Shown: one piece after another, positions 1 to 64,000 of the stretch
Numbering within the stretch: the stretch's first letter is position 1
Layout: the number at the start of each line of letters is the position of its first letter
Virus record (IMG/VR): IMGVR_UViG_3300020578_000065
Coordinates: 1 to 64,000 of that record
From: a virus
Length of the DNA: 64,000 bases
Direction: 5' to 3' (one strand)
Translations under genes and position numbers: made by a program
Notes under the pieces: generated by a model
Told to the model about the DNA's origin: nothing
Databases searched by the model: none
The model's input: only the letters and a program-made list of their open reading frames with translations

Positions 1-822
1 ATAAACGCCTGCTGCTTCGCTTTTACCTGCTGCTTTTGCTCGTTGTTCCATAGCAACTGCAGCCTGTATCTTATGAGCATGACTGCGGCCGCTGTTTCTA
101 ATTTTACTAACACTTTTTCTAGCATCATCTGCTGTAGCAAATTTCAATCCAGTAATAGTGCCTTTAGGATTTTCATCTGTATATAAATCGCTATGCTTTT
201 TGCTATTAGCAGGTTGTCCGGGCTTTCTTGCTATTCTTTTACCTTCCTCCAAACCTTGCAACTCACCAGTCATTTCATCTAAACTTTGTTTCACTTTAGC
301 ATCATACTCTAAACTGTCAGCTACACTATTTAGGTAATCGGCTGCAAGTGTTATATAACTCTGCTGCCAACCCATCAAACCGTCATCTTCACTACGATTT
401 TTTAGTATTTGAAAAATACGCATTGCATTTTTTGCTGCTGCATATAAATCACTACGTGCCATTTCAACCTCATGGTCGCGGCGATCTTCTTTATGTGAAA
501 TAAAACTTTTATCCTTCATACGGCGCATGCCAGGAACAATAAGTACTTCTGCTTCTTTTACTTTGGTTTCGCTTAAACTTGCTTTAACTTCTTCTTTGGT
601 TTTGCCGTATTTTTTCTTAAAATTGCCTGGATCCATATGTTCTAAATCATAGGCTAATTCTTTCATTTTGCCTTCGCTAATAACATTAGCATACTTCTTA
701 CCTTTAGCAACCTTAGGCGCTTTTGGTGGTTTTTGTGAGCGAGTTTGTGTTGCTCCTAATGGGCTTGCTACTGTTGCAATACTACCTGCGACTGTGCTTT
801 CAGATAATTCATTTATACGCAT
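1..822 (-). CDS. Hypothetical phage protein, 3' end outside window
   Basis: The frame is open from an ATG at 822 to the window edge, giving at least 274 residues with no stop. The start is preceded by AGGA seven bases upstream and by a late-promoter element at 843-850. The N-terminus MRINEL is followed by a Lys/Pro-rich stretch. The C-terminal visible part (about residues 205-274) has a basic, Ala-rich region with the pattern SHAHKIQAAVAMEQRA and then GKSEAAGVY, which I remember as a recurring module in proteins of uncultured T4-like phages. No catalytic motif is visible. The function is unknown. It is the last gene of the minus-strand late block visible here. Confidence 0.75.
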   Translation of the reverse strand, partial: MRINELSESTVAGSIATVASPLGATQTRSQKPPKAPKVAKGKKYANVISEGKMKELAYDLEHMDPGNFKKKYGKTKEEVKASLSETKVKEAEVLIVPGMRRMKDKSFISHKEDRRDHEVEMARSDLYAAAKNAMRIFQILKNRSEDDGLMGWQQSYITLAADYLNSVADSLEYDAKVKQSLDEMTGELQGLEEGKRIARKPGQPANSKKHSDLYTDENPKGTITGLKFATADDARKSVSKIRNSGRSHAHKIQAAVAMEQRAKAAGKSEAAGVY

Positions 823-842
823 AATATAATCCTATTATGTAT

Positions 843-850
843 TATTTATC
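843..850 (-). promoter_or_regulatory. Late promoter element GATAAATA
   Basis: GATAAATA on the minus strand lies 20 nt before the start codon at 822, matching the T4-type late -10 element. This is the leadered class: a Shine-Dalgarno AGGA lies between promoter and ATG. Confidence 0.6.
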
Positions 851-919
851 AGAAAAACTCTAATATGATTATAGGTATCGTTTTTATATCAACAAATAAA
901 GTAATTTATTATGATGTCT

Positions 920-1432
920 TTATGATGATTTATCTATCATATAATCTACAGCAGCCTTAACAAGATCATCTGATAAGTCAGATCGACCTCCCCTAGCAGG
1001 CATTACTCCCTGCTGTCCCTGATAGCCCTCTATAGCATGTTTATATAGTGTTTCTTTGCCTTGCGCTATTCTGACTGCCCAAGCAGCTTTGTCATCCGAT
1101 CTAGGAGCACCCGCAAGACCGTTAAGATGACAAGCAGCGCATACTTGTTCATATACACCTATACCATCTGATGGTATTTCTAAAGCGACTATTACTGCGC
1201 CCTCTGCTGCTACTATTGCTAGTGATGAGTTATCCTGACCTGAAACTGCTACACGGGCTATAGCAAGATTGCTTTCGACCTGTTTGATATACTCTTGGTC
1301 ACTAAATTTGTAGGTTGATTGTGTATTTTTTCCTACTTGCCACGCTACCGCAAACAATAAAATGACAACTACAAAAAGTATGCTTATTACATAACTAAAA
1401 GTATTGAAAAATTTTACGTCTTGACTTTCCAC
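920..1432 (-). CDS. Membrane-anchored cytochrome c5-like protein
   Basis: This 170-aa protein has one N-terminal transmembrane segment (about residues 11-33), a linker, and a class I cytochrome c domain. The heme-binding motif CAACH is at 98-102, followed by NGLAGAP, a DKAAW segment and RIAQGKETLYKHAIEG; Met144 in GVMPARGG is the likely axial ligand, and the C-terminal helix is AAVDYM. This pattern is typical of bacterial cytochrome c5 electron carriers, which act on the periplasmic side. The extra cysteine pair found near the C-terminus of many cytochrome c5 proteins is absent. The start is GTG, with AAAGGA upstream inside a hairpin loop. Heme attachment would depend on the host c-type maturation system. 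A cytochrome is very unusual in a T4-like genome; the role is probably supplying or redirecting respiratory electron flow (inference). Confidence 0.88.
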   Translation of the reverse strand: MESQDVKFFNTFSYVISILFVVVILLFAVAWQVGKNTQSTYKFSDQEYIKQVESNLAIARVAVSGQDNSSLAIVAAEGAVIVALEIPSDGIGVYEQVCAACHLNGLAGAPRSDDKAAWAVRIAQGKETLYKHAIEGYQGQQGVMPARGGRSDLSDDLVKAAVDYMIDKSS

Positions 1433-1458
1433 GATAATAATCCTTTGTTATTATCGTG
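1430..1458 (-). promoter_or_regulatory. Hairpin presenting the cytochrome ribosome-binding site in its loop
   Basis: A perfect inverted repeat has 11-bp arms at 1430-1440 and 1448-1458 with a 7-nt loop. In the minus-strand mRNA the loop reads CAAAGGA, the Shine-Dalgarno of the cytochrome gene. The GTG start at 1432-1430 forms the last bases of the 3' arm, and the stop codon of the upstream glycosyltransferase (1453-1451) lies in the 5' arm. Ribosomes finishing the upstream gene would melt it, so translational coupling or conditional repression is likely. There is no U-tract, so it is not a simple terminator. Confidence 0.7.
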
Positions 1459-2371
1459 CGTCATTGCCGTCTTTATCTTTAAATGTAAATCCTTGTTGTT
1501 TTTTGCCATCAACATATAAAGGTCCTATATTATCATTTAAATATTGTTGATTTTCCATACAAAACACGTAACTACCGCTGTGACGCAATAATACACGCCT
1601 ATCGACCCAAACACGACCGCCTAAATCACGCCAGTTTTCACAGAACGTCCAGTCCTCACTATAGTATCGATTCTGACGCACTGCGGTATCAAAGTATGTT
1701 TTAAGGTGTACATCGTATTTAGGATCAAGACCAATATCGTTTTTATATTGTTTAACTGCTGGATGAGTCTTTAATTTTTCAAATACATGCTTTTTCATTA
1801 ATAAGAAACCTGTGCCAGCTTTGCTAACTTCTTGTAAACCGTCTGGGCCTTCTTCTGCGCCTTCAAATCCATTAACTACCCACTTAATAGGCATAGTCTT
1901 CATTGGGTACAATCCACCAATCACATCTACATTTCTATTCAATAGAACTAGCAAATGCCATGGTTCCCAACCAATATCAGCGTCAACAAAGAATAAGTGA
2001 GTACTGTCTGGCATATCTAAAAACTTTGCTGTTAGCGTATTACGCGCACGACTAATTAAACTTTCATTAACCATTGTTTCTAGTGTCCAGTCTATACCCA
2101 ACTGACGGGCAGTGTTTGCCCATTTGATGAAACTCATAAATGTAGACTCAGTAAGCATACCACCGTAACATGGCATTGCTATATGAACTCTGGTAGTCTT
2201 AAGAAAGTCTACATTTACTTGAACTTGATTTTGTCCTGGAGCAGGGGGCGCATTTTCTGCGGGGCCAGTTGCGCCTGTTGGGCCTGTTGGGCCTGTTGCT
2301 GCTTGATTTTCTACAATCTCCTGTAACTGTTCTACTGGTACAGTGTTTTCTTCCTTTTTATTTTTTGCCAT
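1451..2371 (-). CDS. GT-A fold glycosyltransferase with collagen-like N-terminal linker
   Basis: This 306-aa protein begins with a charged stretch and a short Gly-X-Y run (about residues 26-38), then a glycosyltransferase family 2-like domain starting near residue 60 with RVHIAMPCYGG. The nucleotide-sugar/metal DxD motif is D130-A-D132 in FFVDADIGW. The acceptor-side signature SEDWTFCENWRDLGG (about 238-252) and a late His264 fit the usual GT2 layout. It probably transfers a sugar to a phage or host surface molecule, or to phage DNA; the acceptor is not readable. SD AGAGGA precedes the ATG. A TGTAAATA sequence upstream is a weak late-element variant. It is followed by the cytochrome gene through a shared hairpin. 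Confidence 0.8.
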   Translation of the reverse strand: MAKNKKEENTVPVEQLQEIVENQAATGPTGPTGATGPAENAPPAPGQNQVQVNVDFLKTTRVHIAMPCYGGMLTESTFMSFIKWANTARQLGIDWTLETMVNESLISRARNTLTAKFLDMPDSTHLFFVDADIGWEPWHLLVLLNRNVDVIGGLYPMKTMPIKWVVNGFEGAEEGPDGLQEVSKAGTGFLLMKKHVFEKLKTHPAVKQYKNDIGLDPKYDVHLKTYFDTAVRQNRYYSEDWTFCENWRDLGGRVWVDRRVLLRHSGSYVFCMENQQYLNDNIGPLYVDGKKQQGFTFKDKDGNDAR

Positions 2372-2421
2372 GTTATCCTCTCAAAATGTATGAATATTTA
2401 CAGTCTGAGAAGCTTGTGAAA

Positions 2422-5079
2422 TTATTTTTCTGGTAGATAATCTATTGTTTCAGATACAGACTTTTTAGACTTTTTAGGCTTTTTATTACGCTTTTTCATA
2501 TTGATAGCGATTGCTGCTTGCTGTGCTAGATTTGCTGCTTCTAGCATTTTTAATAGTTTTTGCTTTTGCTCAAGTGTAGCATTTGGTAACAGTGGTTGCA
2601 TTTTTCGATAAAACTCTTTGAGTTTTTTGCCTTTAGGTTTTGGCATATTGAATTTAACAAGATTGTCTTTTGCTATCTTCATCATGTCTAATACTTCTTT
2701 ATCACTCAATGATAGGCTCATTGAGTCACGCCATATTTTAAACTTTTCTTCCTCGCTCATATTAGGGTCTAGTAATGCGTTACGCATAGGTGTTGCTCTT
2801 GGCCCTTCGTGATAATCTTTACTACTTGGGTCGCTGCCAGGAGCCTTAGTATCTTGTCTACTCATTACAGTCAAGTTATCTAAGCCAAATGACTTATATG
2901 GTTCTACGCCCGTACTTTTTGCTGGCTTTAACAAATAACCAAATGCTTCTTTTTGATCTGCGCCTACAACTAATGCTACATCTTTGTAACCCTTACTACC
3001 TAAATCAGTCAATACATCGTTGAGTGTAGGTTTATCTTCTGAGGGTAAATTAAATATGTTTTTGTACTTAGGAAACTTCTTTTGATACATCTGTAGTTTC
3101 ATTTCAGGTGGAATAGGATCGTCTTTACCAAAACTGCGTGAAACGATAAAGAATGGTTGTGCGTCTGTACTTTGTGCTTGATGTATAACTGCGTTTGCTA
3201 ATGCGTCATGACCTGTATGACCCATACCACGCCCCCAACCTAACACAGCCTTTTTACCTTGCTGTTCTTTTAGTACGCTTTCTTTTGGGCTCCATGTTGG
3301 TTGATCAATGACCTTAATAAACTGTCCTGGTATATCATAGTTAAACTTGCGTCCTGGATGTGCCTGTGCATAACCTTCTGGTTTTGTTTGGCGTATGCCA
3401 CCATGACTCATTTGATTTAGTTGATTGATGAAGTTTGTTTTTTCTCTACTTAATACTTCTATAGCGCCTAGTGTTGCTAGCATTCCTTCTTTGTCTGCTA
3501 ACATTGTTTTTGCTTTATTAGCACTTAGATTTGTCTCAGCCCATTGTGGGAAATCACGCATCAATCCATCTCTACGCAAATGGTCATTTAAGTAAGAATA
3601 TAGTTCTGCTGCTGGTTTGCCTAAGCCAGGCTTTGGTTTAAGATAGTTGTCAATTTTTTGTGCGTGTGACTTAATAAATTTTTCAGCGTTATCAAGCATC
3701 TTTGTATCAACTTTCACAGGTTCTTGTACAAATGTAGTACCCTGTACTAATACATCAGATGTGCTTAAATTCTGTGCATCAGGGAAACGTTGCTCGTCAC
3801 TTGAGCCTAATGCAGGATAATAACCTGTAGCAGCAACTCCTACTTTCGCTCTAGCAATCTTTTTACCTAAATCACTATCTGCTGGTACATGAAATTCTGT
3901 AATGTTTGGTTGAAAGTCATATGTGTTTGTTTCTTTATTGAGTACAGGCATAGCACTTTGACCATCTGGCTTAGTACCTGGATAGAATAATAATCCACCT
4001 TCAATAAATCCTTGTTTAGGACTAATCTTTTCAAAATATGGCCACAACATAGCAAACTGTTTAGCAAATTTAGCACGTTCTTTAGGATCACCTCTCCCTG
4101 TGCCTAATATAAACTTAGCAACATCTTGTGGTGATTTAGTTAATGTAGGTGCCCCACTAGTTGTTTGTGTTGAACCACGCTTTAGATATGCCCATGCATT
4201 CTTGGGAATCATCATGAAGTTACCACTTTCATCACGACCCCAATACACTACAGGCATCCCGTCCCACTTTAATTCAAGGCTACCACCTGTTGTTGCCATG
4301 TCACGCAATCTTTCTATTGCGTGTAGTCCACCATAACTACCATGACTCAATATTAAATCTTCAATATGTTGATACTTACGACCTACATCGGTTGCTTCTG
4401 AGATTTGGTCTGAAAAATATTTGTCTTTAATTGCTTGATATTTCTCAGGATATTTTTGTAGCGCCTTCATCAACTTTGTAGGATTGCCCATATCGTCTGC
4501 TGATGCTGTTGGTCCTATAATGATTTTGGCAATCTTATCTTTGTCATTAGTCACTAATTCTTTTGTTTCACGATCTACTAAACCCTTATATGGGCTCATC
4601 ATTAAACTACTATGACCTTTAATACTACTCATGTTAGCAAGATCAGCCCACATACCATGTAGTGTGCCGCCCTTCATTGTTGGGTCGGTATAATCGTGTG
4701 TATGTAATGGCACCGCTGCTTTAGCATTTTCTACAGCCATTAAATCTACTTGAACAATATCATCACCAGCGCCTGTAGGTATACCAACGTGTATGCTAAC
4801 TCCTGTTCGTGCTGCTGGTAATCCTTTATCTTTAAAATAATCTTCTAATGCTTTGCGACTGAGTTTTAATTCTTTAGCAGGAAATGCTTTCATTAATTCG
4901 CCTGCATCAATCAATGCGTCAATGTCACTACTAATTTCTTTTTTGCCTGCACTACCAATTGGATATAAGTTTATACCTTTTGGTAAAATCTTTTGTAGGT
5001 TTTTTACAGCGGTAAGAAAGTTAGCCTTGTTAATAGGTTTGGCATTTGGAATAACATTGCCGCCCTCTTGTAAAATCAT
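2422..5079 (-). CDS. Three-domain nucleotidyltransferase: pol-beta-like, ligase-like and HxGH nucleotidylyltransferase
   Basis: This 885-aa protein carries three separate nucleotidyl-transfer signatures. Residues 35-115 look like a pol-beta/MNT nucleotidyltransferase: G42-S43, D52-x-D54 and a third Asp in the strand VQVDLM (D112). Residues 240-365 look like the adenylation core of ATP-dependent ligases: KWDG at 271-274 with candidate nucleophile Lys271, a following GRD segment, and EGGLLF (360-365) at the place of motif III. Residues 608-770 look like a cytidylyltransferase-fold enzyme: HTGH at 621-624, VVGADQKEAF (704-713), and an ATPMRNAL segment (762-769) at the usual ISSTxxR position. The C-terminus (850-885) is very basic. 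I remember the ligase-like part from T4-like phages as a domain of unknown function. Combined nucleic-acid end repair or nucleotide/cofactor chemistry is inferred; no substrate can be assigned. Confidence 0.75.
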   Translation of the reverse strand: MILQEGGNVIPNAKPINKANFLTAVKNLQKILPKGINLYPIGSAGKKEISSDIDALIDAGELMKAFPAKELKLSRKALEDYFKDKGLPAARTGVSIHVGIPTGAGDDIVQVDLMAVENAKAAVPLHTHDYTDPTMKGGTLHGMWADLANMSSIKGHSSLMMSPYKGLVDRETKELVTNDKDKIAKIIIGPTASADDMGNPTKLMKALQKYPEKYQAIKDKYFSDQISEATDVGRKYQHIEDLILSHGSYGGLHAIERLRDMATTGGSLELKWDGMPVVYWGRDESGNFMMIPKNAWAYLKRGSTQTTSGAPTLTKSPQDVAKFILGTGRGDPKERAKFAKQFAMLWPYFEKISPKQGFIEGGLLFYPGTKPDGQSAMPVLNKETNTYDFQPNITEFHVPADSDLGKKIARAKVGVAATGYYPALGSSDEQRFPDAQNLSTSDVLVQGTTFVQEPVKVDTKMLDNAEKFIKSHAQKIDNYLKPKPGLGKPAAELYSYLNDHLRRDGLMRDFPQWAETNLSANKAKTMLADKEGMLATLGAIEVLSREKTNFINQLNQMSHGGIRQTKPEGYAQAHPGRKFNYDIPGQFIKVIDQPTWSPKESVLKEQQGKKAVLGWGRGMGHTGHDALANAVIHQAQSTDAQPFFIVSRSFGKDDPIPPEMKLQMYQKKFPKYKNIFNLPSEDKPTLNDVLTDLGSKGYKDVALVVGADQKEAFGYLLKPAKSTGVEPYKSFGLDNLTVMSRQDTKAPGSDPSSKDYHEGPRATPMRNALLDPNMSEEEKFKIWRDSMSLSLSDKEVLDMMKIAKDNLVKFNMPKPKGKKLKEFYRKMQPLLPNATLEQKQKLLKMLEAANLAQQAAIAINMKKRNKKPKKSKKSVSETIDYLPEK

Positions 5080-5080
5080 A

Positions 5081-5437
5081 TTAGTAACTCAACTTAACAA
5101 AGTTTACAATACCATATTGAAAATCTTCAATCTTAGCACGTAGATATACAAAGTTACCTTCAATATTAGTATATGTGCTTATATTTGCATTTGCATTGTT
5201 ACTTGATTTGTATACCTGAAAATAATCAGTTGTCGAACTGTTTGCACTAAGTGTTGCTTCAATTATAATATTACCAGTAAAATCTGTAGTTTTAAAATTA
5301 ATAGTTTGTAAATCTTCATTACCTAAATAATATCCGGCTGCTGGTTGAGCATTACTTGTAAGAGTATAAACATTAGCAGTACCACCACCGTCATATGTGG
5401 TTTGTGGAAATAGTATCAGTATAGTTTGTTGGCTCAC
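5081..5437 (-). CDS. Hypothetical small protein, probably virion-associated
   Basis: This 118-aa protein starts with GTG at 5437, overlapping the TGA of the preceding gene by the four bases GTGA, so translation is coupled. It is rich in Thr, Asn, Tyr and alternating hydrophobic residues, consistent with a beta-sheet domain; the ending VYLRAKIEDFQYG is the kind of strand pattern seen in small phage decoration or accessory virion proteins. It has no catalytic motif, signal peptide or membrane segment. It ends one base before the tri-nucleotidyltransferase gene, so both are likely on one transcript from the late promoter at 5623-5630. Function unknown. Confidence 0.7.
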   Translation of the reverse strand: MSQQTILILFPQTTYDGGGTANVYTLTSNAQPAAGYYLGNEDLQTINFKTTDFTGNIIIEATLSANSSTTDYFQVYKSSNNANANISTYTNIEGNFVYLRAKIEDFQYGIVNFVKLSY

Positions 5438-5601
5438 GCTTTTAATACCTCTACGACTATACCCTCGCCTACAAGTTCTTGGGCTACCTGTTCTAGTGCT
5501 TGCTCTACGTCTTGCCCTGTAATATTTTCCTGTGCTTTATCTGTGTCCTTTACAATCTTGCTGAATTTTATTAAAAGAACCTCTTCCACTATTTTAGCCA
5601 T
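5434..5601 (-). CDS. Small hypothetical protein, 55 aa
   Basis: Reading the minus strand gives a 55-aa frame starting at an ATG (5601) with GGAG five bases upstream, beginning MAKIVEEVLLIKFSKIV and ending VGEGIVVEVLKA. The late element GATAAATA lies 21 nt upstream. The TGA stop overlaps the GTG start of the next gene. The protein is acidic, with predicted helix followed by strand. Promoter, Shine-Dalgarno and coupling make it a convincing short gene; function unknown. Confidence 0.75.
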   Translation of the reverse strand: MAKIVEEVLLIKFSKIVKDTDKAQENITGQDVEQALEQVAQELVGEGIVVEVLKA

Positions 5602-5622
5602 AAAAACTCCAATTTCTCAGAG

Positions 5623-5630
5623 TATTTATC
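5623..5630 (-). promoter_or_regulatory. Late promoter element GATAAATA
   Basis: GATAAATA on the minus strand lies 21 nt before the start at 5601, the same spacing as before the collagen-like gene at 20,077. Confidence 0.65.
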
Positions 5631-5635
5631 TACTT

Positions 5636-6325
5636 TTACTGCTCTTTTGCTAGAGTATAGGTTTTACCCAACATATCTGAAAACCACATGCTTAAAACGT
5701 ATAGCATTTTCTCATCGTTATATTCTACAAAAAACGACCCGTGCATGTATCTATAGGCATGCCAATTATTAGTAGTAAAAAGATGATTTGCTAAACCCCT
5801 ACTAAAATGTAAAGTTTTATACATATCTACTAGTGCCCTAACATTATCACTAAAGTCTTTTGGCATGCGTCTAGCCTTAAAATATGTTCTAAATTTATAT
5901 TTAGGCTGACGCCTAAAATATAAGGTCTTTGGATCATGGCATATTGCTTCATACAATTTTAGTTGCGGGTCCAAATTATCTAAGGTTTTAAGTAATTGCA
6001 GTTCATTACTAAAGAAACTTACGCAGTCTTGCTGAATTCTTATTACACAGCGTTCTTTTCCAATAAGGGTACGCCACGTTATAAATGCAGCGATTTGGTC
6101 TATATTAACTTCGTCCCAATATTCTTGCCAATCGTCATCTATCACTCTTATGCCGTACTTAGTACGATTCGTTTCACGCAACTTTTCCATGCGCCCAATA
6201 AATGTAGATATATCGGGCGTATAATAGGTGTAGGACGCCCCTTTGATTTTGCAAACTGCCTTGTACGAAAATTTATTAAAGTATAGTTTGTTTCTTTTTT
6301 CAATTTTCAATTTTGATAATTCCAT
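5636..6325 (-). CDS. Conserved hypothetical phage protein
   Basis: I take the ATG at 6325 (MELSKLKIEKRNKLYF) as start, giving 229 aa; a GTG at 6343 would add six residues. It overlaps the end of the ClpA gene by 26 bases, which suggests translational coupling. The protein is basic and aromatic-rich, with segments such as FSNELQLLKTLDNLDP and PKYKFRTYFKARRMP. I recall this overall pattern in unannotated proteins of uncultured T4-like phages, without any known activity. There is no membrane segment or nucleotide-binding motif. Function unknown. Confidence 0.75.
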   Translation of the reverse strand: MELSKLKIEKRNKLYFNKFSYKAVCKIKGASYTYYTPDISTFIGRMEKLRETNRTKYGIRVIDDDWQEYWDEVNIDQIAAFITWRTLIGKERCVIRIQQDCVSFFSNELQLLKTLDNLDPQLKLYEAICHDPKTLYFRRQPKYKFRTYFKARRMPKDFSDNVRALVDMYKTLHFSRGLANHLFTTNNWHAYRYMHGSFFVEYNDEKMLYVLSMWFSDMLGKTYTLAKEQ

Positions 6326-8570
6326 CTTCACCAATACTAGCACTAGTTTTTTGTGTCACATTAAATGTAATATTATCATCATTATCTAATATAGCCATAA
6401 TATTTGCATTATTAATGCGTTCAAAAAGAATTTTCTTACTTAATGGTACTCGAATTAATTCATCAATTTTACGTGCTAGAGGACGTGCGCCCATCTTAGT
6501 ATCGTATCCCTTTTCGGCAAGATATTCCACAACTGGTTCACTTAAGTTAAGTGTAATATTGTGTTTCTCAACTAATGCTTTCTTAACATCTTCAGTAAAT
6601 TTAACAACAATCTTCTTAATGCTAAGTAGATCCAACTTTTTAAACTTACATACTTTATCAAGACGATTTCTAAACTCTGGTTTAAAGAAGTCCTTAAATG
6701 CTTTATCATCCTCTCCAGTCTTTTGCAGATCACCGAATCCAATATTGTTACGCTCACTATCAGCACTGCCAAGATTAGTTGTTAAAATAATTACACAGTT
6801 TTTACAACTTACTTCCTTGCCATTACTACCAGTAATACGACCTTCGTCAAGAATTTGCAAGAAGATATTAAAAATATCTGGATGTGCCTTCTCGACTTCA
6901 TCAAAAAGCATAATAGCATGTGGGTTTTTACTTAGATCACTAATGAGTCGCCCACCCTGTACTTGACTATCACTAAAGCCAACATAACCAGGGGGAGGGC
7001 CAATCAAAGCACTCACAGTATACTTTTCGCTATATTCGCTCATGTCATATTTCAATAATGGCATGTCAAGGTTCTTGCTTAATAATTTTGCTAATTCAGT
7101 TTTACCTGTGCCAGTTGGACCCATAAACAAGAAACTTGCTATTGGCTTAGTTTCATTATTAATACCTGCAAATGAAACGTATATACGTTCCAATACATTG
7201 TTTACTGCTTCATCCTGTCCATATAATTTGTCTTTAATATTTGTATCTAAACTATTAATGCGTTCAAAGTTATCGTTATTAAGTTTGTCAGCAGGAACTC
7301 CTGTATATTTTTCAATCTCATCGAAAATCATACTTTTAGTAATTTCAATATTCTTGTTACCTTTTACCTTTTGTTTTGCACAGGCTGCATCAAGTAAATC
7401 AATACTCTTATCAGGGTTTTTACGATCAGGAATATATCTTGTAGCCCCATCGACTGCTGTATCAATCGCTTCTTGGCTTATAGACACTTCATGGAAGTCA
7501 CCCAAACGCTGACTTAAGCCATTAAGTATACGAATAGTACTTTCTTTACTTGGCTCGTCTACAGTAATTTTAAAGAATCTACGCATTAAAGCACGATCTT
7601 TTTCAAAACTTTCATAGAAATCTTCCCAAGTTGTTGAAGCAATGACCTTAAGTTTGCCCTTTGTTATGGCAGGCTTAATCATGTTGCTAAAGTCAACACT
7701 TCCGTTTGAACTGCCACCAGCACTTTTCATGGTATGTGCTTCATCAATGAACAAGATAGCTTTCTTTTTGGTTGATAACGCATCGATTACATTCTTTACC
7801 TTTTCTTCAAAGTCGCCGCGATATCTTGATCCTGCAAGTAGTCCTGCTACTTCAAGACTATACAAATCATAACCCTGTAAGAATTCAGGTACTTCATCTA
7901 ATACAATAGCCCGTGCAATACCCTCAGCAATAGCAGTTTTGCCAACTCCAGGATCGCCGACCATCAACACATTACTTTTAAAACGTTTTGCTAATACATG
8001 GATAATATTTTCTATTTCTTTGTGACGCCCAATAACAGGTTCAATTTTATCTTCTTTTGCAAGATTAGTAAGATTTGTAGTATATTCACTTAGTACTTCG
8101 TCTGCTTGACTTTCTGTTAATTGTGTTGAATATTCTCCGCCCTTATATGTTTTTTGCCAGTGTAGTAAAAATTCCTGTCTATTGATACCATACTTTAATA
8201 AAAAGTAATGCGCATGACTATTGTTTTCAGCAGCAATACTTAAATATAAGTCAAGTGTAGTAACCATGCGACGACCAGTGAACAATACTTGTGTAACACT
8301 ACGATTCATCACACGTTCTAGACTATTGGTTTTACGTGGCTTACAATCTGGATCTCTACTTTTAATTGCGTGAAATCCTGAAATATAATTTTGCAGTTCA
8401 CCAATAAACATATCCGTTTCGCAACCAAATCCACTCAAGCATTTCTTAAATGGCTTGTGTGTAACAAGTGCTAATAGAAGATGTTCCACTGTAACATATT
8501 CGTGATTAAAACTTTTTGCAATGGTAACTGCTTGTTCAATAATATTTTCAATTTCGGGTGAATTTTGCAT
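6300..8570 (-). CDS. clpA: ClpA-type AAA+ unfoldase
   Basis: At 756 aa this matches the full length of bacterial ClpA. Residues 1-140 resemble the Clp N-domain (EHLLLALV, adaptor binding). The first AAA+ module has Walker A GDPGVGKT (205-212) and Walker B ILFIDEAH (272-279); the second has GPTGTGKT (484-491) and IMLFDEVE (553-560), followed by the D2 small domain with GARPLARKID. The tripeptide IGF at 610-612 sits where E. coli ClpA has the IGL loop that docks onto ClpP. So it should unfold substrates and feed host ClpP (inference); no ClpP gene is in the window. No strong SD precedes the ATG, which lies 8 bases beyond the DnaJ-like gene. Co-expression with that J-protein is likely. Confidence 0.93.
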   Translation of the reverse strand: MQNSPEIENIIEQAVTIAKSFNHEYVTVEHLLLALVTHKPFKKCLSGFGCETDMFIGELQNYISGFHAIKSRDPDCKPRKTNSLERVMNRSVTQVLFTGRRMVTTLDLYLSIAAENNSHAHYFLLKYGINRQEFLLHWQKTYKGGEYSTQLTESQADEVLSEYTTNLTNLAKEDKIEPVIGRHKEIENIIHVLAKRFKSNVLMVGDPGVGKTAIAEGIARAIVLDEVPEFLQGYDLYSLEVAGLLAGSRYRGDFEEKVKNVIDALSTKKKAILFIDEAHTMKSAGGSSNGSVDFSNMIKPAITKGKLKVIASTTWEDFYESFEKDRALMRRFFKITVDEPSKESTIRILNGLSQRLGDFHEVSISQEAIDTAVDGATRYIPDRKNPDKSIDLLDAACAKQKVKGNKNIEITKSMIFDEIEKYTGVPADKLNNDNFERINSLDTNIKDKLYGQDEAVNNVLERIYVSFAGINNETKPIASFLFMGPTGTGKTELAKLLSKNLDMPLLKYDMSEYSEKYTVSALIGPPPGYVGFSDSQVQGGRLISDLSKNPHAIMLFDEVEKAHPDIFNIFLQILDEGRITGSNGKEVSCKNCVIILTTNLGSADSERNNIGFGDLQKTGEDDKAFKDFFKPEFRNRLDKVCKFKKLDLLSIKKIVVKFTEDVKKALVEKHNITLNLSEPVVEYLAEKGYDTKMGARPLARKIDELIRVPLSKKILFERINNANIMAILDNDDNITFNVTQKTSASIGEDGIIKIEN

Positions 8571-8578
8571 ATATGTAT

Positions 8579-9385
8579 TTAATTTCCTTTATTACGTAAT
8601 ATACTATCAACAATATCTTGACTAATGTTATCAGGTATATATGGCTTTAGCAATATTAGTTGGTCACCATATTGCATAGTATTTGGTATTGGCATACCTT
8701 GATTAGTTAACTTAAGTTGCATAAACGGTTGAGTTTTTGCAGGTACATTTACATTTAATACTCTACCTGATATAGTCATAAAATCAAATTTGGTTCCCAC
8801 AATCAAATCTAATACACTAATACTATGATTGCTATACAAATTATCTCCTTCACGGTCATACGACAGATGGGGCATAACAACGAATTCAACAAGTAATGTT
8901 GCATTAGTAAATATATTATCTAGTCTAACTTGTTGTCCACTTTGTATGCCTTTAGGAATTTCTACATTTACAATTTTTTGTCCCTGAGCAGTATTTAATT
9001 TTAACGTTTGGCTACTGCCGTTATATGCATCTAGCAATGAAATTTTAATCTGTGTTCGCATTAACTGTCTTTGGTTTCTTCGTTGACCAAATGCATTATT
9101 ATTAAAGATTTGTCCGAATATGTCATTCATATCCATACCTGGACCCATGTTAAATTGAAATCCTCCAGGGCCCATATGAAATCCTTGTGGCTGAGGATTA
9201 TCATATTGTTGACGTTTTTCACTATCGCTTAATGTATCGTAGGCTGTTTGAATTTCTTGGAACTTTGTAGTATTGCCGCCCTTGTCAGGATGATGCTGAC
9301 TAGCGAGTTTACGATAGGCTTTTTTGATTTCATCAGGCGTAGCAGTTTTGCTTACGCCCAAAACAGCATAATGATCCATGCTCAA
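8579..9385 (-). CDS. DnaJ/CbpA-like J-domain co-chaperone
   Basis: This 268-aa protein has an N-terminal J-domain (residues 4-63) with the essential HPD at 32-34, a Gly/Phe/Met-rich linker (about 68-105), and a C-terminal substrate-binding region (110-268). The cysteine-rich zinc domain of classical DnaJ is missing, so it is of the type II/CbpA class. Such proteins deliver clients to DnaK and stimulate its ATPase; no DnaK is encoded here, so the host Hsp70 is the likely partner. It lies directly upstream of ClpA on the same strand. A phage J-protein next to a Clp unfoldase suggests a proteostasis cassette. Confidence 0.92.
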   Translation of the reverse strand: MSMDHYAVLGVSKTATPDEIKKAYRKLASQHHPDKGGNTTKFQEIQTAYDTLSDSEKRQQYDNPQPQGFHMGPGGFQFNMGPGMDMNDIFGQIFNNNAFGQRRNQRQLMRTQIKISLLDAYNGSSQTLKLNTAQGQKIVNVEIPKGIQSGQQVRLDNIFTNATLLVEFVVMPHLSYDREGDNLYSNHSISVLDLIVGTKFDFMTISGRVLNVNVPAKTQPFMQLKLTNQGMPIPNTMQYGDQLILLKPYIPDNISQDIVDSILRNKGN

Positions 9386-9397
9386 ATTTTAACAGTT

Positions 9398-9631
9398 TTA
9401 ACTCTTCTTAGCAAATTTTTCGGCGCCGGTAATACCCAAACCGCCAATTACTATCCACATCATTGCATTAAACAATTCTGGAGTAACTTTATAGACTGAG
9501 AATTGATCTATAAAATAACTAACCAATATTGCCAAAAAGGCTAAAAAACTAATTACTCTTTTAGAGGACAGCATTGAAGCATCACTGCTGTCTGCTAACA
9601 TTCCTTTGAGATTTTGTAAAATTTTATCCAT
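9398..9631 (-). CDS. Small two-helix membrane protein, holin-like candidate
   Basis: This 77-aa protein has a polar N-terminus and two hydrophobic segments, VISFLAFLAILVSYFI (about 27-42) and AMMWIVIGGLGITGA (about 56-70), ending in a short basic tail. Size, topology and charged tail fit phage holins, but no lysin gene lies beside it, so this is inference from composition. Other small inner-membrane phage proteins would look the same. It lies 12 bases upstream of the DnaJ gene, and the unknown gene at 9633 ends one base before its own start. Confidence 0.6.
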   Translation of the reverse strand: MDKILQNLKGMLADSSDASMLSSKRVISFLAFLAILVSYFIDQFSVYKVTPELFNAMMWIVIGGLGITGAEKFAKKS

Positions 9632-9632
9632 A

Positions 9633-10193
9633 TTATAATCCTGCTGCTGATTTCATGTTATCTAGTTCTGCGTCTGGTACTGAAGGTTCCGCTTCAACAT
9701 CAGGGCGTTCTAAATTAGCAATATCACGCATTTGGTTAAGTTCATCTTCTTTATCTTCTTTGCGCTTTGCTCTAGCATACTCTCTAGGGCTTAATTCAAT
9801 AACTTGTTTTAATATTTCTTTATCTGCTTGATATGTATTATCATTTACTTTTATTTTGTAATCTTCTAAATCTAATGCAGTTAAAGTTTTTAGGTCACTT
9901 AATAACTCTACAATTCTTTCTGGCACACTAAGTCGGCGTTGTAATTCTACGAATACTAACCACTTTCCATTATCGAGTTCACCGTCACTAACTGCTGCGT
10001 CCTTTACAAAATCATAGCCTGTTTCGAACCAACTTACTAAATCTTCTCCGCATTTTTCAGATCCTACAATAAATGTAAGTGTTACTAAATCTTTATCTTT
10101 GCCCATTTTAGCAGAGTATTCGTCCACAGTTACAACTGGTTCTACCTCATTTTTCATGTCATGGTAGTCTAGTGCTTCATTTAAATGTCTCAT
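9633..10193 (-). CDS. Conserved hypothetical phage protein
   Basis: This 186-aa protein starts with MRHLNEAL and overlaps the stop of the upstream gene by four bases (ATGA). It is acidic, with a predicted alpha/beta N-terminal half (DLVTLTFIVGSEKCGEDLVSWF) and a charged helical C-terminal half (SPREYARAKRKEDKEDELNQMRD by parts) followed by a disordered Pro/Glu-rich tail. I see no catalytic motif. The adjacent 197-aa gene forms a coupled pair with it; both look like conserved unknowns of aquatic T4-like phages. Confidence 0.7.
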   Translation of the reverse strand: MRHLNEALDYHDMKNEVEPVVTVDEYSAKMGKDKDLVTLTFIVGSEKCGEDLVSWFETGYDFVKDAAVSDGELDNGKWLVFVELQRRLSVPERIVELLSDLKTLTALDLEDYKIKVNDNTYQADKEILKQVIELSPREYARAKRKEDKEDELNQMRDIANLERPDVEAEPSVPDAELDNMKSAAGL

Positions 10194-10783
10194 AACGGTA
10201 CTGCGCCCTGTAACGCTGATACATCAATAGCAGCGTTAACATCAGTGGCTTCGTCTGCTTTTGTAGTTTTGTCCATATCTTGTTTATAACTATCTTGTAA
10301 TTCTTGTAAGTCAATCTTTTGATCAGCAAGTTCCATACTACCTTGTTTAATGTTGTCAAGTAGTGACATCGGTAATCTAACTTTAACTAGCCAAACTTTA
10401 GTTTTAATCATTTTTGGATAGTTAGTACCAGGAACGAAATCATCGTAATTTTTTACTTGTATTGGAATATCTGTTTTCTTGCAGGTAAAATAACATTTAC
10501 CCCCAATTGATAAAATACGTTTTGCCCCGCGAGGATCTGGCATTAAATTATAGGGCCACATAAATGTGCAAGTAATACTATAACGATCAATTTCTGGACC
10601 GTCTACAATCTCGCCTAATATCCAATTTTTATATGCGTACAAATCTATGCTATCTAGTACACGTTCAAAGTCTAGCAAAACAGACATAGATCCGTCGCTA
10701 GTTAATATTCCTTTAAGGTTAGTAACTATGCTAACAAAGTCTACATCATTAAAGAATTCGTTTGCTGGTAAATTTTCAGACAT
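10190..10783 (-). CDS. Conserved hypothetical phage protein
   Basis: This 197-aa protein begins MSENLPANEFFNDVDF and has a core of about 150 residues of mixed alpha/beta character (RYSITCTFMWPYNLMPDP, KMIKTKVWLVKVRLP) and a polar C-terminal tail. There is no recognised motif. A late element (10788-10795) lies only four bases before the ATG and there is no Shine-Dalgarno, so its late mRNA may be leaderless. Translationally coupled to the downstream 186-aa gene. Function unknown. Confidence 0.7.
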   Translation of the reverse strand: MSENLPANEFFNDVDFVSIVTNLKGILTSDGSMSVLLDFERVLDSIDLYAYKNWILGEIVDGPEIDRYSITCTFMWPYNLMPDPRGAKRILSIGGKCYFTCKKTDIPIQVKNYDDFVPGTNYPKMIKTKVWLVKVRLPMSLLDNIKQGSMELADQKIDLQELQDSYKQDMDKTTKADEATDVNAAIDVSALQGAVPL

Positions 10784-10787
10784 ATTG

Positions 10788-10795
10788 TATTTATC
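10788..10795 (-). promoter_or_regulatory. Late promoter element abutting the start codon
   Basis: GATAAATA on the minus strand is followed by CAAT and then the ATG at 10783. In T4 late promoters +1 is about six bases after this element, which here falls within one base of the A of ATG. Predicted leaderless transcript. Confidence 0.6.
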
Positions 10796-10832
10796 AAAAA
10801 GACAACTTAGCGGTTCATTGTTTTATAGACTG

Positions 10833-10863
10833 GTGTTGTATATTTATCACCTTTTTACAACAC
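10833..10863 (-). promoter_or_regulatory. Late element GATAAATA inside the loop of an 8-bp inverted repeat
   Basis: GTGTTGTA (10833-10840) and TACAACAC (10856-10863) form a perfect 8-bp inverted repeat. The 15-nt loop contains a second minus-strand GATAAATA (10848-10841), 57 bases before the gene start at 10783. It lies in the divergent region shared with PhoH and may be an operator or a hairpin in the PhoH leader. Confidence 0.45.
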
Positions 10864-10934
10864 AAATAGCGTTAACACTTAAGGTTTATAAAGGCTTTAA
10901 ATATTATTGTACTGTTATAAAAAGGAGGTACAAA

Positions 10935-11705
10935 TTGGGCAAGAGAAAAACTGGTGAGTTACGTAAAGAACAACAGAAATACATCAATAAAAATTATGTA
11001 AAAACAATCAAAATTCAAGAAAATACAGTAAATCTTGTTACAGAAAATTATAAACGAAACAATAAAAAACCTATTGTACTGCTACCGCAGTCAGTCAATC
11101 AAGAAAAATACATCCTATCACTAATCGACAGAGACTTAGACATCGTAGTTGTATCCGGTCCAGCTGGCACCGGTAAGACGTACTTAGCGATGCTAGCCGC
11201 GATCAAGTCCCTAAGACAAGGCGACTGCGATAAGATCATATTGACTAGACCTGCGGTAGCGGTCGATGATGAAAAACATGGATTTTTACCCGGTGATTTG
11301 AACAGTAAAATGGAGCCCTGGGTAAGACCATTAATTGATGTTGTTCAGGAGTTTTATTCTATTAAGGAAATAAAATACATGCTAGAAGAACAGATAATTG
11401 AAATTGTTCCATTAGCATTCTGTCGTGGTCGTAATTTTAAAAATGCTTTTATCATATTAGATGAAGCACAAAATGCTACACCAAGTCAATTAAAAATGTT
11501 AATGACACGTATTGCAGAAGGTAGTAAAATAGTCATTACAGGAGATATTGATCAAACAGACAGACGAACAATAGATAATGGTATATATGACCTTATACAA
11601 AGACTAAATTTTAAACCTACAAATAGAATTGATGTTTGTAAGTTTGAAACAAAAGATATCAGAAGACATCCAATTATTGAAAGTGTGTTAGCACTTTATA
11701 ATTAG
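10935..11705 (+). CDS. phoH: PhoH-like P-loop ATPase
   Basis: I place the start at the TTG at 10935 because a near-perfect Shine-Dalgarno (AAAGGAGG) ends six bases before it; the frame stays open further upstream but that part overlaps the divergent gene. The product is 256 aa. Walker A GPAGTGKT is at 75-82, Walker B FIILDEAQN at 172-180, and ITGDIDQTDR (201-210) follows, as in the PhoH family of single-domain ATPases. PhoH is common in aquatic phages; its role (RNA handling or stress response) is not settled. It is the only plus-strand gene between 1 and 29,889. About 120 bases around Walker A are clearly richer in GC than the rest of the gene. Confidence 0.92.
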   Translation: MGKRKTGELRKEQQKYINKNYVKTIKIQENTVNLVTENYKRNNKKPIVLLPQSVNQEKYILSLIDRDLDIVVVSGPAGTGKTYLAMLAAIKSLRQGDCDKIILTRPAVAVDDEKHGFLPGDLNSKMEPWVRPLIDVVQEFYSIKEIKYMLEEQIIEIVPLAFCRGRNFKNAFIILDEAQNATPSQLKMLMTRIAEGSKIVITGDIDQTDRRTIDNGIYDLIQRLNFKPTNRIDVCKFETKDIRRHPIIESVLALYN

Positions 11706-11989
11706 AATTTTTTCTTTTTATCTTGTTGCGCCTTAAATGATATTGGAGCGTCACGCTCTAGTTGTGTGACGAGGCTAGGATATACCTTTCTATAATACTC
11801 GGCCAATTCATCAAAGGTCTTGTCAAGTTTTTGTCCTTCTATTACACACTTTTCAACTTTGCGTGTAGCAAAGTCCATAATTACGTGGCAGGTAGAACCA
11901 TCACTCTTTTTTAAGGCTTTACGTACAACCAGTTGTTCATCAATTTGACCGCCTGGCTTACGAAAAAAGGTTAAACACAAATATCTCAT
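11702..11989 (-). CDS. Conserved hypothetical protein, 95 aa
   Basis: This 95-aa protein begins MRYLCLTFFRKPGGQIDEQL. Its N-terminal half looks like a small beta-sheet domain and the C-terminus is basic (QDKKKKF). The stop overlaps the convergent PhoH stop by four bases. It follows gp44 by 13 bases on the minus strand, the position occupied in T4 by small replication/regulation genes (gp62, regA), but I see no convincing similarity to either. Function unknown. Confidence 0.7.
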   Translation of the reverse strand: MRYLCLTFFRKPGGQIDEQLVVRKALKKSDGSTCHVIMDFATRKVEKCVIEGQKLDKTFDELAEYYRKVYPSLVTQLERDAPISFKAQQDKKKKF

Positions 11990-12002
11990 ATTAATACCTG
12001 TT

Positions 12003-12929
12003 TTATAGTTCTGATAATTCTGCTAGGGTAGCCGAAACTGCTATTTCAGAAATTGCAACTGATGGCAACACAGCCATGTTATTTTTAATAATTTGTATTG
12101 CCTTATCTTTCTTTTGATTTGTATCAGCCCATAAATCTAGGTTATTATACATCCAACGATAAATCTCTTCAACTCTAGTTGGATGCATATTTAGATGTTC
12201 AAGCAATTTCTTTCTTGCTTCATAGGCTTGCTTAGTTTTAAATAATTGAACTGCATTTACTAGAAACGCATCATCATCAGTATTAGAATTAATTAATGAA
12301 TTAAGTTTACCATTAATGACACTTTGCTGTAATGTGTTTAGACACTTGCGTAAATCGGGATAACTTCCGCGCACATATGTGTCCAAAGTGTCTAAATCAA
12401 AATCGACATTTTCACTTACTAATACTGTAGCCGCTCTTGATGTGAACTCAACAATATCTGGATTATTAATGTGGAATTCCTGACAGCGACTTTTTAGCGC
12501 AGGAATAATACGATACTGATAATTGCATGTGAGTATATAGCGTACTGTCATGTGATATGCTTCCATATCATTTCTTAAAGCAGCTTGTGCATTAGGAGTA
12601 AGATAATCTGCCTCATCTAAAAGAACTACCTTTAACTTGCCAAACGGCATAGTCTGTACGAAACTGTTGATCTTTGTACGTAGGTTCTCAATACCATTTT
12701 CACGACTTGCGTTAATTTCTAGCACATCGTATGGGTCTATTTCAAGTGCTGATATAAGAACTTTTGCTAGTGTGGTTTTTCCAACACCAGGATCGCCGCT
12801 TAATAATAGATGTGGGATGCTTTCTTCAGCGATCCAGCGTTCAACAGTTTGGCGCTGAGTGTCATCAGCAAATACATATTCGCTAACAGTTTTAGGTCTG
12901 TATGCTTCGACCCAGAGTTTATTTTTCAT
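12003..12929 (-). CDS. gp44: Sliding-clamp loader large subunit (gp44, RFC-like AAA+)
   Basis: This 308-aa AAA+ ATPase opens with WVEAYRPKTVSEYVF, the usual clamp-loader N-terminus. Walker A GDPGVGKT is at 45-52, Walker B VVLLDEAD at 101-108, and KSRCQEF (146-152) contains the SRC motif that senses ATP in the neighbouring subunit. It loads the gp45 clamp at primer-template junctions during T4-type replication. No gp45, gp43 or gp62 gene lies in the window. A possible sigma70-type promoter (TTGACT, GATAAT) lies just upstream, consistent with early expression. Confidence 0.95.
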   Translation of the reverse strand: MKNKLWVEAYRPKTVSEYVFADDTQRQTVERWIAEESIPHLLLSGDPGVGKTTLAKVLISALEIDPYDVLEINASRENGIENLRTKINSFVQTMPFGKLKVVLLDEADYLTPNAQAALRNDMEAYHMTVRYILTCNYQYRIIPALKSRCQEFHINNPDIVEFTSRAATVLVSENVDFDLDTLDTYVRGSYPDLRKCLNTLQQSVINGKLNSLINSNTDDDAFLVNAVQLFKTKQAYEARKKLLEHLNMHPTRVEEIYRWMYNNLDLWADTNQKKDKAIQIIKNNMAVLPSVAISEIAVSATLAELSEL

Positions 12930-12937
12930 ACAACTAG

Positions 12938-12964
12938 ATTATCTAAACTATAGTGTTTAGTCAA
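12938..12964 (-). promoter_or_regulatory. Possible sigma70-type early promoter for gp44
   Basis: On the minus strand TTGACT (12964-12959) and GATAAT (12943-12938) are separated by 15 bases, slightly short. The predicted start would be within a few bases of the gp44 ATG. Confidence 0.4.
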
Positions 12965-12968
12965 GTAA

Positions 12969-13322
12969 TTAAATGCCCTTATCACTAAATGTAAGGTCGT
13001 TAACGGGTTCGTCGCTAACAAGCAATATGTCTTTTGGATCAACTTTGCGTATTACAACTTCGCCATTTTCATCTTCAATATTAATGCCACGTGTCCAACG
13101 ACCATGACTGACCATAATATATTGTCCAACTTCTAATCCTTTTACTTCAGGGCCTAGTGCGTATATCTTACCCCAGCGTGGGCGTATACCATTACTTTTC
13201 ATATCGTCATTAATAATCACGATACCACCATCACTTAAACGTTCATCAAACTTCATATCAGATACGATAATGGTATCCTTAAGTGGACGTATTTTACCAG
13301 TTTTTGTTAATCCATATGCCAT
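12969..13322 (-). CDS. gp31: GroES-like co-chaperonin (gp31 type)
   Basis: This 117-aa protein has a GroES-like pattern: IRPLKDTIIVSDMKFDERL at the first strand, a Gly-rich mobile-loop region (SDGGIVIINDDM), then RPRWGKIYALGP and VGQYIMVSHGRW strands. In T4, gp31 replaces GroES on host GroEL and is needed to fold gp23, whose gene is also in this window. It is longer than GroES (about 97 aa), as phage homologues are. It sits between gp44 and an unknown gene with one-base spacing, so it belongs to the early cluster. Confidence 0.85.
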   Translation of the reverse strand: MAYGLTKTGKIRPLKDTIIVSDMKFDERLSDGGIVIINDDMKSNGIRPRWGKIYALGPEVKGLEVGQYIMVSHGRWTRGINIEDENGEVVIRKVDPKDILLVSDEPVNDLTFSDKGI

Positions 13323-13323
13323 A

Positions 13324-13665
13324 TTACTTTTTTATCCCCTTGGCTTTAATTTTTTCTACTTCAATATCATGTTGTAGATCACTAATTAAATCTTTTTCCT
13401 CTTCAGTAAGAGTATATTCAGATTCTGGTGCCTGTGTTGGCTTCTGAACAGCGCGTTTTGCTTGTGCAGAGCGTGTACCAACAGTAGCAGCATACCCTGA
13501 AGCAACTTTTTCAGTGACGGGTACGATTACCTTACCTTCACTATCAATAGTGTCTCCACGTGCATTAACTTTCATGTTGCCAACAGCGCGAGCCTTTTCA
13601 TTTTTAGCTGCTAATGCTGTCATGTCTAATGTTCTACCTTGTGCTGTTCGATATTTACCTGTCAT
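13324..13665 (-). CDS. Conserved hypothetical protein, 113 aa
   Basis: This 113-aa protein starts MTGKYRTAQGRTLDM with SD GGAG upstream. The first 60 residues are basic and Gly/Asn-rich (VGNMKVNARGDTIDSEGKVI), the middle is Ala/Gln-rich and probably disordered, and the last 30 form a charged helix. I remember the VGNMKVNARGDTIDS pattern as a recurring unannotated gene of aquatic T4-like phages. No function known. Its position directly before gp31 and after the DnaE-like fragment suggests a replication or takeover role. Confidence 0.75.
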   Translation of the reverse strand: MTGKYRTAQGRTLDMTALAAKNEKARAVGNMKVNARGDTIDSEGKVIVPVTEKVASGYAATVGTRSAQAKRAVQKPTQAPESEYTLTEEEKDLISDLQHDIEVEKIKAKGIKK

Positions 13666-13674
13666 AAAAAACTC

Positions 13675-14175
13675 CTATTTTAGAAACTCCTCAATAGGGA
13701 GATCATAATATAGACTATTTATTTTGTGAATACCTATCAAAAATAATACAAAACTTGCTACACTACTACCTCTACCCACACCCCAAACTATATTATTTTC
13801 TCGCATAGTATCGACCAAATATTTAAGATATTGCAATAACGAAAACATATTACGCTCTTGAAATAATAGTAACTCATGTCCTGCACGGTGTAATTCGCTA
13901 TCGGATTTACACTGTTCTAATACCCATTTAGCGATATCCATATTTTTATATTCGTCCGGCATAAGCCAATTTGATTGTTTTTGCTCATCAAATTTATCTA
14001 TAGAAATATCCGGGTCATTGTATTTTTGTAGATTTGGAAAATTATCTAAATTTAAAGTATTTGTAATTTCAGTGGCGGTCAAAACATTACGTAACTTAAG
14101 TTCAGGATTTTCCAGATAAAGGTCGCAGAGTTCGCCTTCACTATAAATGAATTGTCCATACTTATCTATTAGCAT
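13675..14175 (-). CDS. DnaE-like fragment (C-family DNA polymerase palm motif)
   Basis: This 166-aa protein ends with a segment (about 130-166) reading VWGVGRGSSVASFVLF, then ITGIH-like and YDLPIEEFLK, which matches the conserved region of bacterial Pol III alpha where GRGSGAGS is followed by the YDLLFERFL strand. The catalytic Asp pair that follows in DnaE is absent because the protein stops there, so it cannot be a polymerase alone. I recall similar short proteins in other aquatic T4-like phages, so the truncation appears to be the normal form. A consensus sigma70-type promoter places +1 at the ATG itself. The role is unknown; binding of primer-template or replisome interference are possible. 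Confidence 0.7.
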   Translation of the reverse strand: MLIDKYGQFIYSEGELCDLYLENPELKLRNVLTATEITNTLNLDNFPNLQKYNDPDISIDKFDEQKQSNWLMPDEYKNMDIAKWVLEQCKSDSELHRAGHELLLFQERNMFSLLQYLKYLVDTMRENNIVWGVGRGSSVASFVLFLIGIHKINSLYYDLPIEEFLK

Positions 14176-14181
14176 CTATTA

Positions 14182-14209
14182 ATTATAACAGATATATTAC
14201 TATTGTCAA
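14182..14209 (-). promoter_or_regulatory. Consensus sigma70-type promoter, predicted leaderless start
   Basis: On the minus strand TTGACA (14209-14204) and TATAAT (14187-14182) are separated by 16 bases. The A of the ATG at 14175 is the seventh base after the -10 box, the usual +1. The TGA stop of the upstream gene is part of the TTGACA box. Confidence 0.8.
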
Positions 14210-14745
14210 TTTTTCCAAATAAGGCCTGTCTTATTCCAATCTTCAATATCATTAAACTGTACAATCTTTTTATTTTTGGTTTTACGTAATTTGGACTGAT
14301 AATTTAAGTTGGGATCATTATACCAGTCATCTTCATTAAACTCTTCTGCTTCTTCAACTACATTATGAAAACGTATATCTGCACTAAGTTTACTACTAAG
14401 TTTGATTTCATCAATGTTGACTCGTCCTTCTGTTATAGCATTAAATTTGCGTAATAATATTAAACTAATAATTTGATCATAGGGATCTGTGGGCAGTGTT
14501 AGGATATTCATACCTGTTTTTTCGTATAATGCTATTTGCTTTTTGTCATTTTTATTAATAAAAATACTATGCTCAACATAATTCTGTATAAAATAAAATA
14601 TTCTTTCAACTGCTGTAAGTTGCTCTTCCTCTTTTTCGGTTAGTATATCTATATAAAGCGTCATATGATATAGATTCATCATATGTGCCTTTTCAAAATA
14701 AACTGCACTTAAAAAAGTAAAATCTTTTTCAATTCTAGCATTCAT
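14206..14745 (-). CDS. Hypothetical phage protein, 179 aa
   Basis: This 179-aa protein starts MNARIEKDFTFLSAVYF and overlaps the stop of the upstream gene by four bases (ATGA). It is largely helical with aromatic residues (VERIFYFIQNYVEHSIFI) and has an acidic stretch (VVEEAEEFNEDDW) before a basic C-terminus. There are no membrane segments or catalytic motifs that I recognise. The end of the gene contains the -35 box of the next promoter. Function unknown. Confidence 0.7.
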   Translation of the reverse strand: MNARIEKDFTFLSAVYFEKAHMMNLYHMTLYIDILTEKEEEQLTAVERIFYFIQNYVEHSIFINKNDKKQIALYEKTGMNILTLPTDPYDQIISLILLRKFNAITEGRVNIDEIKLSSKLSADIRFHNVVEEAEEFNEDDWYNDPNLNYQSKLRKTKNKKIVQFNDIEDWNKTGLIWKN

Positions 14746-14972
14746 TTTTTGTCAACTTTAATTTGCATGTTGACCTTTTGCTTATCAATTAAGTCATTCA
14801 TTTTTTTATTATATGCAGTACGATAACTATCTATAGCCATATTAATTTGATTAATCATTGGCCTATTACCCATACGATATGCAAAATTTAGTTTATTTGT
14901 CAATTCACTTAATTTTGTTTGCAAATCTTCTAATGATTTATCATTCAAATCTTGAATAAACGGATGTTCCAT
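14742..14972 (-). CDS. Small coiled-coil protein, 76 aa
   Basis: This 76-aa protein begins MEHPFIQDLNDKSLEDLQ and has heptad-like hydrophobic spacing (LQTKLSELTNKLNFAYRMG), then a second helix and a basic tail. The HPFI..L...L pattern recurs in small unannotated genes of T4-like phages. It is translationally coupled to the downstream 179-aa gene and starts three bases after the end of the fibre-like gene at 14976. Function unknown. Confidence 0.7.
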   Translation of the reverse strand: MEHPFIQDLNDKSLEDLQTKLSELTNKLNFAYRMGNRPMINQINMAIDSYRTAYNKKMNDLIDKQKVNMQIKVDKK

Positions 14973-14975
14973 AAA

Positions 14976-16277
14976 TTAGAACGGCTGTAGCGGTACTCTC
15001 GTAAAAATATCTTTGCCTTCATAGATTGTATAATCTATATCAACGTTGCCCGAACTTACAGTTGTTAATGTATTTACCTCTGCGCCCGCTATACCATTAA
15101 ATCTATTTTGGCTTATTGTTATATTAGAACCAGTAACTGATCTAACATAGTATGCTTCATTAATAGTTACATTGCCAGTATTTCCTGTACTCTCTCCGGT
15201 AAAAACGATTGGCATATTTGCAACTAAATTTGCTGTAGATCCACTTACGGTTATAATGTTTGGAGCAGTTATACTTGTAATACTACGGTCAAATACATTT
15301 GCTGAAAAATCATCTTTAGCAACATATAGATAAGTTACTGGGTTTACTTTCATGTTACCACTGCTGCCTGCTAAATCTACATTACCAGAAATATTAGCAT
15401 TTGCTGATACTGTAAAGTGCGTAGTGTTAGCAATATTACCTACATAGTAAGTTGTACCAACCGTTACATTGGCTTCAAAGCTTGTGCCAGTAAACACTAC
15501 AGGCATACCACTGTATAATGTAATAGTATTTGCAGTTACAAAGAAGTCTGAGGCTGTGCTTGATGTTGCATAAAGTTGTGTGACTTCTGGACTTACACAG
15601 ACTGTACCTTCCATATCACCATACTGACCAGTGCTTGGTGGTGTACGTTGTACAATTTGTGTGCTTTGATATGGTCTGTTTACTGGAGTGATGTAAATCG
15701 AGTTGCCGCAATCAGTTGAATAACAATCTAATACTAATTCAGTACAATTATGTGGAAATGTTAATGTTGCTAAATTACCAACATTAGCATAGTTGTTTAA
15801 TAATGTAGTACCATAGTCATCGTTTGAAAAAATAACTTCGCTGGGAAACTGTAGATTATAGTTTGCTGCGGTGTTACTAGTACTAATCATTAATGTAACT
15901 TTGCTTAGTGTACCAGTTGGTGCCCAATTACCAAATGATAGTAATACGTTTCCACCTAATGTGCCGTAATGTACATCAGCAATACCCAAATCAACAAGTA
16001 TGCCGCCTGTAATAGATCCGCCAAGATTATACATAGTGCTGCGAAAGCCTAGTACGCTAGCATTAGCAATCAATACGTTAGCCATGTTGTTATCAATAGC
16101 AGCACTGCCTATAGCATTTTTAACTACAACACTTGTTTCTAAATCTGTAATCTCCGCAGATGCTATGTCTAGATTTTGTTTGATATTAGTGAAATTATTA
16201 CGAAATCCTTGGCTATTATTATTAATGCCAGGTATTGGATAATTTACATCTAGACCATTTGTGTTAATTGTACTCAT
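14976..16277 (-). CDS. Virion structural protein, tail-fibre-like
   Basis: This 433-aa protein begins MSTINTNGLDVNYPIPGINN followed by QGFRNNFTNIKQNLD, an N-terminus I recognise from tail/fibre-like proteins of uncultured T4-like phages. The body is beta-rich with many Thr, Asn, Val and Gly. Two copies (about residues 250-310 and 325-385) of a module with GMPVVFTG, YYV and FTVS/ITIS signatures occur; the same module recurs in the 1089-aa and giant genes. An ACTAAATA variant of the late element lies six bases before the ATG and there is no nearby SD. Probably a receptor-binding or surface component; unproven. Confidence 0.7.
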   Translation of the reverse strand: MSTINTNGLDVNYPIPGINNNSQGFRNNFTNIKQNLDIASAEITDLETSVVVKNAIGSAAIDNNMANVLIANASVLGFRSTMYNLGGSITGGILVDLGIADVHYGTLGGNVLLSFGNWAPTGTLSKVTLMISTSNTAANYNLQFPSEVIFSNDDYGTTLLNNYANVGNLATLTFPHNCTELVLDCYSTDCGNSIYITPVNRPYQSTQIVQRTPPSTGQYGDMEGTVCVSPEVTQLYATSSTASDFFVTANTITLYSGMPVVFTGTSFEANVTVGTTYYVGNIANTTHFTVSANANISGNVDLAGSSGNMKVNPVTYLYVAKDDFSANVFDRSITSITAPNIITVSGSTANLVANMPIVFTGESTGNTGNVTINEAYYVRSVTGSNITISQNRFNGIAGAEVNTLTTVSSGNVDIDYTIYEGKDIFTRVPLQPF

Positions 16278-16283
16278 AGTGTG

Positions 16284-16291
16284 TATTTAGT
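16284..16291 (-). promoter_or_regulatory. Variant late element ACTAAATA
   Basis: ACTAAATA on the minus strand lies six bases before the ATG at 16277. The same octamer occurs on both strands of the divergent palindrome at 29,832-29,855, which supports it as a functional variant. Confidence 0.4.
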
Positions 16292-16312
16292 ATTTTATAA
16301 TCCTGGGCTTTT

Positions 16313-19300
16313 TTATGCTTTTGGATATGCTGTTTTATTAGGCAATATTGTCTTTCTAGGAAACAACACTTGAAAATCTTGACTATCAATAGGATTGGGT
16401 TGTGGAACAGCACTTGGGAGGTTTATAAATGCTCCAGGGTTAAATGTTGTATCATAGTCATATGTAAGTGATTTATTCACTGTGAATCTATCTAATTGGA
16501 AATCAATGAGATTAAGCGATATTTTATTACCTATCTCATCTCGCCAGTTATTATTAATATTATATGCTATTTGTTCAGCATAACTTTTAAAATTATTTCT
16601 TATCCAACCGTTTTCAGTTTTTTGTTCTTCAAATTGTTTATAAGTTAACGAATCGTTATTAACTATTATTTTTGCTTCGCAATATGCTATGACCCATGCT
16701 TTTGTAAACCCTAATGTGCTGCCATTTAATTGTTGACTTGACATCCATAGTGGTAGAAGAGCAGCACTACTGTCAACGCCTAGTACATCTTCAACTTGCT
16801 TACGCATATTTTCTAAACTATTTGGATATAATAATCTAGCATAGCCTGGGGATAAGCTTGTATAGAAAGTTGGCTGTCCTTGATTAGTTTTAAATTTTAT
16901 ATCATCTTGTGTTGATAACCAAAATATTTTATCTTGTGCAAGTATATTGAGTTGAAATGGATAAATGTAACTAGTATAGATATCTGTAATACTAGTGTAC
17001 CATGGTCCTAAATTTAAATCTATCCAAAAGGGCCAATTAATTTCTTTACTTACGCTAATTCCTTGGGGGTTCACTAAGTTGTCTACAATTTCGCTATAAA
17101 CAACTTCGTAAATAATTTCATTCTTTTCATTTCTTGCGATAGCAGTTTTAAGTGGACCTAAGGTAATATTTCTAAAATAATGCTGTATATTCACGCTGGC
17201 TATATATTCTGGCAAACTACTAGCTTTAATACCATAGGCATGTACATATGTAACATTTTTTGCTTTTCCAAAATTACTATCATTAATACGATATAAATAA
17301 TTGTTTGGTATTAGAGTTGTATTATCTAATAAACTGTAAATAAGTTCTCTATCAGCAATACTTGGCGTGCATTTCATATATAATGATTCGGTCGGCTCAA
17401 TAAATTTTTGAACCACATTTATTGTAAAGGTTTTTTCTTTTTGTATGTTTAATTTAAAATCTTCGCTATATGCATTTACAGTAAATGTATATGGAATAGA
17501 TATATCTTTTGATTTATAATCATCTGTAGTTTCATATGCTACGTTTCCAACTATATCCCCATTAGATAATAAAGATAAATTTTTAGGGAGTGTGTTTGCA
17601 TCAGTAGTCAATTCATATAGTAATGGTACACTACTGTTTTCAGCCTGTACACGAAATACACTTGTAGTGCCATTAAATATATTACCAAGATTATTTGGAG
17701 TGATCCATGTTATGGTATTACTAATATCATTAGTTACTAATATGCTAAAGTTATAGGCAGGACTAATAATACTTGGATTATTTGCTTTTCTTACTCTAAC
17801 AGAAAAATTATATTTGTAAATAGTAGTAATAGGTACGTTTATATTGCCACGTATCCAACCTGTGCTACTATCTCCAATTAATTGTGTATCTAGTTCGGTA
17901 TTATCATCTGTTGGAAAACTAAACAAATATTCTATGGTATCACTATCAAAATCATACCCTAGTATTTTAAATGTAAAATAATTATTAGCAAAATACTTTC
18001 CAATTGGTGCATTAGTAGTTAAGGGAAATGTATCGCCAGTTATAATACTGCCTTCTGGTAAGACATAGAATCCATAATTTGAAACATCTTGGTCTATATT
18101 ATATGTTTTTGGTCTTGTATTATAGATAATGGGAGTTCTAATATTTCCTACGCCCGTAACTAAATTTTGATTTAATACCTGTATACTAAAACTTCTTAAA
18201 ATATTTCCTAATTCGCTATCTATTCTTAGAGTAAAATTAAATATTTTATTTATTGGAGTAACTTGTGTATTGTCAGGCAATGTTGCATCCATAATGCCTG
18301 TGTCGCTTGAAATTATAAATTCTGGCCCACCCAGTGCTGTACTAATAGTAAATTCTGAGTTGCTAACAATTTTTTTAATAAAATATGTAGTACCAGTAAT
18401 ATTTAAAGGATCAAATGTAGCAACACCACCAAACACTACTCCAGAAAATCTTATTGGTCTACCTATCTTAAATCCTATAGTAGATAATGCTGTCAGTGTA
18501 TTTTTTCCATATGTAGTTTTTGTAATAGCAGTATTAATTTGTTCGTAAATCTCTGTTATTACTGGTGCTTCGGCATAGCCGCGTATTAGCCCTGCCTCGT
18601 TTATTTCTAATCCTGGTGGTAATGATCCGCTTGCTATCGCTATACTAGCGGCATACAAATTTTCTGCTGGATTAACAAATTCTATTTGATTTGTATACCA
18701 AGTGCTATCAAGTGTTGCTTGTAATGCCCCGGCAGGAGTTTCAAAATAAGGAACTAAACTTCCAGAAATAGTCATGCTAAATGTTCTATCACTAATAAAA
18801 GAGTTATTGTCTGTGCAACGAATTACAAAAATATAAGTTTCACTTTCAACATCTTCTGACGGCGTCCCTTGTAATATTGCACTATTATTTTGTTTGTCAT
18901 TTACTAAACTTAAACCTAAAGGCAGTTTGCCTGAAATTATTTTGTATGTAAGTCTAGCAGTGGGATATGTTAGAAATGCAGTACCAGTTCCTGTTGCTGC
19001 TCCGGTAGCAATAAACTTTGTACCTATATTATTATTTGGGGCTCCTACAGTGGTAAAGTTTGTTTCTGTTAGAGGATTAACGCCAGCATTGGTACTTAAT
19101 ATTTCATAAGTATCTCCTGCTGTTAAATTAGTAGCTGATACAGCAGGACTACGGGCTTTAATTAGAATTCCAGGTATATTAATATCATTTGGAAAAGTTC
19201 CTAAATTCCATGTAACATTATTATAGATGCTTGTATCAGTTACTTGTCTGCCATTTAATTCATAAAAACTAGGTGTTATCCAAACAGGGTTAGGATTTTT

Positions 19301-19582
19301 AATAGTAATGAAAAAATCTCTTAATGATGTATTTCCTAAATCGTCATATGCTTGTATTGTAAAACCATATACAGTATCAGCGTTTACAAATTGTGCTGTG
19401 CCACTAATTACTCCTAGCACTGACAATACTAAACCAGGAGGTAAATTTTCTGAGTATATTTTATAGAAAATGGTAGTTGCAGGATAAACAGGAGTAGCAG
19501 ACAAAGTAATAGGTATTATTAATTTTTGACTTACTATAGTACCTAAATTTCCTGCAGGTGTTACCCAAATTGGATCTGACAT
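16313..19582 (-). CDS. Large virion protein with Ig-like (putative Ig/cadherin-type) repeats
   Basis: This 1089-aa protein starts MSDPIWVTPAGNLGTI. It contains repeated Ig-like domains in which an IWVTP/VWITP opening, LPPGLVL or LPLGLSL, a G.ISGTA turn and an FTIQA/FVIR strand recur (about residues 1-95, 105-260, 270-460, 560-640, 650-750), the pattern of putative Ig domains in phage fibres. About residues 145-205 carry the module ending in TGTGTA shared with the giant tail gene, and about 360-440 the FSG-YFI-FTIS module. The C-terminal third is less repetitive. Likely a tail-fibre or baseplate-peripheral protein. It follows the collagen-like gene by six bases. Confidence 0.8.
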   Translation of the reverse strand: MSDPIWVTPAGNLGTIVSQKLIIPITLSATPVYPATTIFYKIYSENLPPGLVLSVLGVISGTAQFVNADTVYGFTIQAYDDLGNTSLRDFFITIKNPNPVWITPSFYELNGRQVTDTSIYNNVTWNLGTFPNDINIPGILIKARSPAVSATNLTAGDTYEILSTNAGVNPLTETNFTTVGAPNNNIGTKFIATGAATGTGTAFLTYPTARLTYKIISGKLPLGLSLVNDKQNNSAILQGTPSEDVESETYIFVIRCTDNNSFISDRTFSMTISGSLVPYFETPAGALQATLDSTWYTNQIEFVNPAENLYAASIAIASGSLPPGLEINEAGLIRGYAEAPVITEIYEQINTAITKTTYGKNTLTALSTIGFKIGRPIRFSGVVFGGVATFDPLNITGTTYFIKKIVSNSEFTISTALGGPEFIISSDTGIMDATLPDNTQVTPINKIFNFTLRIDSELGNILRSFSIQVLNQNLVTGVGNIRTPIIYNTRPKTYNIDQDVSNYGFYVLPEGSIITGDTFPLTTNAPIGKYFANNYFTFKILGYDFDSDTIEYLFSFPTDDNTELDTQLIGDSSTGWIRGNINVPITTIYKYNFSVRVRKANNPSIISPAYNFSILVTNDISNTITWITPNNLGNIFNGTTSVFRVQAENSSVPLLYELTTDANTLPKNLSLLSNGDIVGNVAYETTDDYKSKDISIPYTFTVNAYSEDFKLNIQKEKTFTINVVQKFIEPTESLYMKCTPSIADRELIYSLLDNTTLIPNNYLYRINDSNFGKAKNVTYVHAYGIKASSLPEYIASVNIQHYFRNITLGPLKTAIARNEKNEIIYEVVYSEIVDNLVNPQGISVSKEINWPFWIDLNLGPWYTSITDIYTSYIYPFQLNILAQDKIFWLSTQDDIKFKTNQGQPTFYTSLSPGYARLLYPNSLENMRKQVEDVLGVDSSAALLPLWMSSQQLNGSTLGFTKAWVIAYCEAKIIVNNDSLTYKQFEEQKTENGWIRNNFKSYAEQIAYNINNNWRDEIGNKISLNLIDFQLDRFTVNKSLTYDYDTTFNPGAFINLPSAVPQPNPIDSQDFQVLFPRKTILPNKTAYPKA

Positions 19583-19588
19583 TTTATA

Positions 19589-20077
19589 TTACCAACTTGT
19601 TGTACCTGAGAACTTAGCCCAGGTATTTGCGTCTACACAAATATATAAGTTTCCACCGATATCATATGCAGCCTCTCCAGCAGTTCCTGGATCAGTATTT
19701 GCTGTTGGCGCTGTTGCCCATATTATGCCAGCAGCACCGGTGGCTCCGACGTTACCTTCAGGCCCAGTTGCTCCCGCACTTCCAGTGGCTCCTGCTGCCC
19801 CTGTAGCACCTGCAGCACCTGCTGCACCAGTTGCTCCCGCACTTCCAGTGGCTCCTGCTGCCCCTGTCGCCCCTGCTGGACCAGTAGCACCTGTAACATT
19901 AGCAAGAATTGATACACCGTTAGCGTAATTATAAACGTTTGCAAAAACACGATTTGCTGTAACATTACCATTAGCATAATTTAAATTAGTAATAATATTG
20001 CCATTGGCATCAACAACATCGATAGGTGGAATGCCTACTGTGATACCGCCTAGTGAATTAAATGGTTCAGCTGCCAT
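19589..20077 (-). CDS. Collagen-like virion protein
   Basis: This 162-aa protein has a short N-terminal head domain ([20 protein letters not shown]), a run of about twenty Gly-X-Y triplets dominated by GAT, GPA and GAA (about residues 62-120), and a small C-terminal domain ([19 protein letters not shown], then [12 protein letters not shown]). The C-terminal piece resembles phage fibre tips with a Trp-containing strand. Collagen-like segments trimerise phage fibres. The DNA contains an exact 41-bp direct repeat. SD AAAGGA, and a late promoter 21 nt upstream. First gene of the surface-protein group with the 1089- and 433-aa proteins. Confidence 0.85.
19764..19867. repeat. Exact 41-bp direct repeat within the collagen-like gene
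   Basis: Positions 19764-19804 and 19827-19867 are identical over 41 bases with a period of 63 bases (21 codons). Deletion or duplication by recombination would keep the frame and change the length of the collagen-like rod. Confidence 0.85.
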
Positions 20078-20098
20078 ATGAATTATCCTTTATAAGAA

Positions 20099-20106
20099 TA
20101 TTTATC
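20099..20106 (-). promoter_or_regulatory. Late promoter element GATAAATA
   Basis: GATAAATA on the minus strand, 21 nt before the ATG at 20077 with SD AAAGGA between. It lies directly after the gp23 terminator, so the surface-protein genes have their own late start. Confidence 0.7.
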
Positions 20107-20107
20107 A

Positions 20108-20135
20108 CAAAAAAGAAAGGGCGCACTAGGCGCCC
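20108..20135 (-). terminator. Rho-independent terminator after gp23
   Basis: On the minus strand a 6-bp all-GC stem (arms 20135-20130 and 20124-20119, loop CTAGT) is followed by TTTCTTTTTT. It ends about 30 bases past the gp23 stop and insulates gp23 from the next operon. Confidence 0.9.
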
Positions 20136-20161
20136 AATCTTTTGAACAACACTTCCAACTA

Positions 20162-21358
20162 TTATTGGAATGTTAGGTTCTGTACAGCGATCTCGCCTAC
20201 ATAGTCAGCTGCGTTACCGAAGCTGCTTGCAGTGTTAGTCAACTCTACATAACCATAACGTGTCATAAATGACACGACTGGTTCGAAAGTTGATGGATCA
20301 AGTACAACACCGCTTGACATCAATGGGATGTATGGGCAGTAGAATGCTGCTGCGTCAGTCTCACTTGAGCCCTTATAACCAACCAATACTGGTTGAGAAT
20401 CGTTAGCATATGAGTTGACGAATACACGCATTGCACCGTTCAATGTACCAACAAACTTAGTGTTAGTTGGTGCTTCGAAAGTGCCTTCAGTTGTACGTGC
20501 GAATGCTGAAGTTGTTGCTGACTGTAGAACAGTCAAAGCTGCTGAAGATACAACTGCAAAGTTACCTGCACCGCGACGAGTGCGCTGTGCAATCAAGTTT
20601 GCAACGCGGTTGATTAGAACTGCTAGTGCAGCGTGTTCGTCACCAACATAAGTTGCTGTGCCTGATACTGTTGCTTGGTTGTATGTAAATTCTGTTGCTG
20701 CTAGAGTGCTTAGTGACAACAAAATTTCTTGGTCGATTTCAGCAGTGATTTCCTGTGCTAGAGCAGCCATAATTTCTGCTTCTACGTCGATACCATGCTG
20801 TGACTGTGCATCTTGAGCGGCTTCGAATGTCCAGCGAGCTTGTAGCTTGCGTGACTTTGCTTCAACAGCCTGTCTTAAGATTTGTACAGAAATTAACTTA
20901 CCGCCGTTACCTTCTAATGCTGCTGTATCATTGCCTGTGTAGCTTGATGATGAAGCAGTATTTTGTGGTGTACGTGAATATGCCTGAGCAATTTTGAATG
21001 GGCTCAATGCTTCTTCACCAGCAGTTACGCTTGTTGCGGCTGCTGAAGTGTCAGTTAATGACTGTGCGTAACGAACACGTAATGTATGAATCTGACCCAC
21101 TGGACCAGTCATTGGCTGAACGCCTACTAATTCGTTAGCGATAACAGTTGGCATAACACGACGAATTACTGGAAGAATAACGCGATTTAGTGTTGCGATA
21201 TTACCAGCAGTTGTAGTGCCTGCAGAAGATTCTGCTAGCAACTGCTTGCGAGTGTTTTCTAGAATAACACCCATTGTTGAACGACGAGTTCCCTTTAGAC
21301 CTTCTAACAGGGCATCTTTAGTCTCGTCCCAACGGCTTTCTAAGAGTACTTTAGACAT
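20162..21358 (-). CDS. gp23: Major capsid protein (gp23)
   Basis: This 398-aa protein has the T4-type capsid layout: an N-terminal scaffold-facing segment (MSKVLLESRWDETKDALLEG), then LNRVILPVIRRVMPTVIANELVGVQPMTGPVGQIH in consecutive pieces, the most conserved part of gp23, and a C-terminal VVSFMTRYGYVEL region. It is shorter than T4 gp23 (521 aa), as in many aquatic relatives. The N-terminus is probably removed by gp21 during maturation. SD AGGAGA precedes the ATG. It lies downstream of gp22, gp21 and gp20 in the canonical order, and a strong terminator follows it. Folding would use the gp31-like protein with host GroEL. Confidence 0.97.
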   Translation of the reverse strand: MSKVLLESRWDETKDALLEGLKGTRRSTMGVILENTRKQLLAESSAGTTTAGNIATLNRVILPVIRRVMPTVIANELVGVQPMTGPVGQIHTLRVRYAQSLTDTSAAATSVTAGEEALSPFKIAQAYSRTPQNTASSSSYTGNDTAALEGNGGKLISVQILRQAVEAKSRKLQARWTFEAAQDAQSQHGIDVEAEIMAALAQEITAEIDQEILLSLSTLAATEFTYNQATVSGTATYVGDEHAALAVLINRVANLIAQRTRRGAGNFAVVSSAALTVLQSATTSAFARTTEGTFEAPTNTKFVGTLNGAMRVFVNSYANDSQPVLVGYKGSSETDAAAFYCPYIPLMSSGVVLDPSTFEPVVSFMTRYGYVELTNTASSFGNAADYVGEIAVQNLTFQ

Positions 21359-21384
21359 TATATTATCTCCTAATTGTCTTTATA

Positions 21385-22494
21385 TTAAAGCCCTGCCAGA
21401 CGCTTGAAATCAATCAAGTTACTTTCGGCAACTGGATCTTCTTCAACTTTCTTATTGGCAGTTTGTTTATCACCTGTAACTTCTTTTACAACACTTTCAG
21501 TTATAGTAGTTTTAGCGCCTACTTTTTCACTTCCAGTGTTAAGTACTGATGGTAAATATTTGTCGAAAGCGACCTTCAATTTTGGTGTTTGGACGCCTTC
21601 AAGTAAAGTTTTCATTACTGAAGCCTTCTCATCGTTTAATGGCGATAGCAATTCTGCCATAGCCTTTTCGCGCTGAGTTGATTCTTTAATAATGCGAACT
21701 TCACGATCCTTTGATTCTACTAGCTTTTGGGCTTCATCAACCTTTGCTGTAGCTTGTGCTAGTTCTTGTTCCTTAGCAGCAAGTTCTGCCTTTATCTTGC
21801 GAGTTTCAGCCTTATCATTTAGATAAGTTACACTGTATTCGCTAGCATAGGCTTCGAACAACTTGCGACCAAAGTTATTTTCTCTAGCAACTTTGATATC
21901 TTCTTTAAGCTGTGATAGTTCAGTCTTAAGATGTTTAGCAACAGCAGTGCCAACTTTTGATGCACTTTCAGCAATAAATTTTGCTTTGAGTGCTTCTAAT
22001 TGTTCGCGACCTTCTGCTACTAACTTAACACGTGCTTCAACAACTGCTTGTTTGTCTGTGCTAAATTCCTTGATTTCACGCGCTAAGGCATGAACAATGA
22101 ACTTTTCAAGTTTTTGTTGATTTTCCGTTTGAACTTTACGATCATTACGTAGTTCACGAATTTCTTCAGCAAGTTTAGTGACCATAAAGTCATTAAACTT
22201 TTCTGCGTGTTCTTGCATCTTTAGTTGACCCTTGACTCGATCTTCACTTATAATCTTCTTTTCTTCGTGGAACTCACGAATTTCTTCTGATAGACTTTCA
22301 GTTACCATCTTGTCTAGAGCCTCAACCATCACGCTTCTGTCATGCTCATACTTTTGTGCATACTCCTCACGTAGTTCTGCACGTACTTGTTCTTTGGCTT
22401 CAACTAACTTTGCTTCCCAAGCCTCATTTAAAGTCTTGGAAACGTCTTCATTAATGAGACCACTGTCAAGTAATGGTTTGATAGCATCTAACAT
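21385..22494 (-). CDS. gp22: Prohead core scaffold protein (gp22)
   Basis: This 369-aa protein is almost entirely charged helix with heptad spacing (for example LREEYAQKYEHDRSVMVEAL, EIRELRNDRKVQTENQQKL). Lys/Glu/Ala-rich coiled coil, length and position between gp23 and gp21 identify it as the T4 gp22-type scaffold, degraded by gp21 after head assembly. Near the N-terminus LLDSGLINEDVSK and near the C-terminus PLNDEKASVMKTLLEG match the pattern I associate with aquatic gp22 proteins. SD AGGGGA is present. Confidence 0.92.
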   Translation of the reverse strand: MLDAIKPLLDSGLINEDVSKTLNEAWEAKLVEAKEQVRAELREEYAQKYEHDRSVMVEALDKMVTESLSEEIREFHEEKKIISEDRVKGQLKMQEHAEKFNDFMVTKLAEEIRELRNDRKVQTENQQKLEKFIVHALAREIKEFSTDKQAVVEARVKLVAEGREQLEALKAKFIAESASKVGTAVAKHLKTELSQLKEDIKVARENNFGRKLFEAYASEYSVTYLNDKAETRKIKAELAAKEQELAQATAKVDEAQKLVESKDREVRIIKESTQREKAMAELLSPLNDEKASVMKTLLEGVQTPKLKVAFDKYLPSVLNTGSEKVGAKTTITESVVKEVTGDKQTANKKVEEDPVAESNLIDFKRLAGL

Positions 22495-22508
22495 GCTGCG
22501 TTCCCCTA

Positions 22509-23150
22509 TTATGTAATTTTCAACTCTTTGATGAGGCGTTTAACTTCCTCAGCCAAATAGTTTTGTACCTTCTTGTCGCCCCTTGTTTCCCTAGCGATTT
22601 CTAAAACTTTATGACCATACTTCATATTATGAAGGCTTTCATAAATTGCTTTAGGATATGCGTTAGGTGCGCTTGGCTGTGCGACAATATCAACAGTGAT
22701 TATTTCAAAATCACTTACCTTACCGTTCAAGTCACTTACATTACCTGATCCGCGACTTGAAACGCCTAGTTTAACACCACTCTCCAACATAGTCTTTACA
22801 AGTTGACCCATTGGAGTTGGTAAAATCTTTAGTTTGCCGTAGCCGTTTGGCCCATCCATCCACATGCTTGTAATCATGTGACTTACACGATCTAAATTAA
22901 TTTTTAGATCATCTGGGTGATCGACTTCGCCTAATACTGAGTAACCTTCTGTAATCTGCTTGTTTAACGTTTCAACGGCAGTCTCAATTTCAGCAACGGG
23001 ATAAACACGCTCATTTGCGTTCTTTACCCCGCCCTGAATAAAGATGCCCTTCATATAGAGGGTCTTTAGGTCGCTGCCCTGTTCACTAACAGATTCAACG
23101 ACCATGTTTGCTCTATCAAACGTTAAGTGTTCCTTGAGATACAAAGCCAT
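22509..23150 (-). CDS. gp21: Prohead protease (gp21, peptidase family S77)
   Basis: This 213-aa protein matches T4 gp21 in size and motifs. EVDHPDD carries catalytic His78, GVSSRGSG carries the nucleophilic Ser (131 or 132), and FEIITVDIVAQPSAP carries Asp154. The opening YMKGIFIQGGVKNANERVYP is the usual first strand pair. It matures the prohead by cleaving gp22, gp23 and core proteins. SD is weak. It lies between the acidic core protein and gp22. Confidence 0.95.
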   Translation of the reverse strand: MALYLKEHLTFDRANMVVESVSEQGSDLKTLYMKGIFIQGGVKNANERVYPVAEIETAVETLNKQITEGYSVLGEVDHPDDLKINLDRVSHMITSMWMDGPNGYGKLKILPTPMGQLVKTMLESGVKLGVSSRGSGNVSDLNGKVSDFEIITVDIVAQPSAPNAYPKAIYESLHNMKYGHKVLEIARETRGDKKVQNYLAEEVKRLIKELKIT

Positions 23151-23169
23151 GTTTACAAGTTACCCTTAA

Positions 23170-23988
23170 TTAGCCTTTGGCCACTGGGCTCTTGCCACCA
23201 GCTGAGCCATCTTTCGTGACTGGCTTAGGTGCTGACTCACCCTTTTCTTTGAAATTGTCCTGGCCTGGGACATTCTTAAACTTACCTGCGCCTGGAAGAC
23301 TGCCTTCTTTCTTGCTGTATTCATTTGATGGAGCCTTTGGACCAGTTGGGACCACTTCTGCATCGCCTGAGAACTTGACTGGTTTCACACCTGCTGCTTC
23401 AACCTTAGGTTTAGTTAATGCTGGGCTCTTAGTGTTTGCACCATTGTCCCCGTGAGTTACACTTACTTTCTTGAGTGTTACTGCTTCTTCTAGATGTTCC
23501 TCTGATTCTTCCATTGCTTCATCTTCTTCATCTTCATCTTCCATCATTTCTTCAGACATATCTGCTTCTTCTTCCATTTCTTCGCCTGCACCACTAAGTT
23601 CTTTTTCGAACTTAGCAATTAGTTCGTCAATTTCGTTTTCAGCGTCAACGATACGATCTTCTAGGTCATCTACTTTATCTTCGATGTCCATATCTTCATC
23701 GCCGTCTTTTTCCATGTCTTTTGTTAGTTCGTCGCCGGCTTCTTCTGCATCGTGATCTAGTTCTTCTACATCTGAATCATCTTCTGCCATAGTTTCATCG
23801 GCTTCGATTTCATCCATCATGGATCCAACCATGTCACCTTCTGACATGTCTTTTTCTTCTTCTGCCATGATATTTTCATAAATTTCGCGTGACTTTTCTA
23901 CTACGATTTCGTGGAATAACTCGCGAGCTTTTTCTTCATTCTCATTGATAATTAGGTCAATGAGTTCTTCATACTTTTTGTTTTCCAT
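23170..23988 (-). CDS. Acidic prohead core protein (gp67/gp68-like position)
   Basis: This 272-aa protein starts with a helix (MENKKYEELIDLIINENEEK), continues with an extremely Asp/Glu-rich stretch with many EE/ED runs (about residues 45-170), and ends in a basic Gly/Lys/Pro-rich tail. Position between portal gp20 and protease gp21 is where T4 has gp67 and gp68, small core proteins, but this one is longer and no clear homology can be read. It is probably a gp21 substrate packaged in the core. An AATAAATA late-type element lies 36 nt upstream, with SD AAGGAGA before the ATG. Confidence 0.75.
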   Translation of the reverse strand: MENKKYEELIDLIINENEEKARELFHEIVVEKSREIYENIMAEEEKDMSEGDMVGSMMDEIEADETMAEDDSDVEELDHDAEEAGDELTKDMEKDGDEDMDIEDKVDDLEDRIVDAENEIDELIAKFEKELSGAGEEMEEEADMSEEMMEDEDEEDEAMEESEEHLEEAVTLKKVSVTHGDNGANTKSPALTKPKVEAAGVKPVKFSGDAEVVPTGPKAPSNEYSKKEGSLPGAGKFKNVPGQDNFKEKGESAPKPVTKDGSAGGKSPVAKG

Positions 23989-24024
23989 TTGAAATTCTCC
24001 TTGTAAGAAATGGCTTTGTAGATT

Positions 24025-24032
24025 TATTTATT
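24025..24032 (-). promoter_or_regulatory. Possible late promoter element AATAAATA
   Basis: AATAAATA on the minus strand, 36 nt before the ATG at 23988 of the acidic core protein. It departs from the other copies at the first base and in spacing. Confidence 0.45.
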
Positions 24033-24096
24033 GAGTATCAATAAAAAGTGTTCAATAAGTGCGATTTTTTTGCGTTTTTAAGGATTTTAGAGAAAA

Positions 24097-24318
24097 TTAT
24101 GGAGTTGGGGCCTGAGGCGATGCTCCATACTGTTTACGTATTTGCTCTAAACTTAGTTTTTTTTCATAGTTACGTACATCCAACATTTTACGTAAATGTC
24201 GTAATTGTTTAAGAGTAAGTTTGGATTTACGTGTAGTTTCCCACTTTGGTTTACTGTTATCATTCTTTACGTCCTGATACCCAGTAAGAGGGGGATCAAA
24301 CATTTCAAATAGTTTCAT
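24097..24318 (-). CDS. Small conserved basic protein, 73 aa
   Basis: This 73-aa protein starts MKLFEMFDPPLTGYQD and is strongly basic, with a helical LTLKQLRHLRKMLDVRNYEKK segment in two pieces and a Pro-rich C-terminus. It lies between the portal gene and the core protein, within the head module. The upstream GATAAATA lies exactly five bases before the ATG and there is no Shine-Dalgarno, so a leaderless mRNA is predicted. Function unknown; head assembly is suggested by context. Confidence 0.75.
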   Translation of the reverse strand: MKLFEMFDPPLTGYQDVKNDNSKPKWETTRKSKLTLKQLRHLRKMLDVRNYEKKLSLEQIRKQYGASPQAPTP

Positions 24319-24323
24319 AAAAT

Positions 24324-24331
24324 TATTTATC
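24324..24331 (-). promoter_or_regulatory. Late promoter element abutting the start codon
   Basis: GATAAATA on the minus strand is followed by ATTTT and the ATG at 24318. The sixth base after the element, the expected +1, is the A of ATG. The portal stop codon is directly upstream. Confidence 0.65.
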
Positions 24332-26122
24332 TTAAGTTACAGGACTAGCGGGAGTTGCTGGCGCTTCTGGGGCTGCTGGGGCGCCCCCTGCTGGTGCTGT
24401 CGAGACTGGCCCAGCAATATTTTCTGGGCCCAATGCTGCATTGGCTTCTGGAGCTGCTTGTAATTCATCTGCTGAGTCCTGATCACTGGAAATGTCACTA
24501 ATAGATAATCCAACGCTACGCAAATCTTTACCAACAGGTTTATCTAATTTTTCATCAGTATTTTCTTGACGCCATAATTTATCATTCTTGGCCATTTCTT
24601 CCTCAGTTAAGCCTAAAAATCTTTCTAGTGCAAAACGTTTGCTAACATAGGGAAATTGTTGTATCGTATTGAAATTATTAGCGCGAACTGTATCCAGTTC
24701 GCCCTGACGATAACTAGCAAAATTTTGTGGAGGATTAAATTGTAATTTAAATAATCCTGCGTCAATACTAAATCCTCTCCAACGTAAGAATAATTTAAAT
24801 TCTTCGTCGAATCTAGTTGCCATATAACTTTGCAAACGTTCACAATATTGATTAAAACGAAATTCTTGAATTAGTGCAGTACCAACTTTACCATCAGTCA
24901 TAATACGCTCACTGTCATCTGGACCAGTTGGCAAGTATGAACTTGGTACACGCAGACCACGTGCTAATCTATTATTGAAATAACGTAGATCGTCAATCTC
25001 ACCTAAATTTTGTCCGCCCTGCATAACTTCTACACTTGATCCGCGACCATCTGCGGTGACTGGAAAGAAGTAATCCTCATTCATTGAAAGTGGGTTATAT
25101 GTAGCATCTACAATTGATTGTCCGCCATACACGCTGGGAATTCTACGCTGGTGTATTTCGTTTTTAATGCGCTCTACAAATGCCATAGCCATATGACTTG
25201 GCATGTTACCTACGTCAATCTTAAATAATCTGCGTTCTGGAGCACGTTGGACACGATAGATTAATACTGCATCTTCAAGTAATTCTTTTTGTTTGTAAAC
25301 TTTAAATATATTTTCTAATATACTTTGACCGAATGGCCAAAATCTATCAAGTCCTTCAGTAAGACTAAAATGCACTACATGTTTTGAATCAATAGCACTT
25401 TCGCTTTGACCCAATGTAAAACGACTGCCTGTGGTATTATATGGCATTGCAGGTACAGTGTAAGGTGTATTAGTTCCGCCACCTGTTCCGCCTAATCCTG
25501 TTGCAGGATTAGCAGCAAAATCTGTATTTGTTTTTTGTGCTACGCTTAAATTTTGTAGATTAATATTTAAATCTTTTAATACATATTGCTCGGGCAGTTT
25601 GCCTTCGCTTTCATTCACAATAACTTTGATAACTTTTACCATATCCACCCAAAACAATTTAAATGTTTCTGGGTCTCGCACAAAAACTTGATCGCCATAC
25701 TTAATTGTATTACGAAATATTTTAAATATTCTATGGTTAAGTTCGTTTAAATTAGTCCATTGCTGTAGTTGAGTTTTTAATATTTCAACTTCGTGTGGCG
25801 TAGGATCATCTAAGAATTTAAATGCAAATGGTGTTCCATTTTGTTCATTTGTTTGTGTGCTGAATTCTGATATAATGTCTAAACAAGCATTTATTTCAGC
25901 GTCAACATCCATCATTTCATATTGATTGTAACGTTCAATACGATTAGGATGTCCAGTGTAGACTTCAGGAAGTCTACTCATGTAGTTACGGAAACTCCAA
26001 TCTAAATTGCTATTTTGCGTAGTATTATTAACGCTATTGTTCCAGGCACCAGTGTTACTATTAAGACCGCTAATGGGACTACTAATACCCGATTTATTTA
26101 AAAAACGTTTGGTTAATGGCAT
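24332..26122 (-). CDS. gp20: Portal vertex protein (gp20)
   Basis: This 596-aa protein has the T4-type portal pattern: YEMMDVDAEINACLDIISEF (about 67-86) near the start, VHFSLTEGLDRFWPFGQS, VYRVQRAPERRLF (split around 283-295), YGGQSIVDATYNPLSMNEDY and the highly conserved SSVEVMQGGQNLGEIDDLRY, each at its expected order. It forms the dodecameric DNA channel and starts head assembly. The C-terminus is Pro/Ala-rich and low complexity. It is preceded by TATAAATA 17 nt upstream. It follows the tape measure gene by 25 bases on the same strand. Confidence 0.97.
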   Translation of the reverse strand: MPLTKRFLNKSGISSPISGLNSNTGAWNNSVNNTTQNSNLDWSFRNYMSRLPEVYTGHPNRIERYNQYEMMDVDAEINACLDIISEFSTQTNEQNGTPFAFKFLDDPTPHEVEILKTQLQQWTNLNELNHRIFKIFRNTIKYGDQVFVRDPETFKLFWVDMVKVIKVIVNESEGKLPEQYVLKDLNINLQNLSVAQKTNTDFAANPATGLGGTGGGTNTPYTVPAMPYNTTGSRFTLGQSESAIDSKHVVHFSLTEGLDRFWPFGQSILENIFKVYKQKELLEDAVLIYRVQRAPERRLFKIDVGNMPSHMAMAFVERIKNEIHQRRIPSVYGGQSIVDATYNPLSMNEDYFFPVTADGRGSSVEVMQGGQNLGEIDDLRYFNNRLARGLRVPSSYLPTGPDDSERIMTDGKVGTALIQEFRFNQYCERLQSYMATRFDEEFKLFLRWRGFSIDAGLFKLQFNPPQNFASYRQGELDTVRANNFNTIQQFPYVSKRFALERFLGLTEEEMAKNDKLWRQENTDEKLDKPVGKDLRSVGLSISDISSDQDSADELQAAPEANAALGPENIAGPVSTAPAGGAPAAPEAPATPASPVT

Positions 26123-26139
26123 TGATATATCTCAAAGAC

Positions 26140-26147
26140 TATTTATA
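26140..26147 (-). promoter_or_regulatory. Late promoter element TATAAATA
   Basis: Exact T4 late consensus on the minus strand, 17 nt before the gp20 ATG at 26122. It overlaps the stop region of the tape measure gene. Confidence 0.7.
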
Positions 26148-29100
26148 TTATGACCTTGATGCACGTAGTATTTTTTCTTGTGTACTTTGTTGATTTTGTA
26201 GTATATCGATTACCCTTTCCAATCTTAAAATATACTCTCCGGTAGATTTAACTGTTTGATCGGAAACATGTCTCATCGCTGTTTCTACTTTTTCTGCTAT
26301 TTGTTGGTTAATACTTTCAGCATTTGTTAAATTACTTTCCTTTGTTTCTTCCATTTTACTTATTTTATCTAAAATAGTATTTGAAATAGATATTTGTTTA
26401 ATTGAATCATTTTTGGTAATTCCTAATGATCCTTCATAAGATGGATTACCCATGGACATTTGACCTAATTGAGCAAGTACACTATTTTTTGCTAATGGCA
26501 CAACAGCTTCAAGACCGTGCATTTCTACATCATATCCAGACTTAGGTCCTTGTACAATACCGCCTTCTGCCAACTGTGCGTGTATATGTCCACCTGTTGA
26601 TTTTTCAGTTCTATTATTGTATTCATCTATTGCGTGGCTAAAGCCCATTGACTTTAGTTGTGCAACAATGTCTCTACCTTCTTTTACACTTGGCGTGCTA
26701 GTTAGTGTAAAATCTACTGCTCTGCCTTTTGTATGTTGACTATTAGGACTGTTCTGTTGATGATATTGATCATTGAATGATGAAAAATATTTAAAGTCAG
26801 GAATAGTATTTTGTATTTGTTGTGATAAATCTATTAACCTACTATCTACTCTTGCCCCGGGAGCCTGAACATCTCCTTGTTTTAGTTTAAGTCCTTCTGC
26901 TATAAGATCGCCGCGATCTACTCCACTTGATGTGCTTGCTCCTGCTCCACCACTTAGTGGAGTTTTGCCGCTTACTAGGTCTGCTAGTATCTGAAGTCTT
27001 TCGTCAGTTACCTTACTAAATGCTGCGGCATGTTCTCTAGTGATTTGAAGTTTTCTTCTTTGTTCTTCTAAATCATCTCTACTTTTAACATATTCTTTTT
27101 CTAATGCATTTAAAGCTTGAGTGCGGGCACTTACGGATTTTTTTGTTGATGAAATTTTATTTTCTAATTCTGCTAATGATTCCTTAGCAGCCTTATCTTC
27201 AATATACTTTTCTTTAGCCATTATTGGGCCAAATTCACTAAACCCAACTACTACATCGCGCTCCCTTGTAAATCTATCGCGCATTTCTTTGGCTTCTTTT
27301 TCAAGTCTTTTTAATTCTGCTTCGTCATTTTTATTCCATGCATCCCATAATTTTTGACGTTTTGAGACATAGTCTTTTGCCATTTCAACTTGGCGTTCAT
27401 CAAATCCTGCTTCTATTTGTTCTACTGTTTTTGATGGCCCAGTAGTTTCTTCTCCAGGTCGCGCTTCGGCACCCGGTACGGCACCAGACTGTGTGGTAAC
27501 TGTGGTATTTTGTCTAGTTGCTTCTGTATTTGCTTCAATTGCTAATTTTAAGAAATCTTCATTGCGTGTTCTTTGGTCTGTTAATGTTTGTGATGCAATC
27601 GTTGCTGCTTCTGTTGCTTCTTTTGCTTTTTCTGTGATTTCATTGCTATCACTAAAGAATGATTTAATACCATCATAGTTTTCAATAACGCCCATTAACC
27701 CGCCGGCTACTGCTCCTAATCCTGTACCTATAGGACCAAAGACAGAACCCATCAGAGCAAATTGTGCCGCCGAACCTATTATTCCACCTGCCGCACTTAA
27801 TCCTTGCGCGCCCTTTGCATCAACAACGTTTAGGCTTTGTAACATTCCTGCGCCTTGTTGTAGGGCATAACCACCTACCATAGCAGCAGCGCCGTGACCT
27901 CCTACCGTAGCCATATGGCCCATACGATCTCTAACACCTGCGCCGCTAGTAGGAATAATTCCAGTAGTATTTTCGTCGCCTAATACTAATCTTCCGAATC
28001 TACCTCGTTGTGGTCCACCTGCTTGAGGTCCAGTAGGAGCAACTATGCCTCCTGTGCCCGGTAATGGCATACCTGTGCCAACGCCGCCTGCCCCTAAAAT
28101 TCTACCACGAGCCTGTGCCTCTGACATGCCTTGGGCTCGCATTTTTCTATATTGTTTTTGCTGAGCCTTAGTCATGCCTGTAGAACCTATAGGCATCATA
28201 GCGCCGCCACCTACACAGTTACATATTTCTTGTAGGTTAATAACTCTTACCAACATAGCATTTGCTGGTGTTTGACCTAACTGACCTTGACCTGGACCAG
28301 TTAAACGACCAAATCTATCTTTGGTATTACTAAATGGGTTTCTACGTGCTTGCGCACTAGTCATAATACCCATAGCATATGTTGCAGCAAAGGCTGCTGC
28401 TGCTAGAACCTTAAAGGAGTCAATAGCATCTTCCATACCAACGGCTAATGGGTTAAAGCGGTCTATTACACGATCTAGGCCTTGCTGGAACTTTCTTTCC
28501 ATTGCTTCCATGTTAGCAACGCCTTCCATTAAGGCGTCCCTAGTAGCCTGCTGTGCATCTACACCTTTTTTACCTGCCTCTAATGCTGCTTGCGCATTTT
28601 TTCTTTGACCAGTGACACCTTGCTCTGATGCCATAGTCATTCGTTCAGTGCTTACTCCTATAGTTTTTGCTAATTCAATACCGGCTGGACCTAATTCAGC
28701 AATGCCGGTACCAAAACGTTGCATAGTCTTGTCAATTGAAGCAGTGTTTTCATTCATTATATTTGCAGTTACAACAGTGCCTTCTACGCCTGCTTCTAAA
28801 TCTCTACCTGCTTTTAATACATCTAGACCGCTTACTTGCAATCGCGCAGTGTATTCAGTCATTACCTTACCGCCGCTGGCAAATGATTGTAGATAGGCTA
28901 TCTGCGCTTCTTTATCAAATCTTGAAATGCCTTTTATAGCAGTTTGTATATTTTCAACTTGTTGACGTATTCTTTTTTCAGTATCAAAGTCTCCGGCTCT
29001 ATTTGCGTCTGATGCTTGTTTTTCAAGCATCATAATTTTCATTTTAATATTTTCATTTGCTGCTGCTAAGTCAAGTGCTGCTTGCTGTTGTTTAATATCG

Positions 29101-29822
29101 GCTCCAGTTAAATCAGCCAATATAACTAAATTCTTCATGTAGGCTTCAGATGATTTTCTTAGATCAGCAACAGGGCGATTTAAGTTTATACCTAATGCGT
29201 TGGCTTGTTGTAAATATTTGCCGGTGTATTCAAAAACTTCTTCAAATGTAAATCCTAATTTTCTAAATCCAGTCATGTTTTTGGTGACGATATCACCAAA
29301 TTTCTGCATACCAGTACCTACACTATCACCGACATTTATAAATGCAGCGCCCGCAGTCTTAGCAGCCTTACCAACAGCCTGCATTTGGAATGTACTACCA
29401 CCTGCGGCTTCTGTCACACCTCTTAATGCTTGTGCTGTAAAATGTGCTTGTGCACCTATATCAGCAATCTCATCAAATCCTCTACTAATTCTATCAGTCT
29501 GAGCAAAGACTTGTTCGATCATAATTGCTGAGGCTTTAGCAGCAGCACCTATACTTTTTCCAAAGACACCCATATCAGAGGTTAGTTGTCCTACAGTATC
29601 AGCCAAGCCTTGGAATAAATTGCCGTATTTGCTGAAACCTTTTTCTGCTGAACTAATGGCGCTAACAAAACTCATGGTTGCCTTGCCGGCACCCTCGAAT
29701 GCAACATTCATAGCCTTGCCAAACTTTGAAGTATCGGCTGTTAGTTTAGATTGGATCTTCGACTGTTCAATAATATAAGCTCTAACGCTTTCTGGGTCGT
29801 TTACGTCATATTTTTCTGCCAT
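26148..29822 (-). CDS. Tape measure protein with internal M15-type peptidase motif
   Basis: This 1224-aa protein is long, Ala/Gly/Met-rich and mostly helical, with hydrophobic segments around residues 470-490 and a Gly/Ala-rich hydrophobic stretch about 640-720, typical of tape measure proteins that set tail length and are ejected ahead of DNA. Around residues 1000-1084 is a compact domain with SQHTKGRAVDF (H1030, D1037) and GGHIHAQL (H1079, H1081), the zinc-ligand layout of M15 D,D-/L,D-peptidases. Such a domain would cut peptidoglycan cross-links during tail penetration (inference). The C-terminal 140 residues are coiled coil. It is divergent from the gp26-like frameshift gene, the usual neighbour of tape measures. 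Confidence 0.85.
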   Translation of the reverse strand: MAEKYDVNDPESVRAYIIEQSKIQSKLTADTSKFGKAMNVAFEGAGKATMSFVSAISSAEKGFSKYGNLFQGLADTVGQLTSDMGVFGKSIGAAAKASAIMIEQVFAQTDRISRGFDEIADIGAQAHFTAQALRGVTEAAGGSTFQMQAVGKAAKTAGAAFINVGDSVGTGMQKFGDIVTKNMTGFRKLGFTFEEVFEYTGKYLQQANALGINLNRPVADLRKSSEAYMKNLVILADLTGADIKQQQAALDLAAANENIKMKIMMLEKQASDANRAGDFDTEKRIRQQVENIQTAIKGISRFDKEAQIAYLQSFASGGKVMTEYTARLQVSGLDVLKAGRDLEAGVEGTVVTANIMNENTASIDKTMQRFGTGIAELGPAGIELAKTIGVSTERMTMASEQGVTGQRKNAQAALEAGKKGVDAQQATRDALMEGVANMEAMERKFQQGLDRVIDRFNPLAVGMEDAIDSFKVLAAAAFAATYAMGIMTSAQARRNPFSNTKDRFGRLTGPGQGQLGQTPANAMLVRVINLQEICNCVGGGAMMPIGSTGMTKAQQKQYRKMRAQGMSEAQARGRILGAGGVGTGMPLPGTGGIVAPTGPQAGGPQRGRFGRLVLGDENTTGIIPTSGAGVRDRMGHMATVGGHGAAAMVGGYALQQGAGMLQSLNVVDAKGAQGLSAAGGIIGSAAQFALMGSVFGPIGTGLGAVAGGLMGVIENYDGIKSFFSDSNEITEKAKEATEAATIASQTLTDQRTRNEDFLKLAIEANTEATRQNTTVTTQSGAVPGAEARPGEETTGPSKTVEQIEAGFDERQVEMAKDYVSKRQKLWDAWNKNDEAELKRLEKEAKEMRDRFTRERDVVVGFSEFGPIMAKEKYIEDKAAKESLAELENKISSTKKSVSARTQALNALEKEYVKSRDDLEEQRRKLQITREHAAAFSKVTDERLQILADLVSGKTPLSGGAGASTSSGVDRGDLIAEGLKLKQGDVQAPGARVDSRLIDLSQQIQNTIPDFKYFSSFNDQYHQQNSPNSQHTKGRAVDFTLTSTPSVKEGRDIVAQLKSMGFSHAIDEYNNRTEKSTGGHIHAQLAEGGIVQGPKSGYDVEMHGLEAVVPLAKNSVLAQLGQMSMGNPSYEGSLGITKNDSIKQISISNTILDKISKMEETKESNLTNAESINQQIAEKVETAMRHVSDQTVKSTGEYILRLERVIDILQNQQSTQEKILRASRS

Positions 29823-29831
29823 TTATATGCT

Positions 29832-29855
29832 CACTAAATACATTACTATTTAGTG
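29832..29855. promoter_or_regulatory. Palindromic divergent late promoter
   Basis: A perfect inverted repeat (9-bp arms at 29832-29840 and 29847-29855, 6-nt centre) places the variant late element ACTAAATA on both strands: plus strand at 29833-29840 toward the gp26-like gene and minus strand at 29854-29847 toward the tape measure gene. The symmetry suggests balanced expression of the two genes. Confidence 0.5.
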
Positions 29856-29889
29856 CCAAAATTACACTATTATTGAGGTTAATCCATTT

Positions 29890-30714
29890 ATGAATACTAA
29901 TCCTTTAAAACAGTATTTTCGTCGCCCTAGCGTTTATTTAAAACTTCCTAGCGGGGGTCAAGGATATCCAGAAGGTTCTATCACACTTAGTGATTCAGGT
30001 GAACTTCCTGTCTATCCAATGACCGCTATAGATGAAATTACTAGTAAAACTCCAGACGCACTGTTTAATGGTACTGCTGTTGTTGAAATTATTAAAAGTT
30101 GTGTACCAGATATTAAAGATCCATGGGTAATAAAGAATATTGATATTGATAGTATCTTAATTTCTATACGTGCTGCTTCAGGAGCAGGAAGTATAGATGT
30201 GAACACTAAATGCCCAAAGTGTTCAAATGAAGCCATGTATGGTGTTAATTTAGTGAGCGCACTTAATACTATGAAAAGTGGCGATTATAATAAAGAACTA
30301 TCAATAAATGATTTAAAAATTAAGTTTAAACCGTTAGATTATCGTGAATTAAATCGATCTAGTTTAGAACAAATGGAGATACAAAAACTTTTTACATCAA
30401 TTGAAGGCACTGAAGATATAGCACAAAAGAATAAGTTAACAGAACAAGCATTACGTGGCCTTACTGATTTAACTATGGAACTAGTTTCTAAAGCAATAGA
30501 TTATATAAAAACTCCAGAAACCATAGTGTCTCAGCCTGAATATATTTTAGAATTTTTAAAGAATGTAGATATGAAAGATTATGTAACTATACGTGATTAT
30601 AATGCTAGCCTTCGCTCACAGGCATCTTTAAAACCACTCGATATAAAGTGTACGGAGTGTGGGAACGAGTTTGAACAACCGTTTACACTAAACATGTCTG
30701 ATTTTTTCGGCTAA
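29890..30714 (+). CDS. gp26: gp26-like baseplate hub/tail assembly protein (frame-0 product)
   Basis: This 274-aa protein matches the pattern of the T4 baseplate family to which gp26 belongs: a Pro-rich start (FRRPSVYLKLPSGGQGYPEG), YPMTAIDEITSKTPDALFNG, then LISIRAASGAGSIDVNTKCP. Two Cys pairs, C108/C111 and C254/C257, form a probable zinc site. The last codons are part of the slippery sequence T TTT TTC, followed by GGC and TAA, so ribosomes either stop here or slip back one base and add 76 residues. SD GAGG lies 11 bases before the ATG. Location beside the tape measure gene suggests a tail-assembly-chaperone role in addition to, or instead of, a hub role. Confidence 0.85.
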   Translation: MNTNPLKQYFRRPSVYLKLPSGGQGYPEGSITLSDSGELPVYPMTAIDEITSKTPDALFNGTAVVEIIKSCVPDIKDPWVIKNIDIDSILISIRAASGAGSIDVNTKCPKCSNEAMYGVNLVSALNTMKSGDYNKELSINDLKIKFKPLDYRELNRSSLEQMEIQKLFTSIEGTEDIAQKNKLTEQALRGLTDLTMELVSKAIDYIKTPETIVSQPEYILEFLKNVDMKDYVTIRDYNASLRSQASLKPLDIKCTECGNEFEQPFTLNMSDFFG

Positions 30715-30751
30715 GGCTTCTTTATCTCGCTCCTGACGAAATTAAGAAGCT
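30702..30751 (+). promoter_or_regulatory. Programmed -1 ribosomal frameshift element
   Basis: The heptamer TTTTTTC (30702-30708) is in the X XXY YYZ register of the gp26-like frame. One sense codon and the TAA stop (30712-30714) follow. A 7-bp stem, GCTTCTT (30716-30722) with AAGAAGC (30744-30750) and a possible closing G-U pair, starts seven bases after the heptamer, the usual spacer. All three parts of a -1 frameshift signal are present. Confidence 0.85.
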
Positions 30752-30938
30752 CATAGATCAATACGAAAAAGACGTTAATACAATTAAAAAAAATGCTCTA
30801 TCAATAGCATGGTATATGCGTGGTGGTATTTCCTATACAGATGTTTTAAACTTAAGTCAAGAGGAATATGACATGTGTAATAAATTAATTGAGCAAAATC
30901 TTGAAACAACCAAAAAGAGTAATTTACCATTCTTTTAA
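30702..30938 (+). CDS. -1 frame extension of the gp26-like protein (frameshift product)
   Basis: In the -1 frame the sequence is open from 30702 (a TGA lies just before) to the TAA at 30936-30938. After slippage it adds 76 residues: RLRLLYLAPDEIKKLIDQYE, then KKNALSIAWYMRGGISYTD and a C-terminus LETTKKSNLPFF. I recall the YMRGG...LETTKKS.LPFF pattern after gp26-like genes of aquatic T4-like phages. The conserved part begins well before the first in-frame ATG (WYMRGG), so independent initiation would remove it; frameshifting yields a 349-aa fusion. This parallels the G/GT tail assembly chaperones of lambda, which lie beside the tape measure gene. Confidence 0.8.
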   Translation, partial: FFRLRLLYLAPDEIKKLIDQYEKDVNTIKKNALSIAWYMRGGISYTDVLNLSQEEYDMCNKLIEQNLETTKKSNLPFF

Positions 30939-30957
30939 AGTTGTCCTACGGACAACT
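30939..30957 (+). terminator. Hairpin directly after the frameshift gene
   Basis: AGTTGTCC and GGACAACT form a perfect 8-bp stem with the 3-nt loop TAC, starting one base after the stop at 30938. It lacks a clean U-tract, so it may be a weak terminator or a 3'-end stabiliser. Confidence 0.5.
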
Positions 30958-30974
30958 ACTTCGTTCGCTATCGC

Positions 30975-31100
30975 TCACTCAGTTTCTTTTAAATTATTCT
31001 TGGATTTATATATTTTGCCGCTTTGAAGCCATGGTAGTGCTATTACAGCACTACCAAAGATTGAACTTGCCTGCCCATCATCCATGTCGTTTGTTCCCAT
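30975..31100 (-). CDS. Possible small protein, 41 aa
   Basis: A minus-strand frame starts at an ATG (31100) with AGGA seven bases upstream and reads MGTNDMDDGQASSIFG, then SAVIALPWLQSGKIY and a basic tail. It has a short hydrophobic centre but no known motif. It overlaps the 61-aa frame at 31043-31228 in a different register; only one is likely to be expressed. The Shine-Dalgarno favours this one. A 9-bp hairpin (31033-31055) lies within it. Confidence 0.35.
   Translation of the reverse strand: MGTNDMDDGQASSIFGSAVIALPWLQSGKIYKSKNNLKETE
31033..31055. other. Strong hairpin, 9-bp stem and 5-nt loop
   Basis: GGTAGTGCT and AGCACTACC are perfectly complementary around ATTAC. It may end transcripts converging from both sides, although no U-tract follows on either strand. 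Confidence 0.45.
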
Positions 31101-31228
31101 AATACTATCCTGTTTTGATGTATTATGCTACCGGTTATACTGTAAAGTTTATGGACTGTAGTTGTAGACTCATCATCTACTATAACGCATGTTACATATC
31201 CGCAAAACGAAATAAGATATGTACTCAT
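31043..31228 (-). CDS. Doubtful 61-aa reading frame
   Basis: The frame starts MSTYLISFCGYVTCVIVDD with ATG at 31228 but has no Shine-Dalgarno and its last third overlaps the better-supported 41-aa frame. It is the only longer frame in the 30,939-31,345 gap. No recognisable domain. Confidence 0.2.
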   Translation of the reverse strand: MSTYLISFCGYVTCVIVDDESTTTVHKLYSITGSIIHQNRIVLWEQTTWMMGRQVQSLVVL

Positions 31229-31229
31229 T

Positions 31230-31341
31230 GAGGGTTCGCAAACCTTTCGATTGCCCTCTCGGTATACGATACTATAAAAGTATCTTTACTCCAGATCCGC
31301 AGGCTACTGGCTTCCCAGGCTTGCTCAAGGAGGATAGTTAA
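31230..31341. ncRNA. Hairpin-rich stretch, possible structured RNA
   Basis: This stretch holds several inverted repeats in about 110 bases: GAGGG/CCCTC (31230-31234/31254-31258) enclosing GGTT/AACC, GATACT/AGTATC (31268-31273/31279-31284), a two-part stem GCAGGC/GCTTGC (31299-31304/31319-31324, one G-U) enclosing CTGG/CCAG, and GATAGT/ACTATC near 31333-31347. Local GC is higher than in surrounding DNA. The GC-rich stem pairs better as plus-strand RNA. It fits no tRNA or riboswitch consensus that I can recognise; it could be a small RNA, a leader or a convergent termination zone. Confidence 0.35.
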
Positions 31342-31345
31342 ACTA

Positions 31346-31927
31346 TCAATTAAGTTTTGTGCTAACTAAAGTATTGGTATTTGTATCAAGTGTTATAGTA
31401 TTCGACTTGGTGTCTATAGAGATATTAGAGTATTTTTTAACGAAATCTTTATTCAATTTAAAAAAGTGATCAAAATCAATTATTAACCAATCACCCAATT
31501 TATTACTAGTATAATACATAAATTGATCAGTGACCCAAGTGTATTTGCTTTGTACGCATACAAAACGTCCCTTGCGGTTAAATTTCATAAACAGTATATT
31601 AAAATCATCAGATTCAGCTACAGCCATCATTTGTTCTAACCAACCATCTAATACTTTACAGTCGCCCATTAGTACTAAATGAAATGGAAAATCAGCGTAA
31701 CTCTTACATTCTGCATTAAATTTTGGGAAACTCTGTCCTGGAACAATGTCACCCTTAAAACTACGTATTTGGCCTTCGTGTAATATCTGTGTACGAACTT
31801 GATTTTTGCCGCCCACATATGCGCCGCTGCCCGGAGCACGTATAAAACTTTCGCGGTATAGGTTGCTTAAAAAAGCAGCAATTTCACGTTCAAAACTTGA
31901 ACCCTTTTGTTTTTGTGGGCTAGGCAT
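31346..31927 (-). CDS. PD-(D/E)XK-type nuclease, Holliday-junction-resolvase-like
   Basis: This 193-aa protein starts MPSPQKQKGSSFEREIAAFL; the KGSSFERE opening (E13/E15) with APGSGAYVGG, then GD (59-60) and AECK (E73, K75) follow the E-x-D-ExK order of Hjc-like and related PD-(D/E)XK nucleases. The C-terminal half is a beta-rich region with a Thr/Asn-rich tail. It could resolve branched DNA during recombination-dependent replication, a task done in T4 by the unrelated gp49. Neighbouring gp46 and gp47 fit that role. Alternative: a structure-specific or host-DNA nuclease. Confidence 0.65.
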   Translation of the reverse strand: MPSPQKQKGSSFEREIAAFLSNLYRESFIRAPGSGAYVGGKNQVRTQILHEGQIRSFKGDIVPGQSFPKFNAECKSYADFPFHLVLMGDCKVLDGWLEQMMAVAESDDFNILFMKFNRKGRFVCVQSKYTWVTDQFMYYTSNKLGDWLIIDFDHFFKLNKDFVKKYSNISIDTKSNTITLDTNTNTLVSTKLN

Positions 31928-31935
31928 ATTGTTAG

Positions 31936-33138
31936 TTATTCGTAAAATTTGTTATGAAATATTTTCTTACTTATTAATACACTTTGGTTGTGTTTGGTAA
32001 TTTCCTTTACACCGTTAAGAAAATAAGTTAATTGATCTTGATTTAAATTACACAATCTTTCAATTTCTAACAGTATACAATATAGTCTCTCATTGTCATC
32101 TAAAACTGTATCATAGAACTCATTAATGTAAGGGCTAAATGTTTTGTATCCTATCTCTTTAAGTTTTTCTAGAAAATTAGGAACGCTTACTACGATAAAA
32201 GGATGTCCACACAATATAGGCTTGAAAATTTTCTCGCTTAATAATCTACCAGATTGATTATTTAAATGTGGTGCAGTACCAGTATAAAAGTTAGTTTCAG
32301 TGATTACACTAAAATATGAATCTTTATAATACTTTATTAATTTTGGTTCTAAAGCTACACGATTTGTTTTTAAATCTGTAGTATCTACATATAGTGAAGG
32401 ACTGTTAATTAAAGACTCTTTATTTTTATCTAAAGAATTTTTTATAATTGCATAATGTTTACTTAATTCTATAATTTCATCCCATATGTTTGACCAATTT
32501 TTATTATCATCAGCCTCACCTAAACTTACAAAGCCCTTATCAATTAAATTAAAATCTTTTAGCAGAGCAACTAATGTTACTCTATGTGGGCGCCATCTGC
32601 GATTTAGACATAAGAATTTCTTATCATATTCTTTAGTCTGCAATATATTTACATTTTGGTTACGTATAAGTTTACTACATTTTTGTATGTCGTACTCTCC
32701 CTGACGTAACCATTCTGCTTTAATTAATTCTTTATTATAAATTTTACTTACACTGAGAATTTTATCAAATATGTCACTAGATTCACTGCATAGTATTATT
32801 TGTGATTCAGGTATATGCTGCTCAATTACTATATTGGTATAGATACTGTCTACAACATCATGGAATGATTCATAGGAGTTGTTTAGTACCAAAAATATAT
32901 CTTTGTTTATTATTTTATTTAAAATTTCAAAATTAATAAATGAATTTAATTTAAATTTGTTAAGACTTTTTGCTGAATTAAATTCCAGATAATATACAGG
33001 CAATTCAGAAAAATTACGAAAGCGTAACGAAATACCTCCATAACCCTGAACCATTTTACTAGTATGAACTTGTATTAGTTCGTCTTTGATATCATCACTA
33101 TACAAATAGTAAATTTTGTCAGGATTTAGTATTGGCAT
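31936..33138 (-). CDS. Putative glycosyltransferase
   Basis: This 400-aa protein has a central KKFLCLNRRWRPHRVTLVAL segment and a C-terminal SGRLLSEKIFKPILCGHPFI signature (about 315-334), seen in GT-B-like or exostosin/fucosyltransferase-like enzymes where the Glu-Lys and Gly-His residues contact the nucleotide sugar. The N-terminal 150 residues are less conserved in pattern. The substrate is unknown; DNA or surface glycan modification are the usual phage options. It starts at the stop codon of gp46 (one-base overlap) and ends nine bases before the nuclease gene, so it is in the gp55-gp47-gp46 operon. Confidence 0.65.
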   Translation of the reverse strand: MPILNPDKIYYLYSDDIKDELIQVHTSKMVQGYGGISLRFRNFSELPVYYLEFNSAKSLNKFKLNSFINFEILNKIINKDIFLVLNNSYESFHDVVDSIYTNIVIEQHIPESQIILCSESSDIFDKILSVSKIYNKELIKAEWLRQGEYDIQKCSKLIRNQNVNILQTKEYDKKFLCLNRRWRPHRVTLVALLKDFNLIDKGFVSLGEADDNKNWSNIWDEIIELSKHYAIIKNSLDKNKESLINSPSLYVDTTDLKTNRVALEPKLIKYYKDSYFSVITETNFYTGTAPHLNNQSGRLLSEKIFKPILCGHPFIVVSVPNFLEKLKEIGYKTFSPYINEFYDTVLDDNERLYCILLEIERLCNLNQDQLTYFLNGVKEITKHNQSVLISKKIFHNKFYE

Positions 33139-34904
33139 TACATTGCATATTCGGCAGAAGCATTGTATGTTGTAAAGCCATTTTCTTTTACAACCTTAAG
33201 TACACTAGGAACACGCCCCGCTAATTCCTCACGATGCGAAACTAGCCATACTGATTTGTTTCTATTGCGTGACATGTCTTTGAGAATAGCCATGCTATTT
33301 TCTACGCCCATACTATCCATACCACTATCAATTAATTCGTCAATAAATAATGTGTTAATTGGACTATATAAACTTTCCCATACATCACGGAAAGCAAATG
33401 ATAGACCCAGTATTAATCTATTGCGTTCACCACGACTTAGATTATCGAAATCAAGTTCGCGTCCATACTCAGTTATCTCAACAGATAGATCGTTTAAAAA
33501 TATTACTTGATGAGGTAATCCGATTCTATCAAGGTAGTGTGTGAGCCTTGCATTGAGATAACTGAGATTTTGATCAATAATTTTCTTACGTACAAAACTG
33601 TCTTTGCTGGTTAATAAATCTAATAAGAACTTTTGATGGTCAAGAACTCTATTGTATGTGTTGATATTACTAAAGTCAACGATTTGTAATGCTTGATTCT
33701 CCATCTCACTTATTTGATCAGTATATGGATTTTCATCACTTTCTTTTTCATCTATAGATTTAACAAGACTGTCAACCATACTACGATGTTGGAACGCCTC
33801 TTGCTCTGTGTCGTAATATAGTTTTGGTTGTTTACCTATAGGACCCAATGCTATTTTAGCAGATTTAAGTTCATGTAAAAATTCAGTATGTTCGGTAATT
33901 GCTTTATTACTTTCTGCTTTGGCTAATTGTTTTTCTTTTAATACAGTAGCATGTTTATCATCGTGCAAGTCTTGCCCACAAGCATAACACTTGTGTTCAG
34001 CAAGTTGTTCTAGTTCCTTTTCTACCTTCTTAAGATTTTTTTCTTCTTTGTGAATATCATCTTCAGTGCGCGAGATGTTTTTGTCGATATCAGCCATGTC
34101 TTTTTTACGCTGATTATACTCAGACAAATCTTTGTGACCTTGTAACTCAACATCAATGTCTAACTTCTTAAGTTCTTCAAGGTCATCCTTTAACCTCTTT
34201 AAATCTTCGTTGTGCTTGGCATCCCACAACTTTGACCTTCGTTTTAGGTTTTCAATTTGTTCTTGTATACGTTTGTTTGCTTCTTCAACTGCTTTGTTCT
34301 TGTATTCTTCTTCGGTTAGTTTATCTTTAGTTAATTTAATTTGTTCTTTGATAAGGTCTGCTTTTTCCGAGAGTAATGTTATGCCAAGCAACTGTTCGAT
34401 AATGTTACGTTGATCATTAGCCTTCATGGCTAAAAAAGGTTCACTATAGGTATTTAGCGCAACAATATGTTTAAACATATCAGGTGTCATGTTTAACGCA
34501 CGTTCAATATGCTCTTGTGTTTCTTTATTCTCACCCTGAGCATCGTTCACACATTCTTCTTCTTTGTTATCTACATAAAACTTAAGTATATTTGGCTTGC
34601 GTCCACGTTCAATCTTATAATCAACTCCGTTTACAGTAAATTCAAGTGTAACCATCATGCCTTTGGCATTAGTGCGATTGATTAAATTATCTTTACGAAT
34701 TTGATTGATTGGAGTACCAAACAATACATATGAAAGACCTTGGATTAGGGTAGTTTTACCAGTACCATTTCTAGCACCATCTCCCCCTAAATCAAGATTC
34801 TCACCCAGTATTAATGTTAATTCTTTGCTATCAAAGTTCACAGCCTGTGTAACTGCACCAATAGACAAAAAATTTCTTAATGTAATATTTTTTAATAGTA
34901 TCAT
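33138..34904 (-). CDS. gp46: Recombination endonuclease large subunit (gp46, SbcC/Rad50-like)
   Basis: This 588-aa protein has a Rad50-type ATPase split by a coiled coil. The P-loop ends in NGTGKTT (46-52), the coiled coil runs about 170-400 with the zinc hook CYAC (306-309) at its tip, the ABC signature is LSRGERNRL (489-497) and Walker B is TLFIDELID (518-526). With gp47 it resects DNA ends for recombination-dependent replication in T4. It overlaps the gp47 stop by four bases (ATGA). Confidence 0.96.
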   Translation of the reverse strand: MILLKNITLRNFLSIGAVTQAVNFDSKELTLILGENLDLGGDGARNGTGKTTLIQGLSYVLFGTPINQIRKDNLINRTNAKGMMVTLEFTVNGVDYKIERGRKPNILKFYVDNKEEECVNDAQGENKETQEHIERALNMTPDMFKHIVALNTYSEPFLAMKANDQRNIIEQLLGITLLSEKADLIKEQIKLTKDKLTEEEYKNKAVEEANKRIQEQIENLKRRSKLWDAKHNEDLKRLKDDLEELKKLDIDVELQGHKDLSEYNQRKKDMADIDKNISRTEDDIHKEEKNLKKVEKELEQLAEHKCYACGQDLHDDKHATVLKEKQLAKAESNKAITEHTEFLHELKSAKIALGPIGKQPKLYYDTEQEAFQHRSMVDSLVKSIDEKESDENPYTDQISEMENQALQIVDFSNINTYNRVLDHQKFLLDLLTSKDSFVRKKIIDQNLSYLNARLTHYLDRIGLPHQVIFLNDLSVEITEYGRELDFDNLSRGERNRLILGLSFAFRDVWESLYSPINTLFIDELIDSGMDSMGVENSMAILKDMSRNRNKSVWLVSHREELAGRVPSVLKVVKENGFTTYNASAEYAM

Positions 34905-35920
34905 AGATTCTTATAAATCTCTAGCAATAATTTTTGGTCATAAAATTGACTTTCAATATTGCTGATTTGATCTAATATTATCTGATCAACACTTTCGAAT
35001 TTCAACTCACCTGGAGCAAGATCAAGTGTGTGCTGATCAAGTTTTATGGGTATTAATCCCATCTCACGTAATTGATGCTTTGGTACAAGTGTTTCTTTAA
35101 TGTAATTTGCCTCTTCATAACTAATATCAATATCAAGATGTACACGAATACTACTGCGTGGTAATAGATATCCGTCAGGATTTTCTAATACTTCACTTAA
35201 TTTATAAACTCTAAATGTTGGTTGTTTAGGCCATGATTTGAATATAGGATCCTCTCCCCATTCAATTATCATCATGCCACGTGCGTCATCACCTGCATCA
35301 GCATAGTTGTGTGGGAAAGCATTGCCCATATACCATATATTTTTACGCGATTGTCTTTTGTGAAAATGTCCTGAATATACTTGTTCAAATCCAACTACAT
35401 GTTCATCGCTAATTTCACCATGATCTGGCATTTCTACCATGGCATTCATATAGAAGCGTGGCAACTCAAGATGCGAAAACAAATATTTTGTTGCTTTGAT
35501 CTTGGGCAGTTTCTTATATTCATCTCCTACTAACCATGGCGCGATAGTGACATCGCCTTCACTAAACCAGTCATTGATGATATGCACGTTTGGCAGATGC
35601 CTTGCCCACTCAACACTATGTATATCTCTGCGGTCACGATAATAAAGATCGTGATTGCCTGGAATAAAATAAACACTATCAAAATTGTCATTTAATTTTT
35701 CTAATGCACGTAATCCATATTGCATAGTATGGATATTAATACTGGCACGATGATGATTATAATCACCTAAGAAAAAGCATGTCTTACAACCTTCACTTTT
35801 AGCAGTTTCTATGAACCAATCAATGAAATCGGCGCAATCTTGATTATGTTCCAGACTATTTGACTTTAAACCAAAATGTATATCTGTAAAGATTGCTGCC
35901 TTCTTAAATAAGTTAGACAT
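34901..35920 (-). CDS. gp47: Recombination endonuclease subunit (gp47, SbcD/Mre11-like)
   Basis: This 339-aa metallophosphoesterase carries the Mre11 motifs in order: D13-x-H15 (FTDIHFG), GDYNHHR (52-58), PGNHD (87-91), a later SHLELP and SGHFHKR. It partners gp46, with which it is translationally coupled. Upstream, TAAAAT lies six bases before the ATG, a possible host-type -10 with a weak -35, so the gene may also have its own promoter. Confidence 0.96.
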   Translation of the reverse strand: MSNLFKKAAIFTDIHFGLKSNSLEHNQDCADFIDWFIETAKSEGCKTCFFLGDYNHHRASINIHTMQYGLRALEKLNDNFDSVYFIPGNHDLYYRDRRDIHSVEWARHLPNVHIINDWFSEGDVTIAPWLVGDEYKKLPKIKATKYLFSHLELPRFYMNAMVEMPDHGEISDEHVVGFEQVYSGHFHKRQSRKNIWYMGNAFPHNYADAGDDARGMMIIEWGEDPIFKSWPKQPTFRVYKLSEVLENPDGYLLPRSSIRVHLDIDISYEEANYIKETLVPKHQLREMGLIPIKLDQHTLDLAPGELKFESVDQIILDQISNIESQFYDQKLLLEIYKNL

Positions 35921-35964
35921 CTATATATTTTATCTAAGTTGTTGATTTACTTAAAGTTTTTTGG

Positions 35965-36864
35965 TTATTCTTCATATTGATTGAATTTTGTTCCACTCAT
36001 TTGACGAGTAAAACTTGGGTTCAATCCATTCATTTCAAGAATATCATCACGAATATTTTGATTACGCTTTTCAGTATTCAATACACGGCAGAAACTATTT
36101 GTGATAGCAGCAGTGTAATAAGCGAATGGATTAGCACTCTTTGCTTCATTGAAACGTAATCCAACATATGTCAATTGAAGTATGGCACTGTTACGCATTT
36201 CATCGTTGTATGTGTAACCGCGCCAGTTAAACTTCATGGCATATTTTTCGCAAAGCATGATAAACATACGTGCTAACTTATCAGTTAGTTTACCATGATC
36301 TTTACTAAACTGACCGGTCTTAACACCGCCCTTCCAATGACTTTTACCTACGCATATTGCACTATTGTTTTGATCTAACTTGTAGTGTTGGAACGGTGGA
36401 AAGTTCACCTTAACATGAACCATATCATCCACATCATCTTTGGTATAATCTTCAAGGTCAAGGTCGGCAAATAGGTTCTCTTCACTATCTTCAAATTCAA
36501 GTATATCTAATGCTGTTTTCTTTTTTACAACCTTACGTGGTTGCTTTGGACTAACTGGGATATGATCCCAAGTCATAACACGAAATACTAGATCAGTTAC
36601 AGGAATATCTTTTAATTTTACTTCTTGTCCTGTTTGATTTAGTATTCTTGCTGCTCTTGCTTCTCTAGCAGCCTTAATGTTTTTGGGTCTTGATAATTGA
36701 TCTAATGACTTTTCTAATGCACTTTGTGGCATATCAATGATTAGATCGTATTGATGATATTCCTGCCTAGCATAGCAGCAATATGATGTTTTGCTAGCGT
36801 GAATCTCTTTGAGAATATCTTTATTGTTTAAATAATTTACAGGTTTCTTAATTGTTATAGACAT
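35965..36864 (-). CDS. gp55: Late-transcription sigma factor (gp55)
   Basis: I use the ATG at 36864 (MSITIKKPVNYLNNKDI), which has SD AGAGGA; an in-frame upstream ATG at 36909 has none. The 299-aa product ends with the signature of aquatic gp55 proteins: FNWRGYTYNDEMRNSAILQL, then FNEAKSANPFAYYTAAITNS and VLNTEKRNQNIRDDILE, a reduced sigma region 2 that reads the TATAAATA -10 element. The N-terminal part has a basic region and an acidic stretch (about 135-160) and is longer than T4 gp55 (185 aa). A TTGACA/TATCAT promoter drives it early and a TATAAATA upstream suggests late self-activation. Confidence 0.92.
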   Translation of the reverse strand: MSITIKKPVNYLNNKDILKEIHASKTSYCCYARQEYHQYDLIIDMPQSALEKSLDQLSRPKNIKAAREARAARILNQTGQEVKLKDIPVTDLVFRVMTWDHIPVSPKQPRKVVKKKTALDILEFEDSEENLFADLDLEDYTKDDVDDMVHVKVNFPPFQHYKLDQNNSAICVGKSHWKGGVKTGQFSKDHGKLTDKLARMFIMLCEKYAMKFNWRGYTYNDEMRNSAILQLTYVGLRFNEAKSANPFAYYTAAITNSFCRVLNTEKRNQNIRDDILEMNGLNPSFTRQMSGTKFNQYEE

Positions 36865-36890
36865 AGTTCCTCTATTAATATGTTGCGTAA

Positions 36891-36919
36891 ATGATACATG
36901 GCCTGGCAACCTTTGTCAA
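36891..36919 (-). promoter_or_regulatory. Sigma70-type promoter for gp55
   Basis: On the minus strand TTGACA (36919-36914) and TATCAT (36896-36891) are separated by exactly 17 bases. The start would be about 20 bases before the gp55 SD. Likely early/middle promoter for the gp55-gp47-gp46 operon. Confidence 0.8.
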
Positions 36920-36951
36920 GCCTAATTAACAAAAACGGTGATTTTTAGGGT

Positions 36952-36981
36952 GATAAATAATACACAGACATGCTATTTATA
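36952..36981. promoter_or_regulatory. Divergent late elements between gp55 and the tail operon
   Basis: GATAAATA lies on the plus strand at 36952-36959, 44 bases before the tail gene at 37004. TATAAATA lies on the minus strand at 36981-36974, 109 bases before gp55, inside a small inverted repeat (ATGCTA/TAGCAT, 36970-36988). They could fire the tail operon and boost gp55 late. Confidence 0.55.
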
Positions 36982-37003
36982 CTAGCATTACAGGGTAAAA
37001 ATA

Positions 37004-38446
37004 ATGGCTACTTGTATAGAACTATTTGAAATCGCTTTTGCAGATGCTAGAAATTTAGGCAATTATGAAGGCGAAATCGAAAACGTCCGTAGAGACATAT
37101 TTAGTGCCACATATGGTCCACCTGCCACAAGAATTAGTAGGATTGAAGATTATAAAAATCAAGTAAGTTCTATAAAAAATAAACTTCAAACTCTTTTGGC
37201 TCAAGCAAAGCAAGGTACAGATTCAAATTGTCCCGCCGCCATCAGAGACATCGAAAAGTTTATCATACAGGCTGATTCTGTAATAAGCAAAGCCAATGCT
37301 GCACAGACTGAAACCAAAGCCAGAGCGGAAGAGAATGCGAAAAAAGAAGCAGAAGCCGCTGCTGCGGCAGCAGCAAAAACAAATAATCAAGGTACCGGCG
37401 CTCCAGGCACTGCAGGACAAGGTACTACCGGAGCAACGGGCGCTACGGGAGCAAGTAAACCAGCAACGCCACAAGGTGTAGGCGCTACAGGAGCAACAGG
37501 AGCAACGGGGCCAGTAACTGGTGCAACAGGACCAACAACCCCGCAAGGTGCGGGCGCGACCGGCGCAAAAGGTGCAACCGGCGCAGTTGGCGCAGGCAGT
37601 CCATCACCGGGCGCAACGGCTACTACCCCAGCAACTACTCCGGCTACAGCACCCAGTACTTCAAATAAGAATGGACTTACCAATCAAGCAAGAGATCAAG
37701 TAGCAGTAGGCGAAGCAGTTAATATTCAACATAAAGGTGATTGGCGCGTTAGATTGAGTTTGGCTGTAAATTCAAATTACTTTTATAATTCAAGTGATAA
37801 CAAAACAATTTTATTACCACTGAAAGCAACCAATGGCATTGTATTTCCATACACACCACAAATTTCAGTAAATTATAGTGCCAAATATGATAGCAATAAT
37901 CCTGCACATAGCAATTTTAATATTAGCCAATATCAATATAGTCAAGTAGAAGATATTAATATTGCTTGCGACTTTACAGCACAGTCAACGCCAGAAGCAA
38001 ATTACGTATTAGCAGTAATACATTTTTTACGTAGTGCTACAAAAATGTTTTATGGCAAGGATACTGATCCTATTGCAGGTACCCCTCCTCCATTAGTTTA
38101 CTTAACAGGATTAGGATCATATCAATTTAATGGTCATCCAATGGCTATATCAGGATTTACATATTCATTACCAAATGATGTAGATTATATTCAAACGGGA
38201 AAAATAGATATTCCCTCAGGTCAAGGCAACTCATCAGGACAAGCAGGATCAGGTGGTAACCCAGAACCAGCGCAGTTTGATACAGAGGACATGCCAACTT
38301 ATATACCCACAAAGATTTTAATTACGATCAGATGTATACCAATGGTGGCTAGAAATACAATTAGCAACGAATTTAGTTTAAGGGACTATGCATCTGGCAA
38401 ACTATTATTAGGTAAAAATAATAGAACAGGCGGAGGTATTTGGTAA
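37004..38446 (+). CDS. Tail/baseplate protein with collagen-like linker
   Basis: This 480-aa protein has a helical N-terminal domain (about 1-125), an Ala/Lys helix, a collagen-like GATGATGA linker (about 127-220), and a C-terminal globular domain (about 230-410) with IVFPYTPQISVNY, FTAQSTPEANYVLAVIHFLR, GTPPPLVYLTGLG and FTYSLPNDVDY. I recall the C-terminal pattern as a conserved tail protein of aquatic T4-like phages, upstream of gp53; a tube-cap or hub-associated role (gp48/gp54 position) is possible but not shown. It starts the long plus-strand baseplate operon and overlaps the next ATG by one base. Confidence 0.7.
   Translation: MATCIELFEIAFADARNLGNYEGEIENVRRDIFSATYGPPATRISRIEDYKNQVSSIKNKLQTLLAQAKQGTDSNCPAAIRDIEKFIIQADSVISKANAAQTETKARAEENAKKEAEAAAAAAAKTNNQGTGAPGTAGQGTTGATGATGASKPATPQGVGATGATGATGPVTGATGPTTPQGAGATGAKGATGAVGAGSPSPGATATTPATTPATAPSTSNKNGLTNQARDQVAVGEAVNIQHKGDWRVRLSLAVNSNYFYNSSDNKTILLPLKATNGIVFPYTPQISVNYSAKYDSNNPAHSNFNISQYQYSQVEDINIACDFTAQSTPEANYVLAVIHFLRSATKMFYGKDTDPIAGTPPPLVYLTGLGSYQFNGHPMAISGFTYSLPNDVDYIQTGKIDIPSGQGNSSGQAGSGGNPEPAQFDTEDMPTYIPTKILITIRCIPMVARNTISNEFSLRDYASGKLLLGKNNRTGGGIW
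37390..37660 (+). repeat. Collagen-like coding repeats
   Basis: Many Gly-Ala-Thr triplets encoded by ggcgctacggga- and ggagcaacgggc-type units make this stretch locally GC-rich and internally repetitive. Codons vary between units, so the repeat is kept at the protein level. Confidence 0.75.
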
Positions 38447-38760
38447 TGTCAATTAATAATTTGTATCCAGCAACCAGTCCTTATTTTACTACAGATGTTG
38501 TTAATAACAAATATTTGAATATCATGTCTGATAGACCTTTTCCTGCTAATCCTGATGATATACTTTATACTATACCAAAAATTTATGAATTTAGACCAGA
38601 CTTGTGTGCTTATAATTTTTATCAAGATAGTAGATTATGGTGGGTATTTGCTGCTAGAAATCCTAATAGATTAGGACCAGATCCATATTTTAATTTTATT
38701 GCTGGTGTAGATATCTATATACCTAAAATAACAACATTAAGAACTTATTTAAGAATATAA
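38446..38760 (+). CDS. gp53: Baseplate wedge protein, gp53-like
   Basis: I start at the ATG at 38446 (MSINNLYP), which overlaps the previous stop as TAATG and has GGAGG upstream; a TTG two codons earlier is less likely. The 104-aa protein contains YEFRPDLCAYNFYQDSRLWW and VFAARNPNRLGPDPYF, matching the central RPEELA..IYGNPQLYWV part of T4 gp53. gp53 is a wedge subunit that links wedges to the hub. It is shorter than T4 gp53 (196 aa), as in aquatic relatives. Confidence 0.8.
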   Translation: MSINNLYPATSPYFTTDVVNNKYLNIMSDRPFPANPDDILYTIPKIYEFRPDLCAYNFYQDSRLWWVFAARNPNRLGPDPYFNFIAGVDIYIPKITTLRTYLRI

Positions 38761-38770
38761 AGGTAGTTGA

Positions 38771-41491
38771 ATGGCAGTTACAATACAACAAGTAAACGAT
38801 GCAGCCACGCAAATATTATCCTTATTTAGTAAGGCAGAAGGAAAAACTGCTGAGGCTTTAGCATTAATTCAAAATCTAGACCCTTGCTCTGCAGGTGCTA
38901 AAGCAGCATTGGATAAATCCAAAGTTATATATGACCAAGGTAAAAGCCTATTTAACAATGACCGTAAGCCACTACTTGATGCTTTGGAAAAACTAGACCA
39001 ACAAGCCGAAGGTGAGGTCAAAGCAAAAAGTCAAGAGTTAATAGGGCTTACTAATCGTGAGGCTAATAGACTCGCTGCACAAGCCGGGCTTTACACAAAA
39101 ACCAGAGACAGTTTCGCTGAAAAGATTGCTAAGTGTCCAAACACTACTCCACCTGCCGCTAAGCCTAATGAACCAGCCGCTAACCCTGCAGCACCTGCTA
39201 CTGCCGGGACTGATCCAAAAACTAATATAACAGGCGAGGGTGACGGAGATAAAAAAACCGGTACGAACACTACGGCACCTGCGACAGCAACCAATGCAGC
39301 GGCCACAGCCAAGGCACAAAATGATAGCCCTGGACGTAGATTATATAATCCACTTTCAGTATTTCCCTCATACACATATAATATTTCATTATATATGATA
39401 ACACCTAAAGCCTATGATGAATTTACAGGGTCAGGCAGAACCATATTACCAGTAGATGGTGTAGCATTAATATGCCAATCAGGCGGAGTCAATAATGATG
39501 TACAAAAACGCGCCGTGGGTTTTACACTTGATTATTATATTGATAACTTAAGAATAGAAACATTTACTAGTGGCATGGATACTCAAACAAGTACTAATAC
39601 AACCAATATAGAGTTTCAAATTAACGAACCATATGGTTTTAGTTTTATTACAAATTTGCAGCGCACCGCTGACGCCATAATTGCAGACAGCGGAGCTAAA
39701 TCATTAAAAAATCCTACAAGACAATTTTTTATACTGGGTATAAGATTTACTGGTTTTAATAATGATGGCACTCCAGCATCATCAAAAGAAGATCCATTGT
39801 TTGAACGTTTCTATGATATCTATATGACTGAAGTAAAATTCAAATTAGATAATAAAGCCACAACATATAATATAAAAGCTGTGGCTTCAAGCCCTGCCGT
39901 AGCGTTTGGAACTAAACGTGGCATTTGGGACACAGGCGGAACTTTACGCGGTACTACTGTATATGACATGCTTACAAATATGATGAATCAGTTGAATAAA
40001 ACTGCCGCAGATAGCGTTAAAGATATTAAAATAAAACCAAATAAGTATTCTTTTAAATTTGTTGGTGAGGGCATTGAAGAAAATCTAGAAAAACAAAAGT
40101 CTGCACCAATTTTTAGAGAAAGAATGGTTAGCGAAACTGATGTTACTAAAGCATCATTGGTAGGTACAAAACCTACCACTACAGGATCAAAAGCAGGAGA
40201 AGAGCAAGGCAGACCAGACACTAGTGTAGGAGAATTAACCATACCTTCAGGTACGCCGATTTTACAAGCATTTGAAACTATTATTTCACGTAGCACATAT
40301 ATTACAAGTGCATTCAAGACAATACAAAATAATAACTTAGAACCAGATCCACAAAAAACAAATGGGGAGTTACAACAAGATACAGACAATAAAAATTTTG
40401 TACGTTGGTATAATGTTAGCGCACAAATTAGCAACGGCAAATTTTTTGACAAAATCCAAGATTTTACATATGACATAACGTATGTGTTTCAAATTTATGA
40501 AACTCCTATTATAACAAATGCTTATAGTAACCCGGGTATTCCATATTATGGACCACACAAACGTTATAAATATTGGTTTACAGGACAAAATAGTGAAATA
40601 CTAGGTTATACACAAAATCTAGACAATACATTCTTTACCGTAGCAGTAGCTGGTCTTAATAAAGAACAAAATACAGAAACACAACCGGGCACTCCGGTTG
40701 CCCTCGTTAAGGATGCAAATGCAACAAAAACAGATATATCTAATTTACAAGACTTTGGTAAACGTGCTTATATTACAAGTTTGTTTGATCCAGTATCACA
40801 AGCAAACGTATCAATCAAAATAATGGGAGACCCAGATTATCTTATGCCAGAAAGTACAGTGCCCATCAATAAATTATATAATAGATTTTATGGTACACAA
40901 GATAATACTATCAACCCAAATGGTGGACAAGTTTTTATTGAAGTAGATTTTAAAGAACCGCAGGATTATAATTTTCGTTCAACCGACGGTATAGCATTTA
41001 GTTCAACCGGCACTGGTCTTATGAGTGTTAATGAAAAAGTTCAATTTTGGAATTATCCTAAGAAAGTTGCAGATATTGTAGAAGGGGTAAGTTACCGTTT
41101 AATTAAAGTGTCAAGTAAATTTGATAAGGGTATTTTTGAACAAGATTTACAGTGTGTAATTAATACTTTCCCGGATGTTGAAGATGATCTTGAAGAAGTA
41201 ACGATCACAAGCACTAAAAAAACTATATCAAATCCGGCAAAGGGTCTAGTATCTGATCCGCCTCCCGATGCTACACAATCACAGACAGATCCAGGGATAA
41301 CCACTAATATGAAAAGTTCAGTTGGTGGACAAACACAAACAACAGCTAAAGGCGTAGCAAATGATGATAGTCAATTACAAGAAGTACAAGTCACAAAAAG
41401 AGGACTAAGCGTTACTGCACCCACGTTTATAGATGCAGGCAATGTAAGTATTACAGCGCCAAACTTTAATCTTGGTAGAGGCAGGGGTTAA
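38771..41491 (+). CDS. Baseplate hub-like structural protein (gp27 position)
   Basis: This 906-aa protein has a helical N-terminal 120 residues, a Pro/Ala/Thr-rich linker (about 120-190), and a large beta-rich body from about 195, with YNISLYMITPKAYDEF, INEPYGFSFITNLQR and FILGIRFTGFNNDG. Its position directly before the gp5 spike gene and a late FKEPQDYNF..., VQFWNYPKKVADIVEGVSYR segment suggest the hub ring that carries the spike (T4 gp27/VgrG role). It is much larger than gp27 (391 aa). The C-terminus is a Ser/Thr/Gln-rich tail. SD AAGG is present. Confidence 0.65.
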   Translation: MAVTIQQVNDAATQILSLFSKAEGKTAEALALIQNLDPCSAGAKAALDKSKVIYDQGKSLFNNDRKPLLDALEKLDQQAEGEVKAKSQELIGLTNREANRLAAQAGLYTKTRDSFAEKIAKCPNTTPPAAKPNEPAANPAAPATAGTDPKTNITGEGDGDKKTGTNTTAPATATNAAATAKAQNDSPGRRLYNPLSVFPSYTYNISLYMITPKAYDEFTGSGRTILPVDGVALICQSGGVNNDVQKRAVGFTLDYYIDNLRIETFTSGMDTQTSTNTTNIEFQINEPYGFSFITNLQRTADAIIADSGAKSLKNPTRQFFILGIRFTGFNNDGTPASSKEDPLFERFYDIYMTEVKFKLDNKATTYNIKAVASSPAVAFGTKRGIWDTGGTLRGTTVYDMLTNMMNQLNKTAADSVKDIKIKPNKYSFKFVGEGIEENLEKQKSAPIFRERMVSETDVTKASLVGTKPTTTGSKAGEEQGRPDTSVGELTIPSGTPILQAFETIISRSTYITSAFKTIQNNNLEPDPQKTNGELQQDTDNKNFVRWYNVSAQISNGKFFDKIQDFTYDITYVFQIYETPIITNAYSNPGIPYYGPHKRYKYWFTGQNSEILGYTQNLDNTFFTVAVAGLNKEQNTETQPGTPVALVKDANATKTDISNLQDFGKRAYITSLFDPVSQANVSIKIMGDPDYLMPESTVPINKLYNRFYGTQDNTINPNGGQVFIEVDFKEPQDYNFRSTDGIAFSSTGTGLMSVNEKVQFWNYPKKVADIVEGVSYRLIKVSSKFDKGIFEQDLQCVINTFPDVEDDLEEVTITSTKKTISNPAKGLVSDPPPDATQSQTDPGITTNMKSSVGGQTQTTAKGVANDDSQLQEVQVTKRGLSVTAPTFIDAGNVSITAPNFNLGRGRG

Positions 41492-41500
41492 ATAATGTAA

Positions 41501-43192
41501 ATGCAAGACGATTTTCAAGCCAGGGGACAGCCTAAATATACAAGAGCAGATGCAGGTAGTGCACCTCTTTTGCCATATCCTGTATGGGGTATTGTCAAAT
41601 ACAATTTTGATGATACTAGACAGGGCGGAATAAGAGTGTTTATAGCAGATGGTACTGGTAAGGACCCTAATTCTTCTACTAATTGGTCTAAACCAATTTA
41701 TCCTATAGGTTTTTATGGCCGTACTATTGGAGAATCCCCTAAGACAGGGTTTGGTACTTTTAAAACTAATCCAGCAAGTTATGGTGTTTGGCATAGTCCA
41801 CCAGACATCGGTACCAGAGTAGTTTGCATATTTATAAATGGCGATGCTAATTTTGGTTATTATTTAGGCGGTGTTTACGATCCTGATGCCATGTATAGTC
41901 TACCTGCTATAGCAGGCTATAAAGATGTATTATTGAACGAAGCTGAAGGTCAAAGTTATGGTGGCGCAGTTGTATTACCAGTTACAAATTTAAATGACAA
42001 CAGTCCAGAAGCATCAGCACCAGAAAAATATGTTGATGCACCTAAACCTGTACATAGTTATCAAGCAAGTATATTATTTCAGCAAGGTTTAATACGTGAT
42101 CCAATACGCGGTGTAATAAGCAGTAGTGCGCAGCGTGAAACTTCTAGTAGAGTAGGCTGGGGTGTAAGCACTCCAGGACGCCCTATCTATCAAGGTGGTA
42201 TGAACGATGATAATATAGCAAGCGAGTTAAAAGGCGGTGCTGACCCTGCTAAATTCAAAATTGTAGGTCGTCGAGGTGGGCATACTTTAGTAATGGATGA
42301 TGGTGATATTATAGGTAGAAATAATCTGATACGTTTAAGAACTTCTACTGGACATCAAATTACTATGAGTGATGACGGTCAAACATTGTTTATTATACAT
42401 AGTAATGGACAAAGTTATATTGAATTAGGCAAGGAAGGCACTGTAGATATCTATAGTACAAATAGTTTTAATGTTAGAACACAGGGTGATTTAAATTTAC
42501 ACGCAGACAGAAACATTAATATACACGCTGAAAAAAATTTGAATATACGCGCTGAAAATATACATGTACAGGCTGAAGGTACTTATAAATTGCGTGTATT
42601 AAAAGATTATGCTGAATCTATATCAGGAAAGTTAACTTCACTAATAGCAGGAGCATATGCTGTGAAAGCAGGAGGACAAGCCAGTATGGTTGCTGGTGCA
42701 GAAGCTTTTGTTGTTGGTACTAAAGTAAACCTTAACAGCGGCGACCCATCAACTACTCCAGAGGCAGTAGAAGCAATAAAGGCTTTTGCACAAACAGATA
42801 CATTGTTTGATAAACAAAAAGGATTTATTGCAGCACCAGGAAAATTATTATCTATTGCAAGTCGTGTACCAGCACATACCCCTTGGGCTTCAGCAGGACA
42901 AGGAACTGATGCTAAAACTGATTTGGGCGCAAGTGCAAATCTGCCCGAAGCACCAAACGCAGCAGTAAGTGATGTCAACGATGCAGCAGCAAATTCAACA
43001 TCGCCCAGCGCAGCTACAGCAGTAAGTTCAAGTTCAGTACAAGCAGGAACTAATGCTGTTAGCGGCGCATTAAATAAGAACGCAACAAGCGCATTATTAG
43101 GAGCAGGCGCACAAGCAATGGCAAGCAATCCCTTAACAGCGAAGGTGCAACAAGCCAAAGCAGGCGTTGCCAAGTTGCCTGGAGGTGGATAA
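41501..43192 (+). CDS. gp5: Baseplate central spike (gp5-like, without lysozyme domain)
   Basis: This 563-aa protein has an N-terminal OB-fold region (about 25-135: PYPVWGIVKYNFDDTRQGGI, PPDIGTRVVCIFING, FGYYLGGVY), a linker, and a triple-helical beta needle (about 270-420) with VgrG/gp5-type octad repeats: GHTLVMDDG, LIRLRTSTGHQITMSDDG, DLNLHADRNINIHAEKNLNI. The T4 lysozyme insertion between OB fold and needle is missing: no T4-lysozyme-like sequence occurs. After the needle comes a long Ala/Ser-rich tail ending KLPGGG. It forms the membrane-piercing spike. No strong SD; the start is ten bases past the previous gene. Confidence 0.88.
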   Translation: MQDDFQARGQPKYTRADAGSAPLLPYPVWGIVKYNFDDTRQGGIRVFIADGTGKDPNSSTNWSKPIYPIGFYGRTIGESPKTGFGTFKTNPASYGVWHSPPDIGTRVVCIFINGDANFGYYLGGVYDPDAMYSLPAIAGYKDVLLNEAEGQSYGGAVVLPVTNLNDNSPEASAPEKYVDAPKPVHSYQASILFQQGLIRDPIRGVISSSAQRETSSRVGWGVSTPGRPIYQGGMNDDNIASELKGGADPAKFKIVGRRGGHTLVMDDGDIIGRNNLIRLRTSTGHQITMSDDGQTLFIIHSNGQSYIELGKEGTVDIYSTNSFNVRTQGDLNLHADRNINIHAEKNLNIRAENIHVQAEGTYKLRVLKDYAESISGKLTSLIAGAYAVKAGGQASMVAGAEAFVVGTKVNLNSGDPSTTPEAVEAIKAFAQTDTLFDKQKGFIAAPGKLLSIASRVPAHTPWASAGQGTDAKTDLGASANLPEAPNAAVSDVNDAAANSTSPSAATAVSSSSVQAGTNAVSGALNKNATSALLGAGAQAMASNPLTAKVQQAKAGVAKLPGGG

Positions 43193-44340
43193 TGACTAAT
43201 ATACCCTTAGTAGGACAGTTTGGTTTAAATCCAGAACAGATGCAAGCTGCTGGTATAATTAAGCCCGGCAGTGCTAAATTAGTACAGGCACTAGTTGATA
43301 GTGGTAAGCCATTGGCAAACTCTATGCCAAAAAACTTGTTTACAGGCAGTCAGGGTGCAAAATCCCTAAATGATTTAAAAAACAATTTTAATGCACAATC
43401 TTTAGCTATGACTAATGTTATGAAAAAAAGTCAAGCACAATTAATGAATGCAAAAATTATTACAGGTAAGGAAAGCCCAACTGCGATTGCTGGTCTAGTA
43501 AATTCAACTGCTACTGTTGGTATTGGCGCTACCTTAGCAGCAGTAAAAAATTCTACTGGTAGAGGTAGAGGAGGTAGAGTAGCAAGACCACAAAGATTAG
43601 CCAGTAATCCTAAAGGGTCTATATCTAGTAATATTAATCCAGTACCACAACAACTACCATTAACAGAAGTGGATACATTAGCATTTACTGCGCCAAAAGT
43701 AACTGTACCGTCGGCTGCAGGCGGTTTAAATGCGTTAAAGGGCGCGGCAGGTGAAGCCGCAGGAAGTTTAAAGGCGGGCGCTGATGCAGCTTTAAGCAAA
43801 ATTGGAAGTGGAAATCTTGCAGGCAAGATGGCTGATGAAGTAACTTCTGGATTAGGTTCATTAAAGGATTCACTATCAGGACTAGCAGAAAGTAAGGGGT
43901 TGGCATCACTACAAGAGCAAGCAAAGGGTTTAGCCGCGTCTGCATTTGATGCTATTAAGTCTGGATTTCCATCACTACCAGCAGGTGTGCCAGTAGATGT
44001 AGAAAAAGAAGCAAAAGATGCATTCGCTAAAGTATCTGAGGCAGCAGCTGGAAAATCAGGCGACTTAACAAACAAGTTAAGCGACTTGGCTAGTAAAGGC
44101 GGCGCATTGAAAAATGCATTATCAAAGGCGGGAGGGGAACTAACAAATAAATTAAGTGGAGGTGCAGCAGCACTAGGTAAAAATCTTCCTGGAGCAGCAG
44201 CCATAAAAGATAAGGTATCAGGATTGGCTGGCGCTGCTGCTGGTAACGTAGGGTCACTCGCATCTAAAGCAACTGGTATTCAAAACTCTGCACAAAGTGC
44301 TGTAAGCAACTTAACAGCAAAAGTACCTGGATTAGGATAA
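43192..44340 (+). CDS. Ala/Gly-rich spike-associated protein
   Basis: This 382-aa protein starts MTNIPLVGQFGLNPEQMQAA and continues IIKPGSAKLVQAL, an N-terminus I recall after gp5 in aquatic T4-like phages. A basic GRGRGGR patch lies near residue 125. The rest is Ala/Lys/Ser/Leu-rich amphipathic helix with repeated GSLKDSLSGLAESKG-like units and ends KVPGLG. SD GGAGG precedes the ATG, which overlaps the gp5 stop. Low complexity prevents a functional call; its place suggests a tail-interior or hub-tip component. Confidence 0.65.
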   Translation: MTNIPLVGQFGLNPEQMQAAGIIKPGSAKLVQALVDSGKPLANSMPKNLFTGSQGAKSLNDLKNNFNAQSLAMTNVMKKSQAQLMNAKIITGKESPTAIAGLVNSTATVGIGATLAAVKNSTGRGRGGRVARPQRLASNPKGSISSNINPVPQQLPLTEVDTLAFTAPKVTVPSAAGGLNALKGAAGEAAGSLKAGADAALSKIGSGNLAGKMADEVTSGLGSLKDSLSGLAESKGLASLQEQAKGLAASAFDAIKSGFPSLPAGVPVDVEKEAKDAFAKVSEAAAGKSGDLTNKLSDLASKGGALKNALSKAGGELTNKLSGGAAALGKNLPGAAAIKDKVSGLAGAAAGNVGSLASKATGIQNSAQSAVSNLTAKVPGLG

Positions 44341-45245
44341 TGTCACTATCATTAAAACAAGCAGCAACAGCAGTTAGTAGTGCCGGAGTTAATCCTAGTC
44401 AAGTCGTTGCCGCAACGGGCGGACTAGCAGGCGCATTACAGCAAGCAGCCTCAGGCGTAAATACAAAATCAGCAGCATCCGCGAGTTCTACCTTAGCAAG
44501 TGGATTAGGTAATTTACCTGGTGGAGCAGGGGCTGCAGGCGCTTTAAAAAATTTAGGTGCTGGAGCCAAAGATAAAATAGGGGCATTAGAGGGAAAGCTT
44601 AGTGGTTTAAAGGATTCTGCGTCAGCAGCAAAAGATAAACTTAAGGGTATGAATAATAAATTAGGCGGGGCATTAGATAAATTAAAAGATGGTATTGCAT
44701 CCTTGGCCACTGCTAAATTAGCTGGTATTGATATTCCAAAACTTGATATAGCTGCAGCCTTAAGCAAATCTGGATTGCCCAGCGGTATTGCGTCACAACT
44801 AGAATCACAGTTGTCAGCAATAAGTTCTGGTGGCGGTGTACCAGTCAGTATGCCAGTAATAGCAATTAATACAACAGACAGACAAGAAATCACAGCAGCA
44901 ATAGATAACCTATTAGGCGATCCTAGTATACCTCCTCCTAACATGCTAGGAGAAGTGTCTGAAGAAGCGACTTCAGAATTAGAAAGTACAAACAAAATAA
45001 CGATAGAACAACTACAAGAAATTGGTAGCGCTGGTAGTGCCTATACACAAGCGGCAAGCAAAGCAAGTAAAGCATATGCTAAATTTGAAAAAGCATTGCA
45101 TAAATTGCCACAGGGTGATCCGCAAATTGAAGCATTAAGAGAAGAGGCTTTAAAACTAGTTCAAATATCAGACGAAAAACAAAAAATATTTAAAGATTTG
45201 AAAGCCAAATACAAATATGATGACGGCGTCACCGTCATCTACTAA
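44340..45245 (+). CDS. Ala-rich coiled-coil protein, partial paralogue of the upstream gene
   Basis: This 301-aa protein starts on the last base of the upstream stop (TAATG). The first 150 residues are Ala/Gly/Lys-rich amphipathic repeats like those of the upstream gene (KLSGLKDSASAAKDKLKG). The C-terminal half differs: PVIAINTTDRQEITAAIDNL, PSIPPPNMLGEVSEE, and a charged helical end. The stop is preceded by an 8-bp hairpin. The pair probably arose by duplication; function unknown. Confidence 0.65.
   Translation: MSLSLKQAATAVSSAGVNPSQVVAATGGLAGALQQAASGVNTKSAASASSTLASGLGNLPGGAGAAGALKNLGAGAKDKIGALEGKLSGLKDSASAAKDKLKGMNNKLGGALDKLKDGIASLATAKLAGIDIPKLDIAAALSKSGLPSGIASQLESQLSAISSGGGVPVSMPVIAINTTDRQEITAAIDNLLGDPSIPPPNMLGEVSEEATSELESTNKITIEQLQEIGSAGSAYTQAASKASKAYAKFEKALHKLPQGDPQIEALREEALKLVQISDEKQKIFKDLKAKYKYDDGVTVIY
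45219..45239 (+). terminator. Hairpin at the end of the Ala-rich gene
   Basis: GATGACGG and CCGTCATC pair perfectly around CGTCA within the last codons before the stop at 45245 and just before the gp25 late promoter. There is no U-tract; it may attenuate or process read-through. Confidence 0.5.
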
Positions 45246-45255
45246 TAGACTGAGA

Positions 45256-45263
45256 TATAAATA
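45256..45263 (+). promoter_or_regulatory. Consensus late promoter abutting gp25 start
   Basis: Exact TATAAATA followed by CTAGT and the ATG at 45269. The sixth base after the element, the expected +1, is the A of ATG. No Shine-Dalgarno. Confidence 0.75.
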
Positions 45264-45268
45264 CTAGT

Positions 45269-45715
45269 ATGCCGCAATATATTGGATTCAGCACAATAGC
45301 AGCAAATAAACCCAAGACTACTAACCCCCCTCCGGGAGAGTATGGCGGTCCGGGTAGTATTACTAATTCATTAATAAGCGGTAAAAAGTTTAAAATGACT
45401 GATGCGCCGTTGGTAATACAAGATTTTTTAAACGCTCTTAATATAAAACAAGGACAAAAAGTAGGCCAACCTGAATATGGTTCACGTATTTGGGACTTTG
45501 TGTTTGAACCAAACGATTTTACAACGCAAGAAAATATCGAGGCTGAAATACGTAGAATAATAAGTCTGGACCCACGTTTACAAGTAGGTACTATAAGAGT
45601 TTATCCGCAGGAAAACGGCATATTAGTTGAACTACAACTCGCTGTATACCCTTTCAATCAGGCTGAACTTTTATCTATATTTTTCAATAGTAGAACAGGG
45701 GCTGCTAGTATCTGA
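45269..45715 (+). CDS. gp25: Baseplate wedge protein gp25 (GPW/gp25 family)
   Basis: This 148-aa protein has the gp25 core: GPGSITNSLISGKKFKMTDA, then VGQPEYGSRIWDFVFEPNDF, TQENIEAEIRRIISLDPRL and VELQLAVYPFNQAELL. gp25 joins wedge proteins to the tube/sheath start and is conserved in contractile injection systems. It is slightly longer than T4 gp25 (132 aa) because of an N-terminal extension. The late element lies five bases before the ATG with no Shine-Dalgarno. Confidence 0.95.
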   Translation: MPQYIGFSTIAANKPKTTNPPPGEYGGPGSITNSLISGKKFKMTDAPLVIQDFLNALNIKQGQKVGQPEYGSRIWDFVFEPNDFTTQENIEAEIRRIISLDPRLQVGTIRVYPQENGILVELQLAVYPFNQAELLSIFFNSRTGAASI

Positions 45716-45741
45716 TTCCAAAAATCACGGTTTTCCATATA

Positions 45742-45749
45742 GATAAATA
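45742..45749 (+). promoter_or_regulatory. Late promoter element abutting gp6 start
   Basis: GATAAATA followed by TTAGT and the ATG at 45755, with +1 predicted at the A of ATG. Same geometry and nearly the same spacer as before gp25. Confidence 0.7.
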
Positions 45750-45754
45750 TTAGT

Positions 45755-48700
45755 ATGGCTACTAGTAGTAAACAAACCTCTTTGTTTGGTATAAATGATT
45801 GGAAGGCAATTTATCAAACTTTCCGCCAGGCCGATTTCCGTAGTTATGATTATGAAACACTACGCAAGAGTTTCATTGACTACCTACAAACTTACTATCC
45901 AGAAACGTTTAATGACTTTACAGAATCAAGTGAATTTATAGCCTTACTTGACGTAATGGCGTTTATGGGTCAGGGTCTTGCTTTTCGAAATGACTTAAAT
46001 GCTAGGGAAAACTTTTTAGATACGGCTGAACGCAGAGATAGTGTTGTTAAACTAGCCAACCTTGTTAGCTATACGCCAAAACGTAATTTATGTGCTGAAG
46101 GTTATTTGAAAGTTACTAGTATAAGCACAACACAAAATATTACTGATCTAAATGGAGTAAACTTAAGCAATCTTCCTATATTATGGAATGACCCTGCTAA
46201 TCCAAACTTTTTAGAACAATTTAATACCATTATTAATGCTACACTTGTTAATAGTCAAAAAGTAGGACGTCCAGGAAATGTCCAAGAAATTTTAGGTATA
46301 ACCACTAGTGAATACAGTATAGCGATACCAGAAGGATCATTGCCTATTGCACCTTTCGTATCTACTGTTGATAATATTAGAATGAATTTCGAACTTGTAA
46401 GCGTTACAAGTTTAGATCAACCTAATGTATATGAAATCAGTCCATCACCAAGCGGACGTTTCAATATGTTGTATAGAAACGATCAGTTAGGATTTGGTAG
46501 TCCAAATACTGGATTCTTTTTTTACTTTAAACAAGGTACATTGCTTGATTTTGATTTTGATTTACAGGAACAAATTGCAAATCAAAATATACCTATTGGT
46601 GAAATAGAAGGCGTAAATAATACAGATACATGGTTATATCAATTAAATGAAAATAATCTAGGTAGGGCAGAATGGCGTAAGGTTGAAAGTGTCTATGCTG
46701 ATGCCTATCTACAAACAGAAAACAGTAATAGAACTATTTTTAGTGTTGATTCAGGCTTCAACGATAGAGTTTCATATGTATTTGGCGATGGCGTTTTTTC
46801 AAAGATTCCTGTAGGTAGTTTCCGTGCCTATGTACGCTCAAGCAACGCATTAACATATACTATAGATGTAAGTGAAATGCAAGGATTGACTGTAGCATTT
46901 AACTATGTCAGTCGCGTAGGTAGAGTAGAAACACTTACTGTAGGATTAGCACTAACTAGTCCAGTCTCAAATGCACAGGCAAGAGAAAGCATACCAAACA
47001 TCAAGCAACGTGCGCCAACTCGTTATTATACGCAAAATCGTATGGTTAACGGAGAAGATTACAATAACTTTCCTTATACTTTGTACAGCTCAATTATTAA
47101 GTCAAAAGCAATTAATCGTAGCAGCATTGGGGTAAGTAAAAATTTAGACTTGCTGGATCCAACTGGAAAATATTCAAGCATATTAAGTTTAGGCAACGAC
47201 GGCGCACTATGGCGCGATAAAACCAACTTTACTTTTGCTTTTACTTTTGACAGTACAAGCGATATTATGTTTTTCTTAACACAATCATTAACTAATCAAC
47301 TATCAAAAATAGAAAGTTATCAATACTATACGACTTATTATCCAAGATATGCTGTAACAGGAAGCGATACTAGTTTGCCTGTCTATTGGAAAATGGCAGT
47401 GGTTGGTGCCAATTCATTAAATGGATATATTACAAATTATCCAACTTTAGAAAAAAATGCATTATCTACTGGAGTATTTACAACTAACAATTTAAAATAT
47501 ATAACGAAAGGTGCATTGATTAAAATATCTGCTCCTCCAGGCAAATTTTTCGATAGTAATTATAGGTTAGTAAATGGTATTCCAAAGTCCACCGACGTTA
47601 CGTTTTTCTTCACTACAGTGCTTGAAGTTATAGGCGACGGCGCAAATGGCGGTGATGGTATATTTCCTAATGGTACAGGGCCAATTACTTTAGATGGTTA
47701 TGTTCCAACTGGAGCGATACTATCGCAAGTTATTCCAGCCTTTAGTAATAGTTTGCCAACTAATATTATACTTGAAGCAAAACAAAGACTTGAACTTAAT
47801 GAAAGTTTTAGTCTACTGTTTAATAACAAATTAGCGATTGATCAAGATCGTTGGTCGATACATCCTGTGGATACGAATAATAGTTTTGTAAAATTTATTA
47901 GTCAAAATATACCAAATAGTTATATTGTTGAAGTAAAATCACTAGAATATTATTTTGGTAGTGTAGACGACGTAAGGTTTAGTTTCCCACAAAACGAATT
48001 AGTTTACGATCCATTCTCCGGTACTGTGCTGCAAGACAATGTTAACGTATTAGGTATTAATACTGTTGTTGATACTAGCACACCATTGGCAAAAGACTAC
48101 AAAATAAATATTACAGGACAAACTATTGAAAGCGACGGGTATATTAATGATTATGAAGTATCTGTAAGTACTACCAGTGATAACAATGGAACACTAGTTA
48201 CTAATCCTGATTTTTTTAGTGAAATTACTGGATTTACATATACAACAAATGCAACTACTGGTTTCAAAACTGATGCTACAAATACAAATAGATATGTATT
48301 TTTTGAAACTATTCAAGATGCTATAAATTTAACTAGACAACAAATTTTGCCCTCAAAGGATGTAGTAGATTTATACGCAATTAAATCTGACATTGAAGTT
48401 ATAAAATATGAATATCCCGAAAAAACATTATTCTATGCTTTTAGTGAAAATAAATTTTACAAAACTTTTCAGGATCCAGAAGTTACAACACAATCATATA
48501 TATTAAAAGAAATGTCAAACTATAGTATTATGTATGGTAGACAGGGTCTTACTTACAAATACACTCACAATTCTAATAATACTGTGCGTATTGATCCGGC
48601 AACAACAAACATTATTGATTTGTATTTGGTTACACAGGAATACTATACAGCCTATACAAATTATATACAAGATACTACAAACACTATTAGTAAACCTGCT

Positions 48701-49162
48701 CAACCAACTATTACAGAACTTAACGCTAGCTATGAAAAATTACAATTTTATAAAATGGTCAGTGATAGTATGATTATGAATAGTGTAACTTTCAAGCCAT
48801 TATTTGGACCTAAGGCAGCGAAGGCATTACAGGGTACAATTAAAATTATTAAGAATTCAATTTCAACCGCTAGTGATAGTGAAATTCGTAGTGCTGTGAT
48901 TACTTCTATGAATGAATATTTTAATATACAAAACTGGAACTTTGGTGATACATTTTACTTTAGTGAACTATCAGCATATCTACATAATGAAATAGGAGAC
49001 TTAGTAAGTTCAGCAGTAATCGTGCCCAATGATCCAAATGAATCGTTTGGTGATTTATATGAAATTAAATGTCAACCTTATGAAATTTTTGTTAACGCTG
49101 CGACGGCTAATGACATTGTAATAATTGCAGCACTTACTCCTGATCAGTTAAGGGCAGTGTAA
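45755..49162 (+). CDS. gp6: Baseplate wedge protein gp6
   Basis: This 1135-aa protein opens like aquatic gp6: SLFGINDWKAIYQTFRQADF, then FRSYDYETLRKSFIDYLQTY and LLDVMAFMGQGLAFRNDLNA, followed by RENFLDTAERRDSVVKLANL and VSYTPKRNLCAEG, the baseplate_J-like core. FNDRVSYVFGDGVFSKIPVG and RAPTRYYTQNRMVNGEDYNN come later, also as expected. gp6 forms the core of each wedge. It is larger than T4 gp6 (660 aa), with extra beta-rich sequence in the second half. Leaderless start predicted. Confidence 0.95.
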   Translation: MATSSKQTSLFGINDWKAIYQTFRQADFRSYDYETLRKSFIDYLQTYYPETFNDFTESSEFIALLDVMAFMGQGLAFRNDLNARENFLDTAERRDSVVKLANLVSYTPKRNLCAEGYLKVTSISTTQNITDLNGVNLSNLPILWNDPANPNFLEQFNTIINATLVNSQKVGRPGNVQEILGITTSEYSIAIPEGSLPIAPFVSTVDNIRMNFELVSVTSLDQPNVYEISPSPSGRFNMLYRNDQLGFGSPNTGFFFYFKQGTLLDFDFDLQEQIANQNIPIGEIEGVNNTDTWLYQLNENNLGRAEWRKVESVYADAYLQTENSNRTIFSVDSGFNDRVSYVFGDGVFSKIPVGSFRAYVRSSNALTYTIDVSEMQGLTVAFNYVSRVGRVETLTVGLALTSPVSNAQARESIPNIKQRAPTRYYTQNRMVNGEDYNNFPYTLYSSIIKSKAINRSSIGVSKNLDLLDPTGKYSSILSLGNDGALWRDKTNFTFAFTFDSTSDIMFFLTQSLTNQLSKIESYQYYTTYYPRYAVTGSDTSLPVYWKMAVVGANSLNGYITNYPTLEKNALSTGVFTTNNLKYITKGALIKISAPPGKFFDSNYRLVNGIPKSTDVTFFFTTVLEVIGDGANGGDGIFPNGTGPITLDGYVPTGAILSQVIPAFSNSLPTNIILEAKQRLELNESFSLLFNNKLAIDQDRWSIHPVDTNNSFVKFISQNIPNSYIVEVKSLEYYFGSVDDVRFSFPQNELVYDPFSGTVLQDNVNVLGINTVVDTSTPLAKDYKINITGQTIESDGYINDYEVSVSTTSDNNGTLVTNPDFFSEITGFTYTTNATTGFKTDATNTNRYVFFETIQDAINLTRQQILPSKDVVDLYAIKSDIEVIKYEYPEKTLFYAFSENKFYKTFQDPEVTTQSYILKEMSNYSIMYGRQGLTYKYTHNSNNTVRIDPATTNIIDLYLVTQEYYTAYTNYIQDTTNTISKPAQPTITELNASYEKLQFYKMVSDSMIMNSVTFKPLFGPKAAKALQGTIKIIKNSISTASDSEIRSAVITSMNEYFNIQNWNFGDTFYFSELSAYLHNEIGDLVSSAVIVPNDPNESFGDLYEIKCQPYEIFVNAATANDIVIIAALTPDQLRAV

Positions 49163-49163
49163 A

Positions 49164-52100
49164 ATGGCAAGAATTAGAACGTTAAATTTCTTACCTGAAA
49201 TTTTTCATACTCCAACCAATCAACAATTCTTATCCGCTACTCTGGATCAAATTGTAAACAACTCTGATCAGAGACGTATACAGGGCTATGTAGGTAGTAA
49301 GTTTGGTTATGGTATTAACGCCAATGATCGCTATATTACAGAGCCTACTAAAATTAGAACAGATTATCAATTAACTCCTAGCATAATCTTTACTAAAAAA
49401 GATGAGATGGCTGCTAAAGATTTTATAACTTACCCTGGATTAATTGACGCATTAAAGTTACAGGGCGGAGTTACTGAGAACAATAGTAAACTTTTCGAAA
49501 GTCAAATTTATAGTTGGGACCCATTTATTGACCTTGACAAAATTATTAACTTCAATCAATATTACTGGGCGCCAGAAGGGTTGCCAGCAGTTGAAATTGC
49601 TACTAATGTTGTATATAACAATACTGACTATGTAGTTAAAAGTGAATCAAATAATTATAATATTAGAAGTCTAGAAACGGCTACTGGCGAAGAAAATCCA
49701 ACGTTAACGTTGTTGCGTGGCGGTACATATCGTTTTATTGTTGATCAAGATAGTGGTTTTTTTATTCAAACACAACCAGGCACCAGCGGTACAAGTGCCA
49801 CACAACCAAATCGTAGTACACGACTAACACAAGATAATGGTGTAATTAACAATGGCGCTAGAGCAGGAGCAGTAATTTTTGAAGTCCCACAAGTTACAGC
49901 ACAAGACAATCTTGTATTTACAAATCAAGTAGATGTTGATCTAGTAAGTAACTTAAACTTTCAAGATATAAATGGAAAATTATTACAAGATGTAGAAAAT
50001 ATCGATGGAGTAACTGATTTAGAAGGCAGAACCATATTATTTTATAATAATACTACTGACGAAAAAGCATTTACAGATGGATTCTTTGCAGAAAGTAATT
50101 ACGATATTAATATTGGCCTAATTAATGAAGCGGATCCTGATGAAATTTTTAATCCATCAGATAATTTTGCTAGCACTACGCCACTTACGATTGTAGTAAC
50201 AAATACTTTAGCAAGTACTAATCGTTTGATAGTTGATACTACTAACTTACCCCAAAATGATATTAAGAATGTATTACAAGTAAACAACGTTATTACATTT
50301 CCAAATAGTGTATTTGGGGGTATAAACCAATATAATGGTGCATTAAACAACGTAATTTATTATGTAAAAGAAATTATTGACGCAAATAAATTTACAATAT
50401 CGCAATCAATTAATGGTCCAGAAGTTACATTAACTACAGCAAGTGGTTCCATGAATGCTACTGTAAATCAAGGATTAAATGAAGAAGGATTTTACTCATT
50501 TGTTAATAATTATTTTTATATTGTAACTTATGTTGAAAATATAGATGATCCAGTAAATCCTATTATAAGATTAAAGCCTTATCAACTAATTAATGAAAAT
50601 ACTCAAATTACAGCACTATATGGTACTGAATATATTGGTTTAGATTTTTATAAAGATTTAACAGGAAGTATAAAAGAAGTTCCAAATATAACTGCTAATC
50701 TTAATACTCTATATTATCAAGATGCAAGTAATCCTAATAAGGTAGGTATACTACGCATAATAGAAAATAATATTGGTAATAACTTAAATGTTGAAACAGA
50801 TATACTAGGTAAAAAGAATTTTCAAATTACAGTACCAAATCAGCAAGTAGTTATTTTTACTAATGGACTAAAGGTTTCCTTTAGTGGCGACGTTACCCCT
50901 ATTAGTTATTTGGAAGGAGAGTATTATGTACAGGGTGTTGGTACTGAAAAAGGTATAGAATTAATTGATTTAAAAGAAACAGTAACACCAGAGGCTTACA
51001 CTTTTGAAAATCCTATACCATACGACATTTTTCCTTGGGACATAGGCGCATATAGTGGTAGTAATTCTATACCAATAAACAAAGATTATATTACAATAGC
51101 ACGTAATGCTATTAATAAAAATGGTTGGTCACGTAGCAACCGTTGGTTTCATAGTAGTGTAATTGATGCTACAGCAAAATATAATAATAATCCAGAAATA
51201 TTAAATGAATACGCAGTTGAAAAAAATAAAGCTAATCGTCCTATTATTGAATTTTATCCTAACTTAAAACTTTTTAATCAAGGCACATTAGGTAAAACGC
51301 CCGTCGATTTTATAGATCGCAGAACATCTGATGCTTTCTCTATAGTAAATGGTCAGGTTAATTACTACCCTGATGTTAAAATATTTACAGGATATAATGC
51401 CACGATACAAGCAAGTCCGGGCTATAGTGGTACAGACAACGTTAATAGTACCGATTTAATTGTTGGCGAAATTTATGAAATTGTTAGTGTTGGTACTACC
51501 GATTGGATAGCATGCGGAGCAGAAAGTAACACAGCAGGAATATCATTTACTGCATCAGCAATAGGAGCAGGTACTGGCACAGCGAAGGCTTTAAGTTATA
51601 CGTATGCATTAGTGCCACAAAGTTCAGTTAAAACATCACAGTCAGATGGTAGTATAATTGCTGCCACATTCACATTGACACAATACATCAGTGATTTGGG
51701 AAACTACGAAAATCCTACTCCACTAAGTGGTATATTACCAACGAATGCTATAATTTCTTCAATCAGTGATATTACTATTTCTAGTACAAAATATTTTAAA
51801 TTACAAATTTCTTGGGCGAAAAATGATCCAATAGAGTCAGCATATACTAATAGATCACTTATTGCTAATCCATTTTTACAAGACTTTGATAATACAAATT
51901 ATAATTTATTCAATGGCGCAAGAATAATTTTTGCAGCGGATACAAATGCTGAAGTACGTGATAAAATTTATGTTGTAAACTTATCGCCGATTACTGTAGG
52001 GGGCAAACCAATAATCTCATTGGTAGAGGCAAGTGATGGCGCTATTAAAGATAACGAACAAACAGTAATTACAAGAGGTTATTTTAATACAGGTAAAACG

Positions 52101-55100
52101 TACAGATTTACAGATGAAAATTATGGGGCATGGATATTAGCGCAGTTTAAATACGATACCAACCAAGAGCCTTTATTTGATGTATTTGATAAAATAGGAC
52201 AAAGTTTAAGTAACCAAGAAATTTATGAGGGCAGTAACTTTGCTGGTAGCAAACTATTTGCTTATGCGAAAGGTACTGGTACTGATGATCCTGTATTAGG
52301 ATTTCCTTTAGCATATAGTAGTTTAACAAATGTCGGTGATATTAAATTTGATGTTGCATTTAACAGTCAAAGATTTGATTACGTAAATAATTTAACAAAC
52401 CTACCTGCGAATGAACCTATCAATTTGGGTTTCGTAAGAAATTATGAAACACGTAGTCTGTTTGAAAGATTGACAGGATGGGTACCAGCCATTGCACCTA
52501 GCGTACAATATCAAAACTTCGAATTTGATTTTTTCTCTGAAAATCCAAATAGAATATTTCAAATCGATGTACCTGTAAACGATCAGAAGCCTGACTCATG
52601 GCCAGTTGCGTTTGTTTATATTAATAATATACCCGTAGAAAAATCAGATTACATATATGCTGTAGAAAACGGAAAAACAAACTTTTTCATAGATGTAAAA
52701 AGTTTAACTAATACCAAAGTTCAAATACAGGTATTAAGTGATAAAGTAAGTAGTTCTGGTTATTATAGTATACCAATAAATTTAAATAATAACCCATTTA
52801 ATACAGATATTAAAGAAGTTAATATTGGCGATATACGTAGACAATATACAAGTATTTTCTATAATAATAATACCATAAAAGGTGAAATTTTTGGCAATAA
52901 TAATTTCCAAGATTTAGGAGATTTAATTTATTGGGGCGATAAAATTATACAGAATAGTGCTAGTTTAGTCGCTCCAGGCACTTTTAATAGAACTGAAAAT
53001 AATAATTTATTTAATGCATTACTTTACAATAGTAGAGAATATATTAAATTTAAAACTTTATTAGTTGATACTGTAAACAATACAGATTATCCACAAAGAT
53101 ATACTCCAGCAGTAATATTAGACGATGCATTAGATCAAATTACAAGTTCAAAAAGCCAAGAACAAAGTTTCTTTTGGTCTGATATGGTTCCAAGTAAATC
53201 TCCATTTATAACAAATACGTATACCATAAAAAATAATATTGAAACTAGTTTTTATGATCTTAGTAAAATCTATAATTATACAAAGGCAAATTACGATGGA
53301 GTTTTAGTATACCTACAACGCAAAGCAGGAGTAATCAATAATGTATCGCAGTTAATGAAAGATGTTGATTATACAATTAGTACTGATAGTCCATCATTAA
53401 CAATCACAAAAGATTTGTTAAAGGGCGACACAATAATTATAAACGAATACAATCAAACATATGGCTCATATGTTCCTAACACTCCAACTAAGTTAGGTAT
53501 GTATCCTGCTACAAAACCAGCAGTAATATATGATAAAAGTTATCAAAATTTTACATACTTTATTGTTGGTCATGATGGATCTTACAATAAACTATATGGT
53601 AACTACGATCCTGTGACAAATACGTTACAGGACTATAGAGATCAAGTTTTATTTGAATTTGAAAATAGAGTTTACAATAATTTAAAACTTGAAGGATTGA
53701 TTAGCCCAGTACAACAATTTGATTATATACCTGGATTCTTCAGATCAGAAGTTAATAATTTAACTAATTTAAATTATGAGCAATGGATCAGTATGTATAG
53801 TTTAACTTTCCTTGATTGGATTGGTCAAAATAGATTAAATTATAAAACACAAGTGTTTAACAGAAGTTCGCCATGGACTTATAATTATAGAGATAGTTTA
53901 AATAAAGTTAATAAATCTTTAGTAACACAGGGTGATTGGCGTGGGTTGTATCAATATTTTTATGATACAACAACTCCTAACACTACTCCTTGGGAAATGT
54001 TAGGATATGCTAATAAACCAAATTGGTGGGAAGAACGATACGGTCCTGCACCATATACAAGCAACAACCAACAATTATGGCAAGATTTAGAAGCAGGATA
54101 TGACTATGGCAGTCCAATATTAGATAGTAAGGATTTAATTATAGGAAAAAAATATAGAATTATTACATTAGGTACAACTGATTGGAATATAGTAGCAGGT
54201 ACTTCAGGAGTTGCTTATAATGTCAATGACGATATCACTATAGTAAATCAGTACTTAGGGACAGGCACAGCGAATTCCATTATTACATTTGCTGCTCGTC
54301 CAGGTCTATCTGAGATACTTCCAGTTAACGCCGCAGGTCAATTACTTAATCCAATAGAGTGTTTACTATCTAATTATGACGGAAATATTTTTAAACGTGA
54401 TTGGATTATAGGAGATAACGCTGCTGTAGAACTTTCATATCGTAGAAGTAGTTCATATCCTTTCGATTGTTTAAGAATTTTTGCGCTTTCTAATCCTGCA
54501 AAGTTTTATAACCTTTGTATCGATTTGGATGATTACAGATACAATATTGAATTTAATCAATATCTAGTAGATGATCGTAAACACTTAATTTACGATGATA
54601 TAAAAATTTATGGTAATGGCACAGCAAAAACTAGTTACCTAAACTGGATAGTTGATTATCAAAAACAACAAGGCATCAAGGCAACACAAAATATTGAAGA
54701 TTTGTTATACAATCTAGATGTAAGACTTACATACCGAATGGCAGGCTTTAGTGATAAAACTTTACTTAAGTTCTTTGTAGAAAAGAGCAATCCTAGTGCA
54801 ACAAATACTTCATTATTAATACCAGATGCAAGTTATCAAGTTTTATTGTATGAAAATCAACCATCAGATAAAATAATTTTTACATCAGTAATTATACAAA
54901 AAACAAAAAATGGATTTAAGGTATATGGTAATAGTCAAAAAAATGCATATTTTACTACTCTAGCACCTGACATAAACTCTCAACCTCTGCAAATTATTGT
55001 TGAAGGCCTTGAAGTAAATGTATATTCAAGTAGTTTAAATGAATATGAATATGTTCCATATGGCACTGAGTTTTATAACGTACAAGATGTAGCACAATTT

Positions 55101-58100
55101 ATGCTTAATTATGGTGCTTATACCATATCATTAGGAGCAAAATATGAAACTCAATTAAATGGTATTGAAATAAATTGGGAAACTATGGTTGCTGAGTTTT
55201 TGTATTGGGCGCAAATAGGTTGGGTAATTGGAGCAACATTAAATTGTAATCCAGCAGCATTGAGTTTAGAAATTGATAAAGAGAGTCATGTTGTACAACC
55301 ATTAACTTTATATAAAGAAAATTTTGTACTAAATCAAAATCTTTTCCCTATTCAATTGAGCAATTTATCTATAGTGCGTGATGGTACCAACTTTAAAGTT
55401 ACTTGTTTAAATGAAGGAGAAATAGTAAGTTATGGTGAATTTAATTTGTCAAATATGGAGCATGGTATAGTATTTGATAACATAACAGAATTCCAAGATA
55501 TCATCTATAATTTAACAACCGGGGTACGCCAGAATAGAATTTATACTATAGGTAGTAAGAGTGCTGAATGGAACGGTTTCTTGTATATTGCTGGCTTTAT
55601 TTATAATCAAGACAATATTAAAGAATGGAATAAAAATACAAAATACACTAAGGGCAACATAGTAGAATATAAAAATAGATATTATAGTGCTACTAAAGTT
55701 ATTCAACCAGCAGAATCTTTCCAAGAAACTGAATGGATCGTAACTGATTATAATGAAATACAGAAAGGATTATTACCGAATAGTGCGACACGTAGTTACG
55801 AAAGCACATTGTATTATAATTCAAATAATGCAAACCTAGAAAATGAAGCGGACTTATTATCGTTTAGTTTGATAGGTTTTAGACCGCGCAGTTATATGAA
55901 AGCAGCGGATCTGACTGATATTACACAAGTTAACGTATTTAAAAATCTAATTAAAAATAAAGGCACGAAAAATGCAATAGACGCATTTAAAGGCGCAAAT
56001 TTACCGCAGGGCGGAATACAATATGATTTATATGAAAACTGGGCCATACTATCAGGAAAATTTGGTGGTTCACTAAGTGAAAATTTTATTGAAATAAGAC
56101 TAAATGAAAATAAAATGGTAGGCAATCCTGGTACAGTATCGCTTACTACTGGCGATTTTACACCAGGCATGCAACAGTATGTACCACTGAACAAAATATT
56201 TAATTACTCTCAGCCAATCACTAATGTGAACGTACTGCCAACTAAACCATACTCTCCGAATATGGTGTATCCTGATGCAGGATACGTAAACTTTAATGAT
56301 GTTAAAATGTCAAGTTATTTTTATAGCGACTTGCCAAATGCTATAAACAAGCAAGGTGATGTTGTTCCAATAGAAAATGTTTATGTTAGAGATTATATTT
56401 GGTTAGCAGATTATTTAGGCTCATGGAAAGTATGTACGCCTGACATTTTAATTAATAATTATAACAAAAGTTCTCCTGCTCCAGTCATTATAAATTTGAC
56501 AACTAATCCCAATGGTACTGCAACACTTACATTTAATAATGCTCATGGATTAGAAAAATTTGATTTAATTATAATTATTAATTTTGATACAAGTGTTAAT
56601 GGATATTATACAGTTTCAGAAATTATAAATCCAACACAAATATTAATAAACTTTGTTACCACAGAAGGTCTTATAATATCAGGCGAAGGCACTTGCTTAA
56701 AGTTAATAAATCAGCGTGTAAGTAATCCTACTAAGATACTTAATTTACCATTGCTATCAAGCGAATTTACACAAAATACTGTTTGGGTAGATGAAAATGA
56801 TGATGGTGCTTGGGCTGTTTATCGCAAGAGTTTAAATTACAAGCGTGTAAAAGAATTAGAGATTGAAGGCAGCACCTCGTATGGATATAGTGTTGCTTAT
56901 AATGATAATTTTGGTTATCTAGTAGGAGATCCAGGGGATGTTGATAATACTGATGATATAACTCCAGGTAACGTTTATAGATACACAGGACCATTAGATA
57001 ACTTATTATTACTAGAAACATTTAATACAGGGGAAAGAAGTTTTGGACAAACAATAGCATACAATAATAACACAATAGTAATTTCACAACCAACTGCAAC
57101 TACAGACAAAAAAGTTTTTGTTTACGTTTATAATTCAAATAATAGTCTTACAGAAGATTTATTACTAACTCAGGAAATAGAACCTCCAACAACTGTAGAT
57201 TCTTGGGGAGAATCATTAGCAATTAGCAATGATGGTAACTACATCTTTATCTTGAACAATGAAGATGCATTATCAAACAATAAAGAAATCTATGCTTACA
57301 AGCGTCAAAATATTAATCTAAGTGCAGAATATTTAACAGCCGACGAAACATATATTATTACTAGTGTGGGCACTACTGATTTTGCAGCAATTAGTACAAC
57401 TACAACTACTACTGAAAACAAAGTAGGACAAATATTTGTAGCGACAGGCGCAGGCACAGGAACAGGCACGGTCACACAAATTAGTTATAAATTTGCTGGA
57501 ATCATTTCTGATATTGATTCTACTGTGGGCGATAATTTTGGTAAATCTATTGCTTGCGATTACTATGCTGATACTATAGTTGTAGGAGCACCTAATTCAG
57601 ATTACACAAGTCTTACTACAACTAAAAGTGATTGGGGTAGAGCAGTAGTTTATAATAGAATTTCACAAAATATTGAAGTGCAAAGCAATAGCGTTGGCGA
57701 AAATGCACAAGTATTCACGCTATTTGTTGATCCAAGTCCAGACACGGTTACTGTTAACTTATTAAACACTTATTCAAATAATGCAATGGAACTATCAAGC
57801 ACGACTGATATAAGTGTTAATGACCCAATAGTATTTTTAGGATCAGGACTTGCAGCAACTAATATTATAACAGCAAAAACTTATTACGTAGCAGAATTAA
57901 TTGCTGGTAATAAAATTAAAATTAAAACATCAAGATCAACAACTGATGTCTCTACACTAATAGAAAAACTAAGCATACCAGAAGGTACAGCAACGGCAAC
58001 ACCACAATTTTTACATGTTGATGTTACTGTTAACGGTATTAGCGTACAAGATAATAATTATGCATTAGTTGATACAACACTTTATTATTCAACATATCTC

Positions 58101-61100
58101 AATGCAGGAGATATTATAAATATTAGCCAAAACACTTTTGTTAAGGTTCAAACTTTAACCTCAACGAATACACCAAAGACAGGTGTAGCCTTTGGTACAA
58201 GTGTTGATATTACATCTTTCGGAACAGAGATTATTGTTGGTGCTCCATTTGAATTACAAGATGGCAATGAAGGGGGCGTTTATAGATTTACTGACGCCGG
58301 CGGCGAATATGGTATGATTATAGGCAGTGAAGAAGTTAATCTGACTACAAACCAATCAATATTATTAAATGGATACATGGTAAATTTACTAGACGGATCA
58401 AATGCTGCTGATGTCGCGCAAACAATTAATTCAGCAAAAATAACCAATGTTCAAGCAGCAAGTACAGATCAAAACAAACTTATTATTTCTTTAAGAAATA
58501 TGTCTATTGCTGCTGCTAACCATGAATTAGAATTAACTGTTTCATCAATTGATACATTAAATGAATTAGGTATTACAATCTATCCTAATACACAACTTAT
58601 TTCTTGTCCGCACAGTGAAACTCAGACGCAGTTTGGTAGCGTAGTAAAATTTGACGAAAGTAATAATAGTTTTGTTGCTAGTGCTCCAACTGGCACACGT
58701 TTTGCTGCTACTACTTTTGATTTTATTGATGATGAAAATCAGGACAACGATACAGTATTTGACAATAATGCAACACGTTGGATAGACACATTTAGAAATG
58801 CTGGCGCAGTTTATATGTTTGATTATATTGCAAAATATGATGAAACTGTAACTGAACCAGGGGCCTACGTTTATGCTCAAAGTGTAAATTCAAATAGTTT
58901 AAGTTATGGTACACAGCCATTATATGGGTCAGCATTAGCATTTACAGACAATACAGTATTAGTAGGTACCCCTTATTATAAACCAGAAAGCGTGGATGGC
59001 CAAGTTGTAATATTTGATAATACTACTGGTCAAACAGACTGGGCAGTGTATCGTAAATCATGTGATATTGTTGATATTAATAGAATAAACAATATACAAT
59101 TATTCAGTGCTGAGACCAACAATTCTCTTTTAAACTTAGATTATATCGATCCATTAGCAGGTAAGATTTTTGGTGCAGTAAGACAAAATATTGATTATGT
59201 TTGTAACTTAGATCCAGCAAGTTACAATAATATTAGTAATAATACTAATGTTATTTGGGGTGATAACAACGTAGGCAAATTATGGCTAGATACATCAAAC
59301 ATGCGTTTTGTAAATTATCATCAAAATGACCCTGTTTATAATGCAACATATTGGGGAACATTATTCCCAGGTAGTGATCCAGCAATTTATACATGGGTAG
59401 TCAGTGTTGATCCACCAACGCAATATACAGGGGTAGGCGTACCTAAAGATTTTAATAAATTTAGTATACAAACATTTATTGATCAATCAGGCACGGTAAC
59501 TCTTTGTTATTACTTCTGGGTGCGCTTTACTAATGTTATTGTACCCAATAGTGGAAAAACTTTATCTGATACAGTTATGGAGTCATACTTATTGAATCCG
59601 CTACAATCTGGTATATCATATTTTGCTCCTCTGTTACCAAACAGTTATGCGATTTACAATGCTCAACAAAGTATTAAAAACACTGATACAATATTGCATA
59701 TAGGATATAAGAGTACAACAAGCGAAAGTATACCACATCAAGAATTTAATTTAGTTCGTTCAAACTTTGCTGATGACTTTTTGCCAGGACTGCCCAATAC
59801 ACAATATCCACATCCAACCTACTTATATGATAGAATGCTTGATAGCATGGCGGGAGTAGACGAGGAAGGTAGCACAGTACCTAATCCGTATTTGCCAAGA
59901 GCAGTACAAAGTGGCGTATTGGTACGTCCAAGACAAAGTTTCTTTTATAATCGTTATACTGCATTAAAAAATTACATACAATATGCCAATACAATTATGG
60001 CACAATATCCGTTGGTTGAAATACGTCCAGACGCAACATTTTTTTATAAAGAAAATAAACCAATATTTGATATTGTTACTGGATTATTAATTGTAAAGGA
60101 CTTAACGTATAACATAGTAACATTAGGTAATACTACTTGGAGCACCATTGGCGCAACATTAGTCAGTGCAGGAGATTTTGTTATAGGTAAAACCTATATT
60201 ATTAATACAATTAGCAATACAGATTACACGCTAATTGGGGCTAATACAAATAGTGTAGGAGTAAAATTTATTGCTACTGGTACTGGAAACGGCAACGGAA
60301 CTGGCACTGCGTATGAAATTACTTTTACTGCTACTGCTAATGGCAACGGCGATGGCACTGCAAGCACATTGACATTTGATGAGGGAGAATTATATAAAAC
60401 TTCTGATTATGTAACAAGAATAGATTGGTGGGCAGAAGGGTTCGATAATAATACCAAACCAGCATTTCAAGTGCAGTTATATAGCGATTTGCTACGATTG
60501 GAAAATATTGATATTAACACTATAGCCAGAGTTATAAAGGGCGGCAACAATACTAGAGAAACTTATATCTATGTTATCGAAACATTAGATGATAATACTC
60601 AAATTGAACGTTGGAAGAGAATTGGGCTTGAAAAAGGCACATATGAAATTAGCAAAGAAATATATGATTATGATTTAGGTAAATATGGCTACGGTGGAAA
60701 CTTTTATGATACTGATAGTTTTGATGACTTCCCAAGTAATGAAACACGTTGGATAATACGTTGCTTAAACGAACAAATATTTACCAATGAACTGTTAATA
60801 CATCGTAATAAAGCATTAATATTGCTATTTGAATATATTGTAAGTGAAACAAATGAAAGTCAAAATTATTTACCATGGTTAAACAAAACATCGCTGGTAG
60901 ATGTAAAACACACAGTACGTGAACTTCTACCAACTGAAAAATTTCGTACTGATAGTGATGAGTTTTTAAGTGGCTACTTCAATGAAGTGAAACCTTATCA
61001 CGTAGTAATAAAAGAATTTTTATTAAATTATACAAAACTAGATGTTTACCCTGGTACATTAACTGATTTTGATTTACCAGCATCATATAATACTACTCAA

Positions 61101-64000
61101 GACGAATTCATTACTCCTCAGTTAGTTTACGGCCCACTTGTACAAAATAATAATAATCAATTCGATAAAACTAGTAGTGAGTGGCAAAACGATATTTACA
61201 ACGAATGGTACAATAATTGGGGCTTGATGTTAAGCAGTTCCTATCAGTCTCCAAGTTATACAGACTACCTAACTGAAAATGAAAAACTAGAAGAAACTAT
61301 ATATAGTGCAAACTATTTTATGACTACTCTACAAACATATTTGCCAATAACATCTACTACAGCAATTATGAAAAATGTTAGTGGTTTTCCGGTAACAGGT
61401 ACATTTAGAATTGAGGAAGAACTCATTACCTATGCTGGAATTGATCGTGCAAGAAATTTATTAACAGGATTAACAAGAGGCGTAGAGGGTACAACTAAAA
61501 CCGTACATTTGCCTAACTCAGAAGTTTATATGGAATTGCCGCCTATTATCGTAATTGACAGCGGTAGTCAATATAATGAGTTCACACCAAAAGTAACTGC
61601 TGTTGTTGATGAATTGATATATAGTGCACCAAGAAAACCTGCAGTACTTCAAGCAGTAATGGCCCTAGATAAAGTTATTAATATTGAAGTTTTGGATCCA
61701 GGATCTGGCTTCGAAACTAAGCCAGAAATAGTTATTGAACCATCTATAAAAATAGTCTTTAATAGCACAGCAGTAGACAATAATACTAATACTATTTCAA
61801 TTAGTGGTTTCACATTAAAAACAGGCGATAGTATAAAATATATTGCTGGATTCATAACTGTTGACGCTACAAATATTGTCCCGTCACAAATTTATACAAT
61901 CCAAACTATAGGCACTACAAATTTCACATTAATGGGCGCACCAAATAATCTAGTTGGAACAAAATTTATAGCAACTAGAGTTGGTACAGGCACAGGCACA
62001 TTAAAACAAAGCGTTCCAATTGATTATCTTGTAGACAATCAATGGTATTATGTTAGATTAATTGATAATATTCCTAATCCTATAGTAGCATTGTATGCCT
62101 CATACGCAGAAGCAGTACAGGATAAAAACAAGATTCCAATACAAGTATCAACTACAAATGTTGAAAATCAACTATGGTTAGGTGCAAGAGCATTAGCGGT
62201 CACAACAGCACAACCTGTTCGTGAAAATATTGTATCAATTAAATTTGATAGAAATAGTTTTGATAGTAAAGTCACTGATTGGGCTAAAGATAGGTTTTAT
62301 GGTAGTTTCTTTGCAGGCGATTACGAAAGTCAAAGTGCTTCAAGTTGGTCACTAAAACTACAGTCAACACAGCCTGATATCAACTCAGTTTTAACATCAT
62401 CACAAGGCTTTGTATTCCCAATTTACAATGCAACTAGAGAAAGTGAAGTAATACAGTCAACATTTGAACGTAGCGTCGAAAGTTTTATAGGCTCTACAAT
62501 TACTTTAAAACTAAATGCCCCTTTATCTTCAACCACTTCTGGATCAACAATAGGCTTTTATGTTGGTATGCCAATTAAATTCAATGGTAATATTTCTATT
62601 ACCGGGTTACAAAATAATACCTATTACTATGTTAAAACAATATTAAATGAGACTGACTTTACAATCAGCGCAGAGCCAAATGGTACAGTTATTTCATTTC
62701 CAATTAATTTGATTCCTACAGCAACAGTAGCATGTTATACAGGGGACGTTGTATATGGCACTCAAATTACTACAAATTATGATGGTATAAGAAAAGTTAC
62801 AAAAAGCAGCAGTACAAATAATGCTTATACAATACCTGTAACTGCATTGGGCACCGGGGGTACACAACATATGTATATTGGTGCTCCAGTTATGTTTACA
62901 CTTGATTTATTTGGCGGTGTAAGACAGAATCAGGTATATTATGTAACCACAGTTATCGACAGCGAGAACTTCACTATAAGTGAAAATTCTACTCCATCAA
63001 CATATTCTTTATTATCAGCATCATCAACAACAAATGAAATTCAATTAAATGTAGTGTCTGGCTTGAATATTGGCGATCCAATTATTGTTAATAGCATGAG
63101 TATTGATGGTGTCTCAGTCCTTGACTTTGGTAATATTATTGCAGGAACAGTTTACTATATCTATGATATAGATGTACTAAATTCTGTCATAAAATTAACT
63201 ACTGTTAAGAATGGTACAACAGAGTTAAGTTTAGATGATGTTTCAGAGGGAACAGGAACGTCAGCACTACTTACTTCACAAGTTGATGTCGTACAGTTAG
63301 ATAATTATACCAATGGCGATATGACTATGAACTTAGGTCTACCAGTAAGTCCTGGACAAGTCAATGGTCAAGCATTTACATTCTATGAAACAGGTGCTGT
63401 ATATGGGCCATTAGAACCAGATTTATTATTAAATGTAATTCAACGTAATATTGTGCAAAGCGTGGATACTAGCGACATTTTAGCATTTAGTGAGTTGGGC
63501 GCTGGATTAACTGATGTGTACGTAAATATGCCATTTACACTTAACAAAAACATAGGTGGTTTAATCAAAAATGATGTGTATTATGTAAAATCGCAGAATA
63601 CTATTAACGTATCTTGCAGTAGTAGTGGCAGTGGCACAATAATTAATTGTACAAGTACTAGTTTAATATACGATAAAATGCCAATAGTATTTCAACCAGA
63701 TCCCAATGGGGCTGAGCCAAAAGTATTTGGAACTATTATACAAGGACAAACTTATTATGTAAGAACAATAGGCATTGCTCCTTATACTAGTTTCCGTATT
63801 GCAAATTATCCTAACGGTACTCCTATTAATATAGGTAATGATTCAGGTAATATGCTAGGTATAGGCCCAGATTACATTACTGTAAGCAGCACATTAGGTG
63901 GCTCAACATTAACTTTATCTAGCCAAGCATTAAATGTTGTACTAACACAACATACAGACTTTGAAACAGATACTCCAACGTTTACTGTACAATCGTTCTT
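49164..64000 (+). CDS. Giant tail/baseplate structural protein, 3' end outside window
   Basis: The frame is open from the ATG at 49164 to the window edge: at least 4,945 codons. The N-terminus MARIRTLNFLPEIFHTPTNQ and SKFGYGINANDRYITEPTK is one I recall from giant virion genes of aquatic T4-like phages. About residues 2580-3270 hold seven FG-GAP-like repeats (SYGYSVAYND, SFGQTIAYNN, SWGESLAISN, NFGKSIACDY, AFGTSVDITS, QFGSVVKFDE, LYGSALAFTD), a probable seven-bladed propeller. At about 4080-4115 is FRIEEELITYAG with LTRGVEGT, as in tail proteins. Six GTT[DN]-to-TGTGT modules and several YYV-FTIS modules are inserted. It lies one base after gp6, where T4 has gp7/gp8. Likely a wedge-periphery or adhesion protein. 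Confidence 0.85.
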   Translation, partial: MARIRTLNFLPEIFHTPTNQQFLSATLDQIVNNSDQRRIQGYVGSKFGYGINANDRYITEPTKIRTDYQLTPSIIFTKKDEMAAKDFITYPGLIDALKLQGGVTENNSKLFESQIYSWDPFIDLDKIINFNQYYWAPEGLPAVEIATNVVYNNTDYVVKSESNNYNIRSLETATGEENPTLTLLRGGTYRFIVDQDSGFFIQTQPGTSGTSATQPNRSTRLTQDNGVINNGARAGAVIFEVPQVTAQDNLVFTNQVDVDLVSNLNFQDINGKLLQDVENIDGVTDLEGRTILFYNNTTDEKAFTDGFFAESNYDINIGLINEADPDEIFNPSDNFASTTPLTIVVTNTLASTNRLIVDTTNLPQNDIKNVLQVNNVITFPNSVFGGINQYNGALNNVIYYVKEIIDANKFTISQSINGPEVTLTTASGSMNATVNQGLNEEGFYSFVNNYFYIVTYVENIDDPVNPIIRLKPYQLINENTQITALYGTEYIGLDFYKDLTGSIKEVPNITANLNTLYYQDASNPNKVGILRIIENNIGNNLNVETDILGKKNFQITVPNQQVVIFTNGLKVSFSGDVTPISYLEGEYYVQGVGTEKGIELIDLKETVTPEAYTFENPIPYDIFPWDIGAYSGSNSIPINKDYITIARNAINKNGWSRSNRWFHSSVIDATAKYNNNPEILNEYAVEKNKANRPIIEFYPNLKLFNQGTLGKTPVDFIDRRTSDAFSIVNGQVNYYPDVKIFTGYNATIQASPGYSGTDNVNSTDLIVGEIYEIVSVGTTDWIACGAESNTAGISFTASAIGAGTGTAKALSYTYALVPQSSVKTSQSDGSIIAATFTLTQYISDLGNYENPTPLSGILPTNAIISSISDITISSTKYFKLQISWAKNDPIESAYTNRSLIANPFLQDFDNTNYNLFNGARIIFAADTNAEVRDKIYVVNLSPITVGGKPIISLVEASDGAIKDNEQTVITRGYFNTGKTYRFTDENYGAWILAQFKYDTNQEPLFDVFDKIGQSLSNQEIYEGSNFAGSKLFAYAKGTGTDDPVLGFPLAYSSLTNVGDIKFDVAFNSQRFDYVNNLTNLPANEPINLGFVRNYETRSLFERLTGWVPAIAPSVQYQNFEFDFFSENPNRIFQIDVPVNDQKPDSWPVAFVYINNIPVEKSDYIYAVENGKTNFFIDVKSLTNTKVQIQVLSDKVSSSGYYSIPINLNNNPFNTDIKEVNIGDIRRQYTSIFYNNNTIKGEIFGNNNFQDLGDLIYWGDKIIQNSASLVAPGTFNRTENNNLFNALLYNSREYIKFKTLLVDTVNNTDYPQRYTPAVILDDALDQITSSKSQEQSFFWSDMVPSKSPFITNTYTIKNNIETSFYDLSKIYNYTKANYDGVLVYLQRKAGVINNVSQLMKDVDYTISTDSPSLTITKDLLKGDTIIINEYNQTYGSYVPNTPTKLGMYPATKPAVIYDKSYQNFTYFIVGHDGSYNKLYGNYDPVTNTLQDYRDQVLFEFENRVYNNLKLEGLISPVQQFDYIPGFFRSEVNNLTNLNYEQWISMYSLTFLDWIGQNRLNYKTQVFNRSSPWTYNYRDSLNKVNKSLVTQGDWRGLYQYFYDTTTPNTTPWEMLGYANKPNWWEERYGPAPYTSNNQQLWQDLEAGYDYGSPILDSKDLIIGKKYRIITLGTTDWNIVAGTSGVAYNVNDDITIVNQYLGTGTANSIITFAARPGLSEILPVNAAGQLLNPIECLLSNYDGNIFKRDWIIGDNAAVELSYRRSSSYPFDCLRIFALSNPAKFYNLCIDLDDYRYNIEFNQYLVDDRKHLIYDDIKIYGNGTAKTSYLNWIVDYQKQQGIKATQNIEDLLYNLDVRLTYRMAGFSDKTLLKFFVEKSNPSATNTSLLIPDASYQVLLYENQPSDKIIFTSVIIQKTKNGFKVYGNSQKNAYFTTLAPDINSQPLQIIVEGLEVNVYSSSLNEYEYVPYGTEFYNVQDVAQFMLNYGAYTISLGAKYETQLNGIEINWETMVAEFLYWAQIGWVIGATLNCNPAALSLEIDKESHVVQPLTLYKENFVLNQNLFPIQLSNLSIVRDGTNFKVTCLNEGEIVSYGEFNLSNMEHGIVFDNITEFQDIIYNLTTGVRQNRIYTIGSKSAEWNGFLYIAGFIYNQDNIKEWNKNTKYTKGNIVEYKNRYYSATKVIQPAESFQETEWIVTDYNEIQKGLLPNSATRSYESTLYYNSNNANLENEADLLSFSLIGFRPRSYMKAADLTDITQVNVFKNLIKNKGTKNAIDAFKGANLPQGGIQYDLYENWAILSGKFGGSLSENFIEIRLNENKMVGNPGTVSLTTGDFTPGMQQYVPLNKIFNYSQPITNVNVLPTKPYSPNMVYPDAGYVNFNDVKMSSYFYSDLPNAINKQGDVVPIENVYVRDYIWLADYLGSWKVCTPDILINNYNKSSPAPVIINLTTNPNGTATLTFNNAHGLEKFDLIIIINFDTSVNGYYTVSEIINPTQILINFVTTEGLIISGEGTCLKLINQRVSNPTKILNLPLLSSEFTQNTVWVDENDDGAWAVYRKSLNYKRVKELEIEGSTSYGYSVAYNDNFGYLVGDPGDVDNTDDITPGNVYRYTGPLDNLLLLETFNTGERSFGQTIAYNNNTIVISQPTATTDKKVFVYVYNSNNSLTEDLLLTQEIEPPTTVDSWGESLAISNDGNYIFILNNEDALSNNKEIYAYKRQNINLSAEYLTADETYIITSVGTTDFAAISTTTTTTENKVGQIFVATGAGTGTGTVTQISYKFAGIISDIDSTVGDNFGKSIACDYYADTIVVGAPNSDYTSLTTTKSDWGRAVVYNRISQNIEVQSNSVGENAQVFTLFVDPSPDTVTVNLLNTYSNNAMELSSTTDISVNDPIVFLGSGLAATNIITAKTYYVAELIAGNKIKIKTSRSTTDVSTLIEKLSIPEGTATATPQFLHVDVTVNGISVQDNNYALVDTTLYYSTYLNAGDIINISQNTFVKVQTLTSTNTPKTGVAFGTSVDITSFGTEIIVGAPFELQDGNEGGVYRFTDAGGEYGMIIGSEEVNLTTNQSILLNGYMVNLLDGSNAADVAQTINSAKITNVQAASTDQNKLIISLRNMSIAAANHELELTVSSIDTLNELGITIYPNTQLISCPHSETQTQFGSVVKFDESNNSFVASAPTGTRFAATTFDFIDDENQDNDTVFDNNATRWIDTFRNAGAVYMFDYIAKYDETVTEPGAYVYAQSVNSNSLSYGTQPLYGSALAFTDNTVLVGTPYYKPESVDGQVVIFDNTTGQTDWAVYRKSCDIVDINRINNIQLFSAETNNSLLNLDYIDPLAGKIFGAVRQNIDYVCNLDPASYNNISNNTNVIWGDNNVGKLWLDTSNMRFVNYHQNDPVYNATYWGTLFPGSDPAIYTWVVSVDPPTQYTGVGVPKDFNKFSIQTFIDQSGTVTLCYYFWVRFTNVIVPNSGKTLSDTVMESYLLNPLQSGISYFAPLLPNSYAIYNAQQSIKNTDTILHIGYKSTTSESIPHQEFNLVRSNFADDFLPGLPNTQYPHPTYLYDRMLDSMAGVDEEGSTVPNPYLPRAVQSGVLVRPRQSFFYNRYTALKNYIQYANTIMAQYPLVEIRPDATFFYKENKPIFDIVTGLLIVKDLTYNIVTLGNTTWSTIGATLVSAGDFVIGKTYIINTISNTDYTLIGANTNSVGVKFIATGTGNGNGTGTAYEITFTATANGNGDGTASTLTFDEGELYKTSDYVTRIDWWAEGFDNNTKPAFQVQLYSDLLRLENIDINTIARVIKGGNNTRETYIYVIETLDDNTQIERWKRIGLEKGTYEISKEIYDYDLGKYGYGGNFYDTDSFDDFPSNETRWIIRCLNEQIFTNELLIHRNKALILLFEYIVSETNESQNYLPWLNKTSLVDVKHTVRELLPTEKFRTDSDEFLSGYFNEVKPYHVVIKEFLLNYTKLDVYPGTLTDFDLPASYNTTQDEFITPQLVYGPLVQNNNNQFDKTSSEWQNDIYNEWYNNWGLMLSSSYQSPSYTDYLTENEKLEETIYSANYFMTTLQTYLPITSTTAIMKNVSGFPVTGTFRIEEELITYAGIDRARNLLTGLTRGVEGTTKTVHLPNSEVYMELPPIIVIDSGSQYNEFTPKVTAVVDELIYSAPRKPAVLQAVMALDKVINIEVLDPGSGFETKPEIVIEPSIKIVFNSTAVDNNTNTISISGFTLKTGDSIKYIAGFITVDATNIVPSQIYTIQTIGTTNFTLMGAPNNLVGTKFIATRVGTGTGTLKQSVPIDYLVDNQWYYVRLIDNIPNPIVALYASYAEAVQDKNKIPIQVSTTNVENQLWLGARALAVTTAQPVRENIVSIKFDRNSFDSKVTDWAKDRFYGSFFAGDYESQSASSWSLKLQSTQPDINSVLTSSQGFVFPIYNATRESEVIQSTFERSVESFIGSTITLKLNAPLSSTTSGSTIGFYVGMPIKFNGNISITGLQNNTYYYVKTILNETDFTISAEPNGTVISFPINLIPTATVACYTGDVVYGTQITTNYDGIRKVTKSSSTNNAYTIPVTALGTGGTQHMYIGAPVMFTLDLFGGVRQNQVYYVTTVIDSENFTISENSTPSTYSLLSASSTTNEIQLNVVSGLNIGDPIIVNSMSIDGVSVLDFGNIIAGTVYYIYDIDVLNSVIKLTTVKNGTTELSLDDVSEGTGTSALLTSQVDVVQLDNYTNGDMTMNLGLPVSPGQVNGQAFTFYETGAVYGPLEPDLLLNVIQRNIVQSVDTSDILAFSELGAGLTDVYVNMPFTLNKNIGGLIKNDVYYVKSQNTINVSCSSSGSGTIINCTSTSLIYDKMPIVFQPDPNGAEPKVFGTIIQGQTYYVRTIGIAPYTSFRIANYPNGTPINIGNDSGNMLGIGPDYITVSSTLGGSTLTLSSQALNVVLTQHTDFETDTPTFTVQSF
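56890..59080 (+). repeat. Seven FG-GAP-like repeats in the giant tail gene
   Basis: Repeat cores begin near 56,880, 57,036, 57,205, 57,537, 58,190, 58,632 and 58,922. Each has an FG/YG-x-S/A-hydrophobic strand followed in most copies by a VGAP/VGDP/VGTP-type turn. Spacing is irregular because other modules are inserted. Typical of integrin-alpha-type beta-propellers. Confidence 0.7.

Follow-up and report, generated by a model that had tools for sequence, protein, structure and literature searches.

In phage lambda two tail assembly chaperones, the short G and the long GT, are produced from a single gene by means of a -1 frameshift shortly before the short frame ends, and this gene is located beside tail genes. 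The accessible part of PMC12846349 describes a group of chaperones that also occur in a short and a long form generated by frameshifting, and credits Vladimirov et al. (2022) with poly-T slip sequences in the TAC-N genes of T4-like phages. The same work is cited in the accessible part of PMC10885494 for T4-like phages in which a short gene accompanied by a fused long gene takes the place of frameshifting. As far as these sources go, the short and fused long chaperone genes of T4-like phages are already in print, and the poly-T slip sites are credited to the same paper. In the accessible part of a 2010 review (PMC3004832), gp26 and gp51 are presented as hub assembly chaperones, gp51 being essential, of unknown function and absent from the particle; the review also reports genetic support for gp26 within the T4 hub, a location that would be at odds with a chaperone missing from virions. 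No description of the site analyzed here was met for jumbo phages in the sources seen in our literature search, and Vladimirov et al. (2022) may cover part of it. The present analysis adds a survey of homologous loci, a covarying RNA stem, the split between one-gene and two-gene phages and an exception among the Ackermannviridae.

The window referred to throughout is the whole stretch of DNA that was analyzed, 64,000 nucleotides of a virus record of 64,985 bases with T4-like gene content. Judging from sequence comparison, one of its genes very likely encodes a tail assembly chaperone of the G/GT type belonging to a T4-like jumbo phage. The features of this gene and its neighbours are collected in Table 1.

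Table 1. Features at and around the gp26-like gene, in coordinates of the window.
Feature	Positions	Strand	Evidence
Portal gp20, T4-like	24332-26122	-	PF07230, E 1.3e-97
Divergent neighbour, 1224 aa, probable tape measure	26148-29822	-	Position between portal and gp26-like gene; size
Short form (TAC-N), gp26/gp51-like, 274 aa	29890-30714	+	ORF; T4_baseplate family; PF12322; phrog_150; model
Slippery heptamer T TTT TTC, in register	30702-30708	+	Sequence; conserved in homologous loci
Frame-0 stop TAA closing the short form	30712-30714	+	Sequence
-1 frame extension, 76 residues and stop; predicted post-shift long form (TAC-NC), 349 aa	30708-30938	+	ORF; homologues
Downstream stem, 5' arm GCTTCTT	30716-30722	+	Clade-conserved pairs 30716-30721
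Downstream stem, 3' arm AAGAAGC	30744-30750	+	Clade-conserved pairs 30745-30750
Upper stem (30723-30728/30736-30741) and loop	30723-30741	+	Variable and covarying in clade

A preliminary description of this locus had reported a heptamer in X XXY YYZ register three bases before the stop, a 7-bp stem after a 7-base spacer and a 76-residue -1 extension recognisable ahead of any in-frame ATG, and all of these elements were found again. The frame-0 codons at 30700-30714 read GAT TTT TTC GGC TAA. The two stem arms, which begin 7 bases 3' of the heptamer, are by eye fully complementary over 7 bp and both are paired in the computed fold; the window's own upper stem is weak, with 3 of 6 pairs by eye. 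The -1 frame is open at 30702-30935 and closed by a stop at 30936-30938, comprising FF plus the 76 residues, and its first 38 codons include no ATG, GTG or TTG. Directly 3' of the extension stop there is an inverted repeat, GTTGTCC TAC GGACAAC (30940-30956), perhaps a terminator or a structured 3' end.

The short form exceeds the curated cut-off (24.5) of the Pfam family T4_baseplate (PF12322; E 4.5e-20, 72.7 bits), to which both gp26 and gp51 of T4 belong, and it also matches phrog_150 (baseplate hub; E 5.5e-19). Its structure model (pLDDT 87.3) resembles, in the set of predicted viral folds, a baseplate hub assembly protein of the T4-like kind (E 1.1e-23); the fold search against the PDB gave no match at E <= 0.001, and the best hit of the sequence to solved structures (E 0.2) was unusable. 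The -1 extension was modelled as helical (pLDDT 86.7), and against predicted viral folds it gave nothing at E <= 0.001, the best hit (0.011) being an uncharacterised protein. The short form also contains two CxxC pairs, C108/C111 and C254/C257, which look like a zinc-binding site and are invariant across 13 aligned jumbo phages; C111 is less conserved in a wider set of homologues.

The comparison of homologous loci, proposed in the preliminary description as a check, was made on a set gathered by homology to the short form only. IMG/VR was scanned with short-form queries, two of the scans providing the best 80 of 276 and the best 80 of 585 matches, and 12 named jumbo phages were taken from 61 records matching the short form; the matches listed amount to 212 loci, corresponding to 145 distinct junctions and to 83 representatives at <85% identity. 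Among the matches listed, the heptamer is in register in 212/212 loci (TTTTTTC in 211, TTTTTTT in one) and is followed in 210 by a closed -1 frame of 59-81 codons counted from the slip, the other two being cut by contig ends, while the +1 frame closes after 2-32 codons. The named jumbo phages all have the in-register heptamer (TTTTTTC in 11, TTTTTTT in XacN1) and the -1 extension, and their frame-0 stop comes 3 to 33 bases past the slip; in Munch and BF this stop is 33 bases downstream, yet the conserved part starts at the slip. Other long ORFs in the loci of the 83 representatives served as background: 11 of their 218 Phe-Phe pairs are in slippery form, and the last 60 nt of their 3' ends contain an in-register TTTTTTC in 1 case out of 373 and any in-register XXXYYYZ in 25 out of 373. 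These comparisons confirmed that the observation is genuine and far above chance.

Variation around the slip was followed in the window clade (45 representatives, window included) and in cyanophages (22 representatives). In both sets the entropy is 0 at all seven positions of the heptamer, against means of 1.43 bits (window clade) and 1.38 bits (cyanophages) at the third positions upstream, and all 13 aligned phages (13 of 13) have FF in both frames. Counted in frame 0, the codon position that varies most is position 3 before the slip and position 2 after it, which is what translation of the -1 frame would produce.

The predicted stem was also maintained in the window clade. Without gaps, each position of 30716-30721/30745-30750 is paired in 41 to 43 of the 45 sequences; in a MAFFT alignment, which gaps two outlying sequences and is therefore biased towards the stem, the two helices are paired in 98.5% and 93.3% of cells and the upper stem in 65.2%. 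Compensatory swaps were found (G-C to A-U in four sequences, C-G to U-A in four), and double-sided changes occur in 54 cells vs 21.6 in shuffles. Covariation over all 12 pairs is 0.249, compared with 0.149 in shuffled alignments (0/500 as high) and 0.058-0.163 in slid controls, the latter comparison being somewhat flattering since the structure was picked by inspecting these same sequences. The hairpin has a mean z of -2.36 in 44 window-clade sequences (control -0.02), -2.58 in the 22 cyanophages (control -0.26) and a z of -2.09 in the window itself; it is weaker in the named jumbo phages (mean -1.37, 6/11 under -1), reaches -1.02 in the KVP40-like group (n=1) and is not significant in RaK2-like phages (mean -0.36, 1/4 under -1), the control means of the groups ranging from -0.44 to 0.62. 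Comparison thus shows the codon register, the conservation of the site, the coding of the -1 frame and the covariation of the predicted stem, and the interpretation of the locus as a -1 frameshift withstood the comparisons of heptamer, background, stem and codon variation.

From these data and by analogy we infer, with high confidence in the reading as a whole, the shift, its rate and the chaperone role of a gene that would encode both TAC-N and TAC-NC. Most ribosomes would read the gp26-like frame up to the TAA at 30712, releasing the short chaperone of 274 aa. Some would pause before the downstream hairpin while the P site holds the Phe codon TTT and the A site the Phe codon TTC; the two tRNAs would then slip back one base, and translation of the -1 frame would add the 76 residues of a minor product of 349 aa. 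If the parallel with lambda G/GT holds, the tape measure protein would be coated by the short form and tail parts would be recruited by the long form, and neither form would remain in the virion.

Other explanations of the same junction have to be considered. One possibility is that coupled re-initiation, at the frame-0 stop or close to it, starts translation of the extension as a small gene in its own right; in S-PM2, KVP40 and several jumbo phages the extension is annotated as such a gene. An ATG is indeed present at or just past the stop in KVP40, PBECO4, Phosso, Atu_ph07 and S-PM2, and the -1 codons -3 to +11 include an ATG, GTG or TTG in 11/44 window-clade, 16/22 cyanophage, 4/11 named jumbo, 1/4 RaK2-like and 1/1 KVP40-like sequences. 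Nevertheless, just 3 of 42 such start codons among the representatives have a Shine-Dalgarno-like 4-mer, and the window has no start codon in the stretch of 38 codons mentioned above. Even with a stop as distant as in Munch and BF, conservation sets in at the slip; a fused protein exists in T4, Aeromonas 31 and RB43, and re-initiation has no need of an invariant in-register heptamer or of a covarying stem; we consider this explanation unlikely.

Slippage of the RNA polymerase on the six-T run, by which the long form would be read in frame from an edited mRNA, appears somewhat less probable still. Longer T runs allow transcriptional slippage, and the site has a run of six or seven T. However, such a process ignores the codon register, which is kept in 212/212 loci among the matches listed; a C closes the T run in 211 of these 212, and a covarying hairpin just 3' fits a ribosomal signal. 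The invariance of FF in both frames would also be compatible with chance, or with protein constraint on the C-terminus alone, as the origin of Phe-Phe and the open -1 frame, an origin to which we assign a negligible probability considering that the synonymous positions of the heptamer are fixed while others vary, that variation downstream tracks the -1 frame and that slippery Phe-Phe pairs are as scarce in the background as stated above.

The slip site was also considered in relation to gene number. Twenty-five named phages without a second gene were read at the junction, copy number being one by the Pfam profile in 24 of them and SCTP-2, unmatched by the profile, being counted via a tblastn hit. 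The -1 extension is present in 25/25 and the in-register heptamer (TTTTTTC, TTTTTTT or TTTTTTG) in 23/25; the two exceptions, UPM 2146 and Vibrio D494, have the extension but no canonical heptamer. In Vibrio D494 the junction is CTT TTC AAG TAA, and its protein, used as scan query, found no relatives. Ackermannviridae-like loci (18/18, 9 distinct) have the -1 extension and no canonical heptamer as well, with the junction GA[AG] ATT TTC AT[TC] TAA. These exceptions count against the frameshift reading, as do the weaker hairpins of the named jumbo and RaK2-like phages and the frequent start codons near the slip in cyanophages.

Among the phages counted, two copies occur in T4, Aeromonas 31 and RB43 only, and the products are encoded by paralogous genes, the short gp26 and the fused long gp51. 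None of these six genes has a slip site with a following -1 extension, and in T4 a slip site is absent both from the gp26 end and from the short-long boundary of gp51. The heptamers found in these genes are an in-register TTTAAAG five codons from the end of the RB43 short gene and a TTTAAAA near the end of its long gene, which open -1 frames of just 9 and 21 codons, respectively, with no extension, and in T4 a TTTTTTG at codon 26 of gp51 and a TTTAAAG at codon 174 of gp26, both away from the boundary; in Aeromonas 31 neither gene has a slip-type heptamer. The long gp51-like and short gp26-like genes of RB43 are in tandem with an annotated 8-base overlap, unlike the divergent gp26/gp51 pair of T4 and Aeromonas 31. 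The suggestion of a hidden T4-family equivalent of G/GT fits these data in that the window gene belongs to the gp26/gp51 family, whereas it does not extend to a shift in T4 itself, whose two genes have no slip site followed by a -1 extension. Fusions in frame 0, anticipated in the preliminary description as evidence against a shift, do exist in these three phages, but each of them has a separate short gene, which speaks for the need of both forms.

In a tree of 27 rows the eight two-gene rows constitute one group (support 93/93), weakly placed (77/53) beside KVP40, phiAS5 and S13, which carry the slip site. It is likely that the frameshift was ancestral in the T4 superfamily, that one duplication in the line of T4, Aeromonas 31 and RB43 split the products into gp26 and gp51, and that the Ackermannviridae represent a further state, with the same extension reached via a non-canonical site; since the root of the tree is not fixed and three rows are long-branched, the ancestral frameshift is parsimony and not proof.

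The extensions were also compared with gp51 by hhalign profiles. KVP40 and S-PM2 have one T4_baseplate-family copy each, and the cyanophage/KVP40 extensions align with residues 200-249 of T4-type gp51 (97%, E 1.9e-10). Matches of the jumbo-phage extensions to the gp51 C-terminus and to the cyanophage extensions are weak (15-28%, E 6e-4 to 2e-3; against T4-type gp51, 21-27% and E about 1e-3), as is that of the window-clade extension to gp51 (27%, E 7e-4), which aligns at the same C-terminal stretch. A single jumbo-phage extension against T4 gp51 reached a probability of 1%, though at the expected stretch, and the jumbo short forms compared directly with T4 gp51 reached 8%.

The gene had been placed beside that of the tape measure protein. 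A large divergent neighbour is present and, from its place and size, is probably the tape measure protein; this identity was not supported by the searches, as no tape measure family was matched in Pfam or phrog and BLASTP against three positional counterparts gave no match. In Cr30 the extension and one small ORF are followed by a gene annotated as tape measure. Residues 1024-1081 of the 1224-aa neighbour give a weak endolysin/M15-peptidase signal (phrog_894, E 0.004; Pfam M15_4, E 0.24, below the cut-off), with SQHTKGRAVDF and GGHIHA stretches. On the other side of the gp26-like gene there are genes with metallophosphoesterase and AAA/SMC matches, taken for gp47 and gp46 by gene order in relatives. 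A PDDEXK-family endonuclease (31346-31927; PF24608, E 1.3e-22) is encoded near the spot where several relatives carry endonuclease VII or another Holliday junction resolvase.

If the proposed history is true, this family would offer a clear comparative example of gene duplication taking the place of a recoding signal, and T4 gp51 would be seen anew as the long member of a G/GT-type pair, with a ratio and a partner that can be tested. The small ORF after gp26, annotated as hypothetical or as gp51 in the T4-like genomes examined, would probably not be a gene of its own, and the annotations of those genomes would thus be without the long form.

The closest systems described share different traits with this locus. 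According to the accessible part of PMC12846349, the frameshifted chaperones of Vandenendeviridae and Andersonviridae also have two forms owing to a -1 shift late in the short frame and are located beside tail genes, and the motif of that group is GTTTTT, unlike the TTTTTTC of the window. No link of the window gene to the chaperone families of lambda, Vandenendeviridae or Andersonviridae was found by Pfam or PDB folds. Phosso, PA5oct, RaK2-like and other T4-like jumbo phages are similar to the window in heptamer and -1 extension (12/12), and in 9/12 also in the order of portal, large gene and divergent gp26-like gene, the portal of Munch being annotated as capsid assembly protein; the neighbours are unlike those of the window in Atu_ph07, Vibrio 2.275 and XacN1, and RaK2-like phages differ in having no clear hairpin. 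In KVP40 and S-PM2, as in the window, an in-register TTTTTTC is followed by one codon, TAA and a -1 extension, which is annotated in these phages as a separate small ORF (baseplate hub assembly catalyst) and is likened in the KVP40 annotation to the C-terminus of T4 gp51; a large ORF comes directly after on the same strand in these phages, whereas the large neighbour is divergent in the window. T4 also has a short and a long form of the same Pfam family, of which the long one carries an additional C-terminal domain, but these are encoded by two divergent paralogous genes, and the window has one gene with a slip site.
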